Part shown: in pieces, positions 1-64,000 of the stretch
Position numbering within the stretch: position 1 is the stretch's first letter
Layout: every line of letters starts with the position of its first letter
DNA from: Ilumatobacteraceae bacterium
GTDB taxonomy: Bacteria > Actinomycetota > Acidimicrobiia > Acidimicrobiales > Ilumatobacteraceae
Assembly (NCBI GenBank): GCA_033344875.1
Contig: JAWPMO010000001.1
Location: 1,513,595-1,577,594, forward strand
DNA length: 64,000 bases
Direction of reading: 5' to 3'
Notes under the pieces: generated by a model
Told to the model about the DNA's origin: nothing
Databases searched by the model: none
Seen by the model: only the letters and a program-made list of their open reading frames with translations
Program-made: the position numbers and the translations under genes

Positions 1-2
1 CG

Positions 3-1136
3 GCGACGATGCCGTCGCGCATCAACGCGATCGCGAAGCGCTACCAGCGCAACCCGGTCCGCATCCAGATCGGCAAGGGCGACAGCAAGCCGGGCAAGGC
101 CCTGATCCGCCAGCGTGCGTACGTGGTGCAGCGGGCACACAAGGCGGCGGCGCTCGGCCGGATCCTCGACGTCGAATCACCGACCGCGGCGATCGTGTTC
201 TGCCGCACCCGCGGCGAAGTCGACACGCTCACCGTCACGATGAACGGCCGGGGCTACCGCGCCGAGGCCCTGCACGGGGGCATGGACCAGATGCAACGCG
301 ACCGGGTGATGGGTCGCCTGCGTGACGGCACCGCGGAACTCCTGATCGCCACCGACGTCGCTGCCCGCGGCCTCGACGTCGACACGCTGACCCATGTCGT
401 CAACTACGACGTCCCCTCCGCGGCCGAGAGCTACGTGCACCGCATCGGACGCGTCGGCCGCGCCGGACGCGAGGGCGTGGCGATCACGCTCGCCGAGCCG
501 CGCGAGCAACGCCTGCTCGGCAACATCGAGCGACTCACCAAGCAGCAGATCAGCATCGAGACGGTCCCGACCGTCGCCGACCTCCGCGCCCGGCGCATGG
601 CGGCCACCACCGACTCGATCCGTGAGGCGCTCGAAGCCGACGACCTCGAAGAACTCGGTTCGATCGTCGACGAACTGACCGACGAGGGCCACGAACTCCG
701 GTCGATCGCACTGGCTGCGATCAAGCTCGCTCACGACAGCGCCGCCGATGACGACGACCTCGAGATCCCTGACGCCCGCCGCTTCGACCGAAAGGACGCC
801 AAGCGCGACAAGGGGCGCCATCGCGACCGGGACAAGAAGCCGCATCGGGGCAAGGGCCAGAACGGTTCGTTCGACGAGCGCGGCAACGACAATGCGCAGC
901 CCACCGGCTACCTGTACGTCGCCATGGGCCGATCGGCCGGGATGCGCCCCGGCGACCTCGTCGGTGCGATCGCGAACGAGTCAGGGCTCGAGGGCCGTGA
1001 GATCGGCCCCATCAGGATCGCCGACCACTACAGCGTCGTCGGCGTCCCCGAACGCGACGCCGACCGGGTCATCGGGATCATGAACGGCTCGACGATCCGG
1101 GGCAAGGCCACCAAGGTCCGCCGCTACAACGACTGA
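3..1136 (+). CDS. deaD: DEAD-box RNA helicase, C-terminal part (5' truncated by window edge)
   Basis: The frame is open to the left edge, so the DEAD motif half lies outside the window. What remains is helicase domain 2, with IVFCRT (motif IV), ATDVAARGLD (motif V) and YVHRIGRVGRAGR (motif VI). A Lys/Arg/Asp-rich linker follows, then a C-terminal DbpA-type RNA-binding domain over roughly the last 75 residues (starts GYLYVAMGRSAGMRPGDLV). That combination is typical of DeaD/CsdA helicases, which remodel structured RNA in ribosome assembly and mRNA decay. The location just upstream of rpmB fits a ribosome-related role. The ATG at 9 is unlikely to be the start because the visible protein lacks the whole first RecA domain. 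Confidence 0.88.
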   Translation, partial: ATMPSRINAIAKRYQRNPVRIQIGKGDSKPGKALIRQRAYVVQRAHKAAALGRILDVESPTAAIVFCRTRGEVDTLTVTMNGRGYRAEALHGGMDQMQRDRVMGRLRDGTAELLIATDVAARGLDVDTLTHVVNYDVPSAAESYVHRIGRVGRAGREGVAITLAEPREQRLLGNIERLTKQQISIETVPTVADLRARRMAATTDSIREALEADDLEELGSIVDELTDEGHELRSIALAAIKLAHDSAADDDDLEIPDARRFDRKDAKRDKGRHRDRDKKPHRGKGQNGSFDERGNDNAQPTGYLYVAMGRSAGMRPGDLVGAIANESGLEGREIGPIRIADHYSVVGVPERDADRVIGIMNGSTIRGKATKVRRYND

Positions 1137-1139
1137 GCG

Positions 1140-1219
1140 ATCGCGAGTTGTGCCAGGGCGCCCCGTGACGACTGGTCGCAGTTCGCCTGTCGGCTCACGC
1201 TCCTGGCACAACTCGTGAT
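1140..1219. repeat. Short hairpin element sharing its ends with the 148-bp repeat family
   Basis: An 18-base arm at 1140-1157 (starts ATCGCGAGTTGTGCC) pairs with 1202-1219 (ends GGCACAACTCGTGAT), with a single G.T wobble. The 44-base core is unrelated to the core of the long copies at 31696, 51891 and 63246, but it folds further (CGTGACGAC against GTCGGCTCACG with a bulge). The terminal 15-16 bases match the long copies almost exactly. It starts four bases after the helicase stop codon and lies before the rpmB promoter. A miniature mobile element or a structured transcript end is possible; no transposase is nearby. Confidence 0.8.
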
Positions 1220-1227
1220 GGGGCCGG

Positions 1228-1301
1228 TTGGCGGGCGCACTTTCGCTGTTAGCATTCGATGGCTGTGTGGACGGACTACGTCCACGATCGTCTTTCAGGA
1301 G
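1228..1301 (+). promoter_or_regulatory. Candidate rpmB promoter, leader hairpin and Shine-Dalgarno site
   Basis: TTGGCG (1228-1233) and TAGCAT (1250-1255), 16 bases apart, resemble a primary sigma factor promoter. The predicted leader contains a small hairpin: GTGGACG (1267-1273) pairs with CGTCCAC (1279-1285) around a 5-base loop. A clear AGGAG Shine-Dalgarno (1297-1301) lies six bases before the rpmB ATG and decides that start. The hairpin might bind a ribosomal protein for feedback, but that is only inference. Confidence 0.4.
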
Positions 1302-1307
1302 TATCAG

Positions 1308-1499
1308 ATGGCATCGGTTTGTGAAGTGTGTGGCAAGGGCCCCTCGTGGGGCATGTCGGTGTCGCACTCGCACCGTCGGACCAAGCGTCGCTGGAACCCG
1401 AACATCCAGCGTGTTCGTGCGCAGGTCAAGGGCGCGACCAAGCGCGTCAACGTGTGCACCAGCTGCATCAAGGCCGGCAAGATCGTCAAGGCTGGCTGA
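1308..1499 (+). CDS. rpmB: 50S ribosomal protein L28 (bL28)
   Basis: A 63-residue basic protein matching bL28 in length and pattern (MASVCEVCGKGPSWGMSVSH, then RTKRRWNPNIQ). It carries two CxxC pairs (CEVC near residue 5 and CTSC near residue 52), so this is the zinc-binding C+ form. It is a component of the large ribosomal subunit. The start is fixed by AGGAG six bases upstream; longer in-frame extensions run back into the repeat and promoter. Its TGA overlaps the ATG of the next gene (TGATG), suggesting translational coupling. Confidence 0.96.
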   Translation: MASVCEVCGKGPSWGMSVSHSHRRTKRRWNPNIQRVRAQVKGATKRVNVCTSCIKAGKIVKAG

Positions 1500-1723
1500 T
1501 GCAGGGCGTCGTCAAAGCGTTCGACCCGGAATCGGGTCTCGGCGTCGTCATGTGCGATACCGATCTCGCTGACTACGACCTCGCCGGCGACGCGCTCGAG
1601 GGTTCCATCTTCCGGATGGTTCGCCAGGGTCAGCGCGTCGTGTTCGATCTCGACGATGCCGGGATGGCGACCCACCTCCGCCTCGGCTCCGAGATCGACA
1701 TGGGGACCCCCGGGACCCACTGA
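1499..1723 (+). CDS. Cold-shock-domain-like small protein
   Basis: A 74-residue protein whose pattern follows the CspA fold. GVVKAFDPESGLGVVM corresponds to the first strands of a cold-shock domain (compare GxVKWFNxxKGFGFI), and GQRVVFDLDD to the fourth. The aromatic RNP1/RNP2 residues of true cold-shock proteins are largely replaced (GLGVVM instead of GFGFI), so nucleic-acid binding may be altered. It is translationally coupled to rpmB by a one-base stop/start overlap, hinting at a ribosome or RNA role. An OB-fold protein of other function cannot be excluded. Confidence 0.7.
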   Translation: MQGVVKAFDPESGLGVVMCDTDLADYDLAGDALEGSIFRMVRQGQRVVFDLDDAGMATHLRLGSEIDMGTPGTH

Positions 1724-1998
1724 GCCTGCGCCCGGCGAACCGCCAGGCCGCTCGAACGCCCGTTTCCGTCCCATGGCTGGGATACCGGTAGCGGCGCACC
1801 GCCACGGTCACCCTTCCGGTGGATCGGGAGCCTCCAGCCGCTGCAAACGCTTTCACCGTTAGTTCAGCCGGAATCCATCTGTTTTTCAGATATTCACATC
1901 TGCACAAACTCGCCCCATGTCCTCCCGGTGGAGGTGTGCTCGCGCCCGTCCGATTTGTCACACTGGCATCAGTGGCAACCGATGAGGGAGGGCCCGAC
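1724..1998. other. Intergenic leader region of pckG
   Basis: This 275-base spacer has no convincing gene. It contains an unusually AT-rich stretch near 1877-1905, with a short hairpin (ATCTG, five T, CAGAT at 1877-1891). An inverted repeat CACTG-GCAT-CAGTG lies at 1962-1975, about 25 bases before the pckG start. TTGTCA at 1956-1961 could be a -35 element, but no clear -10 follows. The inverted repeat is a candidate operator for carbon-source control of pckG. Confidence 0.4.
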
Positions 1999-3789
1999 AT
2001 GGCCGGAACGACGACGAATCAGCGCCTGCGAGAGTGGGTCGACGAGTGGGCCGAGGTGCTGCAACCCGACGCGATCCACTGGTGCGACGGCAGCGCCGAG
2101 GAGTACGACCGCTTCGCCGCCGAACTCGTCGCCTCCGGTACCTTCACGAAGCTCGACGAGGCGAAACGCCCCAACAGCTACTGGGCGCACTCGGATCCCG
2201 GCGACGTCGCCCGTGTCGAGAGCCGCACCTTCATCTGCTCGCCGACCGAGGCAGAGGCCGGCCCCAACAACAACTGGCGCGACCCGGCGGAGATGCGCGC
2301 CGAGCTGAACGGTCTCTACACCGGTGCCATGAAGGGCCGCACGATGTACGTGGTCCCGTTCTCGATGGGTCCGCTCGGTTCACCGATCGCGCACATCGGT
2401 GTCCAGCTCACCGACTCGGCCTACGTCGCGACCAACATGCGAATCATGACCCGCATGGGCCAGGGCGCGCTCGATGTGCTGGGCGACGGTGAATGGGTTC
2501 GTTGTGTGCACTCGGTCGGCGCGCCACTCGCCGACGGTGAGCAGGACGTGCCGTGGCCGTGCGACGCCGAGAACAAGTACATCGTCCACTTCCCCGAGAC
2601 CCGCGAGATCATGTCGTACGGCTCGGGCTACGGCGGCAACGCCCTGCTCGGCAAGAAGTGCTTCGCGCTGCGGATCGCCTCCGTCATGGCCCGCGACGAC
2701 GGTTGGCTCGCCGAGCACATGCTGATCCTCAAGCTCACCAACCCCGAGGGCGAATCGAAGTACATCGCCGCCGCGTTCCCGTCGGCGTGCGGCAAGACGA
2801 ACCTGGCGATGCTCGTGCCGACGATCCCGGGCTGGACCGCCGAGACGATCGGCGACGACATCTGCTGGATGAAGTTCGGTGACGACGGCCGGCTCTACGC
2901 GATCAACCCCGAGGCCGGGTTCTTCGGCGTGGCCCCCGGCACCTCACACCAGACGAACCACAACGCGATGGAGACCCTCCACGCCAACTGCATCTACACG
3001 AACACCGCGCTCACCGACGACGGCGACGTGTGGTGGGAGGAGATGACCGACACTCCCCCGGCCCACGCCACCGACTGGCTCGGCAACCCGTGGACCCCCG
3101 AGTCCGACGGCCCGGCCGCGCATCCCAACGCCCGCTTCACGGCGCCCGCCTCGCAGTGCCCGTCGATCGGCGCCGAGTGGGAGGACCCCAAGGGTGTGCC
3201 GATCTCGGCGATCCTCTTCGGCGGTCGCCGGCGCACCACGGTGCCGCTGGTGACCGAGGCGTTCGACTGGGAACACGGCGTGTTCCTCGGCTCGATCATG
3301 GCGTCCGAGAAGACCGCGGCAGCGGAGGGAACGAAGGGCGAGCTGCGGTTCGACCCGATGGCGATGCTGCCGTTCTGCGGCTACCACTACGCCGACTACT
3401 TCGCCCACTGGCTCACCATGGGCAAGGCGACCGACCCGAACAACCTGCCGAAGATCTTCTTCGTGAACTGGTTCCGTCGGGACGACGACGGCCGGTTCCT
3501 CTGGCCCGGGTTCGGTGAGAACAGCCGCGTGCTCAAATGGGTCTTCGAGCGGGTCCAGGGCGACAGCGAGGTCGTCGACACCCCGATCGGGCGGCTGCCC
3601 GCCGCCGGCGCACTCGACACCGACGGACTCGACATCGACCCGGCCGACCTCGAGACGCTCCTCGCGGTCGACGGTGACGGATGGCGAGCTGCGATCCCCC
3701 AGATCCGTGAGCACTACGCCGCGTTCGGCGAGAAGCTCCCGGCGCAGCTCCAGATGGCCGTCGACACCCTCGAAGCCCAGCTCGGCTGA
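1999..3789 (+). CDS. pckG: Phosphoenolpyruvate carboxykinase (GTP)
   Basis: A 596-residue cytosolic enzyme converting oxaloacetate and GTP to PEP, GDP and CO2, the entry step of gluconeogenesis. The kinase-1a loop [13 protein letters not shown] lies near residues 258-270, and the family block [18 protein letters not shown] lies near 205-223. Length matches GTP-type PEPCKs (about 600), and there is no ATP-type signature. The ATG at 1999 is chosen because GAGGGAGG lies just upstream and it gives the family length; the frame itself extends further upstream without homology. It is monocistronic here, facing the minus-strand membrane gene at 3908. Confidence 0.97.
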
Positions 3790-3820
3790 CGCCCGCCCTC
3801 GCGACACCCTCCGAGCCCGA

Positions 3821-3835
3821 ACCGCCGACGGCGGT
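3821..3835. terminator. Weak GC hairpin in the convergent spacer after pckG
   Basis: ACCGCC-GAC-GGCGGT forms a 6-bp stem with a 3-base loop, about 30 bases after the pckG stop in a 118-base convergent spacer. There is no T-run. It could be a U-less actinobacterial terminator. The rest of 3790-3907 is GC-rich and contains no gene. Confidence 0.3.
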
Positions 3836-3907
3836 GCCGGCTGGTGGGCCCGCCTCGTCGTGCCGCTGCGACGGTCGCTGCGCCGGGGCGGGTCTCCCGG
3901 TCGGCGG

Positions 3908-4279
3908 TCAGAGCACGAGGTTGCGGAGGCCGAGCCCCATCACGAACAGGCTCCCGCCGCCGTACAGCAACAGCTCCTTGCCCTTCAGGAACGGGCTCGT
4001 CCGGTAGCTGTACATGATCGCCACGGCGATGATCGCCGAGAAGCCGTAGAGAGCGTGCATGTCGTCGAGTTCGACGCCGTCACGGTTGGCCAGGAGCGCT
4101 CCGATCACCGCCTGCGTGAACGCCGTCAACTGGGCGATCGCGACGAAGATCCAGACGGCACGCCCGCGGACGGCTGCGAACCGGTAGGCGGCGAGGCACC
4201 ACACGCCGGCGAGTGCGTTGAGTCCGATCAGCAACCACCCGTTGATCTCGTGGGCGTCGTGGAGACCGCTCATCGACAT
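3908..4279 (-). CDS. Four-helix integral membrane protein, unknown function
   Basis: A 123-residue hydrophobic protein with about four membrane segments (WLLIGLNALAGVWCLAAY, AVWIFVAIAQLTAFTQAVI, HALYGFSAIIAVAIMYSY and LLLYGGGSLFVMGLGL). Conserved-looking histidines occur in HDAHEINGW and MHALYG, a spacing seen in some haem- or quinone-binding membrane proteins, but no family can be named. ATG 4279 (or 4273) follows the lipoprotein stop codon by only four bases, so the two genes are probably co-transcribed and coupled. Confidence 0.6.
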   Translation of the reverse strand: MSMSGLHDAHEINGWLLIGLNALAGVWCLAAYRFAAVRGRAVWIFVAIAQLTAFTQAVIGALLANRDGVELDDMHALYGFSAIIAVAIMYSYRTSPFLKGKELLLYGGGSLFVMGLGLRNLVL

Positions 4280-4283
4280 CCGC

Positions 4284-5057
4284 TCAGGCGCCGCAGCCGA
4301 AGCCACCGAAGATCACGGTCACGACGTCTTCGGGGTCGGTGCCGGTCAGCAGTCCGTAGAAGTTGTTGCTGACGTAGAAGTTGTCGGGGATGTCGATGTC
4401 GGCCTCGCCCGGGTTGACGGAGGCGTCGGGGAAGTCGGCGAGCAGGTCGACCACCCGACTGCCCAGCGTCGTCCCGCCGGCCGTCCGGAGACCGATCGGT
4501 TCGTCGCCGACCTGGCCGTCGCGTCCGTATTCGTACCCCATGAAGTGGCGTCGGCCGTCGGCGACGTCGGACAGGTCGCTGAACAGCAGCGAGAGCACGC
4601 CCCAATCGACGCGGCGGGCGACGGTGCCGTCGCACACGGCGAACGTCAGTGGATCGACCCACCCGGTGTCACCCGTGTTGCCTCCGAGGATCGACGTGAC
4701 GTACTCGATGACGCCCTCGGGTGCGGCGCCGAACCTGGCCGACCCGATCCCGTCGCCGCGCAGGAGCAGTTCTTGCACCGCGACCGGTTCGGTGGTCGTG
4801 GTGGGCGCCACCGTGGTCGCCACGGTCGTCGGCGCCGTTTCCGGCACCGTCGTCTCGGCGGCCCCCTCGGTCGTCGGCACCGTCGACGAGGGTGGCGCGG
4901 TGGTCGTGGCAACCGTGGTGGTGACGTCGAAGGTCGGGATCGGGACCGTCGAGGCGCTCGTTCCGTCGTCGCGACCGCTGCAGGCGGTGACGACGACCAT
5001 CGAGACCGCGATCAGCGCCGCGATGCGCACACGGGGGGACGAGGGCATGCCAGACAT
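4284..5057 (-). CDS. Secreted lipoprotein with Thr-rich linker
   Basis: A signal peptide with basic start (SSPRVR), hydrophobic core (IAALIAVSMVVV) and lipobox VTAC marks this as a lipoprotein anchored outside the membrane. A low-complexity Thr/Pro/Val linker of about 55 residues follows, then a globular domain (starts ELLLRGDGIGSARFG) of about 150 residues that I cannot assign. The domain contains three cysteines (FAVC and a terminal FGGFGCGA), possibly a disulfide pair. Starts at 5057 or 5048 are both plausible because neither has a clear Shine-Dalgarno. It lies upstream of the small membrane protein in one operon. Confidence 0.65.
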   Translation of the reverse strand: MSGMPSSPRVRIAALIAVSMVVVTACSGRDDGTSASTVPIPTFDVTTTVATTTAPPSSTVPTTEGAAETTVPETAPTTVATTVAPTTTTEPVAVQELLLRGDGIGSARFGAAPEGVIEYVTSILGGNTGDTGWVDPLTFAVCDGTVARRVDWGVLSLLFSDLSDVADGRRHFMGYEYGRDGQVGDEPIGLRTAGGTTLGSRVVDLLADFPDASVNPGEADIDIPDNFYVSNNFYGLLTGTDPEDVVTVIFGGFGCGA

Positions 5058-5136
5058 TGTGGTGGACGATGCCACGAAACGCGCGCATGTTGGGTGCACC
5101 CACCGGACGAACCGGATCGGCCCGGCGTCCGACGGA

Positions 5137-5994
5137 TCAGTCGAACAACCAACCGATGCGCGGCCCGGCCGGTTCGGGAGTCCGATCGTGTTCGATGAAC
5201 CACTCGCGCCCGAACGCCTGGGCGAACATGTCGGTCGGCATCCGGAGGAAGAAGCTCTGATCACTCACCTGGCTGCGATGTGCGGTGAGAGCCGCCCGCT
5301 TGTGCTCGACGAACCCGGTGACGTCGACACACAGCGTGATCTCGGCCTCGGGCGTCCCCATCGGGTTGCCGTCGTCCATCGGACCGTCCGGATCGAAGGT
5401 GTCGCCGTCGTCACCCTCTGGACCGAAGTCAGCGCCCATGGCCTCGGCCATCTCCAGACCGCGCCGCATCTCGTCGCGGTTCATCGTGCTCTCGAGCACT
5501 CGCAGGTCCGGGAGATCGTCCGCCACCAGTTCGGCCGCACGCTTGCCGACGCGATGGACCTGGATGTGATCCGGGTGCCCGTAGCCACCGTGCCAGTCAT
5601 AGATCGTCACGACGTCGGCACCTTCGTCGCGGAGGATGTCGGCGAGCCGACCGGCGGCCAGGTCGAGGTCGGCCCGCCAGAACGAGTCGGGGTCGCCGTT
5701 GCCCTCCCAGCCGGTCATACCGGAGTCGCGATAGCCGAGGAACTCGACGCGGTCGATGCCCAGCGCCGCTGCAGAGCCTGCCGTCTCGGTGCGCCGCCGG
5801 TCGGCCAGGTTCTCGCCGTCCGCCAGATCGTCGGGAACTTCGCCGTGCGCGCCGTCGGTCGCCACGACCAACACGACACGATGCCCCTCGGCGTGGGCAC
5901 GAGCCATCGTGCCGCCGGTGGCGATCGCCTCGTCGTCGGGATGGGCGTGGAAGAACACGGCACACTTCGCAGCACCGGAGAGAGCGGTCGTCAT
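5137..5994 (-). CDS. PIG-L family deacetylase (MshB/Mca-like)
   Basis: This 285-residue protein carries the LmbE/PIG-L zinc motif AHPDDE near residues 17-22 and the second metal His in GYGHPDHIQVH near 160. These enzymes remove N-acetyl groups from GlcNAc-linked substrates. In actinobacteria the best-known members are MshB and Mca of mycothiol metabolism, and the TIYDWHGGYGHPDH block resembles Mca. Assignment to mycothiol is inference because no other msh gene is in the window. It is the first gene of the minus-strand group 4.3-6 kb. Confidence 0.85.
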   Translation of the reverse strand: MTTALSGAAKCAVFFHAHPDDEAIATGGTMARAHAEGHRVVLVVATDGAHGEVPDDLADGENLADRRRTETAGSAAALGIDRVEFLGYRDSGMTGWEGNGDPDSFWRADLDLAAGRLADILRDEGADVVTIYDWHGGYGHPDHIQVHRVGKRAAELVADDLPDLRVLESTMNRDEMRRGLEMAEAMGADFGPEGDDGDTFDPDGPMDDGNPMGTPEAEITLCVDVTGFVEHKRAALTAHRSQVSDQSFFLRMPTDMFAQAFGREWFIEHDRTPEPAGPRIGWLFD

Positions 5995-6066
5995 GCGCTC
6001 GAGTCTGTCGGAGCCGTGCCGAGACCGGTCACGAGGCCGTGGCTGATGTCGGGCGCCGCTGCGAAC

Positions 6067-7227
6067 TCACTCGGCCTGCTTGACGGCGCCGGCGTCGACC
6101 AGCGCGTCGATGCGTTCGGGGTCGAACCCCCAGTCGGCGAGCACCTCGCAGGTGTGCTGGCCGTCGTGGGCCGGCGCCCGGTCGATCGTGGCAGGGGTAC
6201 GACTGAACCGCGGTGCCGGTGCCGGCTGGGTCATGCCCCCGACCTCGACGAAGGTGCCACGCTCCACGTTGTGCGGGTGCTTCGCCGCCTCGTCCATCCG
6301 GAGCACCGGGGCGAAGCACACGTCGGTGTGCTCCATGATGTCGCACCACTCGTCGCGGGTCTTCGTCCGGAAGGTCTCGCCCAATCGCTCCTTGAGCGCC
6401 GGCCAGCGGGAGCGGTCCATCTGCTCGGCGAACTCAGGATCGTCACCGAGCCCGGTCAGGCGCAGCAACTCGGCGTAGAACTGCGGCTCGATCGAGCCGA
6501 TCGACACGTATTCGCCGTCGGCGCACTCGTACACGTCGTAGAAGTGGGCACCGGTGTCGAGCAGGTTGACGCCGCGTTGCGACGCGTCGTGGAGCCCGGT
6601 CTGGCTCATCGTCCAGAACATCGACATCAGGGTGGCGGTGCCATCGACCATCGCCGTGTCGACGACCTGTCCCTCGCCGCTCCGGCCCGCTTCGAGCAGC
6701 GCGCACACGACCCCGAACGCCAGGAACATGCCGCCGCCGCCGAAGTCGCCGACCATGTTCATCGGTGGGGTGGGTGGCTGATCGGCTCGGCCGAAGTGAG
6801 CCAGGGCACCGGCGAGCGCGATGTAGTTGATGTCGTGGCCGGCCGCCGGCGCGTAGGGACCCTCCTGCCCCCACCCCGTCATGCGACCGAACACCAGCTT
6901 CGGGTTGCGGTCGAGACACACGTCGGGCCCGACGCCCAGTCGTTCCATGACGCCGGGGCGGAATCCCTCGATCAGCGCGTCGGCCCGCTCGACGAGATCG
7001 AGCAGGGTCGCGACACCGTCGGGATGCTTGAGGTCGATCGCGATGTTGCGGCGACCGCGCCGGAGGACGTCGGGATGCGCTGTGTCGGGCGTCGGGCCGC
7101 GCACGGCGCCGGTGCGCTCGACGCGGATGACCTCGGCACCCATGTCGGCCAGGAGCATCGCGGCGAACGGTCCGGGGCCGATCCCTGCGATCTCGATGAT
7201 CCGGTAGCCGGACAGTGGGCCGCTCAC
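6067..7227 (-). CDS. CoA-transferase family III protein, alpha-methylacyl-CoA racemase-like
   Basis: A 386-residue CaiB/BaiF-fold protein. The N-terminus ([20 protein letters not shown]) and the blocks [24 protein letters not shown] and [11 protein letters not shown] are characteristic of alpha-methylacyl-CoA racemases. The catalytic His and Asp known from mycobacterial MCR fall in GHDINY and GDFGGG, and the YE pair in [10 protein letters not shown]. It would epimerise 2-methyl-branched acyl-CoA during degradation of branched fatty acids or sterol side chains. Its ATG overlaps the stop of the upstream alpha/beta hydrolase by four bases (ATGA), so the two are coupled. Confidence 0.9.
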
Positions 7228-8126
7228 GCCGACACCGCCACGTCGGCCGACGCGATGTCACCGACACCGATGATCGCAGCGGTCACCAACGGCCACAGCG
7301 GTTCGGGGAGATCGTGGCCCATGTCGGACACCAGCAGCAGGTGCGCGCCCGGCACGAGGTCGGCCGTGCGCTGCCCGCCGCTCGGATCGATGAGCCGATC
7401 GTCGAGCCCGTGGACGACGAGGAACGGCAGGTCGACCTGGGCGAGGGACTCGGACCGATCACCGCTTGCGAAGATCGCCGCGAGCTGTCGGGGCGCCCCC
7501 TCCGGATAGAACGAGCGGTCGTAGTTGGCGGCGGCGAGTTCACGGGCCAGGTCGGCATCGAAGTACTTCTTCGACGACCACACCGCGAAGTCGGCGGCGC
7601 CGGCGACGATCGCGTCGCGGTCGGCCGCAGGCGGACGCAGCAGCACCTCCATGGCCTCGGGTGACGCTGCACCGTACGCCGGGTCGCCCACCGTCGACAT
7701 GATCGACGTGACCGACAGCAACCGGGCGGGGTGCTCGATCGCCATCGTCTGCACGATCATGCCGCCCATCGAGGCCCCGGCCACGTGCGCCCGGTCGATG
7801 CCGAGATGGTCGAGCAGACCGATGCCGTCGGCGGCCATGTCGGACAGGGTGTACGGCACCGCCGGCAGCTCGGCGCCGCTCATCGCGGCCAGCATCACGG
7901 CCCCACCGTCGACCTCGACGCCGTCGAGCTTGCTCGACAGACCGCAATCCCGGTTGTCGAAGCGGATCACATGACGTCCGCCGCTCGCCAACCGCTCGCA
8001 GAACGCCGGCGACCACGCCGTCATCTGCGCGGTGAACCCCATCACCAACAGGAGTGCCGGGTCGTCGGGCGACCCGAAGGTGTCGTACTCCAGCTCGATT
8101 CCGGACGGCAGTGTGGCTCGACTCAT
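7224..8126 (-). CDS. Alpha/beta hydrolase
   Basis: A 300-residue alpha/beta-hydrolase fold protein. The nucleophile elbow GASMGG (Ser) lies near residue 108, the oxyanion segment is [10 protein letters not shown], the Asp is in HGLDDRLID and the catalytic His is in SDMGHDLP. Sequence style is that of the RdmC/epoxide-hydrolase-like group of small esterases. ATG 8126 is chosen over upstream frames that have no homology. It is co-transcribed with, and overlaps, the racemase gene, so an acyl-ester or acyl-CoA related substrate is plausible but unproven. Confidence 0.85.
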
Positions 8127-8169
8127 CGCACGAGTGTGACACGCGATGCCGCCGGGTGAGGAATGGGAC

Positions 8170-8787
8170 TCAGCCGTCGAGCAGACGCCGCTTCTGCGCG
8201 TCGAATTCCTCTTGCGAGAGCGTGCCGCGCTCGAGCAGCCCCTCGAGCTTCTCGAGCTGTGTTGCCACATCGGTCCCCGCCGCAGCCCCACCGAATCGAC
8301 GCGACTCGTTGACCTCCATCTGGGCGTGGATCAGGTTCTGCACCCGCTCGGGTCGCCGCACGTCGGTGAAGCGCTGCTGTCCCGCCTCGCCCCCCGACTC
8401 GATGAGGAGGTCGCCGGCTCCCAACACCCGCTCGAACACGCTCTGGTTGAACAGGACGTTGTTGACGCGCTCGAGCGGGATCTCGATGCCGTTCTTGGCG
8501 ACGACGCCACTGCGGAAGATGATGCGGTCGCTGGTGATCACGAAGTTCGTGTTGGCCCACTTGGCGTAGCGGAGCGCCAACCAGATCGCCGATCCGATGA
8601 TCAGCACGATCGCCACCCACGTCAGGACCTTCTCGGCGTCGCCACCGTCGAGGAGCACGCGCACGACGATGCCGAACACGATCGACCCGACGAGCGCGAG
8701 CACCGGCTCGGCGAAGTACCACCAGTGGGGATGGAGGTCGAGCGCCACGGTCTCGTAGTCGTTGAGCAGCTTCTTCGGGTATGGCAT
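8170..8787 (-). CDS. Bacterial PH-domain membrane protein with C-terminal SHOCT motif
   Basis: A 205-residue protein with two membrane helices (about 27-47 and 55-73), then a bPH2-type domain (FVITSDRIIFRSGVVAKNG) near 80-150 and a short C-terminal SHOCT helix pair (LEGLLERGTLSQEEFDAQKR). Members of the YdbS-like group are inner-membrane proteins of poorly known function, and SHOCT is an oligomerisation motif. Its start lies 23 bases from the divergently transcribed helicase gene. Confidence 0.85.
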   Translation of the reverse strand: MPYPKKLLNDYETVALDLHPHWWYFAEPVLALVGSIVFGIVVRVLLDGGDAEKVLTWVAIVLIIGSAIWLALRYAKWANTNFVITSDRIIFRSGVVAKNGIEIPLERVNNVLFNQSVFERVLGAGDLLIESGGEAGQQRFTDVRRPERVQNLIHAQMEVNESRRFGGAAAGTDVATQLEKLEGLLERGTLSQEEFDAQKRRLLDG

Positions 8788-8810
8788 GAGATGAACAGTA
8801 CCGTGGCGGG

Positions 8811-10685
8811 GTGGACCCGGACGCAGTGTTGGCTGACCTCGACGCCGACCAGCGGCGCGCGGTCACCACCGAGTCGGAACTGGTGGCCGTGATCGCCGGG
8901 GCCGGCTCGGGCAAGACCCGCGTGCTGACCCGTCGCGTCGCCTACCGGGTGGCGTCCGGCACCGCCGATCTCGCGCACACGGTCGTCCTCACCTTCACGC
9001 GCGAGGCCGCCGGCGAACTCCGACGACGGCTGCCCCGTCTCGGCCTCACCGAGCGGGTCACGGCGGGCACGTTCCACTCGGTCGCCCAGCAGCTGCTCCG
9101 GCAACGGTGGCTCGATCTCGACCAGACGCCACGGACGATCATCACCGACCGGAAGCGGATCGTCGGCGACATCATGGGCCCGCTCGACCTCGACGAGTTG
9201 GTCGCCGAACTCGACTGGGCGACGGCGCGCGGCATCGACGCGTCGGCCTACGAGTCGGCGGTCCGTCACGGCGAACGCCGGTCCGCCGTCGATGCGGGGC
9301 GCGTCGCCGAAGCCCTCGCGGCGTATCCCCGGGAGAAGCGCAGCCGGGGGGTGGTCGATCTCGACGACCTGCTGCAGCTCACGATCGACGGCCTCGAATC
9401 CGACGCCGAGTTCGCGGCGGCGACCCGCTGGCGGTTCCGACACGTGCTCGTCGACGAGGCACAGGACCTCAACCCGCTCCAGTACCGCCTCGTCGACCTG
9501 CTCCGGCAGGGCGTCGACGACCTCTTCCTGGTCGGCGACCCCGCCCAGGCGATCTACGGCTTCAACGGCTCCGATCCGACGATCCTGCGCGACGTGTCCG
9601 TCCGGTTCCCCGGTGTCGAAGTCATCCGCCTGCCGGTCAACCACCGGTGCACACCCCAGATCGTCCAGATCGGCGCACAGGCACTCCGATCCGACGAACA
9701 CCAGTCGACCATCGAATCCGCCCGCCCCGACGGCGACACGGTCACGGTCGTTCGACACGACGACGACACCGCCGAGGCCAAGTGGATCGCGTCCGCGATC
9801 TCCCGGCTCGACCCGACGCTGGCTCGCACCGCTCGTGTCGCCGTGCTCGCACGCACCCACGCAGCACTCGCTCCCACGAGGGCGGCGCTCGCCGAGGCCG
9901 GCGTGACCACTCGTCGTACGGTCGACGGCGCCGGGTCACTCCTGACACCGTTCATGACCGAGGCCTACCGCATGAACGACAACAACCGGCTCCGGCGCTG
10001 GGCGTTCGATCAGGTCGACGCGGCCGAGGCCGACGACGACCCCGGACGCGAGGTCGCCCAGGCGGCACTCGATTTCCTCCGCGAGCACCCGACCGGTGAC
10101 GGCACCGCCTTTCGCACCTGGGTGCTGTCGAACGACCCGTTCGGCCGCGACGCCCCGGGCGTCGAGTTGCTGACGTTCCACGCAGCGAAGGGTCGCGAGT
10201 GGCACACCGTGTACCTGGTCGGCTGCGAGAGCAGCCTGGTCCCGCATCGCTCGGCCACCACCAAGGCCGACAAGGCCGAGGAGGCTCGGTTGCTCTACGT
10301 GGCGCTGACCAGGGCGACCGATCAGCTCACGGTCAACTGGGCGGCACGCCGACACGGCTACCAGCGCAAACTGACGCCGTTCCTCGACGGGTTCGCGAGC
10401 GAAGCACCGGCGCTGCTCCCGCCTCCCGAGTCGTTGGTCGGCATGACCCGCTCCGACCGGGCGATGACGCTCGAACGCCTACACGAGTGGCGCGACGCCA
10501 CGGCCCGCGCCGCCGGCATCCTGCCCGACGCGATCTGTACCGATCAGATGCTCGGCCTGATCGCCGAGCGGCGACCGGCGTCGGCCGACGAACTCGACGA
10601 GTTGACGGGGCTCGGCGCGCTCACGTCACGACGGCTGTTCGACCGCATCGACGCGGCGTTGTCGGACGTGTCGATCAGTTCGTGA
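8811..10685 (+). CDS. UvrD/PcrA-like superfamily I DNA helicase with C-terminal HRDC region
   Basis: A 624-residue ATP-dependent 3'-5' DNA helicase. Walker A GAGSGKTR is near residue 30, TFHS near 88, Walker B VDEAQDLN near 213, motif III GDPAQAIYGFNG, motif IV PVNHRCTPQIV, motif V LLTFHAAKGREW and motif VI LLYVALTRATDQL. The last 80 residues (RLHEWRDATARAAGILPDAI, then an LTGLGALTSRR turn) look like an HRDC domain, as in mycobacterial UvrD2, but the UvrD2 tetracysteine is absent. The start is GTG. The 3' end overlaps xthA by 11 bases in convergent orientation. Confidence 0.92.
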   Translation: MDPDAVLADLDADQRRAVTTESELVAVIAGAGSGKTRVLTRRVAYRVASGTADLAHTVVLTFTREAAGELRRRLPRLGLTERVTAGTFHSVAQQLLRQRWLDLDQTPRTIITDRKRIVGDIMGPLDLDELVAELDWATARGIDASAYESAVRHGERRSAVDAGRVAEALAAYPREKRSRGVVDLDDLLQLTIDGLESDAEFAAATRWRFRHVLVDEAQDLNPLQYRLVDLLRQGVDDLFLVGDPAQAIYGFNGSDPTILRDVSVRFPGVEVIRLPVNHRCTPQIVQIGAQALRSDEHQSTIESARPDGDTVTVVRHDDDTAEAKWIASAISRLDPTLARTARVAVLARTHAALAPTRAALAEAGVTTRRTVDGAGSLLTPFMTEAYRMNDNNRLRRWAFDQVDAAEADDDPGREVAQAALDFLREHPTGDGTAFRTWVLSNDPFGRDAPGVELLTFHAAKGREWHTVYLVGCESSLVPHRSATTKADKAEEARLLYVALTRATDQLTVNWAARRHGYQRKLTPFLDGFASEAPALLPPPESLVGMTRSDRAMTLERLHEWRDATARAAGILPDAICTDQMLGLIAERRPASADELDELTGLGALTSRRLFDRIDAALSDVSISS

Positions 10686-11451
10686 GGTCGACCATCACGG
10701 GTGCGTGATCGCTCGGGCTCTTGCCCTTGCGCGCGTTCCGGTCGACCGCGCTCCACTCGCACCGCTCGGCCACGCTCGCCGAACCGAGCACGAGGTCGAT
10801 CCGTAGACCGCGCCCCTGATGGAAGTCGCCGCCCCGGTAGTCCCACCACGAGAAGACCTTGTCGGCGTCGGGATGTTGCTGTCGGAACAGATCGGTGAGA
10901 CCCCACGCCTCGAGCGCGGCGAGTCGCTCGCGCTCCGGTGCGCTGACGTGGGTCGCGTTCTGCATCTTGGCGATGTCGTGCACGTCACGGTCCTCGGGTG
11001 CGATGTTGAAGTCACCGGTGACGATGACGTCGTCGCCCGGGTCGGTGTCGCGGCCGAGGTGGTCGAGCAGGCGGTCGAGCCAGCTCAGCTTGTAGGCGTA
11101 GTGCGGGTCGTCGAGAGCGCGCCCGTTCGGCACGTAGCAGCACGAGACACGCACGCCACCACAGGTGGCGGTGATGATCCGGGCGTCGGGGTCGGGTTCG
11201 ATGCCGTCGGCGAAGTTGGTGACGACATCGTCGAGACCGACCTTCGAGAGGATCGCCACGCCGTTCCACTGACCCTGCCCGTAGTGCGCCGTCTCGTAGC
11301 CGAGCGACTCGAACGCCAGCGCGGGGAACGCGTCGTCGGCGAGCTTGGTCTCCTGGAGGCACAGCACGTCTGGCTGCACCTCGGCGATCCACTCCTCGAC
11401 ACGTTCGAGGCGGGCTCGGAGCGAATTGACGTTCCAGGTGACGACGCGCAT
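10675..11451 (-). CDS. xthA: Exodeoxyribonuclease III (AP endonuclease)
   Basis: A 258-residue Mg-dependent nuclease of the ExoIII/EEP family. The N-terminal VVTWNVNSLRARL is followed by LQETKL (metal-binding Glu near 34), VTGDFNIAPEDRD (Asp/Asn near 150) and the terminal catalytic SDHAPV. It cleaves at abasic sites in base-excision repair. Its ATG overlaps the stop of the upstream NYN/S1 gene by one base (TGATG), linking the two in an operon. Confidence 0.95.
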   Translation of the reverse strand: MRVVTWNVNSLRARLERVEEWIAEVQPDVLCLQETKLADDAFPALAFESLGYETAHYGQGQWNGVAILSKVGLDDVVTNFADGIEPDPDARIITATCGGVRVSCCYVPNGRALDDPHYAYKLSWLDRLLDHLGRDTDPGDDVIVTGDFNIAPEDRDVHDIAKMQNATHVSAPERERLAALEAWGLTDLFRQQHPDADKVFSWWDYRGGDFHQGRGLRIDLVLGSASVAERCEWSAVDRNARKGKSPSDHAPVMVDLTN

Positions 11452-12893
11452 CAGTCGGAGGTCTTCTTGGCCGGCGCCTTCTTGGCGGTCGTCTTCTTGG
11501 CCGGAGCTTTCTTGGCGGCCGTCTTCTTGGCCGGAGCCTTCGTCGCCGGAGCTTTCTTGGCGGCTGTCTTCTTCGCAGCGGTCTGCTTGGCCGGCGCCTT
11601 CTTGGCGGCCGTCTTCTTGGCCGGGGTCTTCTTGGCCGCCGTCTTCTTGGCCGGGGTCTTCTTCGCCGGTGTCTTCTTGGCGGGCGTCTTCTTCGCCGCC
11701 GTCTGCTCGGCGGGGGCCCCCTCGGCAGCAGCCGTCTGCTTCGCCGCGGTCTTCTTGGCAGCGGTCTTCTTGGCAGCCGTCTTCTTCGCCGGGGACTTCT
11801 TGGCAGCCGTCTTCTTCGCTGCGGTCTTCTTGGCGGCCGTCTTCTTGGTGGGGCGCTTCGGCCGCTCGGTCGTGTCGGCGGCATCGCCGGAACCGGTGGC
11901 GGGCTCGGAGTCCGACACGTGCTCGGACGCCATGTGTGGGAGCGCAGCGTCGATGCTGCGCCGATCAGGCGTGAAGCCGACGATCACGACGGCGACCGCG
12001 TCGCCGATGTTCAGCGCCGAGCGCGCGCTGCGCGGTGCCGGATCGTCCATCAACCGCAGCGGGATGTAGATCAGCACGTCGCCGGTGCGGGCGTACGCAC
12101 CGTGCGACGCGTAGCTCTCGACTTGAGCCGTGCAGCTCGTGCCGACCGGGTGGTTCTCGACGAACTCGAGGAACGGCATGAGGTCGTTGACCTGGTCGCG
12201 CGACGGCGCCGAGCCACCGGTCGACCCTGCATCGGACGAGGTCGACGCTGCCGACGCCTCGACCGGAGCCTCCGAACGCTTGCGTCGACCGCGGCCCGAC
12301 GACCGCTTCGAGCCCTCACGGGACGACGAGCTCGCCGAGTCGTCTGCTGGTTCGTCGGCGGTCTCCTCGTCGGCGGCCTTGGCGCGCACCCGGCGATTCG
12401 CCTTCTGCTTGGCTTCGGTGTGGTCGGCCTTGGCGTCCTTGACCGCCTGACGACTCTTGGGGCCGCGCACGGGGGTACGGGCCACGAACACCCACCCGAC
12501 GTGCGGGACCGGCTTGCCGCCGATCAGGCGTCCTTCGTCGAAGAGCCAGTCGTACTCGCCGTGGAACTCTTGGAACGAGTCGTTGGAGAGCACGCCGGCC
12601 TTGGCCTTGTTGGCGATCGACAGGACGAACGCGTCACCGCGACCGATGGCGCCGGCGGGCGGCGTCACCAACTCGTTGTTGGCCACGGCTTCGTCGAACG
12701 CCTTGGTCTCCTTCTTCGCGATTCGGTGTCCGAACGTGGCGTCGACGACCACGGTGATCTCGACGCCGGGGTGCTCGTCCATGAAGGCCAGAACCGCTTC
12801 GTTGAGCTGTTCGAGGCTGGGCTGGGAGCGACCCTCGGTGGCGATGTTGGATCCGTCGACCACGAAGAGTTGAGGTTGCTGATGTTTGGGCAT
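11451..12893 (-). CDS. NYN/Zc3h12a-like RNase with S1-like domain and histone H1-like tail
   Basis: This 480-residue protein has three parts. Residues 1-140 form a PIN-like NYN fold of the Zc3h12a RNase type (LFVVDGSNIATEG, TVVVDATFGHRI, GRGDAFVLSIANKA, DEGRLIGG). A charged linker leads to an S1/OB-like segment near 230-310 (VGTSCTAQVESYASHGAYAR, then ALNIGDAVAVVIVGF). From about 335 to the end runs an alanine/lysine/proline tail of AAKKTAAKK and PAKK units like eukaryotic histone H1 or mycobacterial HupB. ATG 12893 is chosen because the conserved fold begins there; the frame extends upstream without homology. A nucleic-acid-bound RNase is inferred. Confidence 0.8.
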   Translation of the reverse strand: MPKHQQPQLFVVDGSNIATEGRSQPSLEQLNEAVLAFMDEHPGVEITVVVDATFGHRIAKKETKAFDEAVANNELVTPPAGAIGRGDAFVLSIANKAKAGVLSNDSFQEFHGEYDWLFDEGRLIGGKPVPHVGWVFVARTPVRGPKSRQAVKDAKADHTEAKQKANRRVRAKAADEETADEPADDSASSSSREGSKRSSGRGRRKRSEAPVEASAASTSSDAGSTGGSAPSRDQVNDLMPFLEFVENHPVGTSCTAQVESYASHGAYARTGDVLIYIPLRLMDDPAPRSARSALNIGDAVAVVIVGFTPDRRSIDAALPHMASEHVSDSEPATGSGDAADTTERPKRPTKKTAAKKTAAKKTAAKKSPAKKTAAKKTAAKKTAAKQTAAAEGAPAEQTAAKKTPAKKTPAKKTPAKKTAAKKTPAKKTAAKKAPAKQTAAKKTAAKKAPATKAPAKKTAAKKAPAKKTTAKKAPAKKTSD

Positions 12894-12959
12894 GTGTGTT
12901 GTTTCTCGATTCAGGCTCGCAGAGGGCGACGCCAGTCGTCCATCGTAGGGTGTCGAACC

Positions 12960-13610
12960 ATGCCCCCCACGGAAGCGACGACAACGATCCGCGCCGTCTT
13001 CTGGGACTTCGGCGGAGTGATCCTGTCGAGCCCCTTCGACGCGTTCAACAGGTACGAGGCCGAACACGACCTCCCGACCGACTTCATCCGGTCGGTCAAC
13101 GCGCGGAATCCACACACCAACGCCTGGGCGTTGATCGAGCGCCACGAGGTCGATGCCGCCACGTTCGACGGGCTGTTCGCCGCCGAATCCGAAGCGCTCG
13201 GCCATCGCGTTCCGGGACGCGATGTCCTCGCCATGCTGAGCGGCGGTGTCCGGGACGAGATGGTGACCGCGCTCGACCGGGTGATCGAAGCCGGGTACCT
13301 GACCGCCTGCCTCACCAACAACGTTCGCAGCGGCGATGGCAGCGCCGATCGACCGGAGGTCGACGCCGTCATGGACCGGTTCGACCACATCGTCGAGTCG
13401 AGCAAGGTCGGTTGCCGCAAGCCCGAGCCACGCTTCTACGAGATCGCCTGCGACCTCGCCGGCGTCGAGCCGGCCGAATGCGTGTTCCTCGACGACCTCG
13501 GCATCAACCTGAAACCCGCCAGGGCGATGGGCATGACGACGATCAAGGTGCTCGCCGCCGACCAGGCGATCACCGACCTCGAACAGGTGCTCGGCATCGA
13601 TCTCCGCTGA
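12960..13610 (+). CDS. HAD-superfamily hydrolase (subfamily IA)
   Basis: A 216-residue HAD protein. Motif I is FWDFGGVI near residues 14-21; the second Asp is replaced by Gly, as in YihX-type and epoxide-hydrolase N-terminal-type members. Motif II Thr lies in ACLTNN, motif III Lys in GCRKPEPRFY and motif IV Asp pair in VFLDDLGINLKPA. It probably dephosphorylates a small organic phosphate; the substrate is unknown. It is divergent from the NYN/S1 gene (starts 66 bases apart). Confidence 0.88.
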   Translation: MPPTEATTTIRAVFWDFGGVILSSPFDAFNRYEAEHDLPTDFIRSVNARNPHTNAWALIERHEVDAATFDGLFAAESEALGHRVPGRDVLAMLSGGVRDEMVTALDRVIEAGYLTACLTNNVRSGDGSADRPEVDAVMDRFDHIVESSKVGCRKPEPRFYEIACDLAGVEPAECVFLDDLGINLKPARAMGMTTIKVLAADQAITDLEQVLGIDLR

Positions 13611-13712
13611 CATCGGCGACGACCCCACCGCCGCTCGGACGTGCATGAGGAGGTCGGCGAACGGGTACGGCTCCGGCACAGCCGTCCGGTTCGCGACCCG
13701 CAGGAGGTCTCC

Positions 13713-14375
13713 ATGTCCCAGCCCCCGACCGAGCAGGTCGTCGAGGTGCTCCTGAGCCGTCACGGCCGCACCTACGCCTCCCAGGCCGGCATCCGTCTCG
13801 ACCGGAACACGCCGGCACCGCTCTTCCGACTCCTGGTGATGTCGCTGCTGATCAGCGCTCGGATCTCGTCCGACATCGCGACCGACGCGACCCGTGCGCT
13901 CGCCGATGCCGGCTGGACGACGCCGTCGTCGATGCTCGACTCCAGCTGGGAACAGCGCACGCGTGTCCTGAACCGAGCGGGATACGCCCGGTACGACGAG
14001 AGCACGTCGCGGTACCTCGAACGTACGACCGCCCGGCTCACGGATCGTTACGACGGCGACCTCCGTCGCCTCCGTGACGAGGCCGGGCGCGATCCGTCCA
14101 CCGAACACCGCCTCCTCACCGAGTTCACGGGGATCGGCGCCGTGGGCGCGCACGTGTTCCTGCGTGAGGTCCAGGTGCTGTGGGACGAACTCGACCCCTA
14201 CGTCGACGACCGCACCTTGGAGACGGCCGGCCGCCTCGGTCTCCCCTCGACGGCCACCGGCCTGCGGCGTACGGTTCCGGACGTGCGCACGTTCGGGCGC
14301 CTCGTCGCCGCCGTCGTCCGGTCAGGTCTCGCCTCCGACGGCGACGCGATCCTCGACGCGGCGGGGCGGCGATGA
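13713..14375 (+). CDS. HhH-GPD (endonuclease III-like) fold protein
   Basis: A 220-residue protein with the six-helix and HhH-GPD layout (FRLLVMSLLISARIS as the first helix, LTEFTGIGAVGAHVFL as hairpin-helix-hairpin, then ELDPYVDDRTL). The catalytic lysine of Nth is absent and no Fe-S cysteines follow, so it is not a classical Nth. The Asp in DPYVDD could be the conserved GPD aspartate. AGGAGG five bases upstream of ATG 13713 fixes the start. The stop overlaps the next gene (ATGA). Operon placement before the LigD genes suggests a DNA repair role. Confidence 0.75.
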   Translation: MSQPPTEQVVEVLLSRHGRTYASQAGIRLDRNTPAPLFRLLVMSLLISARISSDIATDATRALADAGWTTPSSMLDSSWEQRTRVLNRAGYARYDESTSRYLERTTARLTDRYDGDLRRLRDEAGRDPSTEHRLLTEFTGIGAVGAHVFLREVQVLWDELDPYVDDRTLETAGRLGLPSTATGLRRTVPDVRTFGRLVAAVVRSGLASDGDAILDAAGRR

Positions 14376-14980
14376 ACGGTCGACTCGACGACTACCGCTC
14401 GAAGCGCGACTTCGATCGCACGGACGAACCCAGCGGATCCGCATCGGTACCGTCGGCCGACGGTCCGCCGAGGTTCGTGATCCAACACCATGACGCGTCG
14501 AGCGAGCACTACGACTTCCGACTCGAAGACGACGGCGTGCTGCTCTCGTGGGCGGTACCGAAGGGCCCGTCGACCGATCCGAGCGACAAACGACTCGCCG
14601 TGCGCACCGAGGACCATCCACTCGACTACATCGACTTCGAGGGCACCATCCCCGCCGGCGAGTACGGCGGGGGCGCCGTCATCGTGTGGGACGTCGGCAC
14701 CTGGGAGCACCTGACCACCGACGACGACGGCGAGCCCCTGTCCGTCGGCGACGCGATCGAACGCGGACACCTCACCTTCTGGCTGACCGGGCAGAAGCTC
14801 TCCGGCGGCTACACCCTGCAACGGTTCCGACCCGACGAGGGACAGTGGTTGCTGATCAAGCGTGACGACGACGGTGCCGACGCCCGCCGGCGGCCCACGT
14901 CGACCCAACCCGAGTCCGTGCTCAGCGGCTACACCGTCGAGCAGGTCGCCGAACTGATGGCCGACGATGAGCGATCCTGA
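14372..14980 (+). CDS. LigD-type 3'-phosphoesterase, stand-alone
   Basis: A 202-residue protein equal to the phosphoesterase domain of bacterial LigD. The metal-site motif RFVIQHHDASSEHYDFRLE lies near residues 34-52, followed by WAVPKGPS, FEGTIPAGEYGGG and QWLLIKRDDD. The enzyme trims 3'-phosphate or ribonucleotides at breaks before non-homologous end joining. It overlaps the HhH-GPD gene by 4 bases upstream and the ligase gene by 14 bases downstream. In most bacteria the domain is fused to ligase and polymerase. Confidence 0.93.
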   Translation: MNGRLDDYRSKRDFDRTDEPSGSASVPSADGPPRFVIQHHDASSEHYDFRLEDDGVLLSWAVPKGPSTDPSDKRLAVRTEDHPLDYIDFEGTIPAGEYGGGAVIVWDVGTWEHLTTDDDGEPLSVGDAIERGHLTFWLTGQKLSGGYTLQRFRPDEGQWLLIKRDDDGADARRRPTSTQPESVLSGYTVEQVAELMADDERS

Positions 14981-15896
14981 CTTCGTCGCACCGACGCTCG
15001 CCACCCTCGTCGACGCACCGGTCGACGGACCCGAGTGGATCTTCGAACGCAAACTCGACGGCATCCGGCTGATCGTCGTCCGCGACGGCGACCGGGTCCG
15101 GCTCTGGTCGCGCAACCACAAGGACCGGACCGATCACTATCCCGAGATCGTCGCCGCGGCGCACTCCCAGACCTGTCACCGCTTCGTCCTCGACGGCGAG
15201 GTCGTCGCGTTCGACGGCGACGTCACCAGTTTCGCCCGACTCCAAACGGGCGAAGGGCGACGGTTCCTCTACGTGTTCGACGCATTGCGACTCGGCGACG
15301 CCGACCTCCGATCGTTGCCGCTCCGGGATCGCAAGACGCGCCTGCGGGACACGATCGACTCCGAGGACCCGATCCGCTTCTGCCGACACCGCAACGGCGG
15401 CGACGGGGTCGGAACCTCCTGGCTCGCCGAGGCCTGCCGAAAGGGGTGGGAAGGACTGATCGCCAAGCGTGCCGACGGGACCTACCGCTCCGGGCGCAGC
15501 CGCGACTGGCTGAAACTGAAGTGCATCGCCCGACAGGAACTCGTGATCGGCGGCTTCACCGACCCCAGGGGCTCACGCACCGGTTTCGGGGCGCTCCTCG
15601 TCGGCTACCACGCCGAGGGTTCGCTCCGGTTCGCCGGACGTGTCGGCACGGGGTTCGACGACGGCACGCTCGAGCGCCTCACCTCGTTGCTGACGTCGCG
15701 AGAGCAGGCGTCGTCGCCGTTCGACGACGCACCGGACGGACGGGATGTCCACTGGGTCTCGCCCGACCTGGTGTGCGAGGTCGGGTTCACCGAGTGGACG
15801 GCCGCCGGTCGGCTCCGTCACCCGCGGTTCCTCGGCCTGCGCGACGACAAGCCGGCCCGGGACGTGGTCCGCGAACGCCCGGGAGCCGCACCGTGA
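14967..15896 (+). CDS. ATP-dependent DNA ligase (LigD ligase domain), stand-alone
   Basis: This 309-residue ATP-dependent DNA ligase has adenylation motif ERKLDGIR (Lys29), motif III LDGEVVAFDG, motif IV WEGLIAKRADGTYRSGR and motif V WLKLKC, followed by a C-terminal OB-fold. It seals double-strand breaks in Ku/LigD end joining. It is the middle member of three overlapping genes that together rebuild a full LigD. No Ku gene is visible in the window. Confidence 0.94.
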   Translation: MSDPDFVAPTLATLVDAPVDGPEWIFERKLDGIRLIVVRDGDRVRLWSRNHKDRTDHYPEIVAAAHSQTCHRFVLDGEVVAFDGDVTSFARLQTGEGRRFLYVFDALRLGDADLRSLPLRDRKTRLRDTIDSEDPIRFCRHRNGGDGVGTSWLAEACRKGWEGLIAKRADGTYRSGRSRDWLKLKCIARQELVIGGFTDPRGSRTGFGALLVGYHAEGSLRFAGRVGTGFDDGTLERLTSLLTSREQASSPFDDAPDGRDVHWVSPDLVCEVGFTEWTAAGRLRHPRFLGLRDDKPARDVVRERPGAAP

Positions 15897-16801
15897 GCCG
15901 CCGCACCGTCGCCGGTCGCGATCTGTCGCTGTCACACCTCGACAAGATCTACTTCCCCGGCGACGACCCGATCACGAAGGGCGACGTCGTCGACTACTAC
16001 GAGCGAATCGCCGATCGGATGCTGCCCCACATCGCCGGGCGGCCACTCGTGATCCAGCGGTTCCCCGACGGCATCGAGGAGTTCGGCTTCTACCAGAAGA
16101 ACACCCCCGACCACGTGCCCGACTGGATCGAGCGGATCGAGATCGACACCGCCGACGGCGGCGTCACCCGCTACCCGGTCATCGACGACGCCGCCGGGCT
16201 CACGTACTTCGCCAACCAGGGCGCCATCGTGTTCCACACACTGCTCGCCACGGCGGCGGCACCGTCTCGGCCCCTCGAGGTGATCTTCGACCTCGACCCG
16301 TCGAGCGACGACCTCGATCCGGTGCGTGCCGCTGCCGCCGAGTTGCGATCCCTGCTCGACGGCCTCGGCCTCGCGCCGCGCGTCAAGTCGTCGGGATCGC
16401 GTGGGCTCCACATCGTGGTCGACGTAATCGACGAGGGCGCCGTCGATTTCGATCTCACGAGCGGGTTCGCCCGGAGCGTCGCCGAACTCGTGAGCGAGCG
16501 CGGCGAGTTCACGCTGGAGTTCCGCAAGAACCAGCGGCGGGGCCGGTTGTTCCTCGACATCTTCCGCAACGGTCCTGCGAGCCACGCCGTGGCGCCCTAC
16601 TCGCTGCGACCGATCGCCGGCGCACCGATCGCCGCGCCACTCGACTGGGACGAGGCCTTGGCCACCTCGTTCCACCCGCGTCGGATCACCCTGACGAACG
16701 TGTTCCGCCGACTCGCCCAGAAGCCCGACCCGTGGGCCGATGCGGCGAGACCGTCGACGACGATCGCCGACGCGGTCGCGATGCTCGACGACCGTGCGTG
16801 A
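15893..16801 (+). CDS. LigD-type primase-polymerase, stand-alone
   Basis: A 302-residue archaeo-eukaryotic primase fold protein. The metal-binding DLDP motif lies at residues 133-136, the SSGSRGLHIVVD block near 165-176 and the third acidic site in FLDIFRN. It adds ribo- or deoxynucleotides at broken DNA ends during end joining. The GTG start overlaps the ligase stop by four bases (GTGA), giving tight coupling; the long in-frame upstream extension is the ligase gene in another frame. The stop lies seven bases from the convergent kgd stop. Confidence 0.94.
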   Translation: MSRRTVAGRDLSLSHLDKIYFPGDDPITKGDVVDYYERIADRMLPHIAGRPLVIQRFPDGIEEFGFYQKNTPDHVPDWIERIEIDTADGGVTRYPVIDDAAGLTYFANQGAIVFHTLLATAAAPSRPLEVIFDLDPSSDDLDPVRAAAAELRSLLDGLGLAPRVKSSGSRGLHIVVDVIDEGAVDFDLTSGFARSVAELVSERGEFTLEFRKNQRRGRLFLDIFRNGPASHAVAPYSLRPIAGAPIAAPLDWDEALATSFHPRRITLTNVFRRLAQKPDPWADAARPSTTIADAVAMLDDRA

Positions 16802-16807
16802 GCGGGC

Positions 16808-19800
16808 TCAGTGGCCCTCGAAGGTCTTGTCCATGAGCTCGGCGAGCTCCTGGTCGTGAACGGCCTTGGAACCGGTCGCCGGGCTACCGGACTCGTGCCG
16901 TGCGATGTGCCGCAGGTCGTAGCCGAGGTCCTTGACCCGCCAGACGTGGTGCTCGATGAAGTTCCAGGCGCCCATGTTGGCCGGCTCCTCCTGCAACCAA
17001 CGCAGTTCCTTGGCGTTCGGGTACTGCTCCTGGACGACGCGGAGCATCTCGGTCGTCGGCAACGGGTAGAGCTGCTCGACACGAACGATCGCGACCGGGG
17101 CATCGCGTTCGTCGCGAGCCGCCATCGCATCCCACGCCACCTTGCCGGAGCAGAACACCACCCGCTCGACGGCGGCGGGATCGGCGACGTTCGGGTCGTC
17201 GAGCACCTCTTCGAACGAGCCCGTGGTGAGCTCGTCGATGTGGGAGCGGGTCTGCTTCATGCGCAAGCCCTGCTTGGGAGTGAAGAGGATCAGCGGCGTG
17301 TGCCGCTCGCTGTGCACCTGGCGACGGAGCAGGTGGAAGTACTGCGCCGCCGTCGTGGCGTTGCACACCTGCATGTTGTCTTCGGCCGCGAGCGTGAGGA
17401 AACGTTCGATCCGGGCCGACGAGTGCTCGGGCCCCTGCCCCTCGTAACCGTGCGGGAGGAGCAGCACGACGCCATTGCGCTGGCCCCACTTGTCTTCGGC
17501 GGCGACGATGTACTGGTCGATGATGACCTGTGCGCCGTTGATGAAGTCGCCGAACTGCGCTTCCCACATGACGAGCGCTTCGGTGTTGGAGTGGGCATAG
17601 CCGTACTCGTAGCCGAGCGCCGCGTATTCGCTGAGCAGGGAGTCGTAGACCCAGTAGTTCGCCTCGGCACCCTCGAGCCCGGCGAGGGGGATCCAGGGGA
17701 CTCCGGTCTCGAAGTCGACCAGGGCGGCGTGGCGCTGGCTGAACGTCCCGCGCCGGGAGTCTTCGCCGGAGAGCCGGACCGGATGGCCCTCGAGGATCAG
17801 CGAACCGATCGCGAGCGACTCGGCCGTCGCCCAGTCGAGATCGTGGTCGGCGTCGAACTGCTGGTTGCGCAGCTCGAACTGTTTCGCCAGCTTCGGGTGC
17901 GGCGTGAACCCGTCGGGGTACGCCGTGAGCTGCGCGAAGATGCGTTCGAGCGTGTCGCGGTCGACGCCGGTCTGGATGTGCGGCAGCACGCCGGCCGGTT
18001 TGGGCGGCGGCGGCACCTTGTGGACCTCGGACGCCTTCGAGCGGGTCTCCTCGAGCGCGACCTGGAGCTTGCTCTGGAAGTCGCTCAGCGCCTGCTCGGC
18101 CTCGTCGACGGTGATGTCACCGCGCTTGACCAGCGTCTCGACGTAGAGCTTGCGCACGCTGCGTCGCTCGGCGATCGCCTGGTACATCAGCGGCTGCGTG
18201 TAGCTCGGGTCGTCGCCCTCGTTGTGACCGTGGCGGCGGTAGCACACCATGTCGATCACGACGTCCTTGTGGAACTTCTGGCGGTACTCCCAGGCGAGCC
18301 GGGCGACCCGAACGCACGCCTCGGGATCGTCGCCGTTGACATGGAAGATCGGCGCCTGCACGGTCTTGGCGACGTCGGAGCAGTACAGCGACGAGCGGCT
18401 CATCTCCGGTGCCGTGGTGAAACCGATCTGGTTGTTGATGATCAGGTGGATCGTGCCACCGACCCGGTAGCCCGCGATGTCGCTCATCGCGAGGCACTCG
18501 GCGACGACGCCCTGGCCGGCGAACGCCGCGTCGCCGTGGATCAGCAGCGGGAGGACCGAGAACGCACCGATCGGCTCGATCTGGTCCTGTCGGGCCCTGA
18601 CCATGCCCATGACGATCGGATCGACGGTCTCGAGATGGCTCGGGTTGGCCGCGAGTTCGATCGGGATGTCGGCGCCGGTCGGGCTCTCGTACTTGCCGGA
18701 GGCGCCCAGGTGGTACTTGACGTCGCCGGAGCCCTGGACGGTGTTGGGGTCGACGTGGCCCTCGAACTCGGAGAAGATCGCCTCGTAGCTCTTGCCCATG
18801 ATGTTGGACAGCACGTTGAGTCGGCCGCGATGCGCCATGCCGAGCACCGCGCCCTCGAGGCCCTCGTCGGCGGCGCCGGACAGGATCTCGTCGAGGATCG
18901 GGATCGCCGACTCGGCACCCTCGATGCCGAACCGCTTGGTCCCGACGTACTTGGTGGCGAGGAACTTCTCGAAGGCCTCGGCGGCGTTGAGGCGCTCGAG
19001 GATGCGGTCCTTCTGCGCCTTGGCGAAGGGTGGCGGCTTGACCTCGACGTGCTCCTGGATCCACTTCTGCTCTTCGGTGTTCTGGATGTGCATGTACTCC
19101 ACACCGATGGTGCGGCAGTACGCATCGCGCAGGACGCCGAGCAGATCGCCGAGCGTCAGCTTGTGGGTTCCGCCGACGTCGTCGGTGAGGAACTCACGGT
19201 CGAGGTCCCAGATGGTGAGGCCGTAGGTGGCCGGGTCGAGCTCGACCGGCATGTGCGGTTGCTTCCAGTGGAGCGGGTCGAGGTCGGCGATGAGGTGACC
19301 GCGCACGCGGTGGACGCGGATCAGCTTCGCGACGGCCATCTGCTTGGCCAGCATCGCCTCTTCACGATCGAGCGGGTTGAGGTCGGGACGCCATTTGACC
19401 GCCTCGTACGGCATGTCGAGGTCGGTGAAGATGTCTTCGTAGAAGCCGTGCTCACCGAGCAGCAGCTCGTGCATCCGCTTCAGGAAGAGCCCGGACTCGG
19501 CGCCCTGGATGATGCGGTGGTCGTAGGTCGAGGTGATCGTGATCACCTTCGACACGCCCATCGCCGACAGGTTGCGACGGTCGGCGCCTTCGAACTCGGC
19601 CGGGTAGTCGATGCTGCCGACCCCGACGATGACGCCCTGACCGGGCATCAGCCGCGGTACCGACTGGACGGTGCCGATGGTTCCGGGGTTGGTCAGCGTG
19701 ACGTTCGCACCGGCGTAGTCGTCGATGGTGAGCTTGTTGTTCTTGACCTTGCGGATGATCTCCTCGTACGCGGCGAGGAACCCGTTGAAGTCGAGTTGAT

Positions 19801-20467
19801 CGGCGTTCTTCAGCACGGGGACGATCAGGCTGCGGGTGCCGTCGCCGTTGTCGACGTCGACCGCGAGGCCCATGTTGACGTGCTCGTTGCGGACGACGCG
19901 CGGCTTGCCGTCGGAGCCGGTCGCGAAGCCGTTCTTCATGTTCGGGACGGACTCGGAGATCGACCGGATGATCGCATAGCCGATCAGGTGGGTGAAGCTG
20001 ACCTTGCCGAGGCCCGAGCGGGCGCGGTAGCCGTTGATCACCCTGCGGTTGACCTCGAGCAACTTGGCCGGGATGTTCCGGAAGCTGGTGGCGGTCGGCA
20101 CCTCGAGGCTGGCCGTCATGTTGCGCACGATCGCGGCGCCGACACCCTTGATCGGCTCGCCCGGCTCGTCGGCGGGTTCGGCCTTGGCCTTCGGCGTCGC
20201 CTCCGGGGCGGGTGCCGCAGCGGGTGCAGGTGCCGGCGCGGCGGCCGTCTCCGAGGCAGGGGCGTCGGCCGCCGGCGCCTCATCGGCGGGTGGAGCCGTG
20301 GTCGTCTGTTGTGAGTGCGCCGGGGCGCTCACCGACCGGTAGTCCTCGAAGAACTCCTGCCAGGAGTCGCCCACCGAGTCGGGGTCGGCACGGTATTGCT
20401 CGTACATTTCCTCGACGAGCCAGGAGTTGGCCCCGAATCCCGAGCCGTTGGAGTCTGATGCAGCCAT
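16808..20467 (-). CDS. kgd: Multifunctional 2-oxoglutarate decarboxylase/dehydrogenase (Kgd)
   Basis: A 1219-residue fusion like mycobacterial Kgd (about 1230). The N-terminal helix (NSWLVEEMYEQYRADPDSVG) is followed by an Ala/Pro-rich linker (45-115). Next is an E2-type succinyltransferase core near 130-350 (TYDHRIIQGAESG), then the ThDP-dependent E1 part (HGDAAFAGQGVVAE, IINNQIGFTT, GHNEGDDPSYTQP). It decarboxylates 2-oxoglutarate and, with lipoyl partners, makes succinyl-CoA in the TCA cycle. ATG 20467 gives the family N-terminus; a longer frame upstream has no homology. It is divergent from the gene at 20546. Confidence 0.96.
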   Translation of the reverse strand: MAASDSNGSGFGANSWLVEEMYEQYRADPDSVGDSWQEFFEDYRSVSAPAHSQQTTTAPPADEAPAADAPASETAAAPAPAPAAAPAPEATPKAKAEPADEPGEPIKGVGAAIVRNMTASLEVPTATSFRNIPAKLLEVNRRVINGYRARSGLGKVSFTHLIGYAIIRSISESVPNMKNGFATGSDGKPRVVRNEHVNMGLAVDVDNGDGTRSLIVPVLKNADQLDFNGFLAAYEEIIRKVKNNKLTIDDYAGANVTLTNPGTIGTVQSVPRLMPGQGVIVGVGSIDYPAEFEGADRRNLSAMGVSKVITITSTYDHRIIQGAESGLFLKRMHELLLGEHGFYEDIFTDLDMPYEAVKWRPDLNPLDREEAMLAKQMAVAKLIRVHRVRGHLIADLDPLHWKQPHMPVELDPATYGLTIWDLDREFLTDDVGGTHKLTLGDLLGVLRDAYCRTIGVEYMHIQNTEEQKWIQEHVEVKPPPFAKAQKDRILERLNAAEAFEKFLATKYVGTKRFGIEGAESAIPILDEILSGAADEGLEGAVLGMAHRGRLNVLSNIMGKSYEAIFSEFEGHVDPNTVQGSGDVKYHLGASGKYESPTGADIPIELAANPSHLETVDPIVMGMVRARQDQIEPIGAFSVLPLLIHGDAAFAGQGVVAECLAMSDIAGYRVGGTIHLIINNQIGFTTAPEMSRSSLYCSDVAKTVQAPIFHVNGDDPEACVRVARLAWEYRQKFHKDVVIDMVCYRRHGHNEGDDPSYTQPLMYQAIAERRSVRKLYVETLVKRGDITVDEAEQALSDFQSKLQVALEETRSKASEVHKVPPPPKPAGVLPHIQTGVDRDTLERIFAQLTAYPDGFTPHPKLAKQFELRNQQFDADHDLDWATAESLAIGSLILEGHPVRLSGEDSRRGTFSQRHAALVDFETGVPWIPLAGLEGAEANYWVYDSLLSEYAALGYEYGYAHSNTEALVMWEAQFGDFINGAQVIIDQYIVAAEDKWGQRNGVVLLLPHGYEGQGPEHSSARIERFLTLAAEDNMQVCNATTAAQYFHLLRRQVHSERHTPLILFTPKQGLRMKQTRSHIDELTTGSFEEVLDDPNVADPAAVERVVFCSGKVAWDAMAARDERDAPVAIVRVEQLYPLPTTEMLRVVQEQYPNAKELRWLQEEPANMGAWNFIEHHVWRVKDLGYDLRHIARHESGSPATGSKAVHDQELAELMDKTFEGH

Positions 20468-20545
20468 CGGTTCCGATGGTATCCCGCCTCCCCCTCCACC
20501 ACCCGAAACAGCGCCAAGACTCCTCCGATCTGGCAGCATGTGCGG

Positions 20546-21550
20546 ATGCAAGCGGGCCAAGACGACCACTCGGGAGACGACCTCACCTCCCCACCGAGTG
20601 ACGACACACCGATCGCACCCCCGCCGACCGAACCCGCCGGTCCGGTCCTCCCCCGGTCCGAGGTGACCGCTCCACCGTCGATGATGGCGACGGTCGCCAC
20701 ACCCACCCGGGGCGGCGACACGTGGTACCGCAGCGACCAGGACCGGTTCCGCAGCGTGCATCGGCGGGCGAACCCGTGGTATCGCCGGCTCGCCCGCGGG
20801 GTGATCGGCCTGGCGTTCCTCGCCGCCGCCGGGATCGGCCTGTTCTTCGCCGCACGGCTCGTCCAGGACTTCCTCGACCGTGACCGGCTCCCGGCGCAGG
20901 GCGTCGACCTGCCCGAGATCCGGTCGACCAGCTTCGAACTGCGTTCGACCGCGCCGGCGCCGCAACTCGACGGCACCCTCACGCTCGACGCGGCGACCAA
21001 GGCATTCGAGTTCATCGGTCGCGGCACCGGTTCGCAGGCCGGGATCCAGGTCGTCAGCCCCGACGGCGCCACCGTCTACATGCGCGTCGGGGCCGGCAAC
21101 TGGGAGCGGCCCGTCGGCGGCGAACAGATCGTGACCGACGTGACGACGGCCGTCGCATACCTCGCCGACGACGACAGCGCCGACGACATCCTCACCTCAC
21201 AGCTGCGGCGTGGGTACGTGGATCTCCTCGACCGCACCGAGATCGGCACCGACGACGAGGTGCGTCAGTACGAACTCCGCCTCGACACCCGCTCGTTCGA
21301 AGACGACTTCCCGCTGCAGTACTCGCAGTTCGAGCAGCGGGCGATCCCCGGCGTCCAGTCGGTTCGCGGGCTCCTGGTCACGATCACGCTCGACGACGAC
21401 GACGTCCTGGTCGGCGTCGACGACGCCGGCACGAACTGGTCGTGGCAGCGGCTCGCCTACAGCGATCAGCCGTTCGCCCCGATCGACCCGGCCGACGACC
21501 TGTTGGGCAACACGATCGAGATCACCGACGGCACCGTCGGCGACGGCTGA
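20546..21550 (+). CDS. Single-pass membrane protein, unknown function
   Basis: A 334-residue protein with a disordered Pro/Asp/Thr-rich N-terminus of about 55 residues, then a basic patch (RRANPWYRRLARG) before one membrane helix (VIGLAFLAAAGIGLFFAARLV, near residues 92-112). A largely acidic extracellular domain follows, with repeated beta-strand patterns (GTLTLDAATKAFEFIGRG, GIQVVSPDGATVYMRVGAG). No family is recognised. Start ATG 20546 or GTG 20540; neither has a clear Shine-Dalgarno. The topology suggests the C-terminus is outside. Confidence 0.65.
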   Translation: MQAGQDDHSGDDLTSPPSDDTPIAPPPTEPAGPVLPRSEVTAPPSMMATVATPTRGGDTWYRSDQDRFRSVHRRANPWYRRLARGVIGLAFLAAAGIGLFFAARLVQDFLDRDRLPAQGVDLPEIRSTSFELRSTAPAPQLDGTLTLDAATKAFEFIGRGTGSQAGIQVVSPDGATVYMRVGAGNWERPVGGEQIVTDVTTAVAYLADDDSADDILTSQLRRGYVDLLDRTEIGTDDEVRQYELRLDTRSFEDDFPLQYSQFEQRAIPGVQSVRGLLVTITLDDDDVLVGVDDAGTNWSWQRLAYSDQPFAPIDPADDLLGNTIEITDGTVGDG

Positions 21551-21580
21551 ACGCCGGTCCCGGCGACGTCCGACGGAGCG

Positions 21581-22468
21581 TCAGATCCGTTCGAGAGCAC
21601 CCTCGGCGAACAGCGGGGTGATCGCGTAGCGCTCGGCGTCGGCACGCATCTCGTCGTCGGACGGCACACGCAACTCCCCCTCGGCGGCAGCGATCGCGAG
21701 CGGGAGCAGCCGAGCGTCGCTGCTCGTGTTGAGGAACAGGTCGTCGTTGCCCAGTACGTAGCGAACCGCCCGATCGACCGCGTCGGCGTCGGTGAGCGGT
21801 TCGTACCAGCTGAAGTGCGGCTGGTCCGGCCGCGCCCAGCGGCCGCGAGCGATCGCCTTGATGGTCTGCACGGCGACGTTGCGCTCGGCGCACATCGTTC
21901 GGAGCGACCCGACGTCGGACCGATACGCGTCGCTCTGCATCAGCGAGAAGTTGTAGGGAAGGAGCACACTGTCGAAGTCGAACTCGGCGAGGCTCCGTGC
22001 GTGCATCCCGGCGATGCGCAGGCCGTGGCCCGTCACCCCGATGCCTCGGGTCAGGCCTTCGTCGCGGGCGGCCGCCAGCGCGTCGACCGCGCCGTCGGGC
22101 GCGAATGCAGCAGCCCATTCGTCGGCTTCGACCAGGTTGTGGAGTTGGATCAAGTCGACGTGGTCGACGCCGAGACGCTCGAGCGAGCGCTCGAGTTCGG
22201 CCCGGGCGTCGCTGCCCGATCGGGCACCGGTCTTGGTGGCGAGGAAGAACCGGTCGCGATGGTCGGAGAGGAACGGTGCCAGCCGCAACTCGGAATCGCC
22301 GTACGACGCCGCGGTGTCGAGATGATTGATGCCGGCGCGATCCACGATCTCGAGCGTCGCGTCGGCGCGCTGCTGGCTCATGGCGCCGAGCGCCGCTGCG
22401 CCGAAGATGACACGGGTCGACGAGTGGCCGGTGCGGCCGAACGGCGTGGTGGGGATCACGCTCCGCAC
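21581..22468 (-). CDS. Aldo/keto reductase
   Basis: A 295-residue NADPH-dependent oxidoreductase of the AKR TIM-barrel type. The catalytic Asp and Tyr lie in HLDTAASYGDSE (near 49-60), the Lys in LATKTGAR and the His in IQLHNL. Later blocks such as RGIGVTGHG and the C-terminal cofactor-binding helices are present. The start is GTG 22468, with GTG 22459 as an alternative. Substrate is unknown. It is divergent from the hypothetical gene at 22619 across a promoter-like spacer. Confidence 0.9.
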   Translation of the reverse strand: MRSVIPTTPFGRTGHSSTRVIFGAAALGAMSQQRADATLEIVDRAGINHLDTAASYGDSELRLAPFLSDHRDRFFLATKTGARSGSDARAELERSLERLGVDHVDLIQLHNLVEADEWAAAFAPDGAVDALAAARDEGLTRGIGVTGHGLRIAGMHARSLAEFDFDSVLLPYNFSLMQSDAYRSDVGSLRTMCAERNVAVQTIKAIARGRWARPDQPHFSWYEPLTDADAVDRAVRYVLGNDDLFLNTSSDARLLPLAIAAAEGELRVPSDDEMRADAERYAITPLFAEGALERI

Positions 22469-22523
22469 CGTACCACCGCGTTATCACCACTCTTCGTAGT
22501 ACGTTCGCTACTTGAAGCGAAAT

Positions 22524-22597
22524 TCTTGACATTCGGGGGTGGATTCGCGGGGACATTCACCTTAATGTGTGGTTGTTGACACGTTCTTGACATTCGC
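22524..22597 (+). promoter_or_regulatory. Duplicated TTCTTGACATTCG boxes upstream of the gene at 22619
   Basis: The 13-base sequence TTCTTGACATTCG occurs at 22524-22536 and again at 22585-22597. A third TTGACA lies at 22576-22581 and a related GGACATTC at 22551. TTGACA is the -35 consensus, but no well-spaced -10 is evident, so the repeats could also be binding sites of a regulator. The spacer is much less GC-rich than its surroundings. Confidence 0.45.
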
Positions 22598-22618
22598 CCG
22601 ACTCACGAGGACCGCCCC

Positions 22619-23221
22619 ATGATCACCACGGAGACCACCCGAATCCACGAAGGATCACCACGGTCGTCCGGCGCCACCACTCGACCGGGTGCCACGGCGA
22701 GTGCGATCGCGCAGTTCGATCGCCTGACCGATCGGGCGACGGTCGCCGCGGTGGGCGTCGCCCTCCATCACTTCATCGATCCGCTGGCAGCAGCCCCGGA
22801 TCTGTCGCTCCACCGGGCCACGACCGTCCTGACCAAACAGGCGCGTCCGCTGATCGACCGCCCCGACGGGCTCGACGCACTCCGCGAACTCGTGATCGAC
22901 CCGCGGCGGGTGGCGATGCCCGACGGCCGCACCGCCGCCGAAGTCTGCGGCGACGCCTGGGATGACGTCCGTGCCGTCGCCCTCGACCGGGCGAACTCGG
23001 CCTGTGAGGGGGCCGAGACGTTCGGCCAGATGGCGCTCCTCAACCTGGCCGTGATCCGGGGCGTGAACGCCCGCCACCCGTGGTGGGGCACCGCGGCCTG
23101 GGGACGCCACGTCGACATCTGGGCGTTCAGCCGGGAGCCGTCGCGCCGTCAACGCGCCAGCGTGCTCGCCGACCCCGAGCTCGCACCCGACGACGTGCTG
23201 CTCGACGTGCTCAGCGCCTGA
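22619..23221 (+). CDS. Hypothetical protein
   Basis: A 200-residue soluble protein without recognised family. It has a disordered N-terminus of about 28 residues, then helical segments (IAQFDRLTDRATVAAVGVAL; DRANSACEGAETFGQMALLN; QRASVLADPELAPDDVLLD). The short block HPWWGTAAWGRHVDIWAFSR is aromatic-rich. There are two cysteines. AGGA about ten bases before ATG 22619 supports the start. The 3' end overlaps the convergent EamA gene by 11 bases. It is preceded by the duplicated TTCTTGACATTCG boxes. Confidence 0.6.
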   Translation: MITTETTRIHEGSPRSSGATTRPGATASAIAQFDRLTDRATVAAVGVALHHFIDPLAAAPDLSLHRATTVLTKQARPLIDRPDGLDALRELVIDPRRVAMPDGRTAAEVCGDAWDDVRAVALDRANSACEGAETFGQMALLNLAVIRGVNARHPWWGTAAWGRHVDIWAFSREPSRRQRASVLADPELAPDDVLLDVLSA

Positions 23222-24128
23222 GTCTCGTCGCCGGCGCCGACGTGTTCACGAGGTACGCCCCGGACACGGCGATCGAACTGCCGATCACCGCCAGTGCCTC
23301 GACCGACTCACCCCGGAACACGACGCCGAGGAACAGCGAGACCGCCGGGATCAGGTAGGTGGTCGATGCCGCACGGGTGCCCCCGTAGCGACCGGCGTTC
23401 GACGCCATCTGGACGAAGGCCAGCCCGGTGCCGAGCGCCCCGAGCACTGCGACCGCCACCGCACTCCGCCAGACGAACTCGGATTCGCCGATGCCGGCCA
23501 GACCGAGTGGAGCGGTCAGCACGAACGCGACCGCGAGGCCACGCATGATCACCGGCAGCGAACCCAGACGACGCTGGACCGGGCCGGCCAGGTTGAGGGC
23601 GATGCCGTAGCAGCCGAGCGCCCCGAGGATCATCAACACACCGCCGGCACTCGAGCCGCCGTCCGACCAGGACGGCAGCGCGATCAACACGATGCCGGCC
23701 AGTCCGACGAGCAGACCGATCTGCTGGCGTCGCGGTGGGAACGCTGCCACGACGACCGCAGCGACGGCCGCAGTGAAGATCGGGTTGGCTCCGTTCAGCA
23801 TCCCGGTCACGCTCGACGAGACCCGCTGCTCGGCGAGCGAGAACAACGTCAACGGCAGCGCCATCCACACGAGGCCGAGCGTCGCGATCATCGGCCACGC
23901 ATCACGCGGCACCGGCCGCCTGGCAGCCGGAACCGCCGCCAACACCGTGAGGCCGAACGCGATCCGCATCCACGTGACGAGGTACGGCGAGAACGCGTCG
24001 AGTCCTTCGGCGATGAGGAAGAAGCTCGATCCCCAGATCAAGCCGGGAATCGCGATCGCGACCCAGTCCATCGGTCCGAGCTCGACGTCTTCCGGGGCGA
24101 CCGGAGGGCTGGTGGACGGTGCGCTCAT
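23211..24128 (-). CDS. EamA/DMT-superfamily permease
   Basis: A 305-residue protein with about ten membrane helices in two EamA repeats. The first repeat begins WVAIAIPGLIWGSSFFLIAEG and contains MLNGANPIFTAAVAA; the second contains GALGCYGIALNLAG and AASTTYLIPAVSLFLGVVF. The C-terminus is basic (ATRLRR). Such proteins export amino acids or other small metabolites. ATG 24128 gives a short cytoplasmic tail. It is divergent from the methyltransferase at 24250. Confidence 0.88.
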   Translation of the reverse strand: MSAPSTSPPVAPEDVELGPMDWVAIAIPGLIWGSSFFLIAEGLDAFSPYLVTWMRIAFGLTVLAAVPAARRPVPRDAWPMIATLGLVWMALPLTLFSLAEQRVSSSVTGMLNGANPIFTAAVAAVVVAAFPPRRQQIGLLVGLAGIVLIALPSWSDGGSSAGGVLMILGALGCYGIALNLAGPVQRRLGSLPVIMRGLAVAFVLTAPLGLAGIGESEFVWRSAVAVAVLGALGTGLAFVQMASNAGRYGGTRAASTTYLIPAVSLFLGVVFRGESVEALAVIGSSIAVSGAYLVNTSAPATRLRR

Positions 24129-24249
24129 CGTGCCCGGCACGCTATGTCCGGAACCCGACCGGTGCCTGGAGGGTTTCGGACCTCGTGTCCGGCCCGACCC
24201 GCCGCGAACTCCTCCCCGTCCGATACGACCGGTGTGCCAACGTGACGTC

Positions 24250-24984
24250 ATGCCCGACCAGCACCTCGACCCGACGGTCGCCGCCACGTACGACGCCCGC
24301 GTGGCCGACCGATTCGACCCTGACCTGCTCGCGGCCACCACCGGCCGCCTCGCCGAACTGGCCGGTGGCGGCGCAGCGCTCGAATTCGCGATCGGTACGG
24401 GCCGGGTCGCGCTGCCGCTGACGGAGCGCGGCGTGGAGGTGCACGGCATCGAGCTCTCCGAACCGATGCTCGCCGAGCTCCGGGCCAAGCCGGGCGGCGA
24501 CTCGATCCCGGTCACGGTCGGCGACATGACATCGACGCCGGTCCCCGGCACGTTCTCGCTGGTGTACCTCGTGTTCAACACGATCGGGAACCTGACCACG
24601 CAGGGGGCCCAGGTCGCCTGCTTCCGGAACGCTGCGGCCCACCTCGAGCCGGGCGGACACTTCGTGATCGAGGTCGGCGTGCCCGACCCGCCGCGGCGCC
24701 ACGAGCCCAGCCGCTTCCGTCCGTTCTCGGTCACCGACGATCACATCGGGATCGACGAGTACGTCGACCCCGTCGACCAGGTGTTCGTCTCGCACCACTA
24801 CCGACCGAACGACGAGGAGGGGGCGCGGGTCTCCGGGCGCTTCCGCTACGTGTGGCCGTCCGAGCTCGATCTCATGGCGCAGCTCGCCGGTATGCGCTTG
24901 CGGCACCGGTGGGGCGGTTGGGACGGCGACGTGTTCACCCACTCGTCGCCGAGCCACGTCTCGGTCTGGCAGCTCTCGGCCTGA
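24250..24984 (+). CDS. SAM-dependent class I methyltransferase
   Basis: A 244-residue Rossmann-fold methyltransferase. Motif I is ALEFAIGTGRVALPL (near 42-56), motif II GIELSEPM, motif post-II VTVGDMTSTPVPGTF and motif IV LVYLVFNTIGNLT; AHLEPGGHFVIEV is the post-IV strand. The substrate cannot be predicted. ATG 24250 is used because the frame upstream overlaps the divergent EamA promoter and has no homology. Confidence 0.9.
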   Translation: MPDQHLDPTVAATYDARVADRFDPDLLAATTGRLAELAGGGAALEFAIGTGRVALPLTERGVEVHGIELSEPMLAELRAKPGGDSIPVTVGDMTSTPVPGTFSLVYLVFNTIGNLTTQGAQVACFRNAAAHLEPGGHFVIEVGVPDPPRRHEPSRFRPFSVTDDHIGIDEYVDPVDQVFVSHHYRPNDEEGARVSGRFRYVWPSELDLMAQLAGMRLRHRWGGWDGDVFTHSSPSHVSVWQLSA

Positions 24985-25024
24985 CCGGCGTCACCTCCTC
25001 GGCCGGTCGTGCGAGACTTCCCAC

Positions 25025-25837
25025 GTGGCCCTGATCAGCGAGACCGACGTGGAGACGTTCGAACGCGACGGCGCCGCCGTGCTCCGGGGCGCGCTCTCGC
25101 CCGACTTCATCGAACAGCTCGCGGCCGGCGTCGAGTACAACCGCACCCATCCCAGCGAGTGGTCGCACCGGTACACCAATCCCGACGAGTCGGTGGGGTT
25201 CTGGACCGACTACGTGACCTGGCCGAACGTGCCCGAGTACCGAGCGGTCGTGTTCGAGAGCGGACTGGCACGTGTGGCCGCCCGGTTGATGCGATCCGAC
25301 ACGGTGCGGTTCTTCCACGAACACGTCCTCGTCAAGGAACCGGGCGCGTCCGAGCGGACGCCGTGGCACCACGACCAGCCGTACTACTCGGTCGACGGCG
25401 ACCAGAACGTCAGCATGTGGATCGGGCTCGACCCCGTCCCCCACGATCGGGCCGTGCGCTTCCTGGCGGGTTCGCATCGCTGGAACCGGTGGTTCATCCC
25501 TCGCAAGTTCATCGACCACACCCCGTACGCGCCCGAGAGCGACCGCTACGAACTGCTCCCCGACATCGACCGGATGATCGCCGACGAGCCCGACACCTAC
25601 CGGACGGTCTCGTTCGACACCGAGCCCGGCGACGTCGTCGTGTTCCACTACCGCACGTTGCACGATGCGCCGGGCAACGCGTCGACGGCACGACGCCGCC
25701 GTGCGGTCAGCCTGCGGTGGGTCGGTGACGACGCCCGGTGGGCCGAGCGCCCGTGGCAGGTCTCACCGCCCTACGAGGCCGACGGGCTGTCGGTCGGTGA
25801 CGAACTCGACGACGCCCGATTTCCGCTCGTCGTCTGA
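25025..25837 (+). CDS. Phytanoyl-CoA dioxygenase (PhyH) family protein
   Basis: A 270-residue Fe(II)/2-oxoglutarate dioxygenase fold. The iron-binding HxD lies in PWHHDQPYY near residue 118, the distal His in RTLHDAPGN near 213 and the 2-oxoglutarate-binding Arg in RRAVSLRW. Substrate class is unknown; relatives hydroxylate small organic acids, acyl-CoA or secondary metabolites. The start is GTG. It lies 58 bases before the thioredoxin-like fusion gene on the same strand and may be co-transcribed with it and the UGSC selenoprotein. Confidence 0.9.
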   Translation: MALISETDVETFERDGAAVLRGALSPDFIEQLAAGVEYNRTHPSEWSHRYTNPDESVGFWTDYVTWPNVPEYRAVVFESGLARVAARLMRSDTVRFFHEHVLVKEPGASERTPWHHDQPYYSVDGDQNVSMWIGLDPVPHDRAVRFLAGSHRWNRWFIPRKFIDHTPYAPESDRYELLPDIDRMIADEPDTYRTVSFDTEPGDVVVFHYRTLHDAPGNASTARRRRAVSLRWVGDDARWAERPWQVSPPYEADGLSVGDELDDARFPLVV

Positions 25838-25895
25838 GCCGGCCGGCCGCCACCCGCTGACGGCCTCGATCGCGATGAGCGATACGGTCGCGGAC

Positions 25896-27365
25896 ATGAG
25901 CAAGCCGGTGCTGCCCGATGGTCTCGTCGTCGTCGTCAAGCGCGACTGCGAGACCTGCCAGACCGTCGTGCCGGTGCTGCAACAGCTCGCCGGGCTGACC
26001 CAGCTCACCGTCTACTCGCAGGACGACCCCGACTTCCCCGGCGACCCGGCGGCGATCCACGACGAGGACCTGGCGGTCAGTTGGCACCACGAGATCGAGA
26101 CCGTGCCGACGTTGATCCGGGTCGACGGCGGCGCCGAGGTCGACCGCACGTTCGGGTGGCTGCGAACCGCCTGGGAGGAGTTCACCGGGTTCGACGGACT
26201 CGGTCAGGGTCTCCCGCCGATGCGACCGGGGTGCGGGTCGAAGAGCGTCGACCCCGACCTCGTCGACGAGCTCGCCGTCCGGCACGGCGGCAGCATCCTG
26301 CGCTCGCGTCGGATCGAGGTCGCGGAGGCCGAGGACGACATCGAGATGATGTTCACCCGCGGATGGAGCGACGGGCTCCCCGTGGTGCCGCCGACCGAGG
26401 AGCGCGTGATCAAGATGCTCGGGGGCACGACACGTCCGCCCGACGAGGTCGTCGCGAACGTGCCGCCCGACCTGATCGACGCGACGGTCGAGAAGGTCGC
26501 GATCGCTGCCGTGATGGCCGGCTGCCTCCCCGAGTACCTGCCATGGGTCATCACCGCGGTCGAAGCCGTGTGCAACGACGAGTTCAACATGCACGGGCTG
26601 CTCGCGACCACGATGCCGGTCGGCCCGGTGCTGGTCTGCAGCGGGCCGGGCACCCGCAAGATCGGCATGAACTCGGGCATCAACGCCCTCGGTCAGGGCA
26701 ACCGCGCGAACTCCACGATCGGGAGGGCACTCCAACTCGTCGTCCGCAACATCGGCGGTGGACGCCCCGGTGAGGTCGACCGTGCCGCCCACGGCAACCC
26801 GGGCAAGATCGGCTTCTGTTTCGCCGAGGCCGATCACGAGTCCCCGTACGGCACGCTCGCGGCCCAGCGCGGGCTCGACGGCGACGTCGACGCGATCACG
26901 GTGTTCGCCGGGGAAGGGCCGCGCGGCATCGTCGACCAGATCTCGCGCACACCCGAGAGCCTCGCCAACACCCTCGCCCACCAGTTGCAGGCGATGCACC
27001 ATCACAAGCTCGTGATGGCGTTCGACGCGATCCTGGTCATGGGCCCCGAGCACGCCAGGGTGTTCGCCGATGCGGGCTGGGATCGCGACCGCATCGTCTT
27101 CGAACTGCACGTGCGGCTCACTCAACCCTTCGACGAACTGGTGCGCGGGGCCGGCGGCATCGAGGAGGGCATTCCGGCCCAGGCGGCCGCCGGTTTCCTC
27201 GCGCCCGACACGTCGGCCGGGCCGACCTCGCTCCCGAAGTTCCGACCCGACGGACTCATGCTCGCCTACGCCGGGGGCGGTGCCGGCCTGTTCTCGTCGA
27301 TCATCCCCGGATGGGTCAACGGCGAGACCGGCTCGAAGCCCGTCACCCGAGCAGTGCAATACTGA
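25896..27365 (+). CDS. Thioredoxin-like domain fused to a large partner-type domain, upstream of the UGSC selenoprotein
   Basis: A 489-residue protein. Residues 1-95 have a thioredoxin-like pattern with a redox CxxC (KRDCETCQT, Cys near 16 and 19) and a cis-Pro-like IETVPTLIRV. A short link PGCGSKSVDP carries another cysteine. The remaining 370 residues start with RGWSDGLPVVPPTEERV and contain CSGPGTRKIGMNSGINALG and MAFDAILVMGPEH. I recall this large domain as occurring next to UGSC-type selenoproteins, which is exactly the arrangement here, but no reaction is established. Start ATG 25896 (alternative ATG 25875). It lies 29 bases before the selenoprotein gene. Confidence 0.75.
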   Translation: MSKPVLPDGLVVVVKRDCETCQTVVPVLQQLAGLTQLTVYSQDDPDFPGDPAAIHDEDLAVSWHHEIETVPTLIRVDGGAEVDRTFGWLRTAWEEFTGFDGLGQGLPPMRPGCGSKSVDPDLVDELAVRHGGSILRSRRIEVAEAEDDIEMMFTRGWSDGLPVVPPTEERVIKMLGGTTRPPDEVVANVPPDLIDATVEKVAIAAVMAGCLPEYLPWVITAVEAVCNDEFNMHGLLATTMPVGPVLVCSGPGTRKIGMNSGINALGQGNRANSTIGRALQLVVRNIGGGRPGEVDRAAHGNPGKIGFCFAEADHESPYGTLAAQRGLDGDVDAITVFAGEGPRGIVDQISRTPESLANTLAHQLQAMHHHKLVMAFDAILVMGPEHARVFADAGWDRDRIVFELHVRLTQPFDELVRGAGGIEEGIPAQAAAGFLAPDTSAGPTSLPKFRPDGLMLAYAGGGAGLFSSIIPGWVNGETGSKPVTRAVQY

Positions 27366-27394
27366 CCTGCAGCACCGAACGTGAGGATCCCACC

Positions 27395-27919
27395 ATGAGC
27401 ACCCGCACCATCCTCGACCCCACCGGCGAACAGTCCGTCGCCGAGCGGGCGCGACTCGCCCGGCCGGCATCGCTCGACGGGCTCACGGTCGGACTGCTCG
27501 ACATCTCCAAACCGCGCGGCAACGTGTTCCTCGACCGGATCGAGCAGCGGTTGGTCGGGATCGGAGCCAGCGTCAAGCGCTACAAGAAGCCGACCTTCGC
27601 CAAGCCGGCGCCGGTCGATCTCCGCCACGAGATCGCCACCGAGTGCCAGGTCGTGATCGAGGCACTCGCCGATTGAGGCAGTTGCACGTCGTGCAGTGTG
27701 CACGACATCAGTGATCTCGAACTCCGCGGTCTGCCCGGGGTGTTCGTCGCCTCCGACCAGTTCGTCACCGCAGCCGAGTCCCAGTCCAAGTCGCTCGGCT
27801 ACTCGGCGATGGCGCGGGTGTTCACACCCCACCCGATCCAAGACCGGACCGACGACGAGATGATCGCCTACGCCGACGCCGCGTTCGACCAGATCGTGAG
27901 TCAGATCACGGCCGGTTGA
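27395..27919 (+). CDS. UGSC family selenoprotein (in-frame TGA at codon 94)
   Basis: Two same-frame open segments are joined through a TGA at 27674-27676, giving a 174-residue protein with selenocysteine at 94. The context is ALAD-U-GSCTSCSV, the defining UGSC motif. Upstream lies VGLLDISKPRGNVFLDRIEQ and downstream LRGLPGVFVASDQF, a continuous Rossmann-like fold that makes sense only if the TGA is read through. A perfect hairpin starts 11 bases after the TGA. ATG 27395 has an AGGA seven bases upstream. Likely a redox enzyme partnered with the upstream thioredoxin-like protein. The Sec machinery (selABCD) is not in this window. Confidence 0.88.
27688..27706 (+). promoter_or_regulatory. Candidate bacterial SECIS hairpin
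   Basis: GTCGTGCA (27688-27695) pairs perfectly with TGCACGAC (27699-27706). The loop is GUG (or AGUGU if the last pair opens). The apical loop lies about 20 bases downstream of the in-frame TGA, within the coding sequence. That is where bacterial SECIS elements sit for SelB recruitment, and a GU in the loop fits the usual pattern. A competing 5-bp hairpin TGCAC-GTC-GTGCA overlaps it. Confidence 0.75.
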
Positions 27920-27975
27920 CGGCGGTGTGTGCGGACCTCGTACACGCTCGGGTCGGTCGTCGGATCATCGCCGTC

Positions 27976-28500
27976 GTGAACGAGCGTGTCGTGCTGCACG
28001 GTGAGCAGGTAGCACTTCGAACGACGACGCACGACGACCGGGGTGCGCTCGTCGCGATCAGGTCGACCGACGAGGTGTATCGGCGGTGGCGGGGCGACGA
28101 CCTCGAGGCCGAGTTCGATGCCGATCTCACGGACGGCGACGTCCACCGTTTCACGATCGTCGCGTCGAACGGCCGGATCATCGGCCTGATCCAGTACACC
28201 GAGGAGACCGACCCGGAGTACCGCCACGCGTCGATCGACATCTACATCGACCCGGCCGTCCATCGTCGAGGCCATGCGACCGACGCCGTCCGCACACTGG
28301 TCGACCACCTCTTCGATGAACGAGGACATCACCGGCTGACCATCGACCCTGCGGCCGACAATCGAGCGGCGATCGGCTGCTACTCGAAGGTCGGTTTCCG
28401 TCCGGTCGGCATCCTGCGCTCGTACGAGCTGCGAAGCGACGGAACGTGGGCTGACGGGCTCCTGATGGACATGCTGGCGAGCGACCGCAGCTCGCGGTGA
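27976..28500 (+). CDS. GNAT acetyltransferase, aminoglycoside AAC(6')-like
   Basis: A 174-residue GNAT-fold protein. The acetyl-CoA loop is in HRRGHATDAVRTLVDHLF (near 105-122), strand 4 is ASIDIYIDP and the C-terminal NRAAIGCYSKVGF is the hallmark block. The IIGLIQYTEETDPEYRH segment closely resembles aminoglycoside 6'-N-acetyltransferases, although general protein or metabolite acetylation is possible. GTG 27976 is preferred over a longer TTG/GTG extension because homology starts there. It follows the selenoprotein gene by 56 bases and converges with mutY. Confidence 0.82.
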   Translation: MNERVVLHGEQVALRTTTHDDRGALVAIRSTDEVYRRWRGDDLEAEFDADLTDGDVHRFTIVASNGRIIGLIQYTEETDPEYRHASIDIYIDPAVHRRGHATDAVRTLVDHLFDERGHHRLTIDPAADNRAAIGCYSKVGFRPVGILRSYELRSDGTWADGLLMDMLASDRSSR

Positions 28501-28515
28501 TCCGTCAGGCCCGGC

Positions 28516-29379
28516 TCACGGCAGGGTCAGACCGGTGGGTCCGGAGACACACAGCCCGTCGGCGACGAGGTCGTCGACGAGACGGGCCGCAACGCTCGCG
28601 TCGCGCTGCATGATCGTGGCGACCCGGTCCTGCCCGACGGGCCCATCGGACAGTGCTTTCATCAGTCGGCCCCTGGCCTGACGATCGCTCCCCTCGAACC
28701 GGGCCTGTTTGCCGCTCACGCCGCTCGAGCCCACCGCGGGGTCGGGGCCGGCGCCGCCCGCCCACGCGCACATCGCCCGGACCGGGCACTCGTCGCAGGC
28801 CGGGTTCGTCGGTCGGCACAGCACCGCACCCAGATCCATCAGGCACTGGTTCCATGCCCAGGCGTCGCCGCTGGGGCAGGCGTCGTCGGCCATCGCCTGG
28901 ACCCGTTTCGGCGTCAGCCGCTCCCCCGCCACCCGGGCGTACACGCGGGCGATGTTGGTGTCGACGACGGCCGCGTCCAGCTCGAACGCGAACGCCATGA
29001 CCGCCCGCGCCGTGTACCGCCCGATGCCGGGCAAGGCCAACAATCCGGGGAGGTCGCGGGGGAAGCCACCGAGCTCGGTCACCTGCTGCGCCGTGGCGTG
29101 CAGGTTGCGGGCCCGGCGCGGATAGCCGAGCCCCTGCCACTCGCGCAGGACGTCGCCGAGCGCCGCACCGGCGCACACGGCCGGCGTCGGGAACCGCACC
29201 AAGAACGCCTCCCAGCGAGGGATGACCCGGGTGACCTGGGTCTGCTGCAGCATCACCTCGCTGACCAACACCTCCCACGGGTCGCGAGTTCGGCGCCACG
29301 GCAGATCGCGCAGGCGGGGTGCGCCCCAAGAGAGCACCGTTCCGGTGAAGTCGTTCACCGCTTGCGGTTGCGGCGCCAC
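28516..29379 (-). CDS. mutY: A/G-specific adenine glycosylase MutY
   Basis: A 287-residue HhH-GPD glycosylase. EVMLQQTQV carries the catalytic Glu (near 41), LPGIGRYTARAVMAF is the hairpin-helix-hairpin and VVDTNIARV holds the catalytic Asp. A [4Fe-4S] loop is formed by NQCLMDLGAVLC, CDECPVRAMC. It removes adenine opposite 8-oxoguanine. The C-terminal Nudix-like 8-oxoG recognition domain of E. coli MutY is missing; the last 70 residues look like a small winged-helix segment. Its 5' end overlaps the flippase-like gene by 25 bases. Confidence 0.92.
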   Translation of the reverse strand: MAPQPQAVNDFTGTVLSWGAPRLRDLPWRRTRDPWEVLVSEVMLQQTQVTRVIPRWEAFLVRFPTPAVCAGAALGDVLREWQGLGYPRRARNLHATAQQVTELGGFPRDLPGLLALPGIGRYTARAVMAFAFELDAAVVDTNIARVYARVAGERLTPKRVQAMADDACPSGDAWAWNQCLMDLGAVLCRPTNPACDECPVRAMCAWAGGAGPDPAVGSSGVSGKQARFEGSDRQARGRLMKALSDGPVGQDRVATIMQRDASVAARLVDDLVADGLCVSGPTGLTLP

Positions 29380-30632
29380 CGCTCGAACCGCTCCTGCTGA
29401 CGCTGGATCGGCGTGGTCGGCGGCCGCCGGATGAGTTCACCGGTGTCGTCGCGGGTCGGGAACCGCAGCTGGAAGTCGATCTTCGACTCGCCGCGCCTCG
29501 TCTCCTCCTCGGCGAGGTCGCGCAGCCGGATCAGACGGTCGCGCCGCTCGATCGACCACGGGCCCACGCGCAGCGACAGGTAGAGCAGACCGCCGAGCAG
29601 GATCGGGAAGAAGAACTGGGCGAACCGGTACGACGCGACGCCGAGCGTCGCCCGTCGAGCCCCGGCACCGAAGCCGGTCAGCATCGCGACGTAGCCGGCG
29701 TCGACGTACCCGAGTCCGCCCGGGGTGATCGGGATCGCGGCCACCACGTTGGCGATGCCGAACGCGATGATCAGCGCGTCGACGTCCATCGTGATGTTGA
29801 ACGCTCGGAGGAACACCCACAGCGCTGCGGCGTCGAACAGCCAGTTGAGCGCCGCCCAGAACGCCACCCGGCCGAGCAGCGTCTTGTCGCTGATCAGCTG
29901 TTCGAGCCGCTCGGCGACACGGTGCAGCACCACGGCCGCCTTGTCGTCGTCCATCCGCAGCTTTCGGGCGATCCAGCGGATGATCCGTTCGGATCGACCC
30001 TGCCCCTCCATCAAGCCGAAGACGAGTGCAGCAGCGAGCCCCATCACGATCACCCCGGCGAGCGCCGCCGAGCCGTAGAACGCGTTGACCCCGCGGATCG
30101 GGATCGACACGATCAGCGAGAACCACAGGATCATGTTGAGCACGACGGCCGATCCGAGGCCGACGGTGGCGAGCGCGAACCCGGCGTCGGGTCCCGACAC
30201 GCCCGACAGCGTCATCAGGCGGTAGCCGAGCGCCGAACTCGCCGCACTCCCGCCCGGCACGATGCTCGACAGCGCACGGGTGCTCATCTGGATCCGGAAC
30301 AGGCGCCAGTGCGAGAGCGGCTCACCGGCGTCGCCGAGCGCAGCCTTCATGAGCGGTGCGTAGCAGTAGAGCGCGACGAACTCGAGGCCGAGTCCGAGCA
30401 CCAGCAGGAACGGTTCGACCCGGCCCAGCTCCGACCATGCGTTCGTGAACTTCGGGATCATCGGGATCACGAAGTAGTAGATGACTGCGGCGAACGCGAG
30501 CAGCTTCAGCGTGAACCGGAAGCGCCGCGGACTGGTCGACTTGCCGCCCGAGTCGACCAGGGGCAGCTCACCGGTCAGCAGCACACGCTCGCTGGATGGG
30601 TCGTTACCCGGAGAGGCGGAGGAGTTGGTCAT
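29355..30632 (-). CDS. Lysylphosphatidylglycerol synthase-type membrane (flippase-like) protein
   Basis: A 425-residue protein with about eight membrane helices and the UPF0104 features RFFRIQMS-type loops (RLFRIQMSTRALSSIVPGG), IPITPGGLGYVDAGY and YRFAQFFFPILLGG. The family covers the membrane half of MprF and glycosyl-lipid flippases. The long basic cytoplasmic C-terminus (RQQERFERWRRNRKR) is notable. ATG 30632 is chosen; GTG 30653 would add seven residues. It precedes and overlaps mutY. Confidence 0.85.
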   Translation of the reverse strand: MTNSSASPGNDPSSERVLLTGELPLVDSGGKSTSPRRFRFTLKLLAFAAVIYYFVIPMIPKFTNAWSELGRVEPFLLVLGLGLEFVALYCYAPLMKAALGDAGEPLSHWRLFRIQMSTRALSSIVPGGSAASSALGYRLMTLSGVSGPDAGFALATVGLGSAVVLNMILWFSLIVSIPIRGVNAFYGSAALAGVIVMGLAAALVFGLMEGQGRSERIIRWIARKLRMDDDKAAVVLHRVAERLEQLISDKTLLGRVAFWAALNWLFDAAALWVFLRAFNITMDVDALIIAFGIANVVAAIPITPGGLGYVDAGYVAMLTGFGAGARRATLGVASYRFAQFFFPILLGGLLYLSLRVGPWSIERRDRLIRLRDLAEEETRRGESKIDFQLRFPTRDDTGELIRRPPTTPIQRQQERFERWRRNRKR

Positions 30633-30668
30633 CGGCACACGGTCGCTGGGCACGGCGACCGGATCAGC

Positions 30669-31652
30669 CTATGCGGTGATCGGAACGGCGGCGATGAGGG
30701 CGTCGAGTTGTTCGACGAGATGACGTCGGACGCCCACGTCGGTCTTGCCGAGGTGTACCACGGTGAGTTCTCGGTCGGGGACGACCACGATGAACTGGCC
30801 CTCGTACCCGTGGGCGGCGATCGACCCGGCGTACTGCGGCCACATCCACCACTGGCGGCCGTAGTCGAACCCCTTGGTGAGGTCGTCGGTCGGGTCGTGT
30901 GCGACGAAGGTGCGCCCGTGGTCGGCCCACCCCTCGGGGAGGATCCGTCGACCGGTGCGCGTGACCCCGTCGTGGCGGTAGAGCTCACCGAACCGGGCGA
31001 AGTCGCGAGCGGTCGCGTAGACGAACGACGAACCCACGAAGGTGCCGGCGTCGTCGAACTTCGGGATCGCCGACGACATGCCGACCGGCTCGAACAGCCG
31101 CTCGCTCAGGAACCGCTCCATCCCATCCCGACCGCCACCGACGATGTCGCCGATGATCCTCGTGATGATGTTGGTCGTGCCCGACGAGTAGTTCCAGACG
31201 GTGCCCGGCTCGTGGACGAGCGGCAGCGCCGCGGCGTAGCCGGCGTGGTCGGCCGCACCCTCGCCGAACAGCATGGCGATGCAGTGCGAGGTCTCGCCGT
31301 CGACGTAGTCCTCCACGAACTCGAGCCCCGGACGCATCTCGAGCAGATCGATGATCCTGATCTTCGCCTTGTCGGTGCCCTGCCATTCCGCGATCGGAGC
31401 CGGGGCCTCGAGGTCGATGCGACCGTCGGCGACGAGCACGCCGACCGCGGCGTGCGTGATCGACTTCGCCATGCTCCACGAGATGAGGGTCGATTCGGCG
31501 TCGAGGTCGACGGCCGGCCCGAAGTCGTTCGGCGGTTGCGTGCCGTACCGCTCCGCGGCCACCTCGCCGCGGTGCATCACCACCGCCGCGAGGCTGATCC
31601 CCTGCTCCTCCGGACGGGCGAAGATCTCGTCGATGCGGCGCTGCAGCGTCAT
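30669..31652 (-). CDS. Serine hydrolase, class C beta-lactamase family
   Basis: A 327-residue penicillin-binding-protein-fold enzyme. The nucleophile motif SxxK is in SWSMAKSITH near residue 59-66, the second motif is Tyr in WNYSSGTTN (YSS instead of YxN) and the third is HGYEG (HxG). No signal peptide is visible, so it is cytoplasmic. Relatives are esterases or D-amino peptidases rather than drug-resistance beta-lactamases. Its upstream flank is the 148-bp repeat. Confidence 0.87.
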   Translation of the reverse strand: MTLQRRIDEIFARPEEQGISLAAVVMHRGEVAAERYGTQPPNDFGPAVDLDAESTLISWSMAKSITHAAVGVLVADGRIDLEAPAPIAEWQGTDKAKIRIIDLLEMRPGLEFVEDYVDGETSHCIAMLFGEGAADHAGYAAALPLVHEPGTVWNYSSGTTNIITRIIGDIVGGGRDGMERFLSERLFEPVGMSSAIPKFDDAGTFVGSSFVYATARDFARFGELYRHDGVTRTGRRILPEGWADHGRTFVAHDPTDDLTKGFDYGRQWWMWPQYAGSIAAHGYEGQFIVVVPDRELTVVHLGKTDVGVRRHLVEQLDALIAAVPITA

Positions 31653-31695
31653 ACCCGGAAGCTAGACGTTCGCAAACGGACGGTTGGTGCCGGCC

Positions 31696-31843
31696 ATCAC
31701 GAGTTGTGCCAGGAGGTCGAGCGGATAGGTGAGGCTCTGCAAAACCTGGCCGCTCGACACTCCCAATGGATACGGGGAGGAATCAGCGGAATCAAAAGGA
31801 GCGGAGCGACCTATCCGCTGATCCTCCAGGCACAACTCGTGAT
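31696..31843. repeat. 148-bp palindromic repeat, copy A
   Basis: Terminal inverted repeats are perfect over 15 bases: ATCACGAGTTGTGCC at 31696-31710 and its complement at 31829-31843. A second inverted pair, AGCGGATAGGT (31720-31730) and ACCTATCCGCT (31809-31819), follows. Inside lie two self-complementary arms, GTCGAGCGG/CCGCTCGAC and GGAGGAATCAGCGGA/TCCGCTGATCCTCC. More than 95% identical by eye to copies at 51891 and 63246. The last base overlaps the stop codon of the EamA gene at 31843. No protein of its own is encoded. Confidence 0.95.
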
Positions 31844-32679
31844 CAGTCGGCGGCGATGAGCGCGACACCGACCAGTGCTGCCACGAGTCCGACGCCCTGG
31901 CGTCGCGTGAGCCGCTGCCGCATGAACAGCCAGGCCAGGCCGACCGCAACGGCCGGGTACATCGAGCCGGCGACGATCACCGGCGCAACCGGTCCCCGTT
32001 GTCCGCCGTACACGGTCGACGCGACACCACAGGCGCCGAACACACCGGCCAGCAGGCTCCAGCGGACCGATGCGAGATCGGCGAACGGTCGACGACCGGT
32101 CGACAGCCCGAAGCCGACGGCGAGCACGAACGCCGTCACGCGTTGCGCGGCGACCGGCCAGGTGCCCGATTCCTCCGACGTGGAGATCGCGACCACGAAC
32201 ATGACGGCGAACGCCACGCCCGCCACCGAGCCGAGCACGACCCCCGCCCGAACCTCGTCGCCGGTGTCGCTGCGACGCCGGTTCCACGAGGTGAGGACCA
32301 GGGCGACGATGCCCACGACGAGGCCGGCCCATCCGAGACCGCCAGGGGCGTCGCCGCGCAGCGCCTCGTAGATGACCGGCAGCCCGGTCGAGAACACGGC
32401 GGCGACGGGCGCGGCGACGCCGATGCTCGACCGGGCGTACCCCTGCCAGAGTGCCGTCAGCGCCACGGCGGCGGCGACGCCGGAGATCGCACCCAGCCAG
32501 AGGTCACGCGCCACGAGGGTTCCCAGCGCCGGCGAGAAGGCGGCCACCGCGACCGCACCGCCGAGGAACGCCGCTGTCGTGGTCTGCAACGCCGTCGTCC
32601 GACCCGCCGACCGTGCACCCAGGAAGTCGGACGATCCGATCAGCAGGGCCGCCAGCAGGCCGTAGACGACGACAGGCAC
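31843..32679 (-). CDS. EamA/DMT-superfamily permease
   Basis: A 278-residue protein with ten predicted helices in two EamA repeats (first VYGLLAALLIGSSDFLGAR, with APVAAVFSTGLPVIYEAL; second VLGSVAGVAFAVMFVVAIS, with GSMYPAVAVGLAWLFM). Function is export or uptake of an unknown small metabolite. It differs from the EamA protein at 23211, so it is not a recent duplicate. Its stop codon touches the end of repeat copy A. Confidence 0.85.
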   Translation of the reverse strand: MPVVVYGLLAALLIGSSDFLGARSAGRTTALQTTTAAFLGGAVAVAAFSPALGTLVARDLWLGAISGVAAAVALTALWQGYARSSIGVAAPVAAVFSTGLPVIYEALRGDAPGGLGWAGLVVGIVALVLTSWNRRRSDTGDEVRAGVVLGSVAGVAFAVMFVVAISTSEESGTWPVAAQRVTAFVLAVGFGLSTGRRPFADLASVRWSLLAGVFGACGVASTVYGGQRGPVAPVIVAGSMYPAVAVGLAWLFMRQRLTRRQGVGLVAALVGVALIAAD

Positions 32680-32765
32680 CGGCGGAACCTACCGCGACCG
32701 GGCAAGATGAGCGTCGGTCGGCGGTGACCCAACCGAACGCACCGCCGGCGGGTGTAGTGAACGAC

Positions 32766-33236
32766 ATGACCGACGTCACCGAACTCTTCGAGCGCGAATA
32801 CGAGCGGCTCGTTCGCTCGCTCGGCGTCGCGTTCGGGGCCGAGGCCGCCGCCGACGCAGTGCAGGAAGCGTTCATCCAGGCCGACCACGACTGGTCACGG
32901 GTGGCGGCACTGGACCATCCGGCGGCATGGGTCCGCCGGGTCTCGATCAACCGGCTCCTGAACGGGAAGCGGAACCGCGCGCGCCGACGCGAGATCCTCG
33001 CCACGATCCGGCCCGTCGCCGACGCCGGGTTGACGGAGGACCTGCTCGACCTGCGGCGGGCGATCGCCGAACTCCCCGACAAGATGCGGGCTGCCGTCTG
33101 CCTCCACTACCTCGCCGACCTCTCGGTCGACGCCGTCGCGGCCGCGCTCGAGATCGCACCCGGCACGGTCAAGTCGAATCTCCACGACGCCCGCCGGCGT
33201 CTCCGCGAACAACTCGGGGAGGTCTCCGATGCCTGA
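32766..33236 (+). CDS. ECF-type RNA polymerase sigma factor
   Basis: A 156-residue sigma-70 family protein with region 2 (AADAVQEAFIQADHDW, then HPAAWVRRVSINRL) and region 4 helix-turn-helix (ELPDKMRAAVCLHYLADLSV, then APGTVKSNLHDARRRL). It lacks the extra domains of larger ECF groups. It overlaps the downstream membrane protein gene by eight bases, the usual sigma/anti-sigma layout. Start ATG 32766; GTG 32757 is an alternative. Confidence 0.9.
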   Translation: MTDVTELFEREYERLVRSLGVAFGAEAAADAVQEAFIQADHDWSRVAALDHPAAWVRRVSINRLLNGKRNRARRREILATIRPVADAGLTEDLLDLRRAIAELPDKMRAAVCLHYLADLSVDAVAAALEIAPGTVKSNLHDARRRLREQLGEVSDA

Positions 33237-35715
33237 ACACGATCCGCTCACCGCTCGTCTCACGGCGCTGGCCCCGACCGTCGACATGACCGCGAGTCGA
33301 CTGATGTTCGAGCGACATCGTTCGCACGACGTGCCGGCGAAACGGCGATGGCTCCTCCCGGCTGCCGTCGCGACCCTCCTGATCGCCGGCGTGGTCGGTG
33401 TCTGGGCGATTGCGCGACCCGACCAACGAAGCGTCGCTCCGGTCAACTCGGTCGACGACGGGAGTGGCGACGGGTCGGACCCAGAACCGAGTGAGCCCGA
33501 TCTGACCGCGACCGACGTCGTCCTCCCTCTGCCTGCCGTCGGTGAGCCTCGACTGCACACGGGAACGTTCGGGGCCGTGTGGGTGGTGCACCACGATGAC
33601 GGCACCGTGTCGGTGCTGAACGCGGTCAGACCTCGCTCGGAGGCCGACGACGGAGATCCGGTCGAGGGTCTCGGACATCTCGTGCAGCCGACCGAGGGAG
33701 GTCGGTCGTTCGTCGGCCGCGAGTACGTCTGGGACGCGCACGGCCGCACGTTGAACGGGCCGCGCACGGCGGACCTCGTCGGCTTCGCCGGCGTCGTCGA
33801 CGCCGGCGAAGTGCAGCTGTTCGTCTCCACCGCGAAGCAGTTCGACGGCGAGCCCGATGACCCACCGGTCGTGCTCGTCGACCCACCGGATCTGTCCGGG
33901 GTCCCCCTGCTCGACCTGCACGAGTTGGCGACCCTGTCGTTCAGCGGACCGATCTGGCGGCTGCTCGATGCCACGTTGGTCGTGCGGGACGGCGTCGGCA
34001 CGCTGTGCTCGATCGTGCCGAACACTTCGGTCACGCCACTTCCGGAGCTCGCCACCTGCAACAGCAGCGGGGTGTCCACGGCCGTGCGGTCGACGCAGCC
34101 GGACATCACGAGGTGGTTCTTCGGGCCGCTGTTGGCCGAGTTCGACGAGTTCGGCCAGATCGTCACCGTCGCCCCGTTGGGCGGCGAGACGAGCCGTGAC
34201 GACGGACCGGATGACAGCGCCTCCGAGGCACCGGCCGGCGACGGATGGCGAGAACTGGCCCGCGTCGAGGGCGGCGGTTTCGAGGGCTTCCCCACTCTGG
34301 TGGTCGACGACGCCCGCTACGCCGAACTCGGTGAGACGATCGGGACCTCCACGTTGGCTCCCGTCGACTTCGACACCTCGGTGGTGATCGCGTTCGTCAC
34401 GACGTCGAGCCCGTGCCTGACGCCGTTGGCGACGCCCTTCTCCCCGACCGGGGGTTGGATCGAGCCCCGGTTCGAGCCGGCCACCGAGACGGGCTGCCGT
34501 CTGAGCCTCGTCTCGTACGCGTTCGTGATCGAGATCGATCGCGGCCGCCTCGGGGAGACCGTCAGGTTGGTCGTTCCCGAGCGCGTCGACTCACTCGACA
34601 GCAGCCGCGACCGCACGGTCGACGACATCACGTACCGCGTCGAGGACGGAGCACTCGTCGCCGGAGGCCTCCGCATCGGTGACGGCATCTCGGCGGACTG
34701 CCGTGATCCGGGCGGCCCCGTACTCAGCGTGCCCGTGACTTCCGTCGACTCGCGCAGCTTCAGCCTGGAGTTCCGCATCGACGGCCGAGTCGTCTGGGAG
34801 GTGGGCGGCTCCGGCGCACCGCTCACCGTCGGCGGAGGACTGGACCTGTCCCTCCTCTCCGCCGAGCCGGGCGAGATCGTCGCGTCGTCCACCGATCCTC
34901 CCGCCGAGTTCAGACGGCCGTTCGAACTGAGCCAGGAGGAGATCGACCGCCTGGTCGCCGAGTGCGGACCAACCGCGCAGACCGGAGTCGATGCGGGCCC
35001 GGGATGGCGGCTGCTGTCGGAGTCCTGGAACACAGAACTCACCGGGCTGCCACACCTCGCCGTCGACGCCGGTTCGTTGGCCGAACTCGAGAACGACGCC
35101 GGACCGCTCGACGTCGACCTGGAGGAGCAGTTCGTCGTGGCGGTGTCGGTGTTCGGCAACTCGTGTCCACCGGTGGTCGCCGGCGTGGACGTCGAGGCAG
35201 GCCAGGTCGCCGTCAGGTTCAAGCGATCACCCGCTGTGACGTGCGACGAGGTCGGCATCGTCTACGGGTTCGTCGTCGCTGTCGACCGAGTCGCCACCGG
35301 TGACGTCGTACAGGTGTCCGCCACCGATCCAGCGGGTCTCCCGGCTGCGCACGAGACGACGTTCGATGTCAGGTCGGGGGACCTGCTCGAAGGCGGACTG
35401 GCATTCCAACAGTTCGAGCCGGTGTTCGTCGACTGCAGTGAGGTCGCGGGTGGACTCGATCTCATCGTCCCGTTCGAGACGGTGATCGAACGCGAGGTGG
35501 TCGTCGTGGTTCATGACACCGACGGGGCGCCACTCGCAACCCGGAGCATCGCGCTCACGACCGGCCGCAGCGAGGTACGGGTCCCGGTCCCGGGTGACCT
35601 CGCCGGTGATCTCGTCATCGGCGTCACGTCGATCGACCCGGCGGCACAGCTCGAACGAACGGTCACCCTGACAGCGACCGACATCGCCGACACCACCCGT
35701 CGCTGCGCCGGCTGA
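33229..35715 (+). CDS. Large single-pass membrane protein coupled to the sigma factor (candidate anti-sigma)
   Basis: An 828-residue protein with a cytoplasmic N-terminus of about 40 residues, one membrane helix (WLLPAAVATLLIAGVVGVW, near 41-60), an acidic Gly/Asp/Ser linker and a very large extracytoplasmic part. The outer part contains a duplicated module: GDGWRELARVEGGGFEGFPT near 340 and GPGWRLLSESWNTELTGLPH near 590. Each is followed by a Cys-containing beta-rich block and FVIEIDRG/FVVAVDRV. No zinc-anti-sigma HxxxCxxC motif is seen, so anti-sigma function is inferred only from overlap with the sigma gene and topology. Confidence 0.7.
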   Translation: MPEHDPLTARLTALAPTVDMTASRLMFERHRSHDVPAKRRWLLPAAVATLLIAGVVGVWAIARPDQRSVAPVNSVDDGSGDGSDPEPSEPDLTATDVVLPLPAVGEPRLHTGTFGAVWVVHHDDGTVSVLNAVRPRSEADDGDPVEGLGHLVQPTEGGRSFVGREYVWDAHGRTLNGPRTADLVGFAGVVDAGEVQLFVSTAKQFDGEPDDPPVVLVDPPDLSGVPLLDLHELATLSFSGPIWRLLDATLVVRDGVGTLCSIVPNTSVTPLPELATCNSSGVSTAVRSTQPDITRWFFGPLLAEFDEFGQIVTVAPLGGETSRDDGPDDSASEAPAGDGWRELARVEGGGFEGFPTLVVDDARYAELGETIGTSTLAPVDFDTSVVIAFVTTSSPCLTPLATPFSPTGGWIEPRFEPATETGCRLSLVSYAFVIEIDRGRLGETVRLVVPERVDSLDSSRDRTVDDITYRVEDGALVAGGLRIGDGISADCRDPGGPVLSVPVTSVDSRSFSLEFRIDGRVVWEVGGSGAPLTVGGGLDLSLLSAEPGEIVASSTDPPAEFRRPFELSQEEIDRLVAECGPTAQTGVDAGPGWRLLSESWNTELTGLPHLAVDAGSLAELENDAGPLDVDLEEQFVVAVSVFGNSCPPVVAGVDVEAGQVAVRFKRSPAVTCDEVGIVYGFVVAVDRVATGDVVQVSATDPAGLPAAHETTFDVRSGDLLEGGLAFQQFEPVFVDCSEVAGGLDLIVPFETVIEREVVVVVHDTDGAPLATRSIALTTGRSEVRVPVPGDLAGDLVIGVTSIDPAAQLERTVTLTATDIADTTRRCAG

Positions 35716-35734
35716 CGGCTGGCGTCGCGGTAGG

Positions 35735-36088
35735 TCACGTGTCGGGGCGGTCGAGGTACTTCGGGTTGGCGACGGCGAGTTTGTCTCGGACGCTCGCCCA
35801 CACGAGCTCGCGGACCTCGTCGGCGCGGTGGTCGAGCTCGCCCGACCGGATCGCTGCTGCCAGCTCGGCATCATCCGCGACGCCCAGTTGTTCGAGCCGA
35901 GCGGTGTGAGCGCGAGCCTGGGCCGCCCCCAGAGCGAGTTCTCGCTCCACGATCACCAGCATGTTCGCCGCGACCCGGGCGTGGAAGCGGTTGGGCTCGA
36001 TCTCGCCGTCGATCTGACTGCGACGGATCCACTCCCCCACGGCCTCCACCAGCTCGGCGGCGGTCGGACGATCGTGCGGGGCGCTCAC
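35735..36088 (-). CDS. DUF6285 family protein
   Basis: A 117-residue helical protein (RPTAAELVEAVGEWIRRS, RFHARVAANMLVIVERELAL, LVWASVRDKLAVANPKYL). This small family usually follows an aminoglycoside-phosphotransferase-type kinase gene, as here, and often accompanies acyl-CoA dehydrogenases. The GTG start overlaps the phosphotransferase stop by four bases (GTGA). A shared function in acyl-CoA or hydroxy-acid breakdown is inference. Confidence 0.75.
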   Translation of the reverse strand: MSAPHDRPTAAELVEAVGEWIRRSQIDGEIEPNRFHARVAANMLVIVERELALGAAQARAHTARLEQLGVADDAELAAAIRSGELDHRADEVRELVWASVRDKLAVANPKYLDRPDT

Positions 36089-37029
36089 CAGCGACCCTCC
36101 AGCGCCAGGAACAGATCGTGCTCGTTCTCGCAGACCCGCCGCCCGATCGCGGCCAGCTCGTGGCTGCGGGTCGAGCCGGACAGGTGCCGTTGCGCCTGGG
36201 TGATGCACATCACACCCCAGCGCAGGATGCCGAACACCTCCCACCACCGGAGGTCATCGAGGGTGAACGACGTGCCGGCCTCGGCGTTGTAGGCGTCGAG
36301 CAGCTGTTCACGGGTACCGACACCGGCCGCCGGGAGCGGCGACCCGAAGCGCCACGCCGGCACACAGGCCCAGCCGAGGTCCTGGAGCGGGCTGCCGATG
36401 TGGGCGAGCTCCCAGTCGATCACCGCTGCGAGCCCGTCGTGGTCGACGATGACGTTCCCGAGCCGGAGGTCGCCGTGGACGATGCACTCACGGTCGCCGG
36501 AGGGACGTCGCTCCTCGAGCCAACGCAGCGCCAACTCGAACGTCGGGTGCGGCTCGCCGTGCTCGTCGAGCTGTTCCCGGTACAGGGCGAACTCGTCGAC
36601 CCGTTCCAGCTCCGGCGTCTCGGCCACGTCGATCCGGTGCAGGCGCGCCATGGTGCGACCGACCTGCTCCGTCAGCCGGCTGCGTGCATTCGCGTACTCG
36701 TCGTCGCGCAGCAGTCGTCGGGCGATCGTCTCGCCGCCGACGAAATCGGTGACGAGCGTGACCACCCCGTCGGTCGCCTCGACGCACGCGAGTACTCGGG
36801 GCGCCGCGACCCCGCCGCGTTCGGCCGCGCGGAGCACCTCGGCCTCGACCCGCATGTCGCGCTCGGATTCGGGCTGCTGCCGCTGTGCGATCACGGTTCG
36901 GCCGTCGACGACGGCCCGCCACGTCTGCCGGGACGCTCCGCCGGTCAGACGAGCGACATCGGCGACGTCGTCGGTGCCGAGTGCGGCCGCGAGCGTGTCG
37001 CGGACGATCTCGCGGTCCGACGGCTCCAT
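36085..37029 (-). CDS. Phosphotransferase family protein (APH/ACAD10 kinase-like)
   Basis: This 314-residue kinase-like protein has LTGGASRQTWRAVV as the nucleotide loop (near 29-42), the catalytic loop IVHGDLRLGNVIV near 202-214 and the metal-binding AVIDWELAHIGSP. The type resembles the kinase half of ACAD10/11, thought to phosphorylate 4-hydroxy acids before beta-oxidation. Antibiotic phosphorylation is less likely. It is coupled to DUF6285. Start ATG 37029; the frame runs upstream into the M23 gene without homology. Confidence 0.85.
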   Translation of the reverse strand: MEPSDREIVRDTLAAALGTDDVADVARLTGGASRQTWRAVVDGRTVIAQRQQPESERDMRVEAEVLRAAERGGVAAPRVLACVEATDGVVTLVTDFVGGETIARRLLRDDEYANARSRLTEQVGRTMARLHRIDVAETPELERVDEFALYREQLDEHGEPHPTFELALRWLEERRPSGDRECIVHGDLRLGNVIVDHDGLAAVIDWELAHIGSPLQDLGWACVPAWRFGSPLPAAGVGTREQLLDAYNAEAGTSFTLDDLRWWEVFGILRWGVMCITQAQRHLSGSTRSHELAAIGRRVCENEHDLFLALEGRW

Positions 37030-37046
37030 GCCGACAGATTCGCGTG

Positions 37047-38261
37047 TCAGCAGCCGGCGCCTCGAACCGAGGGGTACGGGTTGACGGGTACGCCACCGCC
37101 GGGTCGGATCTCGAAGTGCAGGTGCGGTGTGCCCGTCGCGTTGCCGGTGTCGCCGATGTAGCCGATCACCTGGCCCTGTTCGACCCGGCCCGGGAGGCCC
37201 TCGTAGCCGACGAGGTGGGCGTAGTAGTAACGGTTGCCGTTGTCGCCGCGCAGCGAGATCGTGATCCCACCGAGCCTGTTGCTGCGATGGTCGACGAAGC
37301 CCGACACCACGGCCTGCAGCGGGGTGCCGGTCGGGGCGAGCATGTCGACGCCCTGATGACGACGGCCGCCGCTGCGGGGTGCACCCCACGTGTTGCCGTA
37401 GGCCGACCCACCCAGGACGGGACAGATGATCGCGTCGATGTAGCCGTCACCGGCCGCTCGTGGATTGGTGCCGGCACCGCCACCGCCGGTGCGGCCACCG
37501 GCTTCGCCGCCGCTCGCACCGAGGTTGCCGGCCGTCGTGCCGTCGGAGGTCGCGGCCGAGAACACCGCAGCAGCGGCGCCGGAGGCGGGCGATGCGCCGC
37601 GGGCCGCCTCGGCCTGGCGGCGCTGCAACTCCTCGAGTTGACGCTGCTCGTCGCGGGCCTGCGCCGCCAGCGCGATCGCGACCGCCTCGATCTCCAGGCG
37701 CTGGGACTCGATCTCGCGAAGCCGGACCACCTCGGCCTCGGCGTCGGCCTGCAGCTGCTTCAGTTCGATCTGCTGTGCGATGACCGCTGCCTGGGAGTCT
37801 TCGAGCTGCGCCTGCTTCTCGTCGAGTGCGTCACGGGCCGCGTCGTAGTCGTCGAGCGTGGTGGCTCCGGACTCGGCGACCACCGTGGCGAGCACGTCGC
37901 CGTGCAACTGTTCGGTCGGCTGACGGAGATCGGTGAGGATCGGGATGCCCGACGCGCCGCTCGACACGAACCGGTTGACGGCAACGAGTTCGACCGCACG
38001 ACGGAGTTCTTCGACCAACTCACCCAGGTCTTCCAGTTCGAGCACGAGTCGTTCCTGGTCGAGTTGCAGCAACTGAAGTCGTGTCTCGGCGGCGAAGAAG
38101 TCTTCGGCGGCCTGGTTCGCCCGGTCGCGGGCTTCGGAGATCTCACGAGCCGCCTGTTCGGCCGCGTCGTCGTCGGTCTGCGCGATCGCAGGCGCGGCTC
38201 CACCGATGAGGAGCAGGGCGCTCAGCGTGAGCGCGAGGCATCGGCGGGCGGCCGGGTTCAT
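37047..38261 (-). CDS. Secreted coiled-coil M23 peptidase
   Basis: A 404-residue secreted protein with signal peptide (RCLALTLSALLLIGGAAPAIA), a long coiled coil (about 35-230, rich in Glu/Gln/Ala/Leu), a Gly/Ser-rich hinge and a C-terminal M23 lysostaphin-like domain (HQGVDMLAPTGTP with the first zinc ligands, then TPHLHFEIR). It resembles EnvC/RipA-partner-type proteins that cut or regulate cell-wall crosslinks at division. It is divergent from the ABC ATPase (starts 75 bases apart). Confidence 0.92.
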   Translation of the reverse strand: MNPAARRCLALTLSALLLIGGAAPAIAQTDDDAAEQAAREISEARDRANQAAEDFFAAETRLQLLQLDQERLVLELEDLGELVEELRRAVELVAVNRFVSSGASGIPILTDLRQPTEQLHGDVLATVVAESGATTLDDYDAARDALDEKQAQLEDSQAAVIAQQIELKQLQADAEAEVVRLREIESQRLEIEAVAIALAAQARDEQRQLEELQRRQAEAARGASPASGAAAAVFSAATSDGTTAGNLGASGGEAGGRTGGGGAGTNPRAAGDGYIDAIICPVLGGSAYGNTWGAPRSGGRRHQGVDMLAPTGTPLQAVVSGFVDHRSNRLGGITISLRGDNGNRYYYAHLVGYEGLPGRVEQGQVIGYIGDTGNATGTPHLHFEIRPGGGVPVNPYPSVRGAGC

Positions 38262-38336
38262 CGCGGGGCAGCGTATCTCGCATTGCAGTTCCGTTACGGG
38301 CATGCCGCGGCGCAGCCGGTCCGCTACACAGCACGT

Positions 38337-39128
38337 ATGTCCATCGGCCGACCGGCACTCGAACTGAACGACATCGTGTTCGAGCGCTCGGGTCGACGGA
38401 TCCTCGACGACGTCACCCTCCACGTCCGCAGCGACGAGCGCTGGCTGGTCCTGGGTGCGAACGGGAGCGGCAAGACCTCGCTGCTGCGGATCGCGGCGAT
38501 GTACGAGCACCCGTCGGCGGGCGACGTCAGCGTGCTCGGCGAAACGCTCGGACGCACCGATGTGCGACAGCTCCGGCGTCGGATCGGTTACGCGTCCGCC
38601 GCCCTGGCGACCCAGTTCCGTCAGCAGTTGACGGCGCTCGACGTGGTGATGACGGCGAAGCACGCAGCGCTCGAACCGTGGTGGCATCGGTACGACGACG
38701 CCGATCGGGCCCAGGCCCACTCCTGTCTCGACCGGATGCAGGTCGGTTCGTTCGCCGACCGGGCGCTGGCGACACTGTCGTCGGGCGAGCAACAGCGGGT
38801 GCTGCTCGCCCGCACGTTGATGAACGATCCCGAGGTGATCCTGCTCGACGAGCCGTCGGCACGGCTCGATCTCGGCGGTCGGGAGCAGTTGGTGCACGCG
38901 CTCGCCGACCTCGCCGCCGATGGGCCACCATTCGTGATGGTGACCCATCACGTCGACGAGGTCCCCGCCGGCGTGACGCATGCCCTGCTGCTCCGCGATG
39001 GTCACGTGGTCGCGCAGGGCGAACTCGACGACGCCTTGACCGCGTCGACCCTGAGCGACTGCTTCGGCATGGATCTGGCGCTCGAACGCCGGGCCGACGG
39101 CCGGCTCAGTGCGTGGGCTCGCCGCTGA
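38337..39128 (+). CDS. ABC transporter ATP-binding protein
   Basis: A 263-residue ABC ATPase. Walker A LGANGSGKTSLL lies near 38-49, the signature LSSGEQQR near 142, Walker B VILLDEPSARLD near 163 and the switch His in MVTHHVDE. It resembles the ModF/YlmA group of stand-alone ATPases whose permease is absent from the neighbourhood. The start is ATG 38337; the frame extends far upstream only as antisense of the M23 gene. Its 3' end overlaps the SRPBCC gene by 23 bases. Confidence 0.9.
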   Translation: MSIGRPALELNDIVFERSGRRILDDVTLHVRSDERWLVLGANGSGKTSLLRIAAMYEHPSAGDVSVLGETLGRTDVRQLRRRIGYASAALATQFRQQLTALDVVMTAKHAALEPWWHRYDDADRAQAHSCLDRMQVGSFADRALATLSSGEQQRVLLARTLMNDPEVILLDEPSARLDLGGREQLVHALADLAADGPPFVMVTHHVDEVPAGVTHALLLRDGHVVAQGELDDALTASTLSDCFGMDLALERRADGRLSAWARR

Positions 39129-39570
39129 CCAGCGCGGTCAACCCCGCCCTGCCCCGACGGATCTCCTCGTCGAGGACCCGGTCGAGCAGCCCGCCGGTCC
39201 AGAGTGCGCCGTCGTAGGCCAGGTGCATCGTCACGATCGAGGCGCTGTCGGCGGTCTCTTCGATGTCGACGCTCAGCGCCCAGCGGGCGTGCTGGCGACC
39301 GTCGATCTCCGCCCGCTCGAATTCGACGTGGCGGTCGGGCTCGTGTGCACGACGGACCATCCGGAGCTGCTTCGAACGGGCGAACGGCCCGACCTGGGCA
39401 CGGAGTTCGACCGTCCATGCGGGGCCCTGGTCCGGCTCGGCATCGTGCGTCGGTTCGGCCTCGTGCACGAGGCGGAGCCACGGCGGGTACCGGTCGAGCG
39501 TCGCGACGTGGGGGAACACCTCGGCCGGGGGCGCCGGGACGAGGACCGACTCGGTGGTTCGGAAGCTCAC
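39106..39570 (-). CDS. SRPBCC (START-like) family protein
   Basis: A 154-residue polyketide cyclase/dehydrase-type protein. The N-terminal ESVLVPAPPAEVFPHVATLD and WLRLVHE match the first strand and helix, and the C-terminal helix (GGLLDRVLDEEIRRGRAGL) closes the hydrophobic pocket. These proteins bind lipids or other hydrophobic ligands. It lies three bases downstream of the DUF3499 gene and is probably co-transcribed. Confidence 0.85.
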   Translation of the reverse strand: MSFRTTESVLVPAPPAEVFPHVATLDRYPPWLRLVHEAEPTHDAEPDQGPAWTVELRAQVGPFARSKQLRMVRRAHEPDRHVEFERAEIDGRQHARWALSVDIEETADSASIVTMHLAYDGALWTGGLLDRVLDEEIRRGRAGLTALVSGEPTH

Positions 39571-39573
39571 GGA

Positions 39574-40149
39574 TCAGCCACGCGGGCGGTCGGTACCGCG
39601 GAACGCACGAGCGAGCAGCGGGCTGGACACTTCGAGCAGACCGTCGAGGTCGTTGTCCTGGTCGAACGACGGACGCCACGGGCCACCGCCTGCGGACGCT
39701 TCGTCCGGTGTCGAATCCGGCGACTCCCTAGGCGCGGCGGTCTCGGGCGGGGGTTCCGCCTCGGCGACCGGTGACGGTTCGCCGGCGTCGGTCGGCAGCG
39801 TCGGCCGCTCGATCTCGCCGGTGCCGTCGATGATCAACTGCTCGACCGGTTCGGGCCGACGCGCTCGTTTCGGACGGGCCGGCCGGGCCGGGCGAACCAC
39901 TCGGGCCGGCGGGGCCGTGGTCCGGGCCGACCGCGGCATGAACAACCGCGGCACCTCCTCGCGACGATCGTCGAGCGTCCATCCACGTGGCACGCTCATC
40001 GCGTCGGCGTGTCGCAGGCAGAGCACGTTCTGGTCGTCGTGGGGTGTACCCGCCATCGGAGCGATCCAGAACAGCAGATCTTCGGGCACCATGCCGTATT
40101 CCGCGGCTCCGACCTCGGAGCATCCGGGACGCTCACACAGCTTGGACAC
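39574..40149 (-). CDS. DUF3499 family protein
   Basis: A 191-residue protein of an actinobacterial family. The conserved N-terminal 70 residues carry a zinc-like CERPGCSEVG pair and VLCLRHAD, plus LFWIAPMAG and VPRGWTL. The rest is a low-complexity Pro/Arg/Glu-rich tail. Function is unknown. The start is GTG 40149; the longer frame upstream overlaps the CotH gene antisense and lacks homology. It is divergent from the CotH gene (70 bases between starts). Confidence 0.85.
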   Translation of the reverse strand: MSKLCERPGCSEVGAAEYGMVPEDLLFWIAPMAGTPHDDQNVLCLRHADAMSVPRGWTLDDRREEVPRLFMPRSARTTAPPARVVRPARPARPKRARRPEPVEQLIIDGTGEIERPTLPTDAGEPSPVAEAEPPPETAAPRESPDSTPDEASAGGGPWRPSFDQDNDLDGLLEVSSPLLARAFRGTDRPRG

Positions 40150-40218
40150 AGGACAAATGTACCTCGGAGACCCCGCCGACTCGGGATCCGTCGCGATGGG
40201 TTGGATTACCTTGGACCG

Positions 40219-43200
40219 ATGCGGCGACGGATCCACATCACCTTGACAGCACTGCTCGCGACCTCGGGAGCGATCGTCGCCACACCGGTGGCGCCGGCGC
40301 AGGCGGCGACGCCACGGGTCGTGATCAACGAGCTGTACTACAACCCGCTCGACGACAACCCGGCGAGCGAGTACCTCGAACTGTTCAACGCGAGCGGGTC
40401 GAACGTCGACCTGAGCGGCTGGTGCATCGACGGCATCGACTTCTGCTTTCCCGGCGGCGGTTCGATCGCTGCCAACGGCTACCTGATCGTCACCGGCGAC
40501 CGGTACGAGGGTGCGCTCTCGAACGGCGGCGAGGACATCACGCTGCTCGACAGTTCGGGGACCACCGTCGACTTCGTCGAGTACGACGACAAGGAGGAGT
40601 GGCCGGCGAGCGCTGACGGCGAGGGCGACTCGCTGCAGCGTCGAGACCCGAATGCCGAGTCGAACACGCCGGGCAACTGGGAATCGCGCGGGCCGACGCC
40701 GGGCACCCCGAACGCCTCGCTCGCGGCCGGCCTGCTCCCGTCGTTCTCCGACGTCGAGCACACCGAACTCCCGGCAGCCGGCGCCCCGATCCAGGTGACC
40801 GCCGAGTTGAAGTACGCGTCGGGAGCGAACCTGCGCTACCGCCTCGGGTTCGGCCCGGAGATCGTGGTTCCGATGACCGTGACCGGCGGGGTGGCGACCG
40901 GGACGATCCCCGGTCAATCGGCCGGGTCGCTCGTCAGGTACCGCCTCACGTCGTCGAAGGGCGGCCGGACCGGCAGCTGGCCCCGTCAGGGCGACGGGTC
41001 GACCTACCGGGGCACGACCGTTGCCAGGAGCGTCGACACCGAGCTCCCCCTGTTCGAGATCTTCATGCCCGACGACGACTTCGAGACGATGGCCGCCGAC
41101 ATCACCCTCTCCGGCGACGACGGCTATCCGATGGTGTTCGCCTACGAGGGCCAGGTGTTCGACAACGCCAGGATCCGGGTCAAGGGGCAGGTGTCACGCA
41201 CGTTCCCGAAGAAGAAGTTCAAGATCATCCTGCCGTTCGGCTACGACCTGGAGGACGACGAACTCTTCCCCGACGACGTCGACGAGTGGGGCATGCACTC
41301 GGCGTGGGCCGACAAGTCGTTCCTTCGCGAGACCCTCGCATCGGAGTTCATGACGGCGGCGGGCGCAGCGGCACAGCAGGCGTTCCCGGTCCGGTTCGAG
41401 CGGAACAACCAGTTCCTCGGCTTGTACACCTACGTCGAGCAGCCCGACGGCACCTACCGCGACCGGTACGGGCTCGACGACTCCGAGGTGTACGAGGTCG
41501 GCCCCGACAACCTGTACGGCCTCCTCGCCGCCAACGACGCGAACCGGTCCCAGGACAGCCTGCGAGCGCGCTACGACAAGGAGACCTTCGAGTACCTCGA
41601 CGACGACGAGCTGCGTCGCTTCATCGCCTCGGTGAACAGCCTGAGCGGGGTGTCCGAGCGGACCTGGATCTACGACAACGTCGACGTCCCCTCGGTCGTG
41701 AACATCCTGGCGGCCAGCATGGTCATCCAGAACCAGGACTACGGCCACAAGAACTACCGCCTGGTGTTCGACCAGTACGGACGGGTGGGTGTCGAACAGA
41801 ACGACTACGACCTCACGTTCGGCCGGCGATGGTCGAACGTCTTCGGCGCGCTCGACAGCAGGGTGTACGTCGGCGGCTACTTCGAGCACCCGGGCGGACC
41901 GTTCTTCGAGACGTTCTTCTTCGACACCGAACTGTCGGCGATGGTCCGGCGACGGGTCCGCACGCTGACCGAGGAGCAGCTGAACCCGTCCACCCTCAGC
42001 GATCGGGTCAACGAGCTGTCGGCGATGATCCGGCCAGAGGCCGTCGCCGACCGGGCAGTGTGGGGCACGTACGGCGGCGCCGCCGACCCGACCGCCGAGG
42101 GCAGGCGCATCATCGACTCGTTCGTGGTGCCGCAGCACCGGCGGATCCTCGTCGAGCTGGCCGCGAGTGGTCGCGTCGCCCCGAACCCACAGCCGGCCGT
42201 CCCCGCGGTCATCATCGACGACGTGCGATACGACGGGGTCGAGCACGTGTCGATCCGCAACGTGTCGGGTGACTCGGTCGACCTCTCCGGGTTCGAGATC
42301 CCCGAGCTCGACCTGACGATCCCCGGCGGCACGGTGCTCCTCGCGGGACGGTCGGCGATCTTCGCCCACGAGGACGTGCCCTGGTTGCGCGACGCGTACC
42401 GCGGCGTCCTGGTCGCCGGTGTGTTCGAGGAGTCGGTGCGCGATGCCGAGGAGGGCCTCACGCTCCGCAACCGGGCCGGCGACCTCGTCACCGCCTGGAC
42501 GAAGCTGCCGCCTGGTGTCCTGAGCGAGATCTCGGGCGAGCCCGACCGGTCGGGCTTCGTGTCGCTGGTCGCGACCGAGACGGCCGCTCCGGGCTACCTC
42601 CAGATGCTCCCGTGCGACGACGATCCGGGCGCGACCTCCAACCTCAACGTCGACGCCGCCGGTCAGACCCGTTCGACGCTGGCGCTCACCCGGTTCGCCG
42701 ACGACGGAACGGCCTGCGTGTTCAACCTCGCCGCAACGCACGTCGTCGCCGACGTCCAGGGCTACTTCCGCGACGGCGCCCTCGACGACGTCGACGACCA
42801 TCGGCTGATCGACTCCCGCACCGGTCGGATGCTCGCCGACGGTGCCGTCACCACCATCTCGGGCGGGCGTCCGAACGAGACGGGCATCGTGAGCCTCGTG
42901 GCGACCGAGACGTCGGCACCCGGGTTCGTGGCGATCATCCCGTGCGACGCGAAGGCGCCCACCACCTCGAACCTCAATTTCGACCGGCCGGGCATGACCG
43001 TGTCGGCGTTGGCGTTCGTGGAGTTCGACGACCGGGGTGCCGCGTGCGTGTTCACGAGCGCCGCCACCCACGTCGTCGCCGACGTGCAGGGCTACCTCGC
43101 TGCCGACGCGTTCGACGACGTCGACGACGAACGCCTCGTCGACACGCGAGACGGCGGTGGGCCCGCCCCCGCCGCCCGCTCGCTCACGGTGTTGCGTGGA

Positions 43201-43491
43201 CGACCCGAATCGGTCGGCATCGTCTCGCTCGTCGCGACGCAGACCCAGGCTCCCGGCTACCTCCAGGTGCTCCCGTGCGACGGCACGCCAGGGGCGACGT
43301 CGAACGTCAACTACGACCGCCCCGGAGCGACCGGCAACGGGCTCACGACGGTCGAGTTCGGGCCCGAGGGGAGCGCGTGCGTGTACACGCTGGCACCGGC
43401 GCACATCGTCGCCGACCTGCAGGGCTACTTCGTCGGCGACGCCTTCGAGGACGTGCCCGACCAGCGTCTCCTCGACAGTCGTCTGCGCTGA
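40219..43491 (+). CDS. Large secreted CotH-like protein with lamin-tail domains and triple C-terminal repeats
   Basis: This 1090-residue secreted protein has a signal peptide ending AQA near residue 31, then a lamin-tail domain (INELYYNPLDDNPASEYLEL, near 36-150). A spore-coat CotH kinase-like domain follows near 270-600, with the diagnostic GVEQNDYDLTFGRRW and FDTELSAMV. A second lamin-tail domain (near 655-770) and three repeats of about 105 residues complete it (each SLVATETxAPGxxxxxPCD through ADVQGYF). CotH proteins are atypical protein kinases attached to the cell surface. The triple repeat probably binds the wall or a polymer. Confidence 0.88.
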   Translation: MRRRIHITLTALLATSGAIVATPVAPAQAATPRVVINELYYNPLDDNPASEYLELFNASGSNVDLSGWCIDGIDFCFPGGGSIAANGYLIVTGDRYEGALSNGGEDITLLDSSGTTVDFVEYDDKEEWPASADGEGDSLQRRDPNAESNTPGNWESRGPTPGTPNASLAAGLLPSFSDVEHTELPAAGAPIQVTAELKYASGANLRYRLGFGPEIVVPMTVTGGVATGTIPGQSAGSLVRYRLTSSKGGRTGSWPRQGDGSTYRGTTVARSVDTELPLFEIFMPDDDFETMAADITLSGDDGYPMVFAYEGQVFDNARIRVKGQVSRTFPKKKFKIILPFGYDLEDDELFPDDVDEWGMHSAWADKSFLRETLASEFMTAAGAAAQQAFPVRFERNNQFLGLYTYVEQPDGTYRDRYGLDDSEVYEVGPDNLYGLLAANDANRSQDSLRARYDKETFEYLDDDELRRFIASVNSLSGVSERTWIYDNVDVPSVVNILAASMVIQNQDYGHKNYRLVFDQYGRVGVEQNDYDLTFGRRWSNVFGALDSRVYVGGYFEHPGGPFFETFFFDTELSAMVRRRVRTLTEEQLNPSTLSDRVNELSAMIRPEAVADRAVWGTYGGAADPTAEGRRIIDSFVVPQHRRILVELAASGRVAPNPQPAVPAVIIDDVRYDGVEHVSIRNVSGDSVDLSGFEIPELDLTIPGGTVLLAGRSAIFAHEDVPWLRDAYRGVLVAGVFEESVRDAEEGLTLRNRAGDLVTAWTKLPPGVLSEISGEPDRSGFVSLVATETAAPGYLQMLPCDDDPGATSNLNVDAAGQTRSTLALTRFADDGTACVFNLAATHVVADVQGYFRDGALDDVDDHRLIDSRTGRMLADGAVTTISGGRPNETGIVSLVATETSAPGFVAIIPCDAKAPTTSNLNFDRPGMTVSALAFVEFDDRGAACVFTSAATHVVADVQGYLAADAFDDVDDERLVDTRDGGGPAPAARSLTVLRGRPESVGIVSLVATQTQAPGYLQVLPCDGTPGATSNVNYDRPGATGNGLTTVEFGPEGSACVYTLAPAHIVADLQGYFVGDAFEDVPDQRLLDSRLR

Positions 43492-43521
43492 GCTCGCGGG
43501 CGGCGACACCACCGGAGAACG

Positions 43522-43557
43522 ACGAGTCCCCGGTGAGCGTGCTCACCGGGGACTCGT
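43522..43557. terminator. 17-bp perfect hairpin between the CotH-like gene and tRNA-Val
   Basis: ACGAGTCCCCGGTGAGC (43522-43538) pairs with 43541-43557 without a mismatch, leaving a two-base loop (four in practice). It lies 30 bases after the CotH-like stop and seven bases from the 3' end of the minus-strand tRNA, so it can terminate from both sides. No T-run follows, as is common in actinobacteria. Confidence 0.8.
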
Positions 43558-43563
43558 TCCACG

Positions 43564-43637
43564 TGGGCGATATTGGACTCGAACCAACGACCCCTGCCGT
43601 GTGAAGGCAGTGCTCTAGCCATCTGAGCTAATCGCCC
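43564..43637 (-). tRNA. tRNA-Val (anticodon CAC)
   Basis: Reading the minus strand, the acceptor stem GGGCGAT pairs with ATCGCCC, the D arm contains TTAGCTCAGATGGCTAGAGC and the anticodon stem-loop is CTGCC-TTCACAC-GGCAG with anticodon CAC. The T arm is GTTGGTTCGAGTCCAAT. The discriminator is A; CCA is not encoded (CG follows). Length is 74 bases. Confidence 0.96.
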
Positions 43638-43681
43638 TTGCGGGGACCGCAGGATATCAGCGAGCCGCGAACTTCGCTCGG

Positions 43682-44128
43682 TCAACCGGCGACGATCGAC
43701 CCGGTGACCGGCTCGCCACCGAACGGGATCGCGACACAGACGTACCTGCCCTCGAACAACTCCCACAGCTCGACCGACGGGGCGATCGGGAGGAGCCCGA
43801 ACGCATCCGACTCGACCACGCCCGCTGCCCGGCAGTTCCGTTCGACCAGGTCGAACAGCTCGTCGTCGTCGGGGTACGGCGCGTCGTCGGTGTTGAGCGC
43901 GCCGTCGGAGACGACCTCGGCGAGGTGCGGTGAGCTGCAATCGACGACCTCGACCGTTTCCAGTTGGTCCGCGCCGGACGCGTCGTCGGGCAGGTCGAAG
44001 CAGTCGCCGACGTCCAGGTCGACGATCGCCGTCCGCTCGTTCGACGCCGTCGCCGCGACCACGATCGCCACACCGACGGCGACGACGACCAGCGCAGCGC
44101 CGATCAGCCCCACGACCCAACCGCGCAT
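43682..44128 (-). CDS. Septum-formation family membrane protein
   Basis: A 148-residue protein with one N-terminal membrane helix (VGLIGAALVVVAVGVAIVVAA) and an outer domain with the septum-formation pattern: IVDLDVGDCFDLP, then VEVVDCSSPHLAEVV, and later cysteines in VERNCRAAG and RYVCVA. The domain occurs in many actinobacterial wall-associated proteins. Its ATG overlaps the stop of the J-domain gene by one base, so both are translated together. Confidence 0.85.
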   Translation of the reverse strand: MRGWVVGLIGAALVVVAVGVAIVVAATASNERTAIVDLDVGDCFDLPDDASGADQLETVEVVDCSSPHLAEVVSDGALNTDDAPYPDDDELFDLVERNCRAAGVVESDAFGLLPIAPSVELWELFEGRYVCVAIPFGGEPVTGSIVAG

Positions 44129-44730
44129 CAGTCGACCTCGATGCAGACGGTTCCGAGTCCCAAACGGTCACGGAACGTACCGAGTCCGACCGGACAGGTG
44201 GCGTCGATCGGAATGACGAGGTCGACGACCAGGTCGTCGTCGCCGGTGCAGCTCACTTCGCGCACGTCGACGTTCTGCTCGACGACCACGCACGAACCGA
44301 CCCGAAGGATCCCGTCGGGCACCTCGGTCGAGGGCGAATCGTTGAACGACGCGGCGAACAGGATCACGGCCGAACCGACGACCGCCATCACCGCCATCGG
44401 CTTCCACGGGATCCTGGCCGGACCAGCGGGCATCAACCGGGACGGCGTCACCGGCGGCGTCGGGACGACGAAGTCGTCGTCGCCGTCGAATCGGTCGGGG
44501 CCGGGGCCGACCGCGCTGCCGTTCCGGTGCAGCGTCCGGTCGTACTCGAAACGGCGCACCGGGTCACCCAGCACGCGATACGCCTCGTTGACCGATGCCA
44601 TCACGTCGTCGGTCGCGGAGCGGTCCCGATCGGGATGATGCCGGCGCGCCCGTTCGCGGTAGGCCGCACGGATCCGATCGGGCGGTGCGGACGGATCGAC
44701 GCCGAGGGTCTCGTAGTGGGTGGCGATCAG
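44128..44730 (-). CDS. J-domain membrane protein with no canonical start codon
   Basis: The J-domain is complete: ATHYETLGVDPSAPPDRIRA, then YRERARRHHPDRD with the HPD motif, then MASVNEAYRVLGDPVRRFEY. A linker, one membrane helix (MAVMAVVGSAVILFAASF) and a small Cys-containing outer domain (GSCVVVEQNVDVREVSC) follow. No ATG, GTG or TTG lies in frame between an upstream TGA and the J-domain. The best start is CTG 44730, overlapping the stop of a seven-codon leader ATGCTCGGCCGTACGCTGA. It probably recruits Hsp70 at the membrane. A GTG at 44604 would delete the HPD. Confidence 0.75.
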   Translation of the reverse strand: MIATHYETLGVDPSAPPDRIRAAYRERARRHHPDRDRSATDDVMASVNEAYRVLGDPVRRFEYDRTLHRNGSAVGPGPDRFDGDDDFVVPTPPVTPSRLMPAGPARIPWKPMAVMAVVGSAVILFAASFNDSPSTEVPDGILRVGSCVVVEQNVDVREVSCTGDDDLVVDLVIPIDATCPVGLGTFRDRLGLGTVCIEVD

Positions 44731-44792
44731 GTCAGCGTACGGCCGAGCATCCCGTCGTCGACCGACGCCGGGAAACCGACCGGAAAATCAGC

Positions 44793-44835
44793 CGTGGTCG
44801 GAGGACACCGCCAGTTAGCGCGTCCTCCGACCACG
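44793..44835 (-). terminator. 14-bp perfect hairpin upstream of the J-domain gene
   Basis: CGTGGTCGGAGGAC (44793-44806) pairs with 44822-44835 around a 15-base loop. On the minus strand it is followed by GCTGATTTTCC, a short T-run, so it may terminate the aldehyde/hydroxyacid dehydrogenase operon before the J-domain gene. The rest of 44731-44955 contains a further small palindrome and no gene. Confidence 0.6.
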
Positions 44836-44904
44836 TAGCGTCGCACGGGTTCCCGCAGGCAGACGGGACCACAACCGCTGCCCACACCGTGGTCGCTGCG
44901 GCAC

Positions 44905-44924
44905 ATGGTAGGCAGACTTACCAT
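44905..44924. promoter_or_regulatory. Small inverted repeat ATGGTA-N8-TACCAT
   Basis: A 6-bp palindromic pair with an 8-base spacer lies 32 bases past the hydroxyacid dehydrogenase stop and ahead of the terminator hairpin. It could be an operator for the J-domain transcript or chance. TGGTA/TACCA is the same half-site word seen in the operator at 60853. Confidence 0.3.
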
Positions 44925-44955
44925 CCGTTGTGACGCCAGACGCCGGATTATTTTC

Positions 44956-45879
44956 TCAGTATCCCGCTCGCACGTCGACGAGGCCGAGCAGTGGCAGGCC
45001 GTTGGCGAAGCGCTGCACGTTCTCACGAACCCGCTCGGCGAGCAGCGGAATCGCCATCTCGCGGGTCGTCGAGGTGTGCGGCGTGATGATGCAATTGTCC
45101 AGCGTCCACAGCGGATGACCGTCGGGAAGTGGTTCGGGGTCGGTGACCTCGAGACCGGCTCCGCCGATGGTGCCAGCCCGCAACGCGTCGACGAGGTCGT
45201 CCGTCACGATGTGTCGCCCACGGGCGACGTTGACGATCCAGGCGTGCGGTTCCATCAACGACAACTCGTCGGCACCGATGATGCCGACGGTCTCGGGGGT
45301 CAACGCCAGGGCGAGCACCACGAGGTCGGCGCCCGGCAGCGCGTCGGCGAGATGGTCGGCGTCGACGACGTCGTCGACGCCGTCCATGTGTTCGACGTTG
45401 GCCCGCACCACGGTGATGTGGCAGTCGAACGGTTGCAGGAGTCGGATCAACGACTCGGCGATGCCACCACCGCCGACGATGGTGACCCGTGAGCGGAAGA
45501 GCGTGCGACCGCTCTGACCCGACCACGAGGTCGCCGCCGCGTAGGTGGGGATGTTGCGCAGCCCGGCGAGCCCGAGCGACAGCGCCATCTCGGCGACGGG
45601 GTCGGCGTACACACCCTTGCCGCACGTCCAGATGTGATCCTGGTCGAACAGCCCCGAGAACTGTTCGACGCCGGCGAACGGCAGCTGGATCCAGGTGGCG
45701 CTCGGGGCGTCGGCCACGACGCTCGACAACTCGTCGACCGACGACACGTTCGCCCAGACGATCGCGTCGGCGTCGGCCGGTTCGACGATCATCCCGCCAC
45801 CGTCGACGACGGCCTCGCCCAGCCACGGCGGCGCCGGGTCCGGTCCGACGGCGACCTTCGGGGAGTGAGGGGTCGACAC
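44956..45879 (-). CDS. D-isomer-specific 2-hydroxyacid dehydrogenase
   Basis: A 307-residue NAD(P)-dependent dehydrogenase. The Rossmann motif VTIVGGGGIAESLIRLL lies near 131-147, catalytic Arg in VNVARGRHIV, Glu in GLEVTDPEPLP and His in IITPHTST. It reduces or oxidises a 2-oxo/2-hydroxy acid, perhaps glyoxylate-like. The GTG start lies one base after the stop of the aldehyde dehydrogenase gene, so they form an operon, likely under the AsnC regulator upstream. Confidence 0.9.
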   Translation of the reverse strand: MSTPHSPKVAVGPDPAPPWLGEAVVDGGGMIVEPADADAIVWANVSSVDELSSVVADAPSATWIQLPFAGVEQFSGLFDQDHIWTCGKGVYADPVAEMALSLGLAGLRNIPTYAAATSWSGQSGRTLFRSRVTIVGGGGIAESLIRLLQPFDCHITVVRANVEHMDGVDDVVDADHLADALPGADLVVLALALTPETVGIIGADELSLMEPHAWIVNVARGRHIVTDDLVDALRAGTIGGAGLEVTDPEPLPDGHPLWTLDNCIITPHTSTTREMAIPLLAERVRENVQRFANGLPLLGLVDVRAGY

Positions 45880-45880
45880 G

Positions 45881-47308
45881 TCAGTACTCGAGATTGATCA
45901 TCACGTGCTTGAGGCGTGTGTAGTCCTCGAGGGAATAGGCGGACAGGTCCTTGCCGTAGCCCGACTTCTTGAAGCCGCCGTGCGGCATCTCCGAGACGAA
46001 CGGGATGTGCGTGTTGACCCACACACAGCCGAAGTCGAGCGCCTTGGACATGCGCATCGCCCGGGCGACGTCACGGGTCCACACGCTCGACGACAGTCCG
46101 TACTCGACCGAGTTGGCCCACTCGATCGCCTCGGACTCCTCGTCGAACTCCTGGACGGTGATCACCGGGCCGAAGATCTCCTTGAAGCTCATCTCGTCGC
46201 CCTGACGCAGGCCGGACACGACGGTGGGCTCGAAGAAGTAGCCACGATCGCCGATGCGGTTGCCGCCGGCGGTGACGGAGGCATGCGACGGGACCCGGTC
46301 GATGAACCCACTGACGTGCGCGAGTTGGTTGGCGTTGTTGACCGGGCCGAACAGGACGTCGGTGGCATCCGGCCCGCCGACACCGGTGCCCTTGGCCTGC
46401 TCGGTGAGCGCGGCGACGAAGTCGCCGGCGATCTTCGAGCTGACCAGCACGCGCGTCGCGGCCGTGCAGTCCTGGCCGGCGTTGAAGTACCCGGCGACGG
46501 CGATGTCCTCGGCTGCCCGTGCGATGTCGGCGTCGTCGAACACGACGACGGGCGCCTTGCCGCCCAGTTCGAGGTGCACCTTCTTGAGGGTCTTCGACGC
46601 CGCCTCGGCGACCTGCATCCCCGCTCGGACGGATCCGGTGACCGACACCATCGCCGGCGTGTCGTGATCGACCATCTTGCGACCGGTGTCGCGATCGCCG
46701 TTGACCACGTTGAACACACCCGGCGGCAGGAACTCGGCGGCGATCTCGGCCATCAGGCCCGTCGTGGCCGGAGTGGTGTCGCTCGGCTTGAGCACGACGG
46801 TGTTGCCGGCCGCGATCGCCGGCGCGAACTTCCACACCGCCATCATCATCGGGTAGTTCCAGGGAGCGACCTGGGCGCAGACGCCAATCGGCTCGCGTCG
46901 CACGAACGACGTCATGCCGGCCATGTACTCTCCCGCCGCCTTGCCTTCGAGATGACGCGCAGCCCCCGCGAAGAACCGCACGTTGTCGACGGCCGGCCCC
47001 ATCTCCTCGTCGCGGTGGACCTCGTACGGCTTGCCGGTGTTCTCGCACTCGAGGTGCATGATCTCGTCGCCGCGCGCTTCCATCGCGTCCGCGAGTTTGA
47101 GCATCGCGAGCGAGCGCTCGGCCGGCGTGGTGTTCTTCCACGACTCGAACGCCGTGGCGGCTGCGGACATCGCGGCATCGATGTCCGCATCACCGGAGAG
47201 CGCCGCGGTGGCGTACGCCTCACCGGTGGTCGGATCGATGATGTCGGTGGTCGAGCCGTCGGCGGCATCGACCCACTCACCGTTGACAAAGTTCCTGAAG
47301 GCCTTCAT
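45881..47308 (-). CDS. Gamma-aminobutyraldehyde dehydrogenase-like ALDH
   Basis: A 475-residue NAD-dependent aldehyde dehydrogenase. Cofactor-site [10 protein letters not shown], catalytic Glu in [10 protein letters not shown] and catalytic Cys in [11 protein letters not shown] (near 280) are present. The C-terminal [20 protein letters not shown] is a close match to PatD/YdcW, which oxidises 4-aminobutanal in putrescine breakdown to GABA; length (474) agrees. Substrate remains an inference. It lies between an AsnC regulator and a hydroxyacid dehydrogenase. Confidence 0.92.
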
Positions 47309-47360
47309 GTCGCAAGGTGTAGCAGATTCTCCGACCGCGCGGTGGCGCGCACGCGACCGT

Positions 47361-47807
47361 TCAGTCGGCGACGATCCGGAGGAGCATCTTCGTCTCGGTC
47401 CGACTCACGCCGGCCTCGGCCCTCAGCCACCGGACGAACGCGTCGAGCCCGTCGGCACCGGGGCACGCGACGACGATCGAGTAGTCGGCGGTTCCGGTCA
47501 CGTACGCGGCGAACGACACCTCGTCACGCTCGGCCAACCGCCGCTCGAACTCCTCGACCTCGATGCCCGCCCCGAGGCCCACGTCGATCACCGCGCGGAC
47601 GGTTCGGCCGAGTGCCGCCTCGGCGATGCGCACGGTGTAGCCCTCGATGACGCCGTCTCGCTCCATGCGACGCACCCGGTCGGCGGCCGAGGTCGGTGAG
47701 AGGTGCACCGCCTCGCCGAGTTCACGCCAACTGATTCGTGCGTCGCGCCGCAGCTCACCGAGGATTCGACGGTCGACGTCGTCGAGCGCACTCGAATCAA
47801 GGGCCAT
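47361..47807 (-). CDS. Lrp/AsnC family transcriptional regulator
   Basis: A 148-residue protein with an AsnC-type winged helix-turn-helix ([19 protein letters not shown], then [19 protein letters not shown]) and a RAM effector-binding domain ([20 protein letters not shown]). It is divergently transcribed from ald with 61 bases between starts, like AldR next to ald in mycobacteria. It probably senses an amino acid and controls ald and possibly the dehydrogenase operon. The start is ATG 47807. Confidence 0.92.
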
Positions 47808-47833
47808 GAACCGATTCTTCCACGAATGTCCCC

Positions 47834-47844
47834 CACACCGTGTG
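47834..47844. promoter_or_regulatory. Palindrome CACAC-C-GTGTG between asnC-type regulator and ald
   Basis: A perfect 11-base palindrome sits midway in the 61-base divergent spacer. It is a good candidate operator for the adjacent AsnC-family regulator, which could control both directions from one site. Only the position and symmetry support this. Confidence 0.5.
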
Positions 47845-47868
47845 CACGCCCGGCGCGAGACTGTTCGG

Positions 47869-48999
47869 ATGAGCGCACCCGTGATCACGACCGTCGGCGT
47901 CCCGAAGGAAGTCAAGACCGCCGAACACCGTGTGGCGATGACACCCGACGGCGTCCGCGAACTCGAACGACGCGGCATCGACGTGTTCGTCGAGACCGGC
48001 GCCGGTGAGGGTGCCTCGATCTCCGACGCCGACTACGTCGCGGCCGGCGCCGACATCGTGCCGACGGCCGCCGACGCCTGGTCGCAGCAGATGGTGATCA
48101 AGGTCAAGGAGCCGAAGGAGGAGGAGTTCGGCTTCCTGCGGCCCGACCTGACGCTGTTCACGTACCTGCACCTCGCCGCCTACCCGGCGGTCGCCCAGGC
48201 ACTGATCGACCACGGCACCACCGGGATCGCGTACGAGACGGTCGAGACCGCCGACGGCGCGCTGCCGCTGCTCGCCCCCATGAGCGAGGTCGCAGGTCGC
48301 CTCGCCCCCCAGATGGGTGCGCACTGCCTCGAACGCCACAACGGCGGCCGCGGCGTCCTGATGGGCGGCGCTCCCGGCGTGCGCCCGGCCAAGGTCGTCG
48401 TGCTCGGCGCCGGCAACGTCGGGTGGAACGCTGCGTGGATCGCCGCCGGCATGGAAGCCGAGGTCGTCCTGATCGACAAGAACCTCGACCGACTCCGGTA
48501 CGTCGACCAGATCCACCGCGGCCGCATCATGACCCTCGCCTCGAACCGCGGCGCGGTCGAGCGGTCGGTGCTCGAAGCCGACCTCGTCATCGGCGCCGTG
48601 CTCGTGGCCGGTGGTCGCGCCCCGATCGTCGTCGACGAGGAGATGGTCAAGGCGATGAAGCCCCGCGCCGTCATCGTCGACGTCGCCGTCGACCAGGGTG
48701 GGTGCATCGAGACCGTGCGCGAGACCACGCACGACGACCCGACCTACGAGATGCACGGTGTCGTCCACTACGCCGTCGGCAACATGCCCGGAGCCGTGCC
48801 GCACACGTCGACGTACGCCCTGACCAATGCGACGCTCCCCTACATCACCGAGGTCGCCGTCCACGGCGCCGGTGGTGCCGCCCGTCGCGACGCCGCGCTC
48901 GCCCACGGCCTCAACACGCACGCCGGTCACGTCACCAACGCCCCGGTGGCCGAGTTCCTCGGTGTCGACACGGTCGAGCCGCTCGACGCCCTCGCCTGA
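47869..48999 (+). CDS. ald: Alanine dehydrogenase
   Basis: A 376-residue NAD-dependent enzyme interconverting L-alanine and pyruvate plus ammonia. The N-terminal VGVPKEVKTAEHRVAMTPDG, Lys in VIKVKEPK (near 75), His in TYLHLAAYP (near 96), Rossmann VVVLGAGNVGWNAA and terminal MPGAVPHTSTYALTNATLPY are all present. Length fits the family (371-377). Start ATG 47869. It is divergent from the AsnC regulator, as in mycobacteria. Confidence 0.95.
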   Translation: MSAPVITTVGVPKEVKTAEHRVAMTPDGVRELERRGIDVFVETGAGEGASISDADYVAAGADIVPTAADAWSQQMVIKVKEPKEEEFGFLRPDLTLFTYLHLAAYPAVAQALIDHGTTGIAYETVETADGALPLLAPMSEVAGRLAPQMGAHCLERHNGGRGVLMGGAPGVRPAKVVVLGAGNVGWNAAWIAAGMEAEVVLIDKNLDRLRYVDQIHRGRIMTLASNRGAVERSVLEADLVIGAVLVAGGRAPIVVDEEMVKAMKPRAVIVDVAVDQGGCIETVRETTHDDPTYEMHGVVHYAVGNMPGAVPHTSTYALTNATLPYITEVAVHGAGGAARRDAALAHGLNTHAGHVTNAPVAEFLGVDTVEPLDALA

Positions 49000-49146
49000 C
49001 ACGAGCGTCCTACCTGCCGAACCCGGCGGTCGGCCCCGACGAGGAGACACCACGCCCACCGAATCCGGGCACGATCCTGACCCGCCACCCCCGTTCTCGG
49101 ACGACTCACGGTGGCCCTCCGTTCGCACCCGTGCCTACTGTGGCGT

Positions 49147-50379
49147 ATGGCGACGAACGTGTCCGACCTCGACCTGCCCGAGCTCGACGGGCTCGACGAT
49201 CCGGATCTGACGATCGACCAGCGCCGCGAGGCGAGCGCCGCGGCAGCGGCGGAACACTGGATCGGCCGGAATCTCTTCGGCTACTCGATCCTCCGATACG
49301 ACGACGTCGTGGCGATGCTGCGCGACAAGCGGTGGCACAGCGCGTCCGGGAAGATCATCGAGATGTCCGGGGTCGACGACCCGGAGTGGCTCGAACGCTC
49401 GCGGCAGCGGCCTTCGATCCTGGCGGCGGAGGGTGACGAGCACACACGGCTCCGCCGTGTGGCGGGCCCGGCCTTCTCGCCTCGGCACGCCGACGCGCTG
49501 CGACCGTTCATGCGAGCGGTGGTCGACGACCTCATCGACCCGTTCGCCGCCCGCGGCGAGGTCGACATCGCCACCGAGTTCTGCGAGCCCTACCCGATCC
49601 CGATCATCTGCGAACTGTTCGGTGCACCACAGGAGGACCTCCAACTGTTCTCCGACTGGGCGACCGACATCTTCCGGATCTTCAACGGGAACCTCGCCGA
49701 GGACAAGCCGGCGATCATCAAGGCCCAGGACGAACTCGACGAGTACATCGGCGAACTGATCGAACGTCGCCGCTCCACACCGTCCGACGACCTGATCTCG
49801 GCGATGATCGCCGCCGAGTCCGACGGCGACCGTCTCTCGCACGACGAACTGGTGATGATGTGCGAGGCGGTGTTGATGGCCGGGACCGACACCACCCGGA
49901 ACCAACTCGGATGCTCGCTCTCACTGTTCGCCGCCCACCCCGACCAGTGGCGCCTGTTGGCCGAACACCCGGAGCTCGCACCGCGCGCCGTCGAGGAGAC
50001 CATGCGCTACTTCGGCACCGTGCGCGGCACCGCCCGTTTCGCGAGCGAGGACATCGAGTACCGCGACGTCGTGTTCCCGGCGGGGACCTTCATCGGGTTG
50101 TCGCTCGCCCAGGCCAACCGCGACCCGGCCGTGTTCGACGATCCGGCCGACTTCGACATCACGCGTGACCCGCCGAGCAGACCACAACTCACGTTCGGTT
50201 CCGGTATCCACTACTGCCTCGGAGCCGCACTGGCGCGTGCCGAGCAGCAGGAGGCGCTGACGATCATGGCGCAGCGCATGCCCGACCTCGAACTGGCCGG
50301 CGACATCACCTGGAAGCCGTCATCGGTCGGCATCTTCGGTCCGGAACACCTTCCCGTTCGATTCACGCCGACCGCCTGA
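49147..50379 (+). CDS. Cytochrome P450
   Basis: A 410-residue soluble P450. The I-helix oxygen motif is LMAGTDTTRN (near 245), the K-helix ExxR is EETMRYF and the haem loop FGSGIHYCLGAALARAE has the thiolate Cys near 352. ATG 49147 is chosen; a GTG 36 bases upstream would add residues without homology. No ferredoxin or reductase gene is adjacent. Substrate unknown; the general type is of bacterial steroid or terpene hydroxylases. Confidence 0.92.
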   Translation: MATNVSDLDLPELDGLDDPDLTIDQRREASAAAAAEHWIGRNLFGYSILRYDDVVAMLRDKRWHSASGKIIEMSGVDDPEWLERSRQRPSILAAEGDEHTRLRRVAGPAFSPRHADALRPFMRAVVDDLIDPFAARGEVDIATEFCEPYPIPIICELFGAPQEDLQLFSDWATDIFRIFNGNLAEDKPAIIKAQDELDEYIGELIERRRSTPSDDLISAMIAAESDGDRLSHDELVMMCEAVLMAGTDTTRNQLGCSLSLFAAHPDQWRLLAEHPELAPRAVEETMRYFGTVRGTARFASEDIEYRDVVFPAGTFIGLSLAQANRDPAVFDDPADFDITRDPPSRPQLTFGSGIHYCLGAALARAEQQEALTIMAQRMPDLELAGDITWKPSSVGIFGPEHLPVRFTPTA

Positions 50380-50407
50380 TCCGGGTCGCCTGATCCGGGT
50401 CGACCGG

Positions 50408-50821
50408 TCAGTCGTCGCGCGACGGGCGCCGGCGCTGCCGCTTGACCTCGCTGCGTCCCTTCTTCGCCTTGAGACGGCGCTCCTTCGAGCCCCGGGTCGG
50501 CCTGGTGGACCGGCGACTGCGCTGTACGTGCAGCGCCGATTGCAGCCGGGCGACGAGGCGTTCCTCGGCGAGGGCCCGGTTCCGGAGCTGACTCCGCTCG
50601 TCGTCCGCGACCACGCGGATCTCGTCACCGAGACGCTCGACGACCCGTGCTCGCTGCGCCCGACTGAAGGCCGTCGACGTCGTCAGGTCGAGTCGCAGCT
50701 CGACGCGTGTGGCGGCCTTGTTGGCGTGTTGGCCACCCGGGCCGCCGGACGCGCTGAACGACATCTCGATCTCGTGCCGTGGAATCCGCACCGAACCGGT
50801 GACGACCAAATCGTCGCTCAT
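50408..50821 (-). CDS. arfB: Peptidyl-tRNA hydrolase ArfB (RF-1 domain)
   Basis: A 137-residue protein with the catalytic GGQ in ASGGPGGQHANKAATRVEL (near 25-43) and a basic C-terminal tail (KERRLKAKKGRSEVKRQRRR), which binds the empty mRNA channel. It releases stalled ribosomes by hydrolysing peptidyl-tRNA. Its 5' end faces the LLM oxidoreductase gene 26 bases away. Confidence 0.93.
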   Translation of the reverse strand: MSDDLVVTGSVRIPRHEIEMSFSASGGPGGQHANKAATRVELRLDLTTSTAFSRAQRARVVERLGDEIRVVADDERSQLRNRALAEERLVARLQSALHVQRSRRSTRPTRGSKERRLKAKKGRSEVKRQRRRPSRDD

Positions 50822-50847
50822 CGGGCCAGGATGCCACGCTGGGCCTC

Positions 50848-51891
50848 ATGGCAGACCTCAAACTCGGGCTTTCCACCGGCTACTGGTCGTCGGGCCCACC
50901 CACCGGAGCGCTCGAAGCGATCCAGGAGGCCGACCGTCTCGGCTTCGATTCGTTCTGGACCGCAGAGGCGTACGGCAGCGATTGCCTGACGCCGCTCGCG
51001 TGGTGGGGCGCCCAGACGCAGAACATCAAACTCGGCACGTCGATCGTGCAGATGTCGGCCCGCACCCCTGCTGCGACCGCCATGTCGGCGATCACGATCG
51101 ACCACCTCTCGGGCGGCCGGTTCATCCTCGGCCTCGGCGCTTCCGGCCCGCAGGTCGTCGAGGGCTGGTACGGCGAGCCGTATCCGCGGCCGCTCGAACG
51201 GACCCGCGAGTACGTGCAGATCGTTCGTGAGATCGTGCGACGTGAGGGCACCGTCGAGTTCCACGGCAAGCACTACGACCTGCCCTACACCGGCGACGAC
51301 GGCGCCGGCCTCGGCAAGCCGCTCAAGTCGACCGTGCATCCGCTCCGCAACGAGATCCCGATCTACCTCGCGGCCGAGGGACCCAAGAACGTGTCGCTGT
51401 CGGCCGAGATCGCCGACGGGTGGCTGCCGCTGTTCTTCTCGCCCAAGGAAGACGCCTGGTACCGCGAACGACTCCGGATCGGGTTCGACGCGAGCGGCGA
51501 AGCCGACAAGGCCGAGCGGTTCGAGGTGGCGTCGATGCTCACGATCATCCCCGGCGACGACGCCGAGCAGTGCGCCGACCTGATGCGGCCGATGCTCGCC
51601 CTGTACGCCGGCGGCATGGGCGCGAAAGGCGCCAACTTCCACTTCGACGTGTTCGCACGCATGGGGTGGGAGCACGTCGCGAACCAGGTGCAGGAGCTCT
51701 ACCTGCAGGGCAAGAAGCAGGAGGCCGCGGCCGCGATCCCGCTCGAGATGGTCGAGGACGTCGCACTGGTCGGACCACCCGACAAGATCCGCGACGACCT
51801 GGCGAAGTGGCGCGAAACGTGCCTCACCACCGTGCTGCTCAACGGGCGCGCCGATCAACTCGAGATGCTCGCCGACCTCGTCAACGGCTGA
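50848..51891 (+). CDS. LLM-class F420-dependent oxidoreductase
   Basis: This 347-residue luciferase-like TIM barrel has LGLSTGYWSSGPP, FDSFWTAEAYGSD, LGTSIVQMSARTPAATAMSA and FILGLGASGPQVVEGWYG, matching F420-dependent enzymes such as the MSMEG/Rv3520c group. The prosthetic cofactor F420 is inferred from the fold. The TGA stop (51889-51891) lies inside the end of repeat copy B. Confidence 0.9.
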   Translation: MADLKLGLSTGYWSSGPPTGALEAIQEADRLGFDSFWTAEAYGSDCLTPLAWWGAQTQNIKLGTSIVQMSARTPAATAMSAITIDHLSGGRFILGLGASGPQVVEGWYGEPYPRPLERTREYVQIVREIVRREGTVEFHGKHYDLPYTGDDGAGLGKPLKSTVHPLRNEIPIYLAAEGPKNVSLSAEIADGWLPLFFSPKEDAWYRERLRIGFDASGEADKAERFEVASMLTIIPGDDAEQCADLMRPMLALYAGGMGAKGANFHFDVFARMGWEHVANQVQELYLQGKKQEAAAAIPLEMVEDVALVGPPDKIRDDLAKWRETCLTTVLLNGRADQLEMLADLVNG

Positions 51892-52040
51892 TCGCGAGTT
51901 GTGCCTGGAGGATCAGCGGATAGGTCGCTCCGCTCCTTTTCATTCCGCTGATTCCTCCCCGTATCCATTGGGGTGTCGAGCGGCCAGGTTCGGCAGAGCC
52001 TCACCTATCCGCTCGACCTCCTGGCACAAGTCGCGATCAG
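51888..52040. repeat. 148-bp palindromic repeat, copy B (inverted orientation)
   Basis: The core element 51891-52037 is copy A read on the other strand, with one base missing in an internal CACTCCC run. Its ends read ATCGCGAGTTGTGCC and GGCACAAGTCGCGAT: where copy A has an A-T pair, copy B has G-C on both sides, a compensatory change. Symmetry extends outward to 51888 and 52040. The stops of both flanking convergent genes fall inside the two ends. Confidence 0.95.
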
Positions 52041-52690
52041 CGGTCTTGCCAGGTGCAGATGCAGGCCTCGTTGCCGTCGGCGTCGGCCAGGATCCAGAAC
52101 GCCTTCGCGCGCTCGTCACTGACCATCCGGCCACCGGCGGCGATCGCTGCGGCGATGCGCTCCTCGGCCAGGTCGTGCGGCACGGAGACGTCGAGATGGA
52201 TCCGATTGCGGTCTGTGCGCGGCTCGTCCATCTGCTGGAACCAGACCGGCCAGCCTCGGCGCCGTGGGTCGACCAACGAGCCGTCGGCCGCCACGTCGTA
52301 GTCGAGGACCGCCGCCCAGAACGGCCGGATCGCCGTCTCGTCGAGCGTGTCGATGCACAGCTCGGTCATCTGGATCGACGGTCCGCCGGTCGTGACGCCG
52401 GCCGACGCCGCGAGCCGTGAGATCTCGCGGGCGAGGTCGACGTCGAGCGTCGTCAACCCACCGACCGCATGCGTCGTGATCGTGACGTGAACGGTGCCGG
52501 GATACCGGATGTCGATGTCGGGATGGTGCACGAGGCGCTCGGCAGCGTCGGTGACCGCCCCGACGAACTCGGCTGCCGCGGGGTACGAGCCGGTCGTGAA
52601 CGCGGCATGGATCGCGCCGAGCGCGAACCGCCAGTCGCCGAGACCGGGCAATCCGGCGAATTCATCGGACGAGACGTCGGTGTAGTCCAT
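52037..52690 (-). CDS. Pterin-4a-carbinolamine dehydratase-like domain fused to a glyoxalase/VOC domain
   Basis: A 217-residue two-domain protein. Residues 15-95 carry the dehydratase signature AERLVHHPDIDIRYPGTVHV, then THAVGGLTTLDVDLA. From about 100 a VOC domain follows (TELCIDTLDETAIRPFWAAV, NRIHLDVSVP, GRMVSDERAKAFWILADADG). Glyoxalase-type metal ligands His and Glu are only partly visible. The stop codon is in the end of repeat copy B. It lies 12 bases after a zinc-ribbon gene. Confidence 0.85.
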   Translation of the reverse strand: MDYTDVSSDEFAGLPGLGDWRFALGAIHAAFTTGSYPAAAEFVGAVTDAAERLVHHPDIDIRYPGTVHVTITTHAVGGLTTLDVDLAREISRLAASAGVTTGGPSIQMTELCIDTLDETAIRPFWAAVLDYDVAADGSLVDPRRRGWPVWFQQMDEPRTDRNRIHLDVSVPHDLAEERIAAAIAAGGRMVSDERAKAFWILADADGNEACICTWQDR

Positions 52691-52702
52691 GACGCCAGTT
52701 GA

Positions 52703-52882
52703 TCAGTCGCAGCAGCTGTCGCGCCACCCGCAACCCGAACACTTGAAGTGAGCGTGTTCGGGGAACAGTCCCCCACCGCACAGCGGACACTCGGGGTAGG
52801 TGCCGAGCGTCGATCGACAACTCCCCGTGGTGTCGCTCGCCGTCATGCCGGTGCCGATCGTGGTCTGGTGCTGCTGTGACAT
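52703..52882 (-). CDS. 59-residue zinc-ribbon protein
   Basis: A small frame of 59 codons starting ATG 52882. Two CxxC knuckles, ECPLCGGGLF and FKCSGCGWRD, are separated by 12 residues (PEHAHFK region), forming a classical zinc ribbon; the C-terminus is DSCCD. It lies 12 bases upstream of the pterin dehydratase-glyoxalase gene and is probably co-transcribed. The N-terminal 30 residues are polar and unstructured. Function unknown; zinc storage or nucleic-acid binding are options. Confidence 0.72.
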   Translation of the reverse strand: MSQQHQTTIGTGMTASDTTGSCRSTLGTYPECPLCGGGLFPEHAHFKCSGCGWRDSCCD

Positions 52883-52938
52883 GAGACCACCACGATCGCG
52901 CGCGGCCCACCTGCGACGCGCGGACCCTTCGCGGATAT

Positions 52939-52956
52939 CTTGACCGGCGGGTCAAG
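52939..52956. promoter_or_regulatory. Inverted repeat CTTGACC-GGCG-GGTCAAG before the MFS gene
   Basis: A perfect 7-bp inverted repeat with a four-base spacer ends four bases before the MFS start codon and contains TTGACC. A regulator bound here would block translation initiation or transcription of a leaderless mRNA. No regulator gene is adjacent. Confidence 0.55.
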
Positions 52957-52960
52957 ACCG

Positions 52961-54277
52961 ATGACGACGCCTCCCGCCACTGCGACACCGCTCCGACATC
53001 ACCACACGCCCGGCACCGCTCGGGCGGCCCTGTCGTACCGAGACTTCCGGGTGCTGTTCATCGGCATGTCGCTGTCGAGCATCGGCACCTGGATGCAGAA
53101 CTTCACGCTGCCGGCGTACGTCGACGGCCGGACCGGCTCAGCCACACTCGTCGGGCTCCTCATCTTCGCCCAGCTCGGCCCCCTCCTGCTGCTCTCGATC
53201 CCGTCGGGGATCCTCGCCGACCGGTTCGACCGGACCCGGCTCGTCATCTCGATGCAAGCGGTGATGATGGCGATGTCGATCGTGCTCGCGCTGCTCGTGT
53301 CCGGCGACGCGCCACTCTGGACGATCTTCGGGGCGCAGCTCACGATCGGGGTCGCCAACACCCTCAACGCCCCGGCGTTCAGCGCCAGCATCCCGATGCT
53401 CGTCGATCGTCGCGACCTGTCGGGTGCGATCAGCCTGAACTCGGCGATGATCAACGGGACCCGCATCGCCGGCCCTGCGTTGGCCGCGCTCCTCGCCGCC
53501 GTCGGCTTCTCGCTGTCGCAGCTGTTCATCGTGAATGCGGCCACCTACGTGTTCCTCATCGTGCCGCTCGTGCTGTTCGTCCGGCTCCCGATGCCGGCCG
53601 GCGCGCTCCACGATCGCGGCTGGCGCAAGCTCGGCAGCGGCATTCGCATCGTCCGGCAGCGCGGCGTCCTCCTCCGCACGCTGACCACGATGTTCCTGTT
53701 CTCGCTGTTCTGTCTCCCGTACGTCGGTCTGTTCCCGTCGGTCGCCCGGCTCAACCTCGGTCTCGACCCGGAGGGCGGCTCGTACAAGTTGCTCTACATC
53801 GTGTGGGGCCTCGGCGCGTTCCTCGGTGCCCTGGCCGTCGGCACGTTGTTCGCCCGGCGCGACACCCGGCGCCTGATCCCGCTCGGCATGCTGCTGTTCG
53901 CCGGCGCTCTGGGAACGTTCGCGATGCTCGACAACTGGGTCCTCGCGTTACCGGTCGCCGGAGCGCTCGGGTTCGTCTACTTCATGACTGCGACCGCGCT
54001 CGCGAGCGTGTTGCAGCGCAACCTGGCCGACGAGGAACGCAGCGTCACCATGCCCCTGTGGTTCATGGCGTTCGGCGGGACGGTGCCCGTCGGCAACGTG
54101 GCGTTCGGGCCGCTCATGGACATCATCGGCGCTCGCTGGGTGCTCGCGATCGGAGCCCTCAGTGCGCTCGCCCTCGCGTGGTGGAGCGACCTGAAGCGAC
54201 TCGACGAGGACGACTTCCTCCCCGAAGAGGTCGGCGGCGAGCCGTTCCGGCCCGTCAACGCCAACCGGTTGTTCTGA
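52961..54277 (+). CDS. MFS transporter (EntS-like)
   Basis: A 438-residue protein with twelve predicted helices of the MFS_3 type. ALSYRDFRVLFIGMSLSSIG, then WMQNFTLPAYV and GILADRFDRTRLV (loop 2-3 motif), and later ARWVLAIGALSALALAWW are typical of enterobactin/macrolide-type exporters. The C-terminal tail is acidic. Start ATG 52961, just after the palindromic operator-like sequence. Substrate unknown. Confidence 0.9.
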   Translation: MTTPPATATPLRHHHTPGTARAALSYRDFRVLFIGMSLSSIGTWMQNFTLPAYVDGRTGSATLVGLLIFAQLGPLLLLSIPSGILADRFDRTRLVISMQAVMMAMSIVLALLVSGDAPLWTIFGAQLTIGVANTLNAPAFSASIPMLVDRRDLSGAISLNSAMINGTRIAGPALAALLAAVGFSLSQLFIVNAATYVFLIVPLVLFVRLPMPAGALHDRGWRKLGSGIRIVRQRGVLLRTLTTMFLFSLFCLPYVGLFPSVARLNLGLDPEGGSYKLLYIVWGLGAFLGALAVGTLFARRDTRRLIPLGMLLFAGALGTFAMLDNWVLALPVAGALGFVYFMTATALASVLQRNLADEERSVTMPLWFMAFGGTVPVGNVAFGPLMDIIGARWVLAIGALSALALAWWSDLKRLDEDDFLPEEVGGEPFRPVNANRLF

Positions 54278-54297
54278 CCGACACTTCGAGCTCGTCG

Positions 54298-55272
54298 TCA
54301 GCGGCGGCCGACCACGTCGACCGGGGTCTCGAACTCGCCGTACGTGTGGACGAACGCCTCGCGGTCGTCACCGGGTGGCGTCAGCCAGACCGTGACGCGG
54401 CATTCGGGATCACCCACCGCGATCCGTTGCTCGAGGTCGACCGCGGCAGCGCCGCGGTTGCGTCGGGCGATCCCGCCGAACACGCTCGACGTCATCCGGC
54501 AGAGCGAAGGGGCCCGCGTCACCGCCTCGCCGAAGGGACACCGCGTGTTGGCGAGCACGATGCGATCGGCGTCGGCCTCGACCACCGAGAACTCACCGCC
54601 GATCGCCGCCTTCAGTTCGACGAACAGCTCCGCCATCTCCGAATTCGCGAGATCTCCCTCGATCTGGCGCGCCTCGCGGAACGCGTCTTCCATCCGGCCA
54701 CCGACATCGGTCCCGACCTGGGCGACCAACGTCTCGGCCGCGTCGGGTCCGGTTGCCAACTCGGCCGTCTGTGCCAGTTGCACCACCAGGGCCCGGAGGA
54801 ACGATTCGCGCCCGAACGTCCCGTTCGGGCCCACCTCGTCGGCGGCGGGAAGCGACGCCAGCGGTGAGGGCGGCAGGTCGATGTCGAGCGTCGCGGCGCG
54901 GTCGACGGGGAGTTCGGCGACCACCACCGAGCCCCGCCCCTGCTTGGCCGTGACCGTCAGCTGCGAGGCCAGCGCGCCGGAGATCATGAGGCCGCGCCCG
55001 CGTACCGAGGTCGGGTCGGGCGTCGGGAGCTCGTCGAGTTCGAACCCCTCGCCCAGATCGTGAACGGTCAGCACCGGGTGCGACCGTCCCCAGTCGAGCG
55101 ACACCCAGATCGGACCGTCGCTGTTCTGGATCGCGTTGGTCAGCAGCTCGGACGCGACGATGAGGGCTCCGCCCACGTCGGCATCGACAGCTGCGTGCCG
55201 TTCGAGATGTTTCCCGAGCGCTTGTCGGAACGATCGCACGTGCGCCGGGTCGTTCGGCATGTACCAGTCCAC
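54298..55272 (-). CDS. Histidine-kinase-like ATPase protein with methanogen output-type domain
   Basis: A 324-residue protein. The first 130 residues form an anti-sigma-factor-type ATPase fold: ALIVASELLTNAIQNSDG (N-box), LTVHDLGEGFEL (G1) and TSVRGRGLMISGALA (G2). The second half (ESFLRALVVQLAQTAELATG, then LANTRCPFGEAVTRAPSLC) resembles a metOD1-type output domain. GGAGG four bases before GTG 55272 fixes the start. It may be a partner-switching regulator. It lies 25 bases before murF on the same strand. Confidence 0.7.
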   Translation of the reverse strand: MDWYMPNDPAHVRSFRQALGKHLERHAAVDADVGGALIVASELLTNAIQNSDGPIWVSLDWGRSHPVLTVHDLGEGFELDELPTPDPTSVRGRGLMISGALASQLTVTAKQGRGSVVVAELPVDRAATLDIDLPPSPLASLPAADEVGPNGTFGRESFLRALVVQLAQTAELATGPDAAETLVAQVGTDVGGRMEDAFREARQIEGDLANSEMAELFVELKAAIGGEFSVVEADADRIVLANTRCPFGEAVTRAPSLCRMTSSVFGGIARRNRGAAAVDLEQRIAVGDPECRVTVWLTPPGDDREAFVHTYGEFETPVDVVGRR

Positions 55273-55297
55273 GAGTCCTCCGTTGTCGACGCGAACC

Positions 55298-56605
55298 TTA
55301 ACCAGCGGGGTCGGCGAGCAAACCTTCGACCGCCCGTTCGAGGCGCGCAGCGCGGCTGGCCTTGACGAGCACGACGTCGCCGTGTCCGATCGATCCGAGG
55401 GCCTCGCCCACGGCGTCGGGACCGTCGACGCCCTCGACGCCGTAGAGGTCGGTGCCGACCGGCACGATCTCGATGCCCAGCGCCGCGGCGTCATCGGCGA
55501 CCCGCCGGTGGCCGGCGACCGGATCGTCGAGCTCACCCATCGCTCCGAGCACGGCGATGCGACGCGTGGCCGTCATCCGGCTGACGGCGGTGAGCGCGGC
55601 GCGCATCGAGTCGGGGTTCGCGTTGTACGCGTCGTTGATCACGATCGCTCCGGTCGCCGTCCGCTCGACCTGCATACGCATGCCGGACACCGACGCGGTG
55701 CGCAGTGCGTCGACGGCCGGTTCGATCCGGCCGTCGATCACACCGGCGACGGCGATCGCCGCGGCCGCGTTCGATGCCATGTGCGCCCCGCTCGCAGCGA
55801 GCTCCACCTCGGCCGACCCCCACGGGGTGCCGATTCGGAACCGTGGGCGAGCGAGTTCGTCGAGTTCCAGACCGGAGATGCGGACCTCGCCGGCGACGCC
55901 GAACGTGACGACGCTCCCCCGACTGCTCGACCACATCGCCGCCACCCGCGGATCGTCGGCGTTCAACACGGCGGTGCCGCCAGGCGGCAGCGCCTCGACC
56001 AGTTCGCGCTTGGCCCGTGCCACCCCGTCGATGCCGCCGACCCGCTCGGTGTGCGACGCAGCGACGGCGGTGACGACCCCGATCGTCGGCAGGGCGACGT
56101 CACACAGGCGGGTGATCTCACCGAAGCCACGCATGCCCATCTCCACCACGAGCGCCTCCGTGCCGTCGGGCGCTCCGAGGATCGTCACCGGCAACCCCTG
56201 CTCGTTGTTGAAGCTCCTGACGTTGGCGGTGACCTGGCGGGTGGCTCCGAGGGCCGCCAGTGTGAAGTCTTTCGTGGTGGTCTTGCCGACGCTGCCGGTC
56301 ACGCCGACGACGGGAATGTCCCAACGTCGCCGCGCCCAGGCCGCCAGCGACATCAGCGCGGCCGCGGTGTCGTCGACCCGGATCGCGGTACCCCCGATCG
56401 GCTCGCCGGCGGTGAGGTAGGCGCCCGCCCCTGCGTCGAGCGCACCCTGGACGAACTCGTGGCCGTCGCGCTCCGCGACGATCGGCACGAAGAGCTGACC
56501 CGGTTCGATCGAGCGTGAGTCGAACGAGGCGCCATCGATCTCGACGTCGGGGCCGACGAGACGACCACCGGTCGCTTCGGCCACCTGGGATGACAGCAAC
56601 CTCAT
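55298..56605 (-). CDS. murF: UDP-N-acetylmuramoyl-tripeptide--D-alanyl-D-alanine ligase
   Basis: A 435-residue Mur ligase. ATP site VTGSVGKTTTKDF lies near 108-120, FNNEQGLPVT and VVEMGMRGFGEI are MurF-specific, and INDAYNANPDSMRAAL marks the C-terminal domain. It adds D-Ala-D-Ala to the peptidoglycan precursor in the cytoplasm. Starts at ATG 56605, 24 bases from the divergently transcribed ddl. The two enzymes act in sequence, so co-regulation makes sense. Confidence 0.95.
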   Translation of the reverse strand: MRLLSSQVAEATGGRLVGPDVEIDGASFDSRSIEPGQLFVPIVAERDGHEFVQGALDAGAGAYLTAGEPIGGTAIRVDDTAAALMSLAAWARRRWDIPVVGVTGSVGKTTTKDFTLAALGATRQVTANVRSFNNEQGLPVTILGAPDGTEALVVEMGMRGFGEITRLCDVALPTIGVVTAVAASHTERVGGIDGVARAKRELVEALPPGGTAVLNADDPRVAAMWSSSRGSVVTFGVAGEVRISGLELDELARPRFRIGTPWGSAEVELAASGAHMASNAAAAIAVAGVIDGRIEPAVDALRTASVSGMRMQVERTATGAIVINDAYNANPDSMRAALTAVSRMTATRRIAVLGAMGELDDPVAGHRRVADDAAALGIEIVPVGTDLYGVEGVDGPDAVGEALGSIGHGDVVLVKASRAARLERAVEGLLADPAG

Positions 56606-56629
56606 GCCGGGGAACGGTACCGTCGTGGG

Positions 56630-57712
56630 GTGAGCGGTGAGCGCATCAACCTGGTCGTCCTGTTCGGTGGGCAATCGGCCGAACACGACGTGAGTCGCAC
56701 CACGGCGGCCCACGTGCTGGCGGCGGCCGACCCGGCCAAGTACCGGGTCACACCGATCGGGATCTCGACCGACGGCGAGTGGGCGATCGCCACCGAGGCA
56801 GCGGCCGCACTGGCCGCCGGCCCGCATGCACTGCCGGCCAAGCTCGACCCGACCGGCGAGCGCCTCTCGCCCACGACCCTGCTCGGCGAGGCGGCCGAGA
56901 GTGTCGAGCGGACAGTCGTCCTGCCGCTGCTGCACGGCCCCATGGGTGAGGACGGCACCGTGCAGGGCCTGCTCGAGTTGGCCAACGTCGCCTACGTCGG
57001 CGCGGGCGTGCTCGGTTCGGCTGTCGCCATGGACAAGGCGATGGCCAAGCAGGTGCTGACCGCAGCCGGCATCGCCCAGGCGCGTTTCCGATCCTTCGCC
57101 GAACACCAGATCACCCCATCGCTCCCCGCCGAACTCGCCGCCGAACTCGGCCTGCCCTGCTTCGTCAAGCCCGCCAACATGGGGTCCTCGGTCGGCGTCA
57201 GCAAGGCGACCACCGTCGAATCGCTCCGCGATGCGATCGACCTCGCACTGACCTACGACGAGTGGATCGTCGTCGAGGAGGCGATCGTCGGGCGCGAGAT
57301 CGAGATCGCCGTGATCGGCAACCAGGATCCGTTCGTGTCGGTGCCCGGAGAGATCGTCCCGGGCGACGAGTTCTACAGCTACGACGACAAGTACGTGAAC
57401 GACGCGAGCACCGGCATCATCCCGGCGCCGATCACCGCCGACCAGACCGCGGAGATCACCGCCATGGCGTTGGACGTCTACCGCGCACTGCGCTGCGACG
57501 GCCTCGCTCGGTGCGACTTCTTCCTCGAGGAATCCGGCGACGCTCGAGGGTTCCTGTGCAACGAGGTCAACACGATGCCGGGGTTCACCCCGATCTCGAT
57601 GTTCCCGAAGATGCTGATCGCGAGCGGCATGACGTATCCCGAGATCATCGACCGCCTGGTCGAACTCGCGATCGAACGCCACCAGCGGCGCCGTCGGAAC
57701 ACCAAGCACTGA
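56630..57712 (+). CDS. ddl: D-alanine--D-alanine ligase
   Basis: A 360-residue ATP-grasp enzyme. VVLFGGQSAEHDVS (near 8-21), LHGPMGEDGTVQGLLEL, FVKPANMGSSVGVSKA, and VNTMPGFTPISMFPK are the standard Ddl blocks. The GEFYSYDDKY-type loop appears as GDEFYSYDDKYVND. It makes D-Ala-D-Ala for MurF. The start is GTG 56630. It is divergent from murF. Confidence 0.96.
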   Translation: MSGERINLVVLFGGQSAEHDVSRTTAAHVLAAADPAKYRVTPIGISTDGEWAIATEAAAALAAGPHALPAKLDPTGERLSPTTLLGEAAESVERTVVLPLLHGPMGEDGTVQGLLELANVAYVGAGVLGSAVAMDKAMAKQVLTAAGIAQARFRSFAEHQITPSLPAELAAELGLPCFVKPANMGSSVGVSKATTVESLRDAIDLALTYDEWIVVEEAIVGREIEIAVIGNQDPFVSVPGEIVPGDEFYSYDDKYVNDASTGIIPAPITADQTAEITAMALDVYRALRCDGLARCDFFLEESGDARGFLCNEVNTMPGFTPISMFPKMLIASGMTYPEIIDRLVELAIERHQRRRRNTKH

Positions 57713-57740
57713 CCGCAGCCCGCCGACCTACGATCGGCGG

Positions 57741-58133
57741 ATGAGCGAACGACGACACATCAGCCACGGCAGCCCGCTCGAGGAACAGATCGGGTACTCA
57801 CGAGCCGTGGTCGACGGTCGCTGGGTGTTCGTGGCCGGCACCACCGGGTTCGACTACTCGACGATGACGATCTCCGACGACATCGTGGAGCAGGCCGACC
57901 AGACGCTCGCCAACATCGCCGACGCACTCGAACGCGCCGGTTCGTCACCCGACGACGTCGTCCGCGTCACCTACATCCTGCCCGACGCCGACGACTTCGA
58001 GCCGTGCTGGCCGGCACTCCGCCGCTTCTTCCTCCGAGCGAAGCCGGCCGCGACGATGACCGTCGCCGGCCTCGCCGACCCGCGCATCAAGATCGAGATC
58101 GAGGTCACGGCGCTGAAGCCCGGCACGGTCTGA
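57741..58133 (+). CDS. RidA family (YjgF/YER057c/UK114) protein
   Basis: This 130-residue protein has a RidA trimer-fold pattern: GYSRAVVDGRWVFVAGTTGFD, ADQTLANIADALERAGSSPD, RVTYILPDADDF, KPAATMTVAGLADPRIKIEIE. The usual catalytic Arg is in the ADPRIKIEIE block. RidA proteins deaminate reactive 2-aminoacrylate-type enamines. It follows ddl by 28 bases, and co-transcription is possible. Confidence 0.9.
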   Translation: MSERRHISHGSPLEEQIGYSRAVVDGRWVFVAGTTGFDYSTMTISDDIVEQADQTLANIADALERAGSSPDDVVRVTYILPDADDFEPCWPALRRFFLRAKPAATMTVAGLADPRIKIEIEVTALKPGTV

Positions 58134-58211
58134 CCGGCCCCGTCCGCCGCCGCGGCCCGGTCGCAGACGAAATCGCCGAACGTGACTCGTCGAACGATCT
58201 AGGTTGCCCGC

Positions 58212-59633
58212 ATGTCGCATCTCCGAACCAGATGGTCCGCGATCGGAGCCGCTGTCGCGGTGACGCTGGGAGCCGGAGGGATCGGTCTCGTCTCCGCGAC
58301 GACACCGGCCGACGCCGTCGCTTTCGTGCCGATCACGCCGTGTCGCGTTGCCGACACGCGTCCCGAGTTCAACACCGGTCCGCGCGACACACCGCTCGGA
58401 CCCGACAGCATCCACACGATCGCGGCTCACGGAGACAACGGCGATTGCGTCGGCATCCCAGCGACGGCAACCGGGCTCTCGCTCAACGTCACTGCCCTCG
58501 GTGCGACCTCACCGACGTTCCTCACGGTGTGGGCAGAGGACGCTACGCAGCCGACCGCGTCCAGCCTGAACCCGGTTCCCGGACAACCCCCGACTCCCAA
58601 TGCGGTGACGACCGGCATCTCGGCGGCCGGCGAGTTCAACATCTACAACCTCGCCGGAACCGTCGATGTGATCGTCGACATCAACGGGTACTACACGGAT
58701 CATGGCCACGACGACCGGTACTACACCAAGGCGCAGATCGACGAGCAGATCACCGGGTTCACCCGGACGGTCGTCGTGAACGCGAGCGACGATCGGGCCG
58801 CCAACGGCGCCGCGCTCGTCGCGGCCGTTGCCGAGGTGAACGCGCAGCACCCCTCGGCCGCCGGTCCCTGGGCGATCTTCCTGGAGCCCGGCGACTTCGA
58901 GCTCACCACCGCGTTGTACATTCCGGACTTCGTCGCGGTCACGGGCTCGGGGATCGGGGCCACGCGGATCACCAGCCCGGCCGGCGACCCCGGCGATCCG
59001 GTCCTGCTCGACTTCGGCGTCGGCGAGCTGCGCGACCTCACGGTGTCCGGGACGGACCAGTTCACGCTCGCACGATCGAACGACGAGCTTCGGGTCGAGA
59101 ACGTCAGGTTCATCTCCGACGGCGGCCAGCCGGTTCTGCTGCGGTTGACGGGAGGGACGCACTCGATCGTCGACAGTGAGTTCATCATCTCGGCGTCGAC
59201 GAACGCCGTCGCCGTGTCGCCGACGAACGCGGCCGTGACGATCCGGGGAACGACGATGAACGCCCTCTCGGGCACCTCGGTCGAACTCGTCTACATGGAC
59301 GGTGGCACGGTCGAGATCGAGAACTCCCGACTCGAAGGCTTCGCCATCGGCATCTTCTCGTGCTGCACCAACGCCGGCGGTTCGGTCCACGTCCGCAACT
59401 CGAGCATCGATGTGACCCGCACGTCGATGGCGGCCAACACCGTGGCGCTGACGGCGACGGTCGAGAACTCGACCATCGCGACGGCAGCCACCTCGGTCTT
59501 CAGTAGCAGTTCCGTCGGCACCTCGTTCACATCTCGAAACTCGGTCCTTCGAGGCGGCACCGTCACCGCGCCGACCGAGTCGTGCTACGGCACCACGACG
59601 GCAGCGTCGTTCCTCACCAACACCTGCCCGTGA
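58212..59633 (+). CDS. Secreted right-handed beta-helix protein sharing a domain with the CotH-like protein
   Basis: A 473-residue secreted protein with signal peptide (TRWSAIGAAVAVTLGAGGIG, cleavage near ADA). Residues 38-165 resemble the C-terminal repeats of the CotH-like protein (PCRVADTRPEFNTG; GLSLNVTALG; VDVIVDINGYY). The rest is a parallel beta-helix with Ile/Val/Asn ladders (VVVNASDDRAANG, then repeated ENSR/RNSS turns), as in polysaccharide lyases. No catalytic residues are recognised. It may be a surface attachment or polymer-binding protein. Confidence 0.8.
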   Translation: MSHLRTRWSAIGAAVAVTLGAGGIGLVSATTPADAVAFVPITPCRVADTRPEFNTGPRDTPLGPDSIHTIAAHGDNGDCVGIPATATGLSLNVTALGATSPTFLTVWAEDATQPTASSLNPVPGQPPTPNAVTTGISAAGEFNIYNLAGTVDVIVDINGYYTDHGHDDRYYTKAQIDEQITGFTRTVVVNASDDRAANGAALVAAVAEVNAQHPSAAGPWAIFLEPGDFELTTALYIPDFVAVTGSGIGATRITSPAGDPGDPVLLDFGVGELRDLTVSGTDQFTLARSNDELRVENVRFISDGGQPVLLRLTGGTHSIVDSEFIISASTNAVAVSPTNAAVTIRGTTMNALSGTSVELVYMDGGTVEIENSRLEGFAIGIFSCCTNAGGSVHVRNSSIDVTRTSMAANTVALTATVENSTIATAATSVFSSSSVGTSFTSRNSVLRGGTVTAPTESCYGTTTAASFLTNTCP

Positions 59634-59663
59634 TCCCGGTCGGCCACGGCGCCGGAGGGTGAC

Positions 59664-60185
59664 TCAGACCTGACCGTCCGCTGCGTCTGCGAGGGCTTCG
59701 ATCGCCAGCGGAGACGGCGTGGCACGCGGGCCCGACCCCGCGAAATCGAGTTGGCGCCACGCCTCGTAGACGACGACCGACACGGCGTTGGCGAGGTTGA
59801 TGCTGCGACTCGATGGGCGCATCGGGATGGTGAGCGTGCCGTCGTTCCTCGTGTCGCCGAGGACATCGGCCGACAACCCGGTGCGCTCGGTGCCGAACAC
59901 GAAGACGTCGTCGACTCGGTACTCGACGTCGGTGAACCGCTGCGTGCCGGCCGCCGAGAAGGCGAACCAGCGACCGGCGAGCATCGCCCTGGCCGCCTCC
60001 ACGTCGGGGTGGATGGTCACGGACGCGAACTCGTGATAGTCGAGTCCACCGCGTCGGAGCCGGGCGTCGTCGGAACGGAACCCGAGCGGCTCGACCAGGT
60101 GCAGCGCCGCTCCGGTGTTCGCGCACAGTCGGATGATGCTGCCCGTGTTGGGTGCGATCTGCGGTTCGACGAGGACGACGTGCAT
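59664..60185 (-). CDS. trmL: tRNA (cytidine/uridine-2'-O-)-methyltransferase TrmL
   Basis: A 173-residue SPOUT methyltransferase. MHVVLVEPQIAPNTGSIIRL is the first strand/helix, FVFGTERTGLS is motif 2 and TIPMRPSSRSINLANAVSV is motif 3 of the trefoil knot. It methylates the wobble ribose of tRNA-Leu. Its ATG overlaps the TetR stop by one base (TGATG). Confidence 0.93.
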   Translation of the reverse strand: MHVVLVEPQIAPNTGSIIRLCANTGAALHLVEPLGFRSDDARLRRGGLDYHEFASVTIHPDVEAARAMLAGRWFAFSAAGTQRFTDVEYRVDDVFVFGTERTGLSADVLGDTRNDGTLTIPMRPSSRSINLANAVSVVVYEAWRQLDFAGSGPRATPSPLAIEALADAADGQV

Positions 60186-60781
60186 CAGATCGGGGCGAGC
60201 GCAGCTCGGAGGAACGCCCGGAGCTCGTCGCGCAGGTGGCGCAGCCCGACCGCGCTCGCCTTCCAGCCGACGGCCCGCAGAGCTTCCGGTTCGGTGGCGA
60301 TGCCGGTCACCGTCGCGTACGCCAGTGAGGTGATCAGCCCCGGGTCGGCGCGTCGCAGATTGCCCTTGTCCATCTCCAGCGACATGTACTCGACGCACCG
60401 TTCCACGAGTGGTTGCACATGGTGGCGGAGTCGATCGGCCTGCGCCGCCGGCAGGCGACTCACCTCACGGACCAGACCGAGCAGTGCCGGTCGGCGGACG
60501 GCCGGGCGGAACACGGCTCTGACCACGGCATCGATGCGTTCGAGCGGATCATCGGAGGCCGAGCGGACCGCGGCATCGATGACCACGACGAGCTCGGCCG
60601 CCACCGACTCGAGCACGGCATCGACCAACTCGTCCTTCGACGGAAACCAGTACAGCACCGTCTGCTTGCGGACACCGACGAGACGAGCGATCTCGTCGAG
60701 CGAGACCGCGTCGACCCCGCGCACCCCGAACTGATCGATGGCCACATCGAGGATGCGCTGTCGTGTCGGCTTGTCGATCAT
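60185..60781 (-). CDS. TetR family transcriptional regulator
   Basis: A 198-residue regulator with an N-terminal helix-turn-helix (TRQRILDVAIDQFGVRGVDA, then SLDEIARLVGVRKQTVLYWF) and an effector-binding helical domain. It is divergent from the fatty acyl-CoA reductase gene, whose start is overlapped by a perfect palindrome, so it is probably the repressor of that gene. It is translationally coupled to trmL. Confidence 0.92.
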   Translation of the reverse strand: MIDKPTRQRILDVAIDQFGVRGVDAVSLDEIARLVGVRKQTVLYWFPSKDELVDAVLESVAAELVVVIDAAVRSASDDPLERIDAVVRAVFRPAVRRPALLGLVREVSRLPAAQADRLRHHVQPLVERCVEYMSLEMDKGNLRRADPGLITSLAYATVTGIATEPEALRAVGWKASAVGLRHLRDELRAFLRAALAPI

Positions 60782-60852
60782 GAGGGTCGGAGCTCGCTCT
60801 CGATCGTGGCGACGGAGGACGGGACGTGCTCCGCGCAGGGATTGATCATCTC

Positions 60853-60868
60853 TCTACCAAATGGTAGA
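60853..60868. promoter_or_regulatory. TetR-type operator TCTACCAAATGGTAGA
   Basis: A perfect 16-base palindrome lies between the tetR and acyl-CoA reductase genes. It overlaps ATG 60861, so that ATG is probably part of the operator and not the true start. A bound TetR dimer would block the reductase transcript start. Confidence 0.75.
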
Positions 60869-60869
60869 C

Positions 60870-63233
60870 ATGTCCATTGTGATCGCTGCATCGCTCGCTG
60901 GCAAGCGGATTGCCATCACCGGCTCGACCGGGTTCGTGGGCACCGCCCTGGTGGAGCGCCTGCTCCGTGGCGTGCCCGACTGCGAACTGATCCTGCTCGT
61001 TCGCGACGGTCAGCGCACGCCGGCGCCCCGACGCGTCGAGAAGGAACTCCTCAAGAACGACGCCTTCGACCGGCTCCGCGAGCAACACGCCGCGCCCGAT
61101 GCGACCGAGACGTTCGCCGAGATGACCGCCCGCCGGATCACGACCGTCGCCGGCGACGTCAGCTCCGACGGGCTCGGACTGAACGACGAGCACCGGGCGA
61201 TCTGGGCCACGGCCGACGTGATCATCCACTCGGCGGCGACCGTGTCGTTCGACTCGCCGCTCGACCGGGCCGTGGAGATCAACCTGCTCGGCCCGACCCG
61301 GATCGCCCAGCTGTGTCACGAACTCGGGGTCACGCCGCACCTGGTCGCCGTCAGCACCTGCTACGTCGCCGGCAACCGCCGCGGCAACGCACCGGAAGAA
61401 CTCGTCAGCGAGGGCCCGTTCGACATGGGGTCGAGCTGGCAGGCCGAGGTCGCCGCCGCACGTCGCCTCAAGGGCGACACCGAGGCCCTGAGCCGTCAGC
61501 CCGACGAGCTCACGCGATTCCGCAAGGAGGCGCGCGCCGAACTCGGTGCCGCCGGCGCACCCGCTCTCGCCGCCAAGACCGAACAGCTCCGCGAGCGGTG
61601 GGTGAAGGACCAGCTCATCCGGGCCGGCATCGCCCGGGCCGGAAGCCTCGGCTGGCCCGATGCCTATGCGTACACGAAGGCGCTCGGCGAGCAGGCGCTG
61701 ACGGATTCCAAGGGTGACGTGCCGGTGTCGATCGTGCGGCCGTCGATCATCGAGTCGGCGTGGGCCGAGCCGAAGCCCGGCTGGATCCGTGGGTTCCGCA
61801 TGGCCGAGCCGGTCATCATCTCCTACGCACGTGGGCTGCTCAAGGAGTTCCCCGGGGTGCCAGAGGGCACCGTCGACGTCATCCCGGTCGACATCGTCGT
61901 CGCCGCGATCATCGGCGTCGCCGCGGCCGGACCCGAGCGGGCACCGGCGATCACGCAGGTCGCCTCCGGCGGCGTCAACCCGCTCAAGTACCGGGCAATG
62001 ATCGACTACATCAGCGGCTGGTTCACCGAGCATCCGCTGTACGACGCGGCCGGTCAGCCGATCCTCGTGCCCGAGTGGAACTTCCCCGGCCGCGGCAAGG
62101 TCGAGAGCCAGCTCAACCGGGCCATGGCCGTGCTCACCCGCACCGAGAAGGTCCTCAACGCACTCCCCCTGCGCGGCAGGCAGGCCGAGTTCACGGCGAC
62201 ACTCGAAGACAAGCGCAGTGAGATCGAGACCGCCAAGCAGTACGTCGAGCTGTACGGCCTCTACACCGAGTGCGAGGCGATCTACCAGGTCGACAACCTG
62301 CTCGCACTCTGGGACACGCTCGACGCCGACACGCAGGCGACCTTCAACTTCGACCCGCGGGTCGTCGACTGGGAGTACTACGTCACCCAGATCCACCTGC
62401 CGTCGATCGTGCAGCACGCACGCGTCAAGACGACACCCGGCAAGTCGCGCAGCACCGACCGAGCGACCCGGCTCCGCAAGCAGGTGCTCGACCCTCGACG
62501 CCAGGTCGTGGCCTTCGACCTCGAGAACACACTGATCGCGTCGAACGTGGTCGAGAGTTACTCGTTCCTCGCCACTCGCCGCCTCAACGGTCCGGAACGT
62601 GCCCGCTACGTGATGCGCACGCTCACCGAAGCCCCTGGGCTGCTGAAGATGGACCGCCGTGACCGCACCGACTTCCTGCGCCACTTCTACCGCCGCTACG
62701 AAGATGCACCGGTCGAGCAGATCGAGGCCGACGCCAGGGCGATGATGCACCAGCTGATCCTCACGAAGAGCTTCCCCGAGGGTCTCCGCCGGGTGCGTGA
62801 GCACCGGGAGCTCGGCCACCGCACCGTGCTGATCACCGGCGCCCTCAGCTTCGCGGTCGAGAACCTGCGGCCGCTGTTCGACGAGATCTTCGCCGCCGAG
62901 ATGAGCATCCGGCCCGACGGCACGTACTCGGGCGAGATGAGCACCGTGCCGCCCACCGGCGAGGCCCGCGCCCAGCTGCTGTCCGACTACTGCGACGCCG
63001 AGGGGTTCCGGCTCGACGAGTGCGTGGCGTACGCCGACTCGTCGTCCGACCTGCCGCTGTTCGAGGCGGTCGGGTTCCCGGTCGCCGTCAACCCCGAGAC
63101 CCGCCTGGCCAACATCGCCCGCAAGCGCGGCTGGCTGGTCGAGAACTGGTCGAAGGCCAAGGGCGCACCGAAGCCGCTGCTGCCGATCGGCGACATGCTC
63201 GCCGAGTCCGAGCGCCGGAAGGTGTTCTCATGA
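60870..63233 (+). CDS. Fatty acyl-CoA reductase-type SDR fused to HAD-IB hydrolase
   Basis: A 787-residue fusion. The N-terminal half is an extended SDR/male-sterility-type reductase: NAD loop AITGSTGFVGTALVERLL near 17, VIIHSAATVSFD, active-site YxxxK in DAYAYTKALGE near 267, SIVRPSIIES. The C-terminal 240 residues are a HAD-IB phosphatase (motif I VAFDLENTLIAS near 548, motif II TVLITGALS, motif IV YADSSSDLPLFEAVG). A lipid-related role (fatty alcohol or plasmalogen-type pathway) is inferred. ATG 60870 is preferred over 60861, which lies in the operator. The stop precedes repeat copy C. Confidence 0.85.
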   Translation: MSIVIAASLAGKRIAITGSTGFVGTALVERLLRGVPDCELILLVRDGQRTPAPRRVEKELLKNDAFDRLREQHAAPDATETFAEMTARRITTVAGDVSSDGLGLNDEHRAIWATADVIIHSAATVSFDSPLDRAVEINLLGPTRIAQLCHELGVTPHLVAVSTCYVAGNRRGNAPEELVSEGPFDMGSSWQAEVAAARRLKGDTEALSRQPDELTRFRKEARAELGAAGAPALAAKTEQLRERWVKDQLIRAGIARAGSLGWPDAYAYTKALGEQALTDSKGDVPVSIVRPSIIESAWAEPKPGWIRGFRMAEPVIISYARGLLKEFPGVPEGTVDVIPVDIVVAAIIGVAAAGPERAPAITQVASGGVNPLKYRAMIDYISGWFTEHPLYDAAGQPILVPEWNFPGRGKVESQLNRAMAVLTRTEKVLNALPLRGRQAEFTATLEDKRSEIETAKQYVELYGLYTECEAIYQVDNLLALWDTLDADTQATFNFDPRVVDWEYYVTQIHLPSIVQHARVKTTPGKSRSTDRATRLRKQVLDPRRQVVAFDLENTLIASNVVESYSFLATRRLNGPERARYVMRTLTEAPGLLKMDRRDRTDFLRHFYRRYEDAPVEQIEADARAMMHQLILTKSFPEGLRRVREHRELGHRTVLITGALSFAVENLRPLFDEIFAAEMSIRPDGTYSGEMSTVPPTGEARAQLLSDYCDAEGFRLDECVAYADSSSDLPLFEAVGFPVAVNPETRLANIARKRGWLVENWSKAKGAPKPLLPIGDMLAESERRKVFS

Positions 63234-63245
63234 ATCGCGACTTGA

Positions 63246-63393
63246 GTTGCGAGTTGTGCCGGGAGGTCGAGCGGATAGGTGAGGCTCTGCCGAACCTGGC
63301 CGCTCGACACTCCCAATGGATACGGGGAGGAATCAGCGGAATGAAAAGGAGCGGAGCGACCTATCCGCTGATCCTCCAGGCACAACTCGTGAT
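63246..63393. repeat. 148-bp palindromic repeat, copy C
   Basis: Same orientation and sequence as copy A, differing by eye at a handful of positions (the CTGCCGAACC loop, GAATGAAAAGG, and the first bases TTGCGAG). The left terminal repeat is imperfect at the outermost three bases, while the right end is ATCACGAG-type. It fills most of the 172-base spacer between the acyl-CoA reductase stop and the alcohol dehydrogenase start. Confidence 0.95.
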
Positions 63394-63405
63394 GGGGGGT
63401 TTCCG

Positions 63406-64000
63406 ATGAGGGCGTTGCAGATCCGCCGTTCGGCCGGCAAGTTCGGCATGGCCCGGATCGCGTCGGCGGTCGCTCCAGCCACCGCTGCCCGCATCGGTCC
63501 ACTCGAACTCCGCACGATCGACGACCCCGAGTGCCCCGGCGACGGCTGGCACCGGGTCAACACCCGGCTCGCCGGCATCTGCGGGTCCGACCTGTCGTTG
63601 GTCGAAGGACACGCCTCCACGTACTTCGACGACTACGTCAGCTTCCCGTTCGTGCCCGGCCACGAGGTCGTCGGCGAACTCGACGACGGCACACGAGTGA
63701 TCCTCGAACCGGTGCTCGGCCACGAAGCTCGTGGGCACACTCCCCCGTTCGAGGGCGCTGCACCCGGCGACGGCGACGACTACGCCCACGTGGCCACCGT
63801 CTCGGTGAACGGCATGGTCGACGCCGGAATCCAGACCGGGTTCTGCTGCTCGACCGGCGGCGGTTGGGCACCCTGGTTCTGGGCCCACGAGTCACAGCTC
63901 CACCGGATCGACGACTCGATGCCCGACGAGCGCGCCGTGCTCGTGGAGCCGCTCGCCGGCGGCATCCACGCCGCGCTGCTCGCCTGGCCGACCGTGCGGG
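63406..64000 (+). CDS. Zinc-type medium-chain alcohol dehydrogenase (3' truncated by window edge)
   Basis: The first 198 residues of an MDR enzyme are present. GICGSDLSLVEGH carries the catalytic-zinc Cys (near 64) and PFVPGHEVVGEL the His/Glu. The structural-zinc four-Cys loop is not recognisable; FCCSTGGGWAPW lies at its place. Start ATG 63406 overlaps a stop of a 59-codon frame running through repeat copy C (ATGA). Position after the acyl-CoA reductase suggests alcohol/aldehyde metabolism. Confidence 0.85.
   Translation, partial: MRALQIRRSAGKFGMARIASAVAPATAARIGPLELRTIDDPECPGDGWHRVNTRLAGICGSDLSLVEGHASTYFDDYVSFPFVPGHEVVGELDDGTRVILEPVLGHEARGHTPPFEGAAPGDGDDYAHVATVSVNGMVDAGIQTGFCCSTGGGWAPWFWAHESQLHRIDDSMPDERAVLVEPLAGGIHAALLAWPTVR

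Follow-up and report, generated by a model that had tools for sequence, protein, structure and literature searches.

A UGSC-family selenoprotein gene of an Ilumatobacteraceae bacterium and its conserved partner, a probable two-component reductase

The UGSC family of selenoproteins was described in 2008 by Zhang and Gladyshev, who suggested a thioredoxin-like fold for it and reported its fusion to a domain called 'Unknown_1' (PMC2398784). In their survey the family was more abundant in nonmarine samples, and the preliminary description of the locus presented here, which had placed UGSC mainly in marine metagenomes, has to be corrected on this point (PMC2398784). According to a 2026 review, the functions of such selenoprotein families are largely uncharacterised (PMC13188914). 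The same review sets out a model of the bacterial SECIS element, in which a stem of 4-16 bp carries a loop of 3-9 nt with a G in the first two positions, at a distance of 16-37 nt; some genes deviate from this model (PMC13188914). A UxxC motif also characterises selenoprotein B of glycine reductase and PrdB (PF07355).

How does a further UGSC locus compare with these systems? The window is a stretch of 64,000 nucleotides from an Ilumatobacteraceae bacterium, whose genome is a single contig of 4.97 Mb and is 99.65% complete. The following features of the window are discussed:

25896..27365, + strand: partner gene (ATG at 25896, 489 aa), with an N-terminal thioredoxin domain carrying CETC and a domain without a Pfam or NCBIfam match (fold, profile)
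27395..27919, + strand: UGSC-family selenoprotein gene of 174 aa, with Sec94 in U-G-S-C-T-S-C (frame, profiles, relatives)
27674..27676, + strand: in-frame TGA, predicted to be read as selenocysteine (relatives and Sec machinery in the genome)
27688..27706, + strand: putative SECIS hairpin of the bacterial type, in which 27688-27695 pairs with 27699-27706 around a GUG loop at 27696-27698 (codon freezing, co-variation)

The UGSC gene runs from an ATG at 27395 to a terminal TGA at 27917-27919, and its sole interruption is the TGA at 27674-27676, across which the two segments join in one frame as ALAD-U-GSCTSCSV, exactly as first claimed. The joined protein of 174 residues scores 163 bits (E 4.6e-48) against NF041046, 'UGSC family (seleno)protein', and 155.5 bits against PF24696, 'UGSC', the curated cut-offs being 125 and 25, respectively. 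Taken separately, the halves reach 60.1 and 81.7 bits with NF041046, and the fact that only the joined frame exceeds the cut-off bears out the family identity proposed in the preliminary description. The halves cover profile positions 1-68 and 70-146, with one position missing between them, and the TGA therefore corresponds to the Sec/Cys column of the profile. With PF24696 they score 66.5 and 68.3 bits; since each alone exceeds the low cut-off of 25, both are UGSC sequence. The downstream half had been said to lack a good start of its own, and its earliest possible start is indeed a GTG at codon 102, within the motif region, the earliest ATG being codon 139. The Sec or Cys followed by GSC that marks the family is present as TGA-GSC, and U/C-x-x-C is invariant across a 32-row alignment. 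Judged by its sequence, the gene is almost certainly a genuine UGSC selenoprotein, and it provides a clean case of a gene split in two by plain table-11 translation.

Does the UGSC protein have a partner? The gene upstream of UGSC, which has an alternative earlier in-frame ATG at 25665, is matched by neither Pfam nor NCBIfam at E 0.001. Among the best 80 of 391 relatives of the UGSC protein, a relative of this partner lies beside UGSC in 76 of 80 loci; in 75 of the 76 it ends upstream of the matched UGSC stretch by 106 bp or less, and in L038 it is 1138 bp off. Two of the four loci without a partner have less than 400 bp of upstream contig, while L077 (5000 bp) and L082 (2214 bp) have ample flank.

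Of 396 genomes sampled from the phylum, 29 contain a UGSC match at E 0.001 and 27 contain one above the cut-off. The sample yields 46 match rows, 36 with one TGA and 10 without. Thirty-eight loci were read, that is, all rows minus the window's own, two sub-cut-off matches and five others; the two sub-cut-off matches (L129 and L130, from G271 and G196) look by eye like flavoproteins and were removed from the partner count. In 36 of these 38 other phylum loci the partner shares the strand of UGSC and is no more than 372 bp away, as counted between matched stretches, and five of the 36 are in-frame fusions. L128 is one fused UGSC-partner frame, and the partner is therefore adjoining or fused in 37 of 38; in L142, no partner was found in the 3.3 kb covered. 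UGSC and partner occupy one frame at six loci (L127, L128, L134, L135, L136, and L138), and the order of the two genes varies between lineages. By their record titles, many UGSC-bearing bacteria come from lakes and sea water.

The pair is also found a second time in the genome of the window:

G000:C1:1393570-1394043: second UGSC gene, with an in-frame TGA (L144; profile match)
G000:C1:1394172-1395143: partner homologue of the second UGSC gene (L144), without a thioredoxin domain (similarity)

The second partner begins 128 bp past the second UGSC gene, is 39% identical to the first and is the only other partner match in the genome at E 0.001. The pairing persists through duplication, reordering and fusion, and therefore argues for one functional unit. 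It is likely but unproved that the partner of the window is the 'Unknown_1' of Zhang and Gladyshev (PMC2398784).

Other genes of the neighbourhood do not share this pattern. When ORFs of the window and 62 loci, 63 sources in all, were clustered, no recognisable neighbour apart from the partner was equally constant; this is a weak test because many clusters are antisense ORFs in GC-rich DNA. As linked neighbours, a PhyH-family gene (25025-25837) and a GNAT gene (27916-28500) were rejected, with relatives in 4 and 0 of the 80 loci, some of which have short flanks. The GNAT gene is similar to aminoglycoside 6'-N-acetyltransferases, although its 161 bits fall short of the model cut-off of 250, and a TTG start would make it overlap the UGSC stop upstream of it. 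An ORF that looks by eye like selB lies upstream in 8 of the 63 clustered sources, and six of the 60 loci scanned (L052, L057, L068, L075, L083, and L093) have tRNA-Sec at most 5 kb from UGSC.

What do the predicted structures suggest? In the model of the window's partner (pLDDT 85.1), residues 1-99 fold as a thioredoxin domain (Z 9.5, 2.5 A, 85 aligned), which carries the CETC motif and is confirmed by profile (best E 4.4e-6). Thioredoxins matching these residues filled the fold search, and the remaining 390 residues were hardly probed; no weight is given to two cyclic-amide-hydrolase ('Toblerone') chains that match over about 280 columns at a probability of 0.25-0.30. The C-terminal domain of about 340 residues (window 26340-27365) belongs to no Pfam family, and a scan of 31 members gave no hits beyond two weak thioredoxin-type models, in one member each. 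Five of its residues, D159, G160, C210, K304, and E311 in the protein numbering of the partner, are invariant in 31 rows. The thioredoxin region is aligned in 17 of 31 partner sequences, three of the 17 having CPTS instead of CxxC. In the other 14 the matched stretch begins past this region and the open frame holds no CxxC upstream, two of these open frames running off the locus. Because no such region was detected in 14 of the 31 sequences, the thioredoxin domain cannot be needed everywhere, and its distribution among the sequences marks it as an add-on.

The fold of the UGSC part was taken from an AlphaFold2 model of the natural fusion L135 (569 residues, 30-row alignment; pLDDT 80.3, pTM 0.69). 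This part of the model has five strands alternating with helices, with strand 97-101 before the Sec position (105 in L135) and helix 106-121 after it. Its best alignments in the PDB are with 8ju8, which is a designed protein (Z 11.8, 3.7 A, 131 residues), and with chain H of 8s7v, a methyl-coenzyme M reductase activation complex (Z 11.6, 2.6 A, 125 residues). Many Rossmann, flavodoxin-like, receiver and other alpha/beta chains are among the matches listed; thioredoxin folds are not among them (50 per list), which does not amount to an exclusion. The model fits a UGSC domain that is Rossmann/flavodoxin-like rather than thioredoxin-like.

Could the UGSC selenoprotein act alone, as a general thioredoxin-like thiol oxidoreductase or peroxidase, with the partner merely co-transcribed? 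The UxxC motif is what such an enzyme would carry, and the few loci without a nearby partner (L142, L077, and L082) point the same way. However, the predicted fold, with its alternating strands and helices, matches Rossmann/flavodoxin-like chains, and the partner has been kept adjacent in either gene order and joined to UGSC in six single-frame fusions. Stand-alone action is therefore considered unlikely, and joint action of UGSC and partner is preferred.

Can the organism insert selenocysteine at the TGA? The preliminary description had proposed looking for selA, selB, selC, and selD, whose absence from the complete genome would have counted against it; all four are present, each above its curated cut-off. 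At 3.84 Mb of the genome, selA (396.1 bits, cut-off 267.9) is adjacent to selB, which scores 275.9 bits against a cut-off of 242.25 and is matched over positions 2-343 of the 581 in the profile, in an open frame of 659. The tRNA-Sec (selC) scores 66.6 bits, with a gathering score of 47, and has the anticodon TCA by ARAGORN. The fourth gene, selD (367.2 bits, cut-off 125), has one in-frame TGA of its own:

G000:C1:4687734-4688651, - strand: selD (L100), TGA-interrupted, GAG-U-GCK (profile match)

A strongly folding stretch lies 3' of this TGA. The same genome contains a GRDB-like gene (L099, G000:C1:3379323 onward) with an in-frame TGA in LTPV-U-PLC, which is likely to be another selenoprotein cut short by plain translation.

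Does tRNA-Sec accompany the TGA-containing copies in other genomes? Because every genome searched (48 of 48, E 0.001) gives weak tRNA-like matches, tRNA-Sec was counted at 58 bits or more, a line drawn post hoc after the scores had been seen. At this line it is present in all 23 genomes of the phylum sample with a TGA copy (the window's own and 22 others) and in 4 of the 20 family-free genomes searched, the other 347 family-free genomes having been left out (Fisher p 1.8e-8, which is nominal because the genomes are related). At the family's own 47 bits the counts are 23 of 23 and 6 of 20. Six genomes have stop-free UGSC matches only: tRNA-Sec reaches at least 58 bits in G294, G196, and G271, and stays below this in G102, G150, and G136 (49.9 in the last). 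G271 and G196 were kept in this tally, within the 'other' group.

The relatives are informative about the codon itself. In the best 80 of 391 relatives confirmed in one genome scan, a set picked for closeness, the homologous codon is TGA with an open frame beyond it in 80 of 80, two of which run off the contig end before the final stop. Homologues ending at the same TGA had been named as evidence that would weigh against selenocysteine, and none of these 80 does so, the C-terminal half being in frame throughout. Together with the selABCD genes, this supports the earlier claim that the organism decodes UGA as selenocysteine. The comparison with Cys homologues proposed at the same time finds a Cys codon at the Sec site in four more distant relatives (L103, L119, L122, and L123), out of 10 stop-free rows in the phylum sample. 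Two further rows are fragments short of the Sec column (G156:C68 and G123:C127), two are the sub-cut-off matches, which belong to other proteins, and G102:C23 was left out of this reading. The stop-free fused protein L128 has Met at the aligned Sec site.

This UGSC-partner fusion (L128:1477-3195) also lacks the motif cysteine, and its genome has no tRNA-Sec of at least 58 bits. Because of the Met and the missing cysteine, some of the relatives may have no redox function. Relatives of the UGSC protein in phages were not found in the phage collection searched (E 1e-5).

The hairpin that follows the UGA falls within the published bacterial model in all three respects, with a stem of 8 bp, a GUG loop and a distance of 19 nt from the UGA (PMC13188914). 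In 81 sequences, the window and the best 80 of 391 relatives, the codons ACG98, TGC100, AGT101, GTG102, and GAC104 are invariant (81 of 81), and mean normalised codon entropy is 0.23 for the 11 columns under the hairpin but 0.72 for the 81 other conserved ones (Mann-Whitney p 7.8e-6). Base pairing was counted in 27 more diverse sequences of the 34 with TGA, leaving out the close relatives L109, L111, L112, L114, L117, L118, and L124. In these 27, 85.2% of stem pair cells are paired, compared with 75.1% when shuffled and at most 50.0% when slid, and 15 two-sided stem changes are observed compared with 4.9 in shuffles. The most frequent compensatory change, found in 8 of the 27, is a swap of C-G to G-C; in seven of the eight, by eye, residue 100 is TGG (Trp) for TGC (Cys) and is matched by C as the third base of codon 102.

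Other measures of the hairpin are less distinctive. Against synonymous-codon randomisation, its fold energy is not exceptional for the window (p 0.23) and reaches p <=0.05 for 7 of the 34 genes with TGA and one of the four with Cys; the argument for a SECIS element therefore rests on codon freezing and co-variation. In 64 of 500 shuffles the number of further pair types is as high as that observed, which makes it unexceptional, and the 6 pairs altered on both sides do not stand out from slid structures, where up to 7 occur. Several deeply diverged members (e.g., L127, L140, and L142) do not fold into a stem in the register of the window.

Sec insertion is often incomplete, and this lends some substance to the idea that the UGA is read through as near-cognate Trp or Cys, or that it mostly terminates translation to give a short regulatory protein. 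Such a reading is nevertheless very improbable: the hairpin lies within the published limits for bacterial SECIS elements (PMC13188914), tRNA-Sec is present in 23 of 23 TGA-bearing genomes, and stop-free relatives have Cys at the site in four cases. A pseudogene or sequencing error, in which the TGA would be a true stop in a broken gene, would account for the in-frame stop and can practically be dismissed, because a same-codon TGA with open frames on both sides in 80 of the best 80 of 391 relatives speaks strongly against it, as do the nearly frozen synonymous codons downstream and the complete set of Sec genes.

How might the two proteins work together? The preferred reading is that of a UGSC selenoprotein, with Sec predicted at residue 94, which probably acts in a two-component reductase with its partner. 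SelB and Sec-tRNA(UCA), guided by the hairpin directly 3' of the UGA, would insert the selenocysteine. The UGSC protein would then probably be the catalytic subunit: Sec94, placed behind a beta strand where a helix begins, would attack a substrate held by the conserved C-terminal domain of the partner, and Cys97 would resolve the selenium as an Se-S bond. Re-reduction would be carried out by the CxxC thioredoxin domain of the partner or, where this domain is missing, by a separate thioredoxin. The computation itself establishes the recoded frame, the Sec machinery, the hairpin, the pairing of the genes with its natural fusions, the invariant U/C-x-x-C and the thioredoxin domain. We infer the insertion of Sec and the class of substrate along with the redox cycle and this division of labour, and the chemistry is possibly related to that of glycine/proline reductase.

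Is there a link to glycine reductase? The UGSC profile was compared with an alignment of 19 GRDB-type proteins of the phylum, extended through their own TGA. The two align over 60 columns, with their Sec motifs in register (hhalign probability 71%; E 3.8e-5, for one comparison). The score is 42.0, while 60 column shuffles reach 16.7 at most and reversed profiles give 16.4 and 22.3. Each of two subsets of that alignment also matches UGSC by itself, more weakly (34.4 and 29.0). PF07355 was not found on the UGSC protein, a Pfam scan at E 10 giving PF24696 and RHD3_GTPase only, and because the Pfam GRDB family gives no match the protein is not filed under GRDB. The partner shows no relation to a GrdB-type profile. 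In the parts consulted of the literature that treats both, no statement of a relation between UGSC and glycine reductase was found, which is no proof of absence. On the sequences compared, the link between UGSC and GrdB appears weak, and the Sec motif of UGSC may descend from the glycine-reductase line.

A broader reading can be put forward only tentatively, and is rather doubtful. UGSC and partner would form a widespread two-component Sec-dependent reductase of environmental bacteria, whose catalytic Sec domain would share its ancestry with glycine/proline reductase; the large domain of the partner would hold the substrate, and the attached thioredoxin domain would recycle the selenium in part of the family. 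The specific, sometimes fused partner and the possible glycine-reductase descent lead to a testable hypothesis of a two-subunit enzyme.

Set beside the thioredoxin domain, residues 1-99 of the partner are alike in fold, profile and CETC motif; here, however, the domain is located in the partner and not in the selenoprotein, and 14 of the 31 partner rows show no such domain. In comparison with GrdB and PrdB, the UGSC profile is in register at U/C-G-[ST] and then at E-x-x-G-[IL]-P, whereas the similarity is confined to about 60 columns, with no PF07355 match. The predicted fold is Rossmann-like, in contrast to the thioredoxin-like fold suggested in the 2008 paper (PMC2398784). With the UGSC family as represented by NF041046 and PF24696, the window gene shares scores above the curated cut-offs, the U-G-S-C motif and a SECIS-type hairpin 3' of the UGA, and no feature sets it apart from the family as described in 2008 (PMC2398784). 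It is an ordinary member of an already known selenoprotein family, to which the partner and the possible link to the glycine-reductase line add interest.
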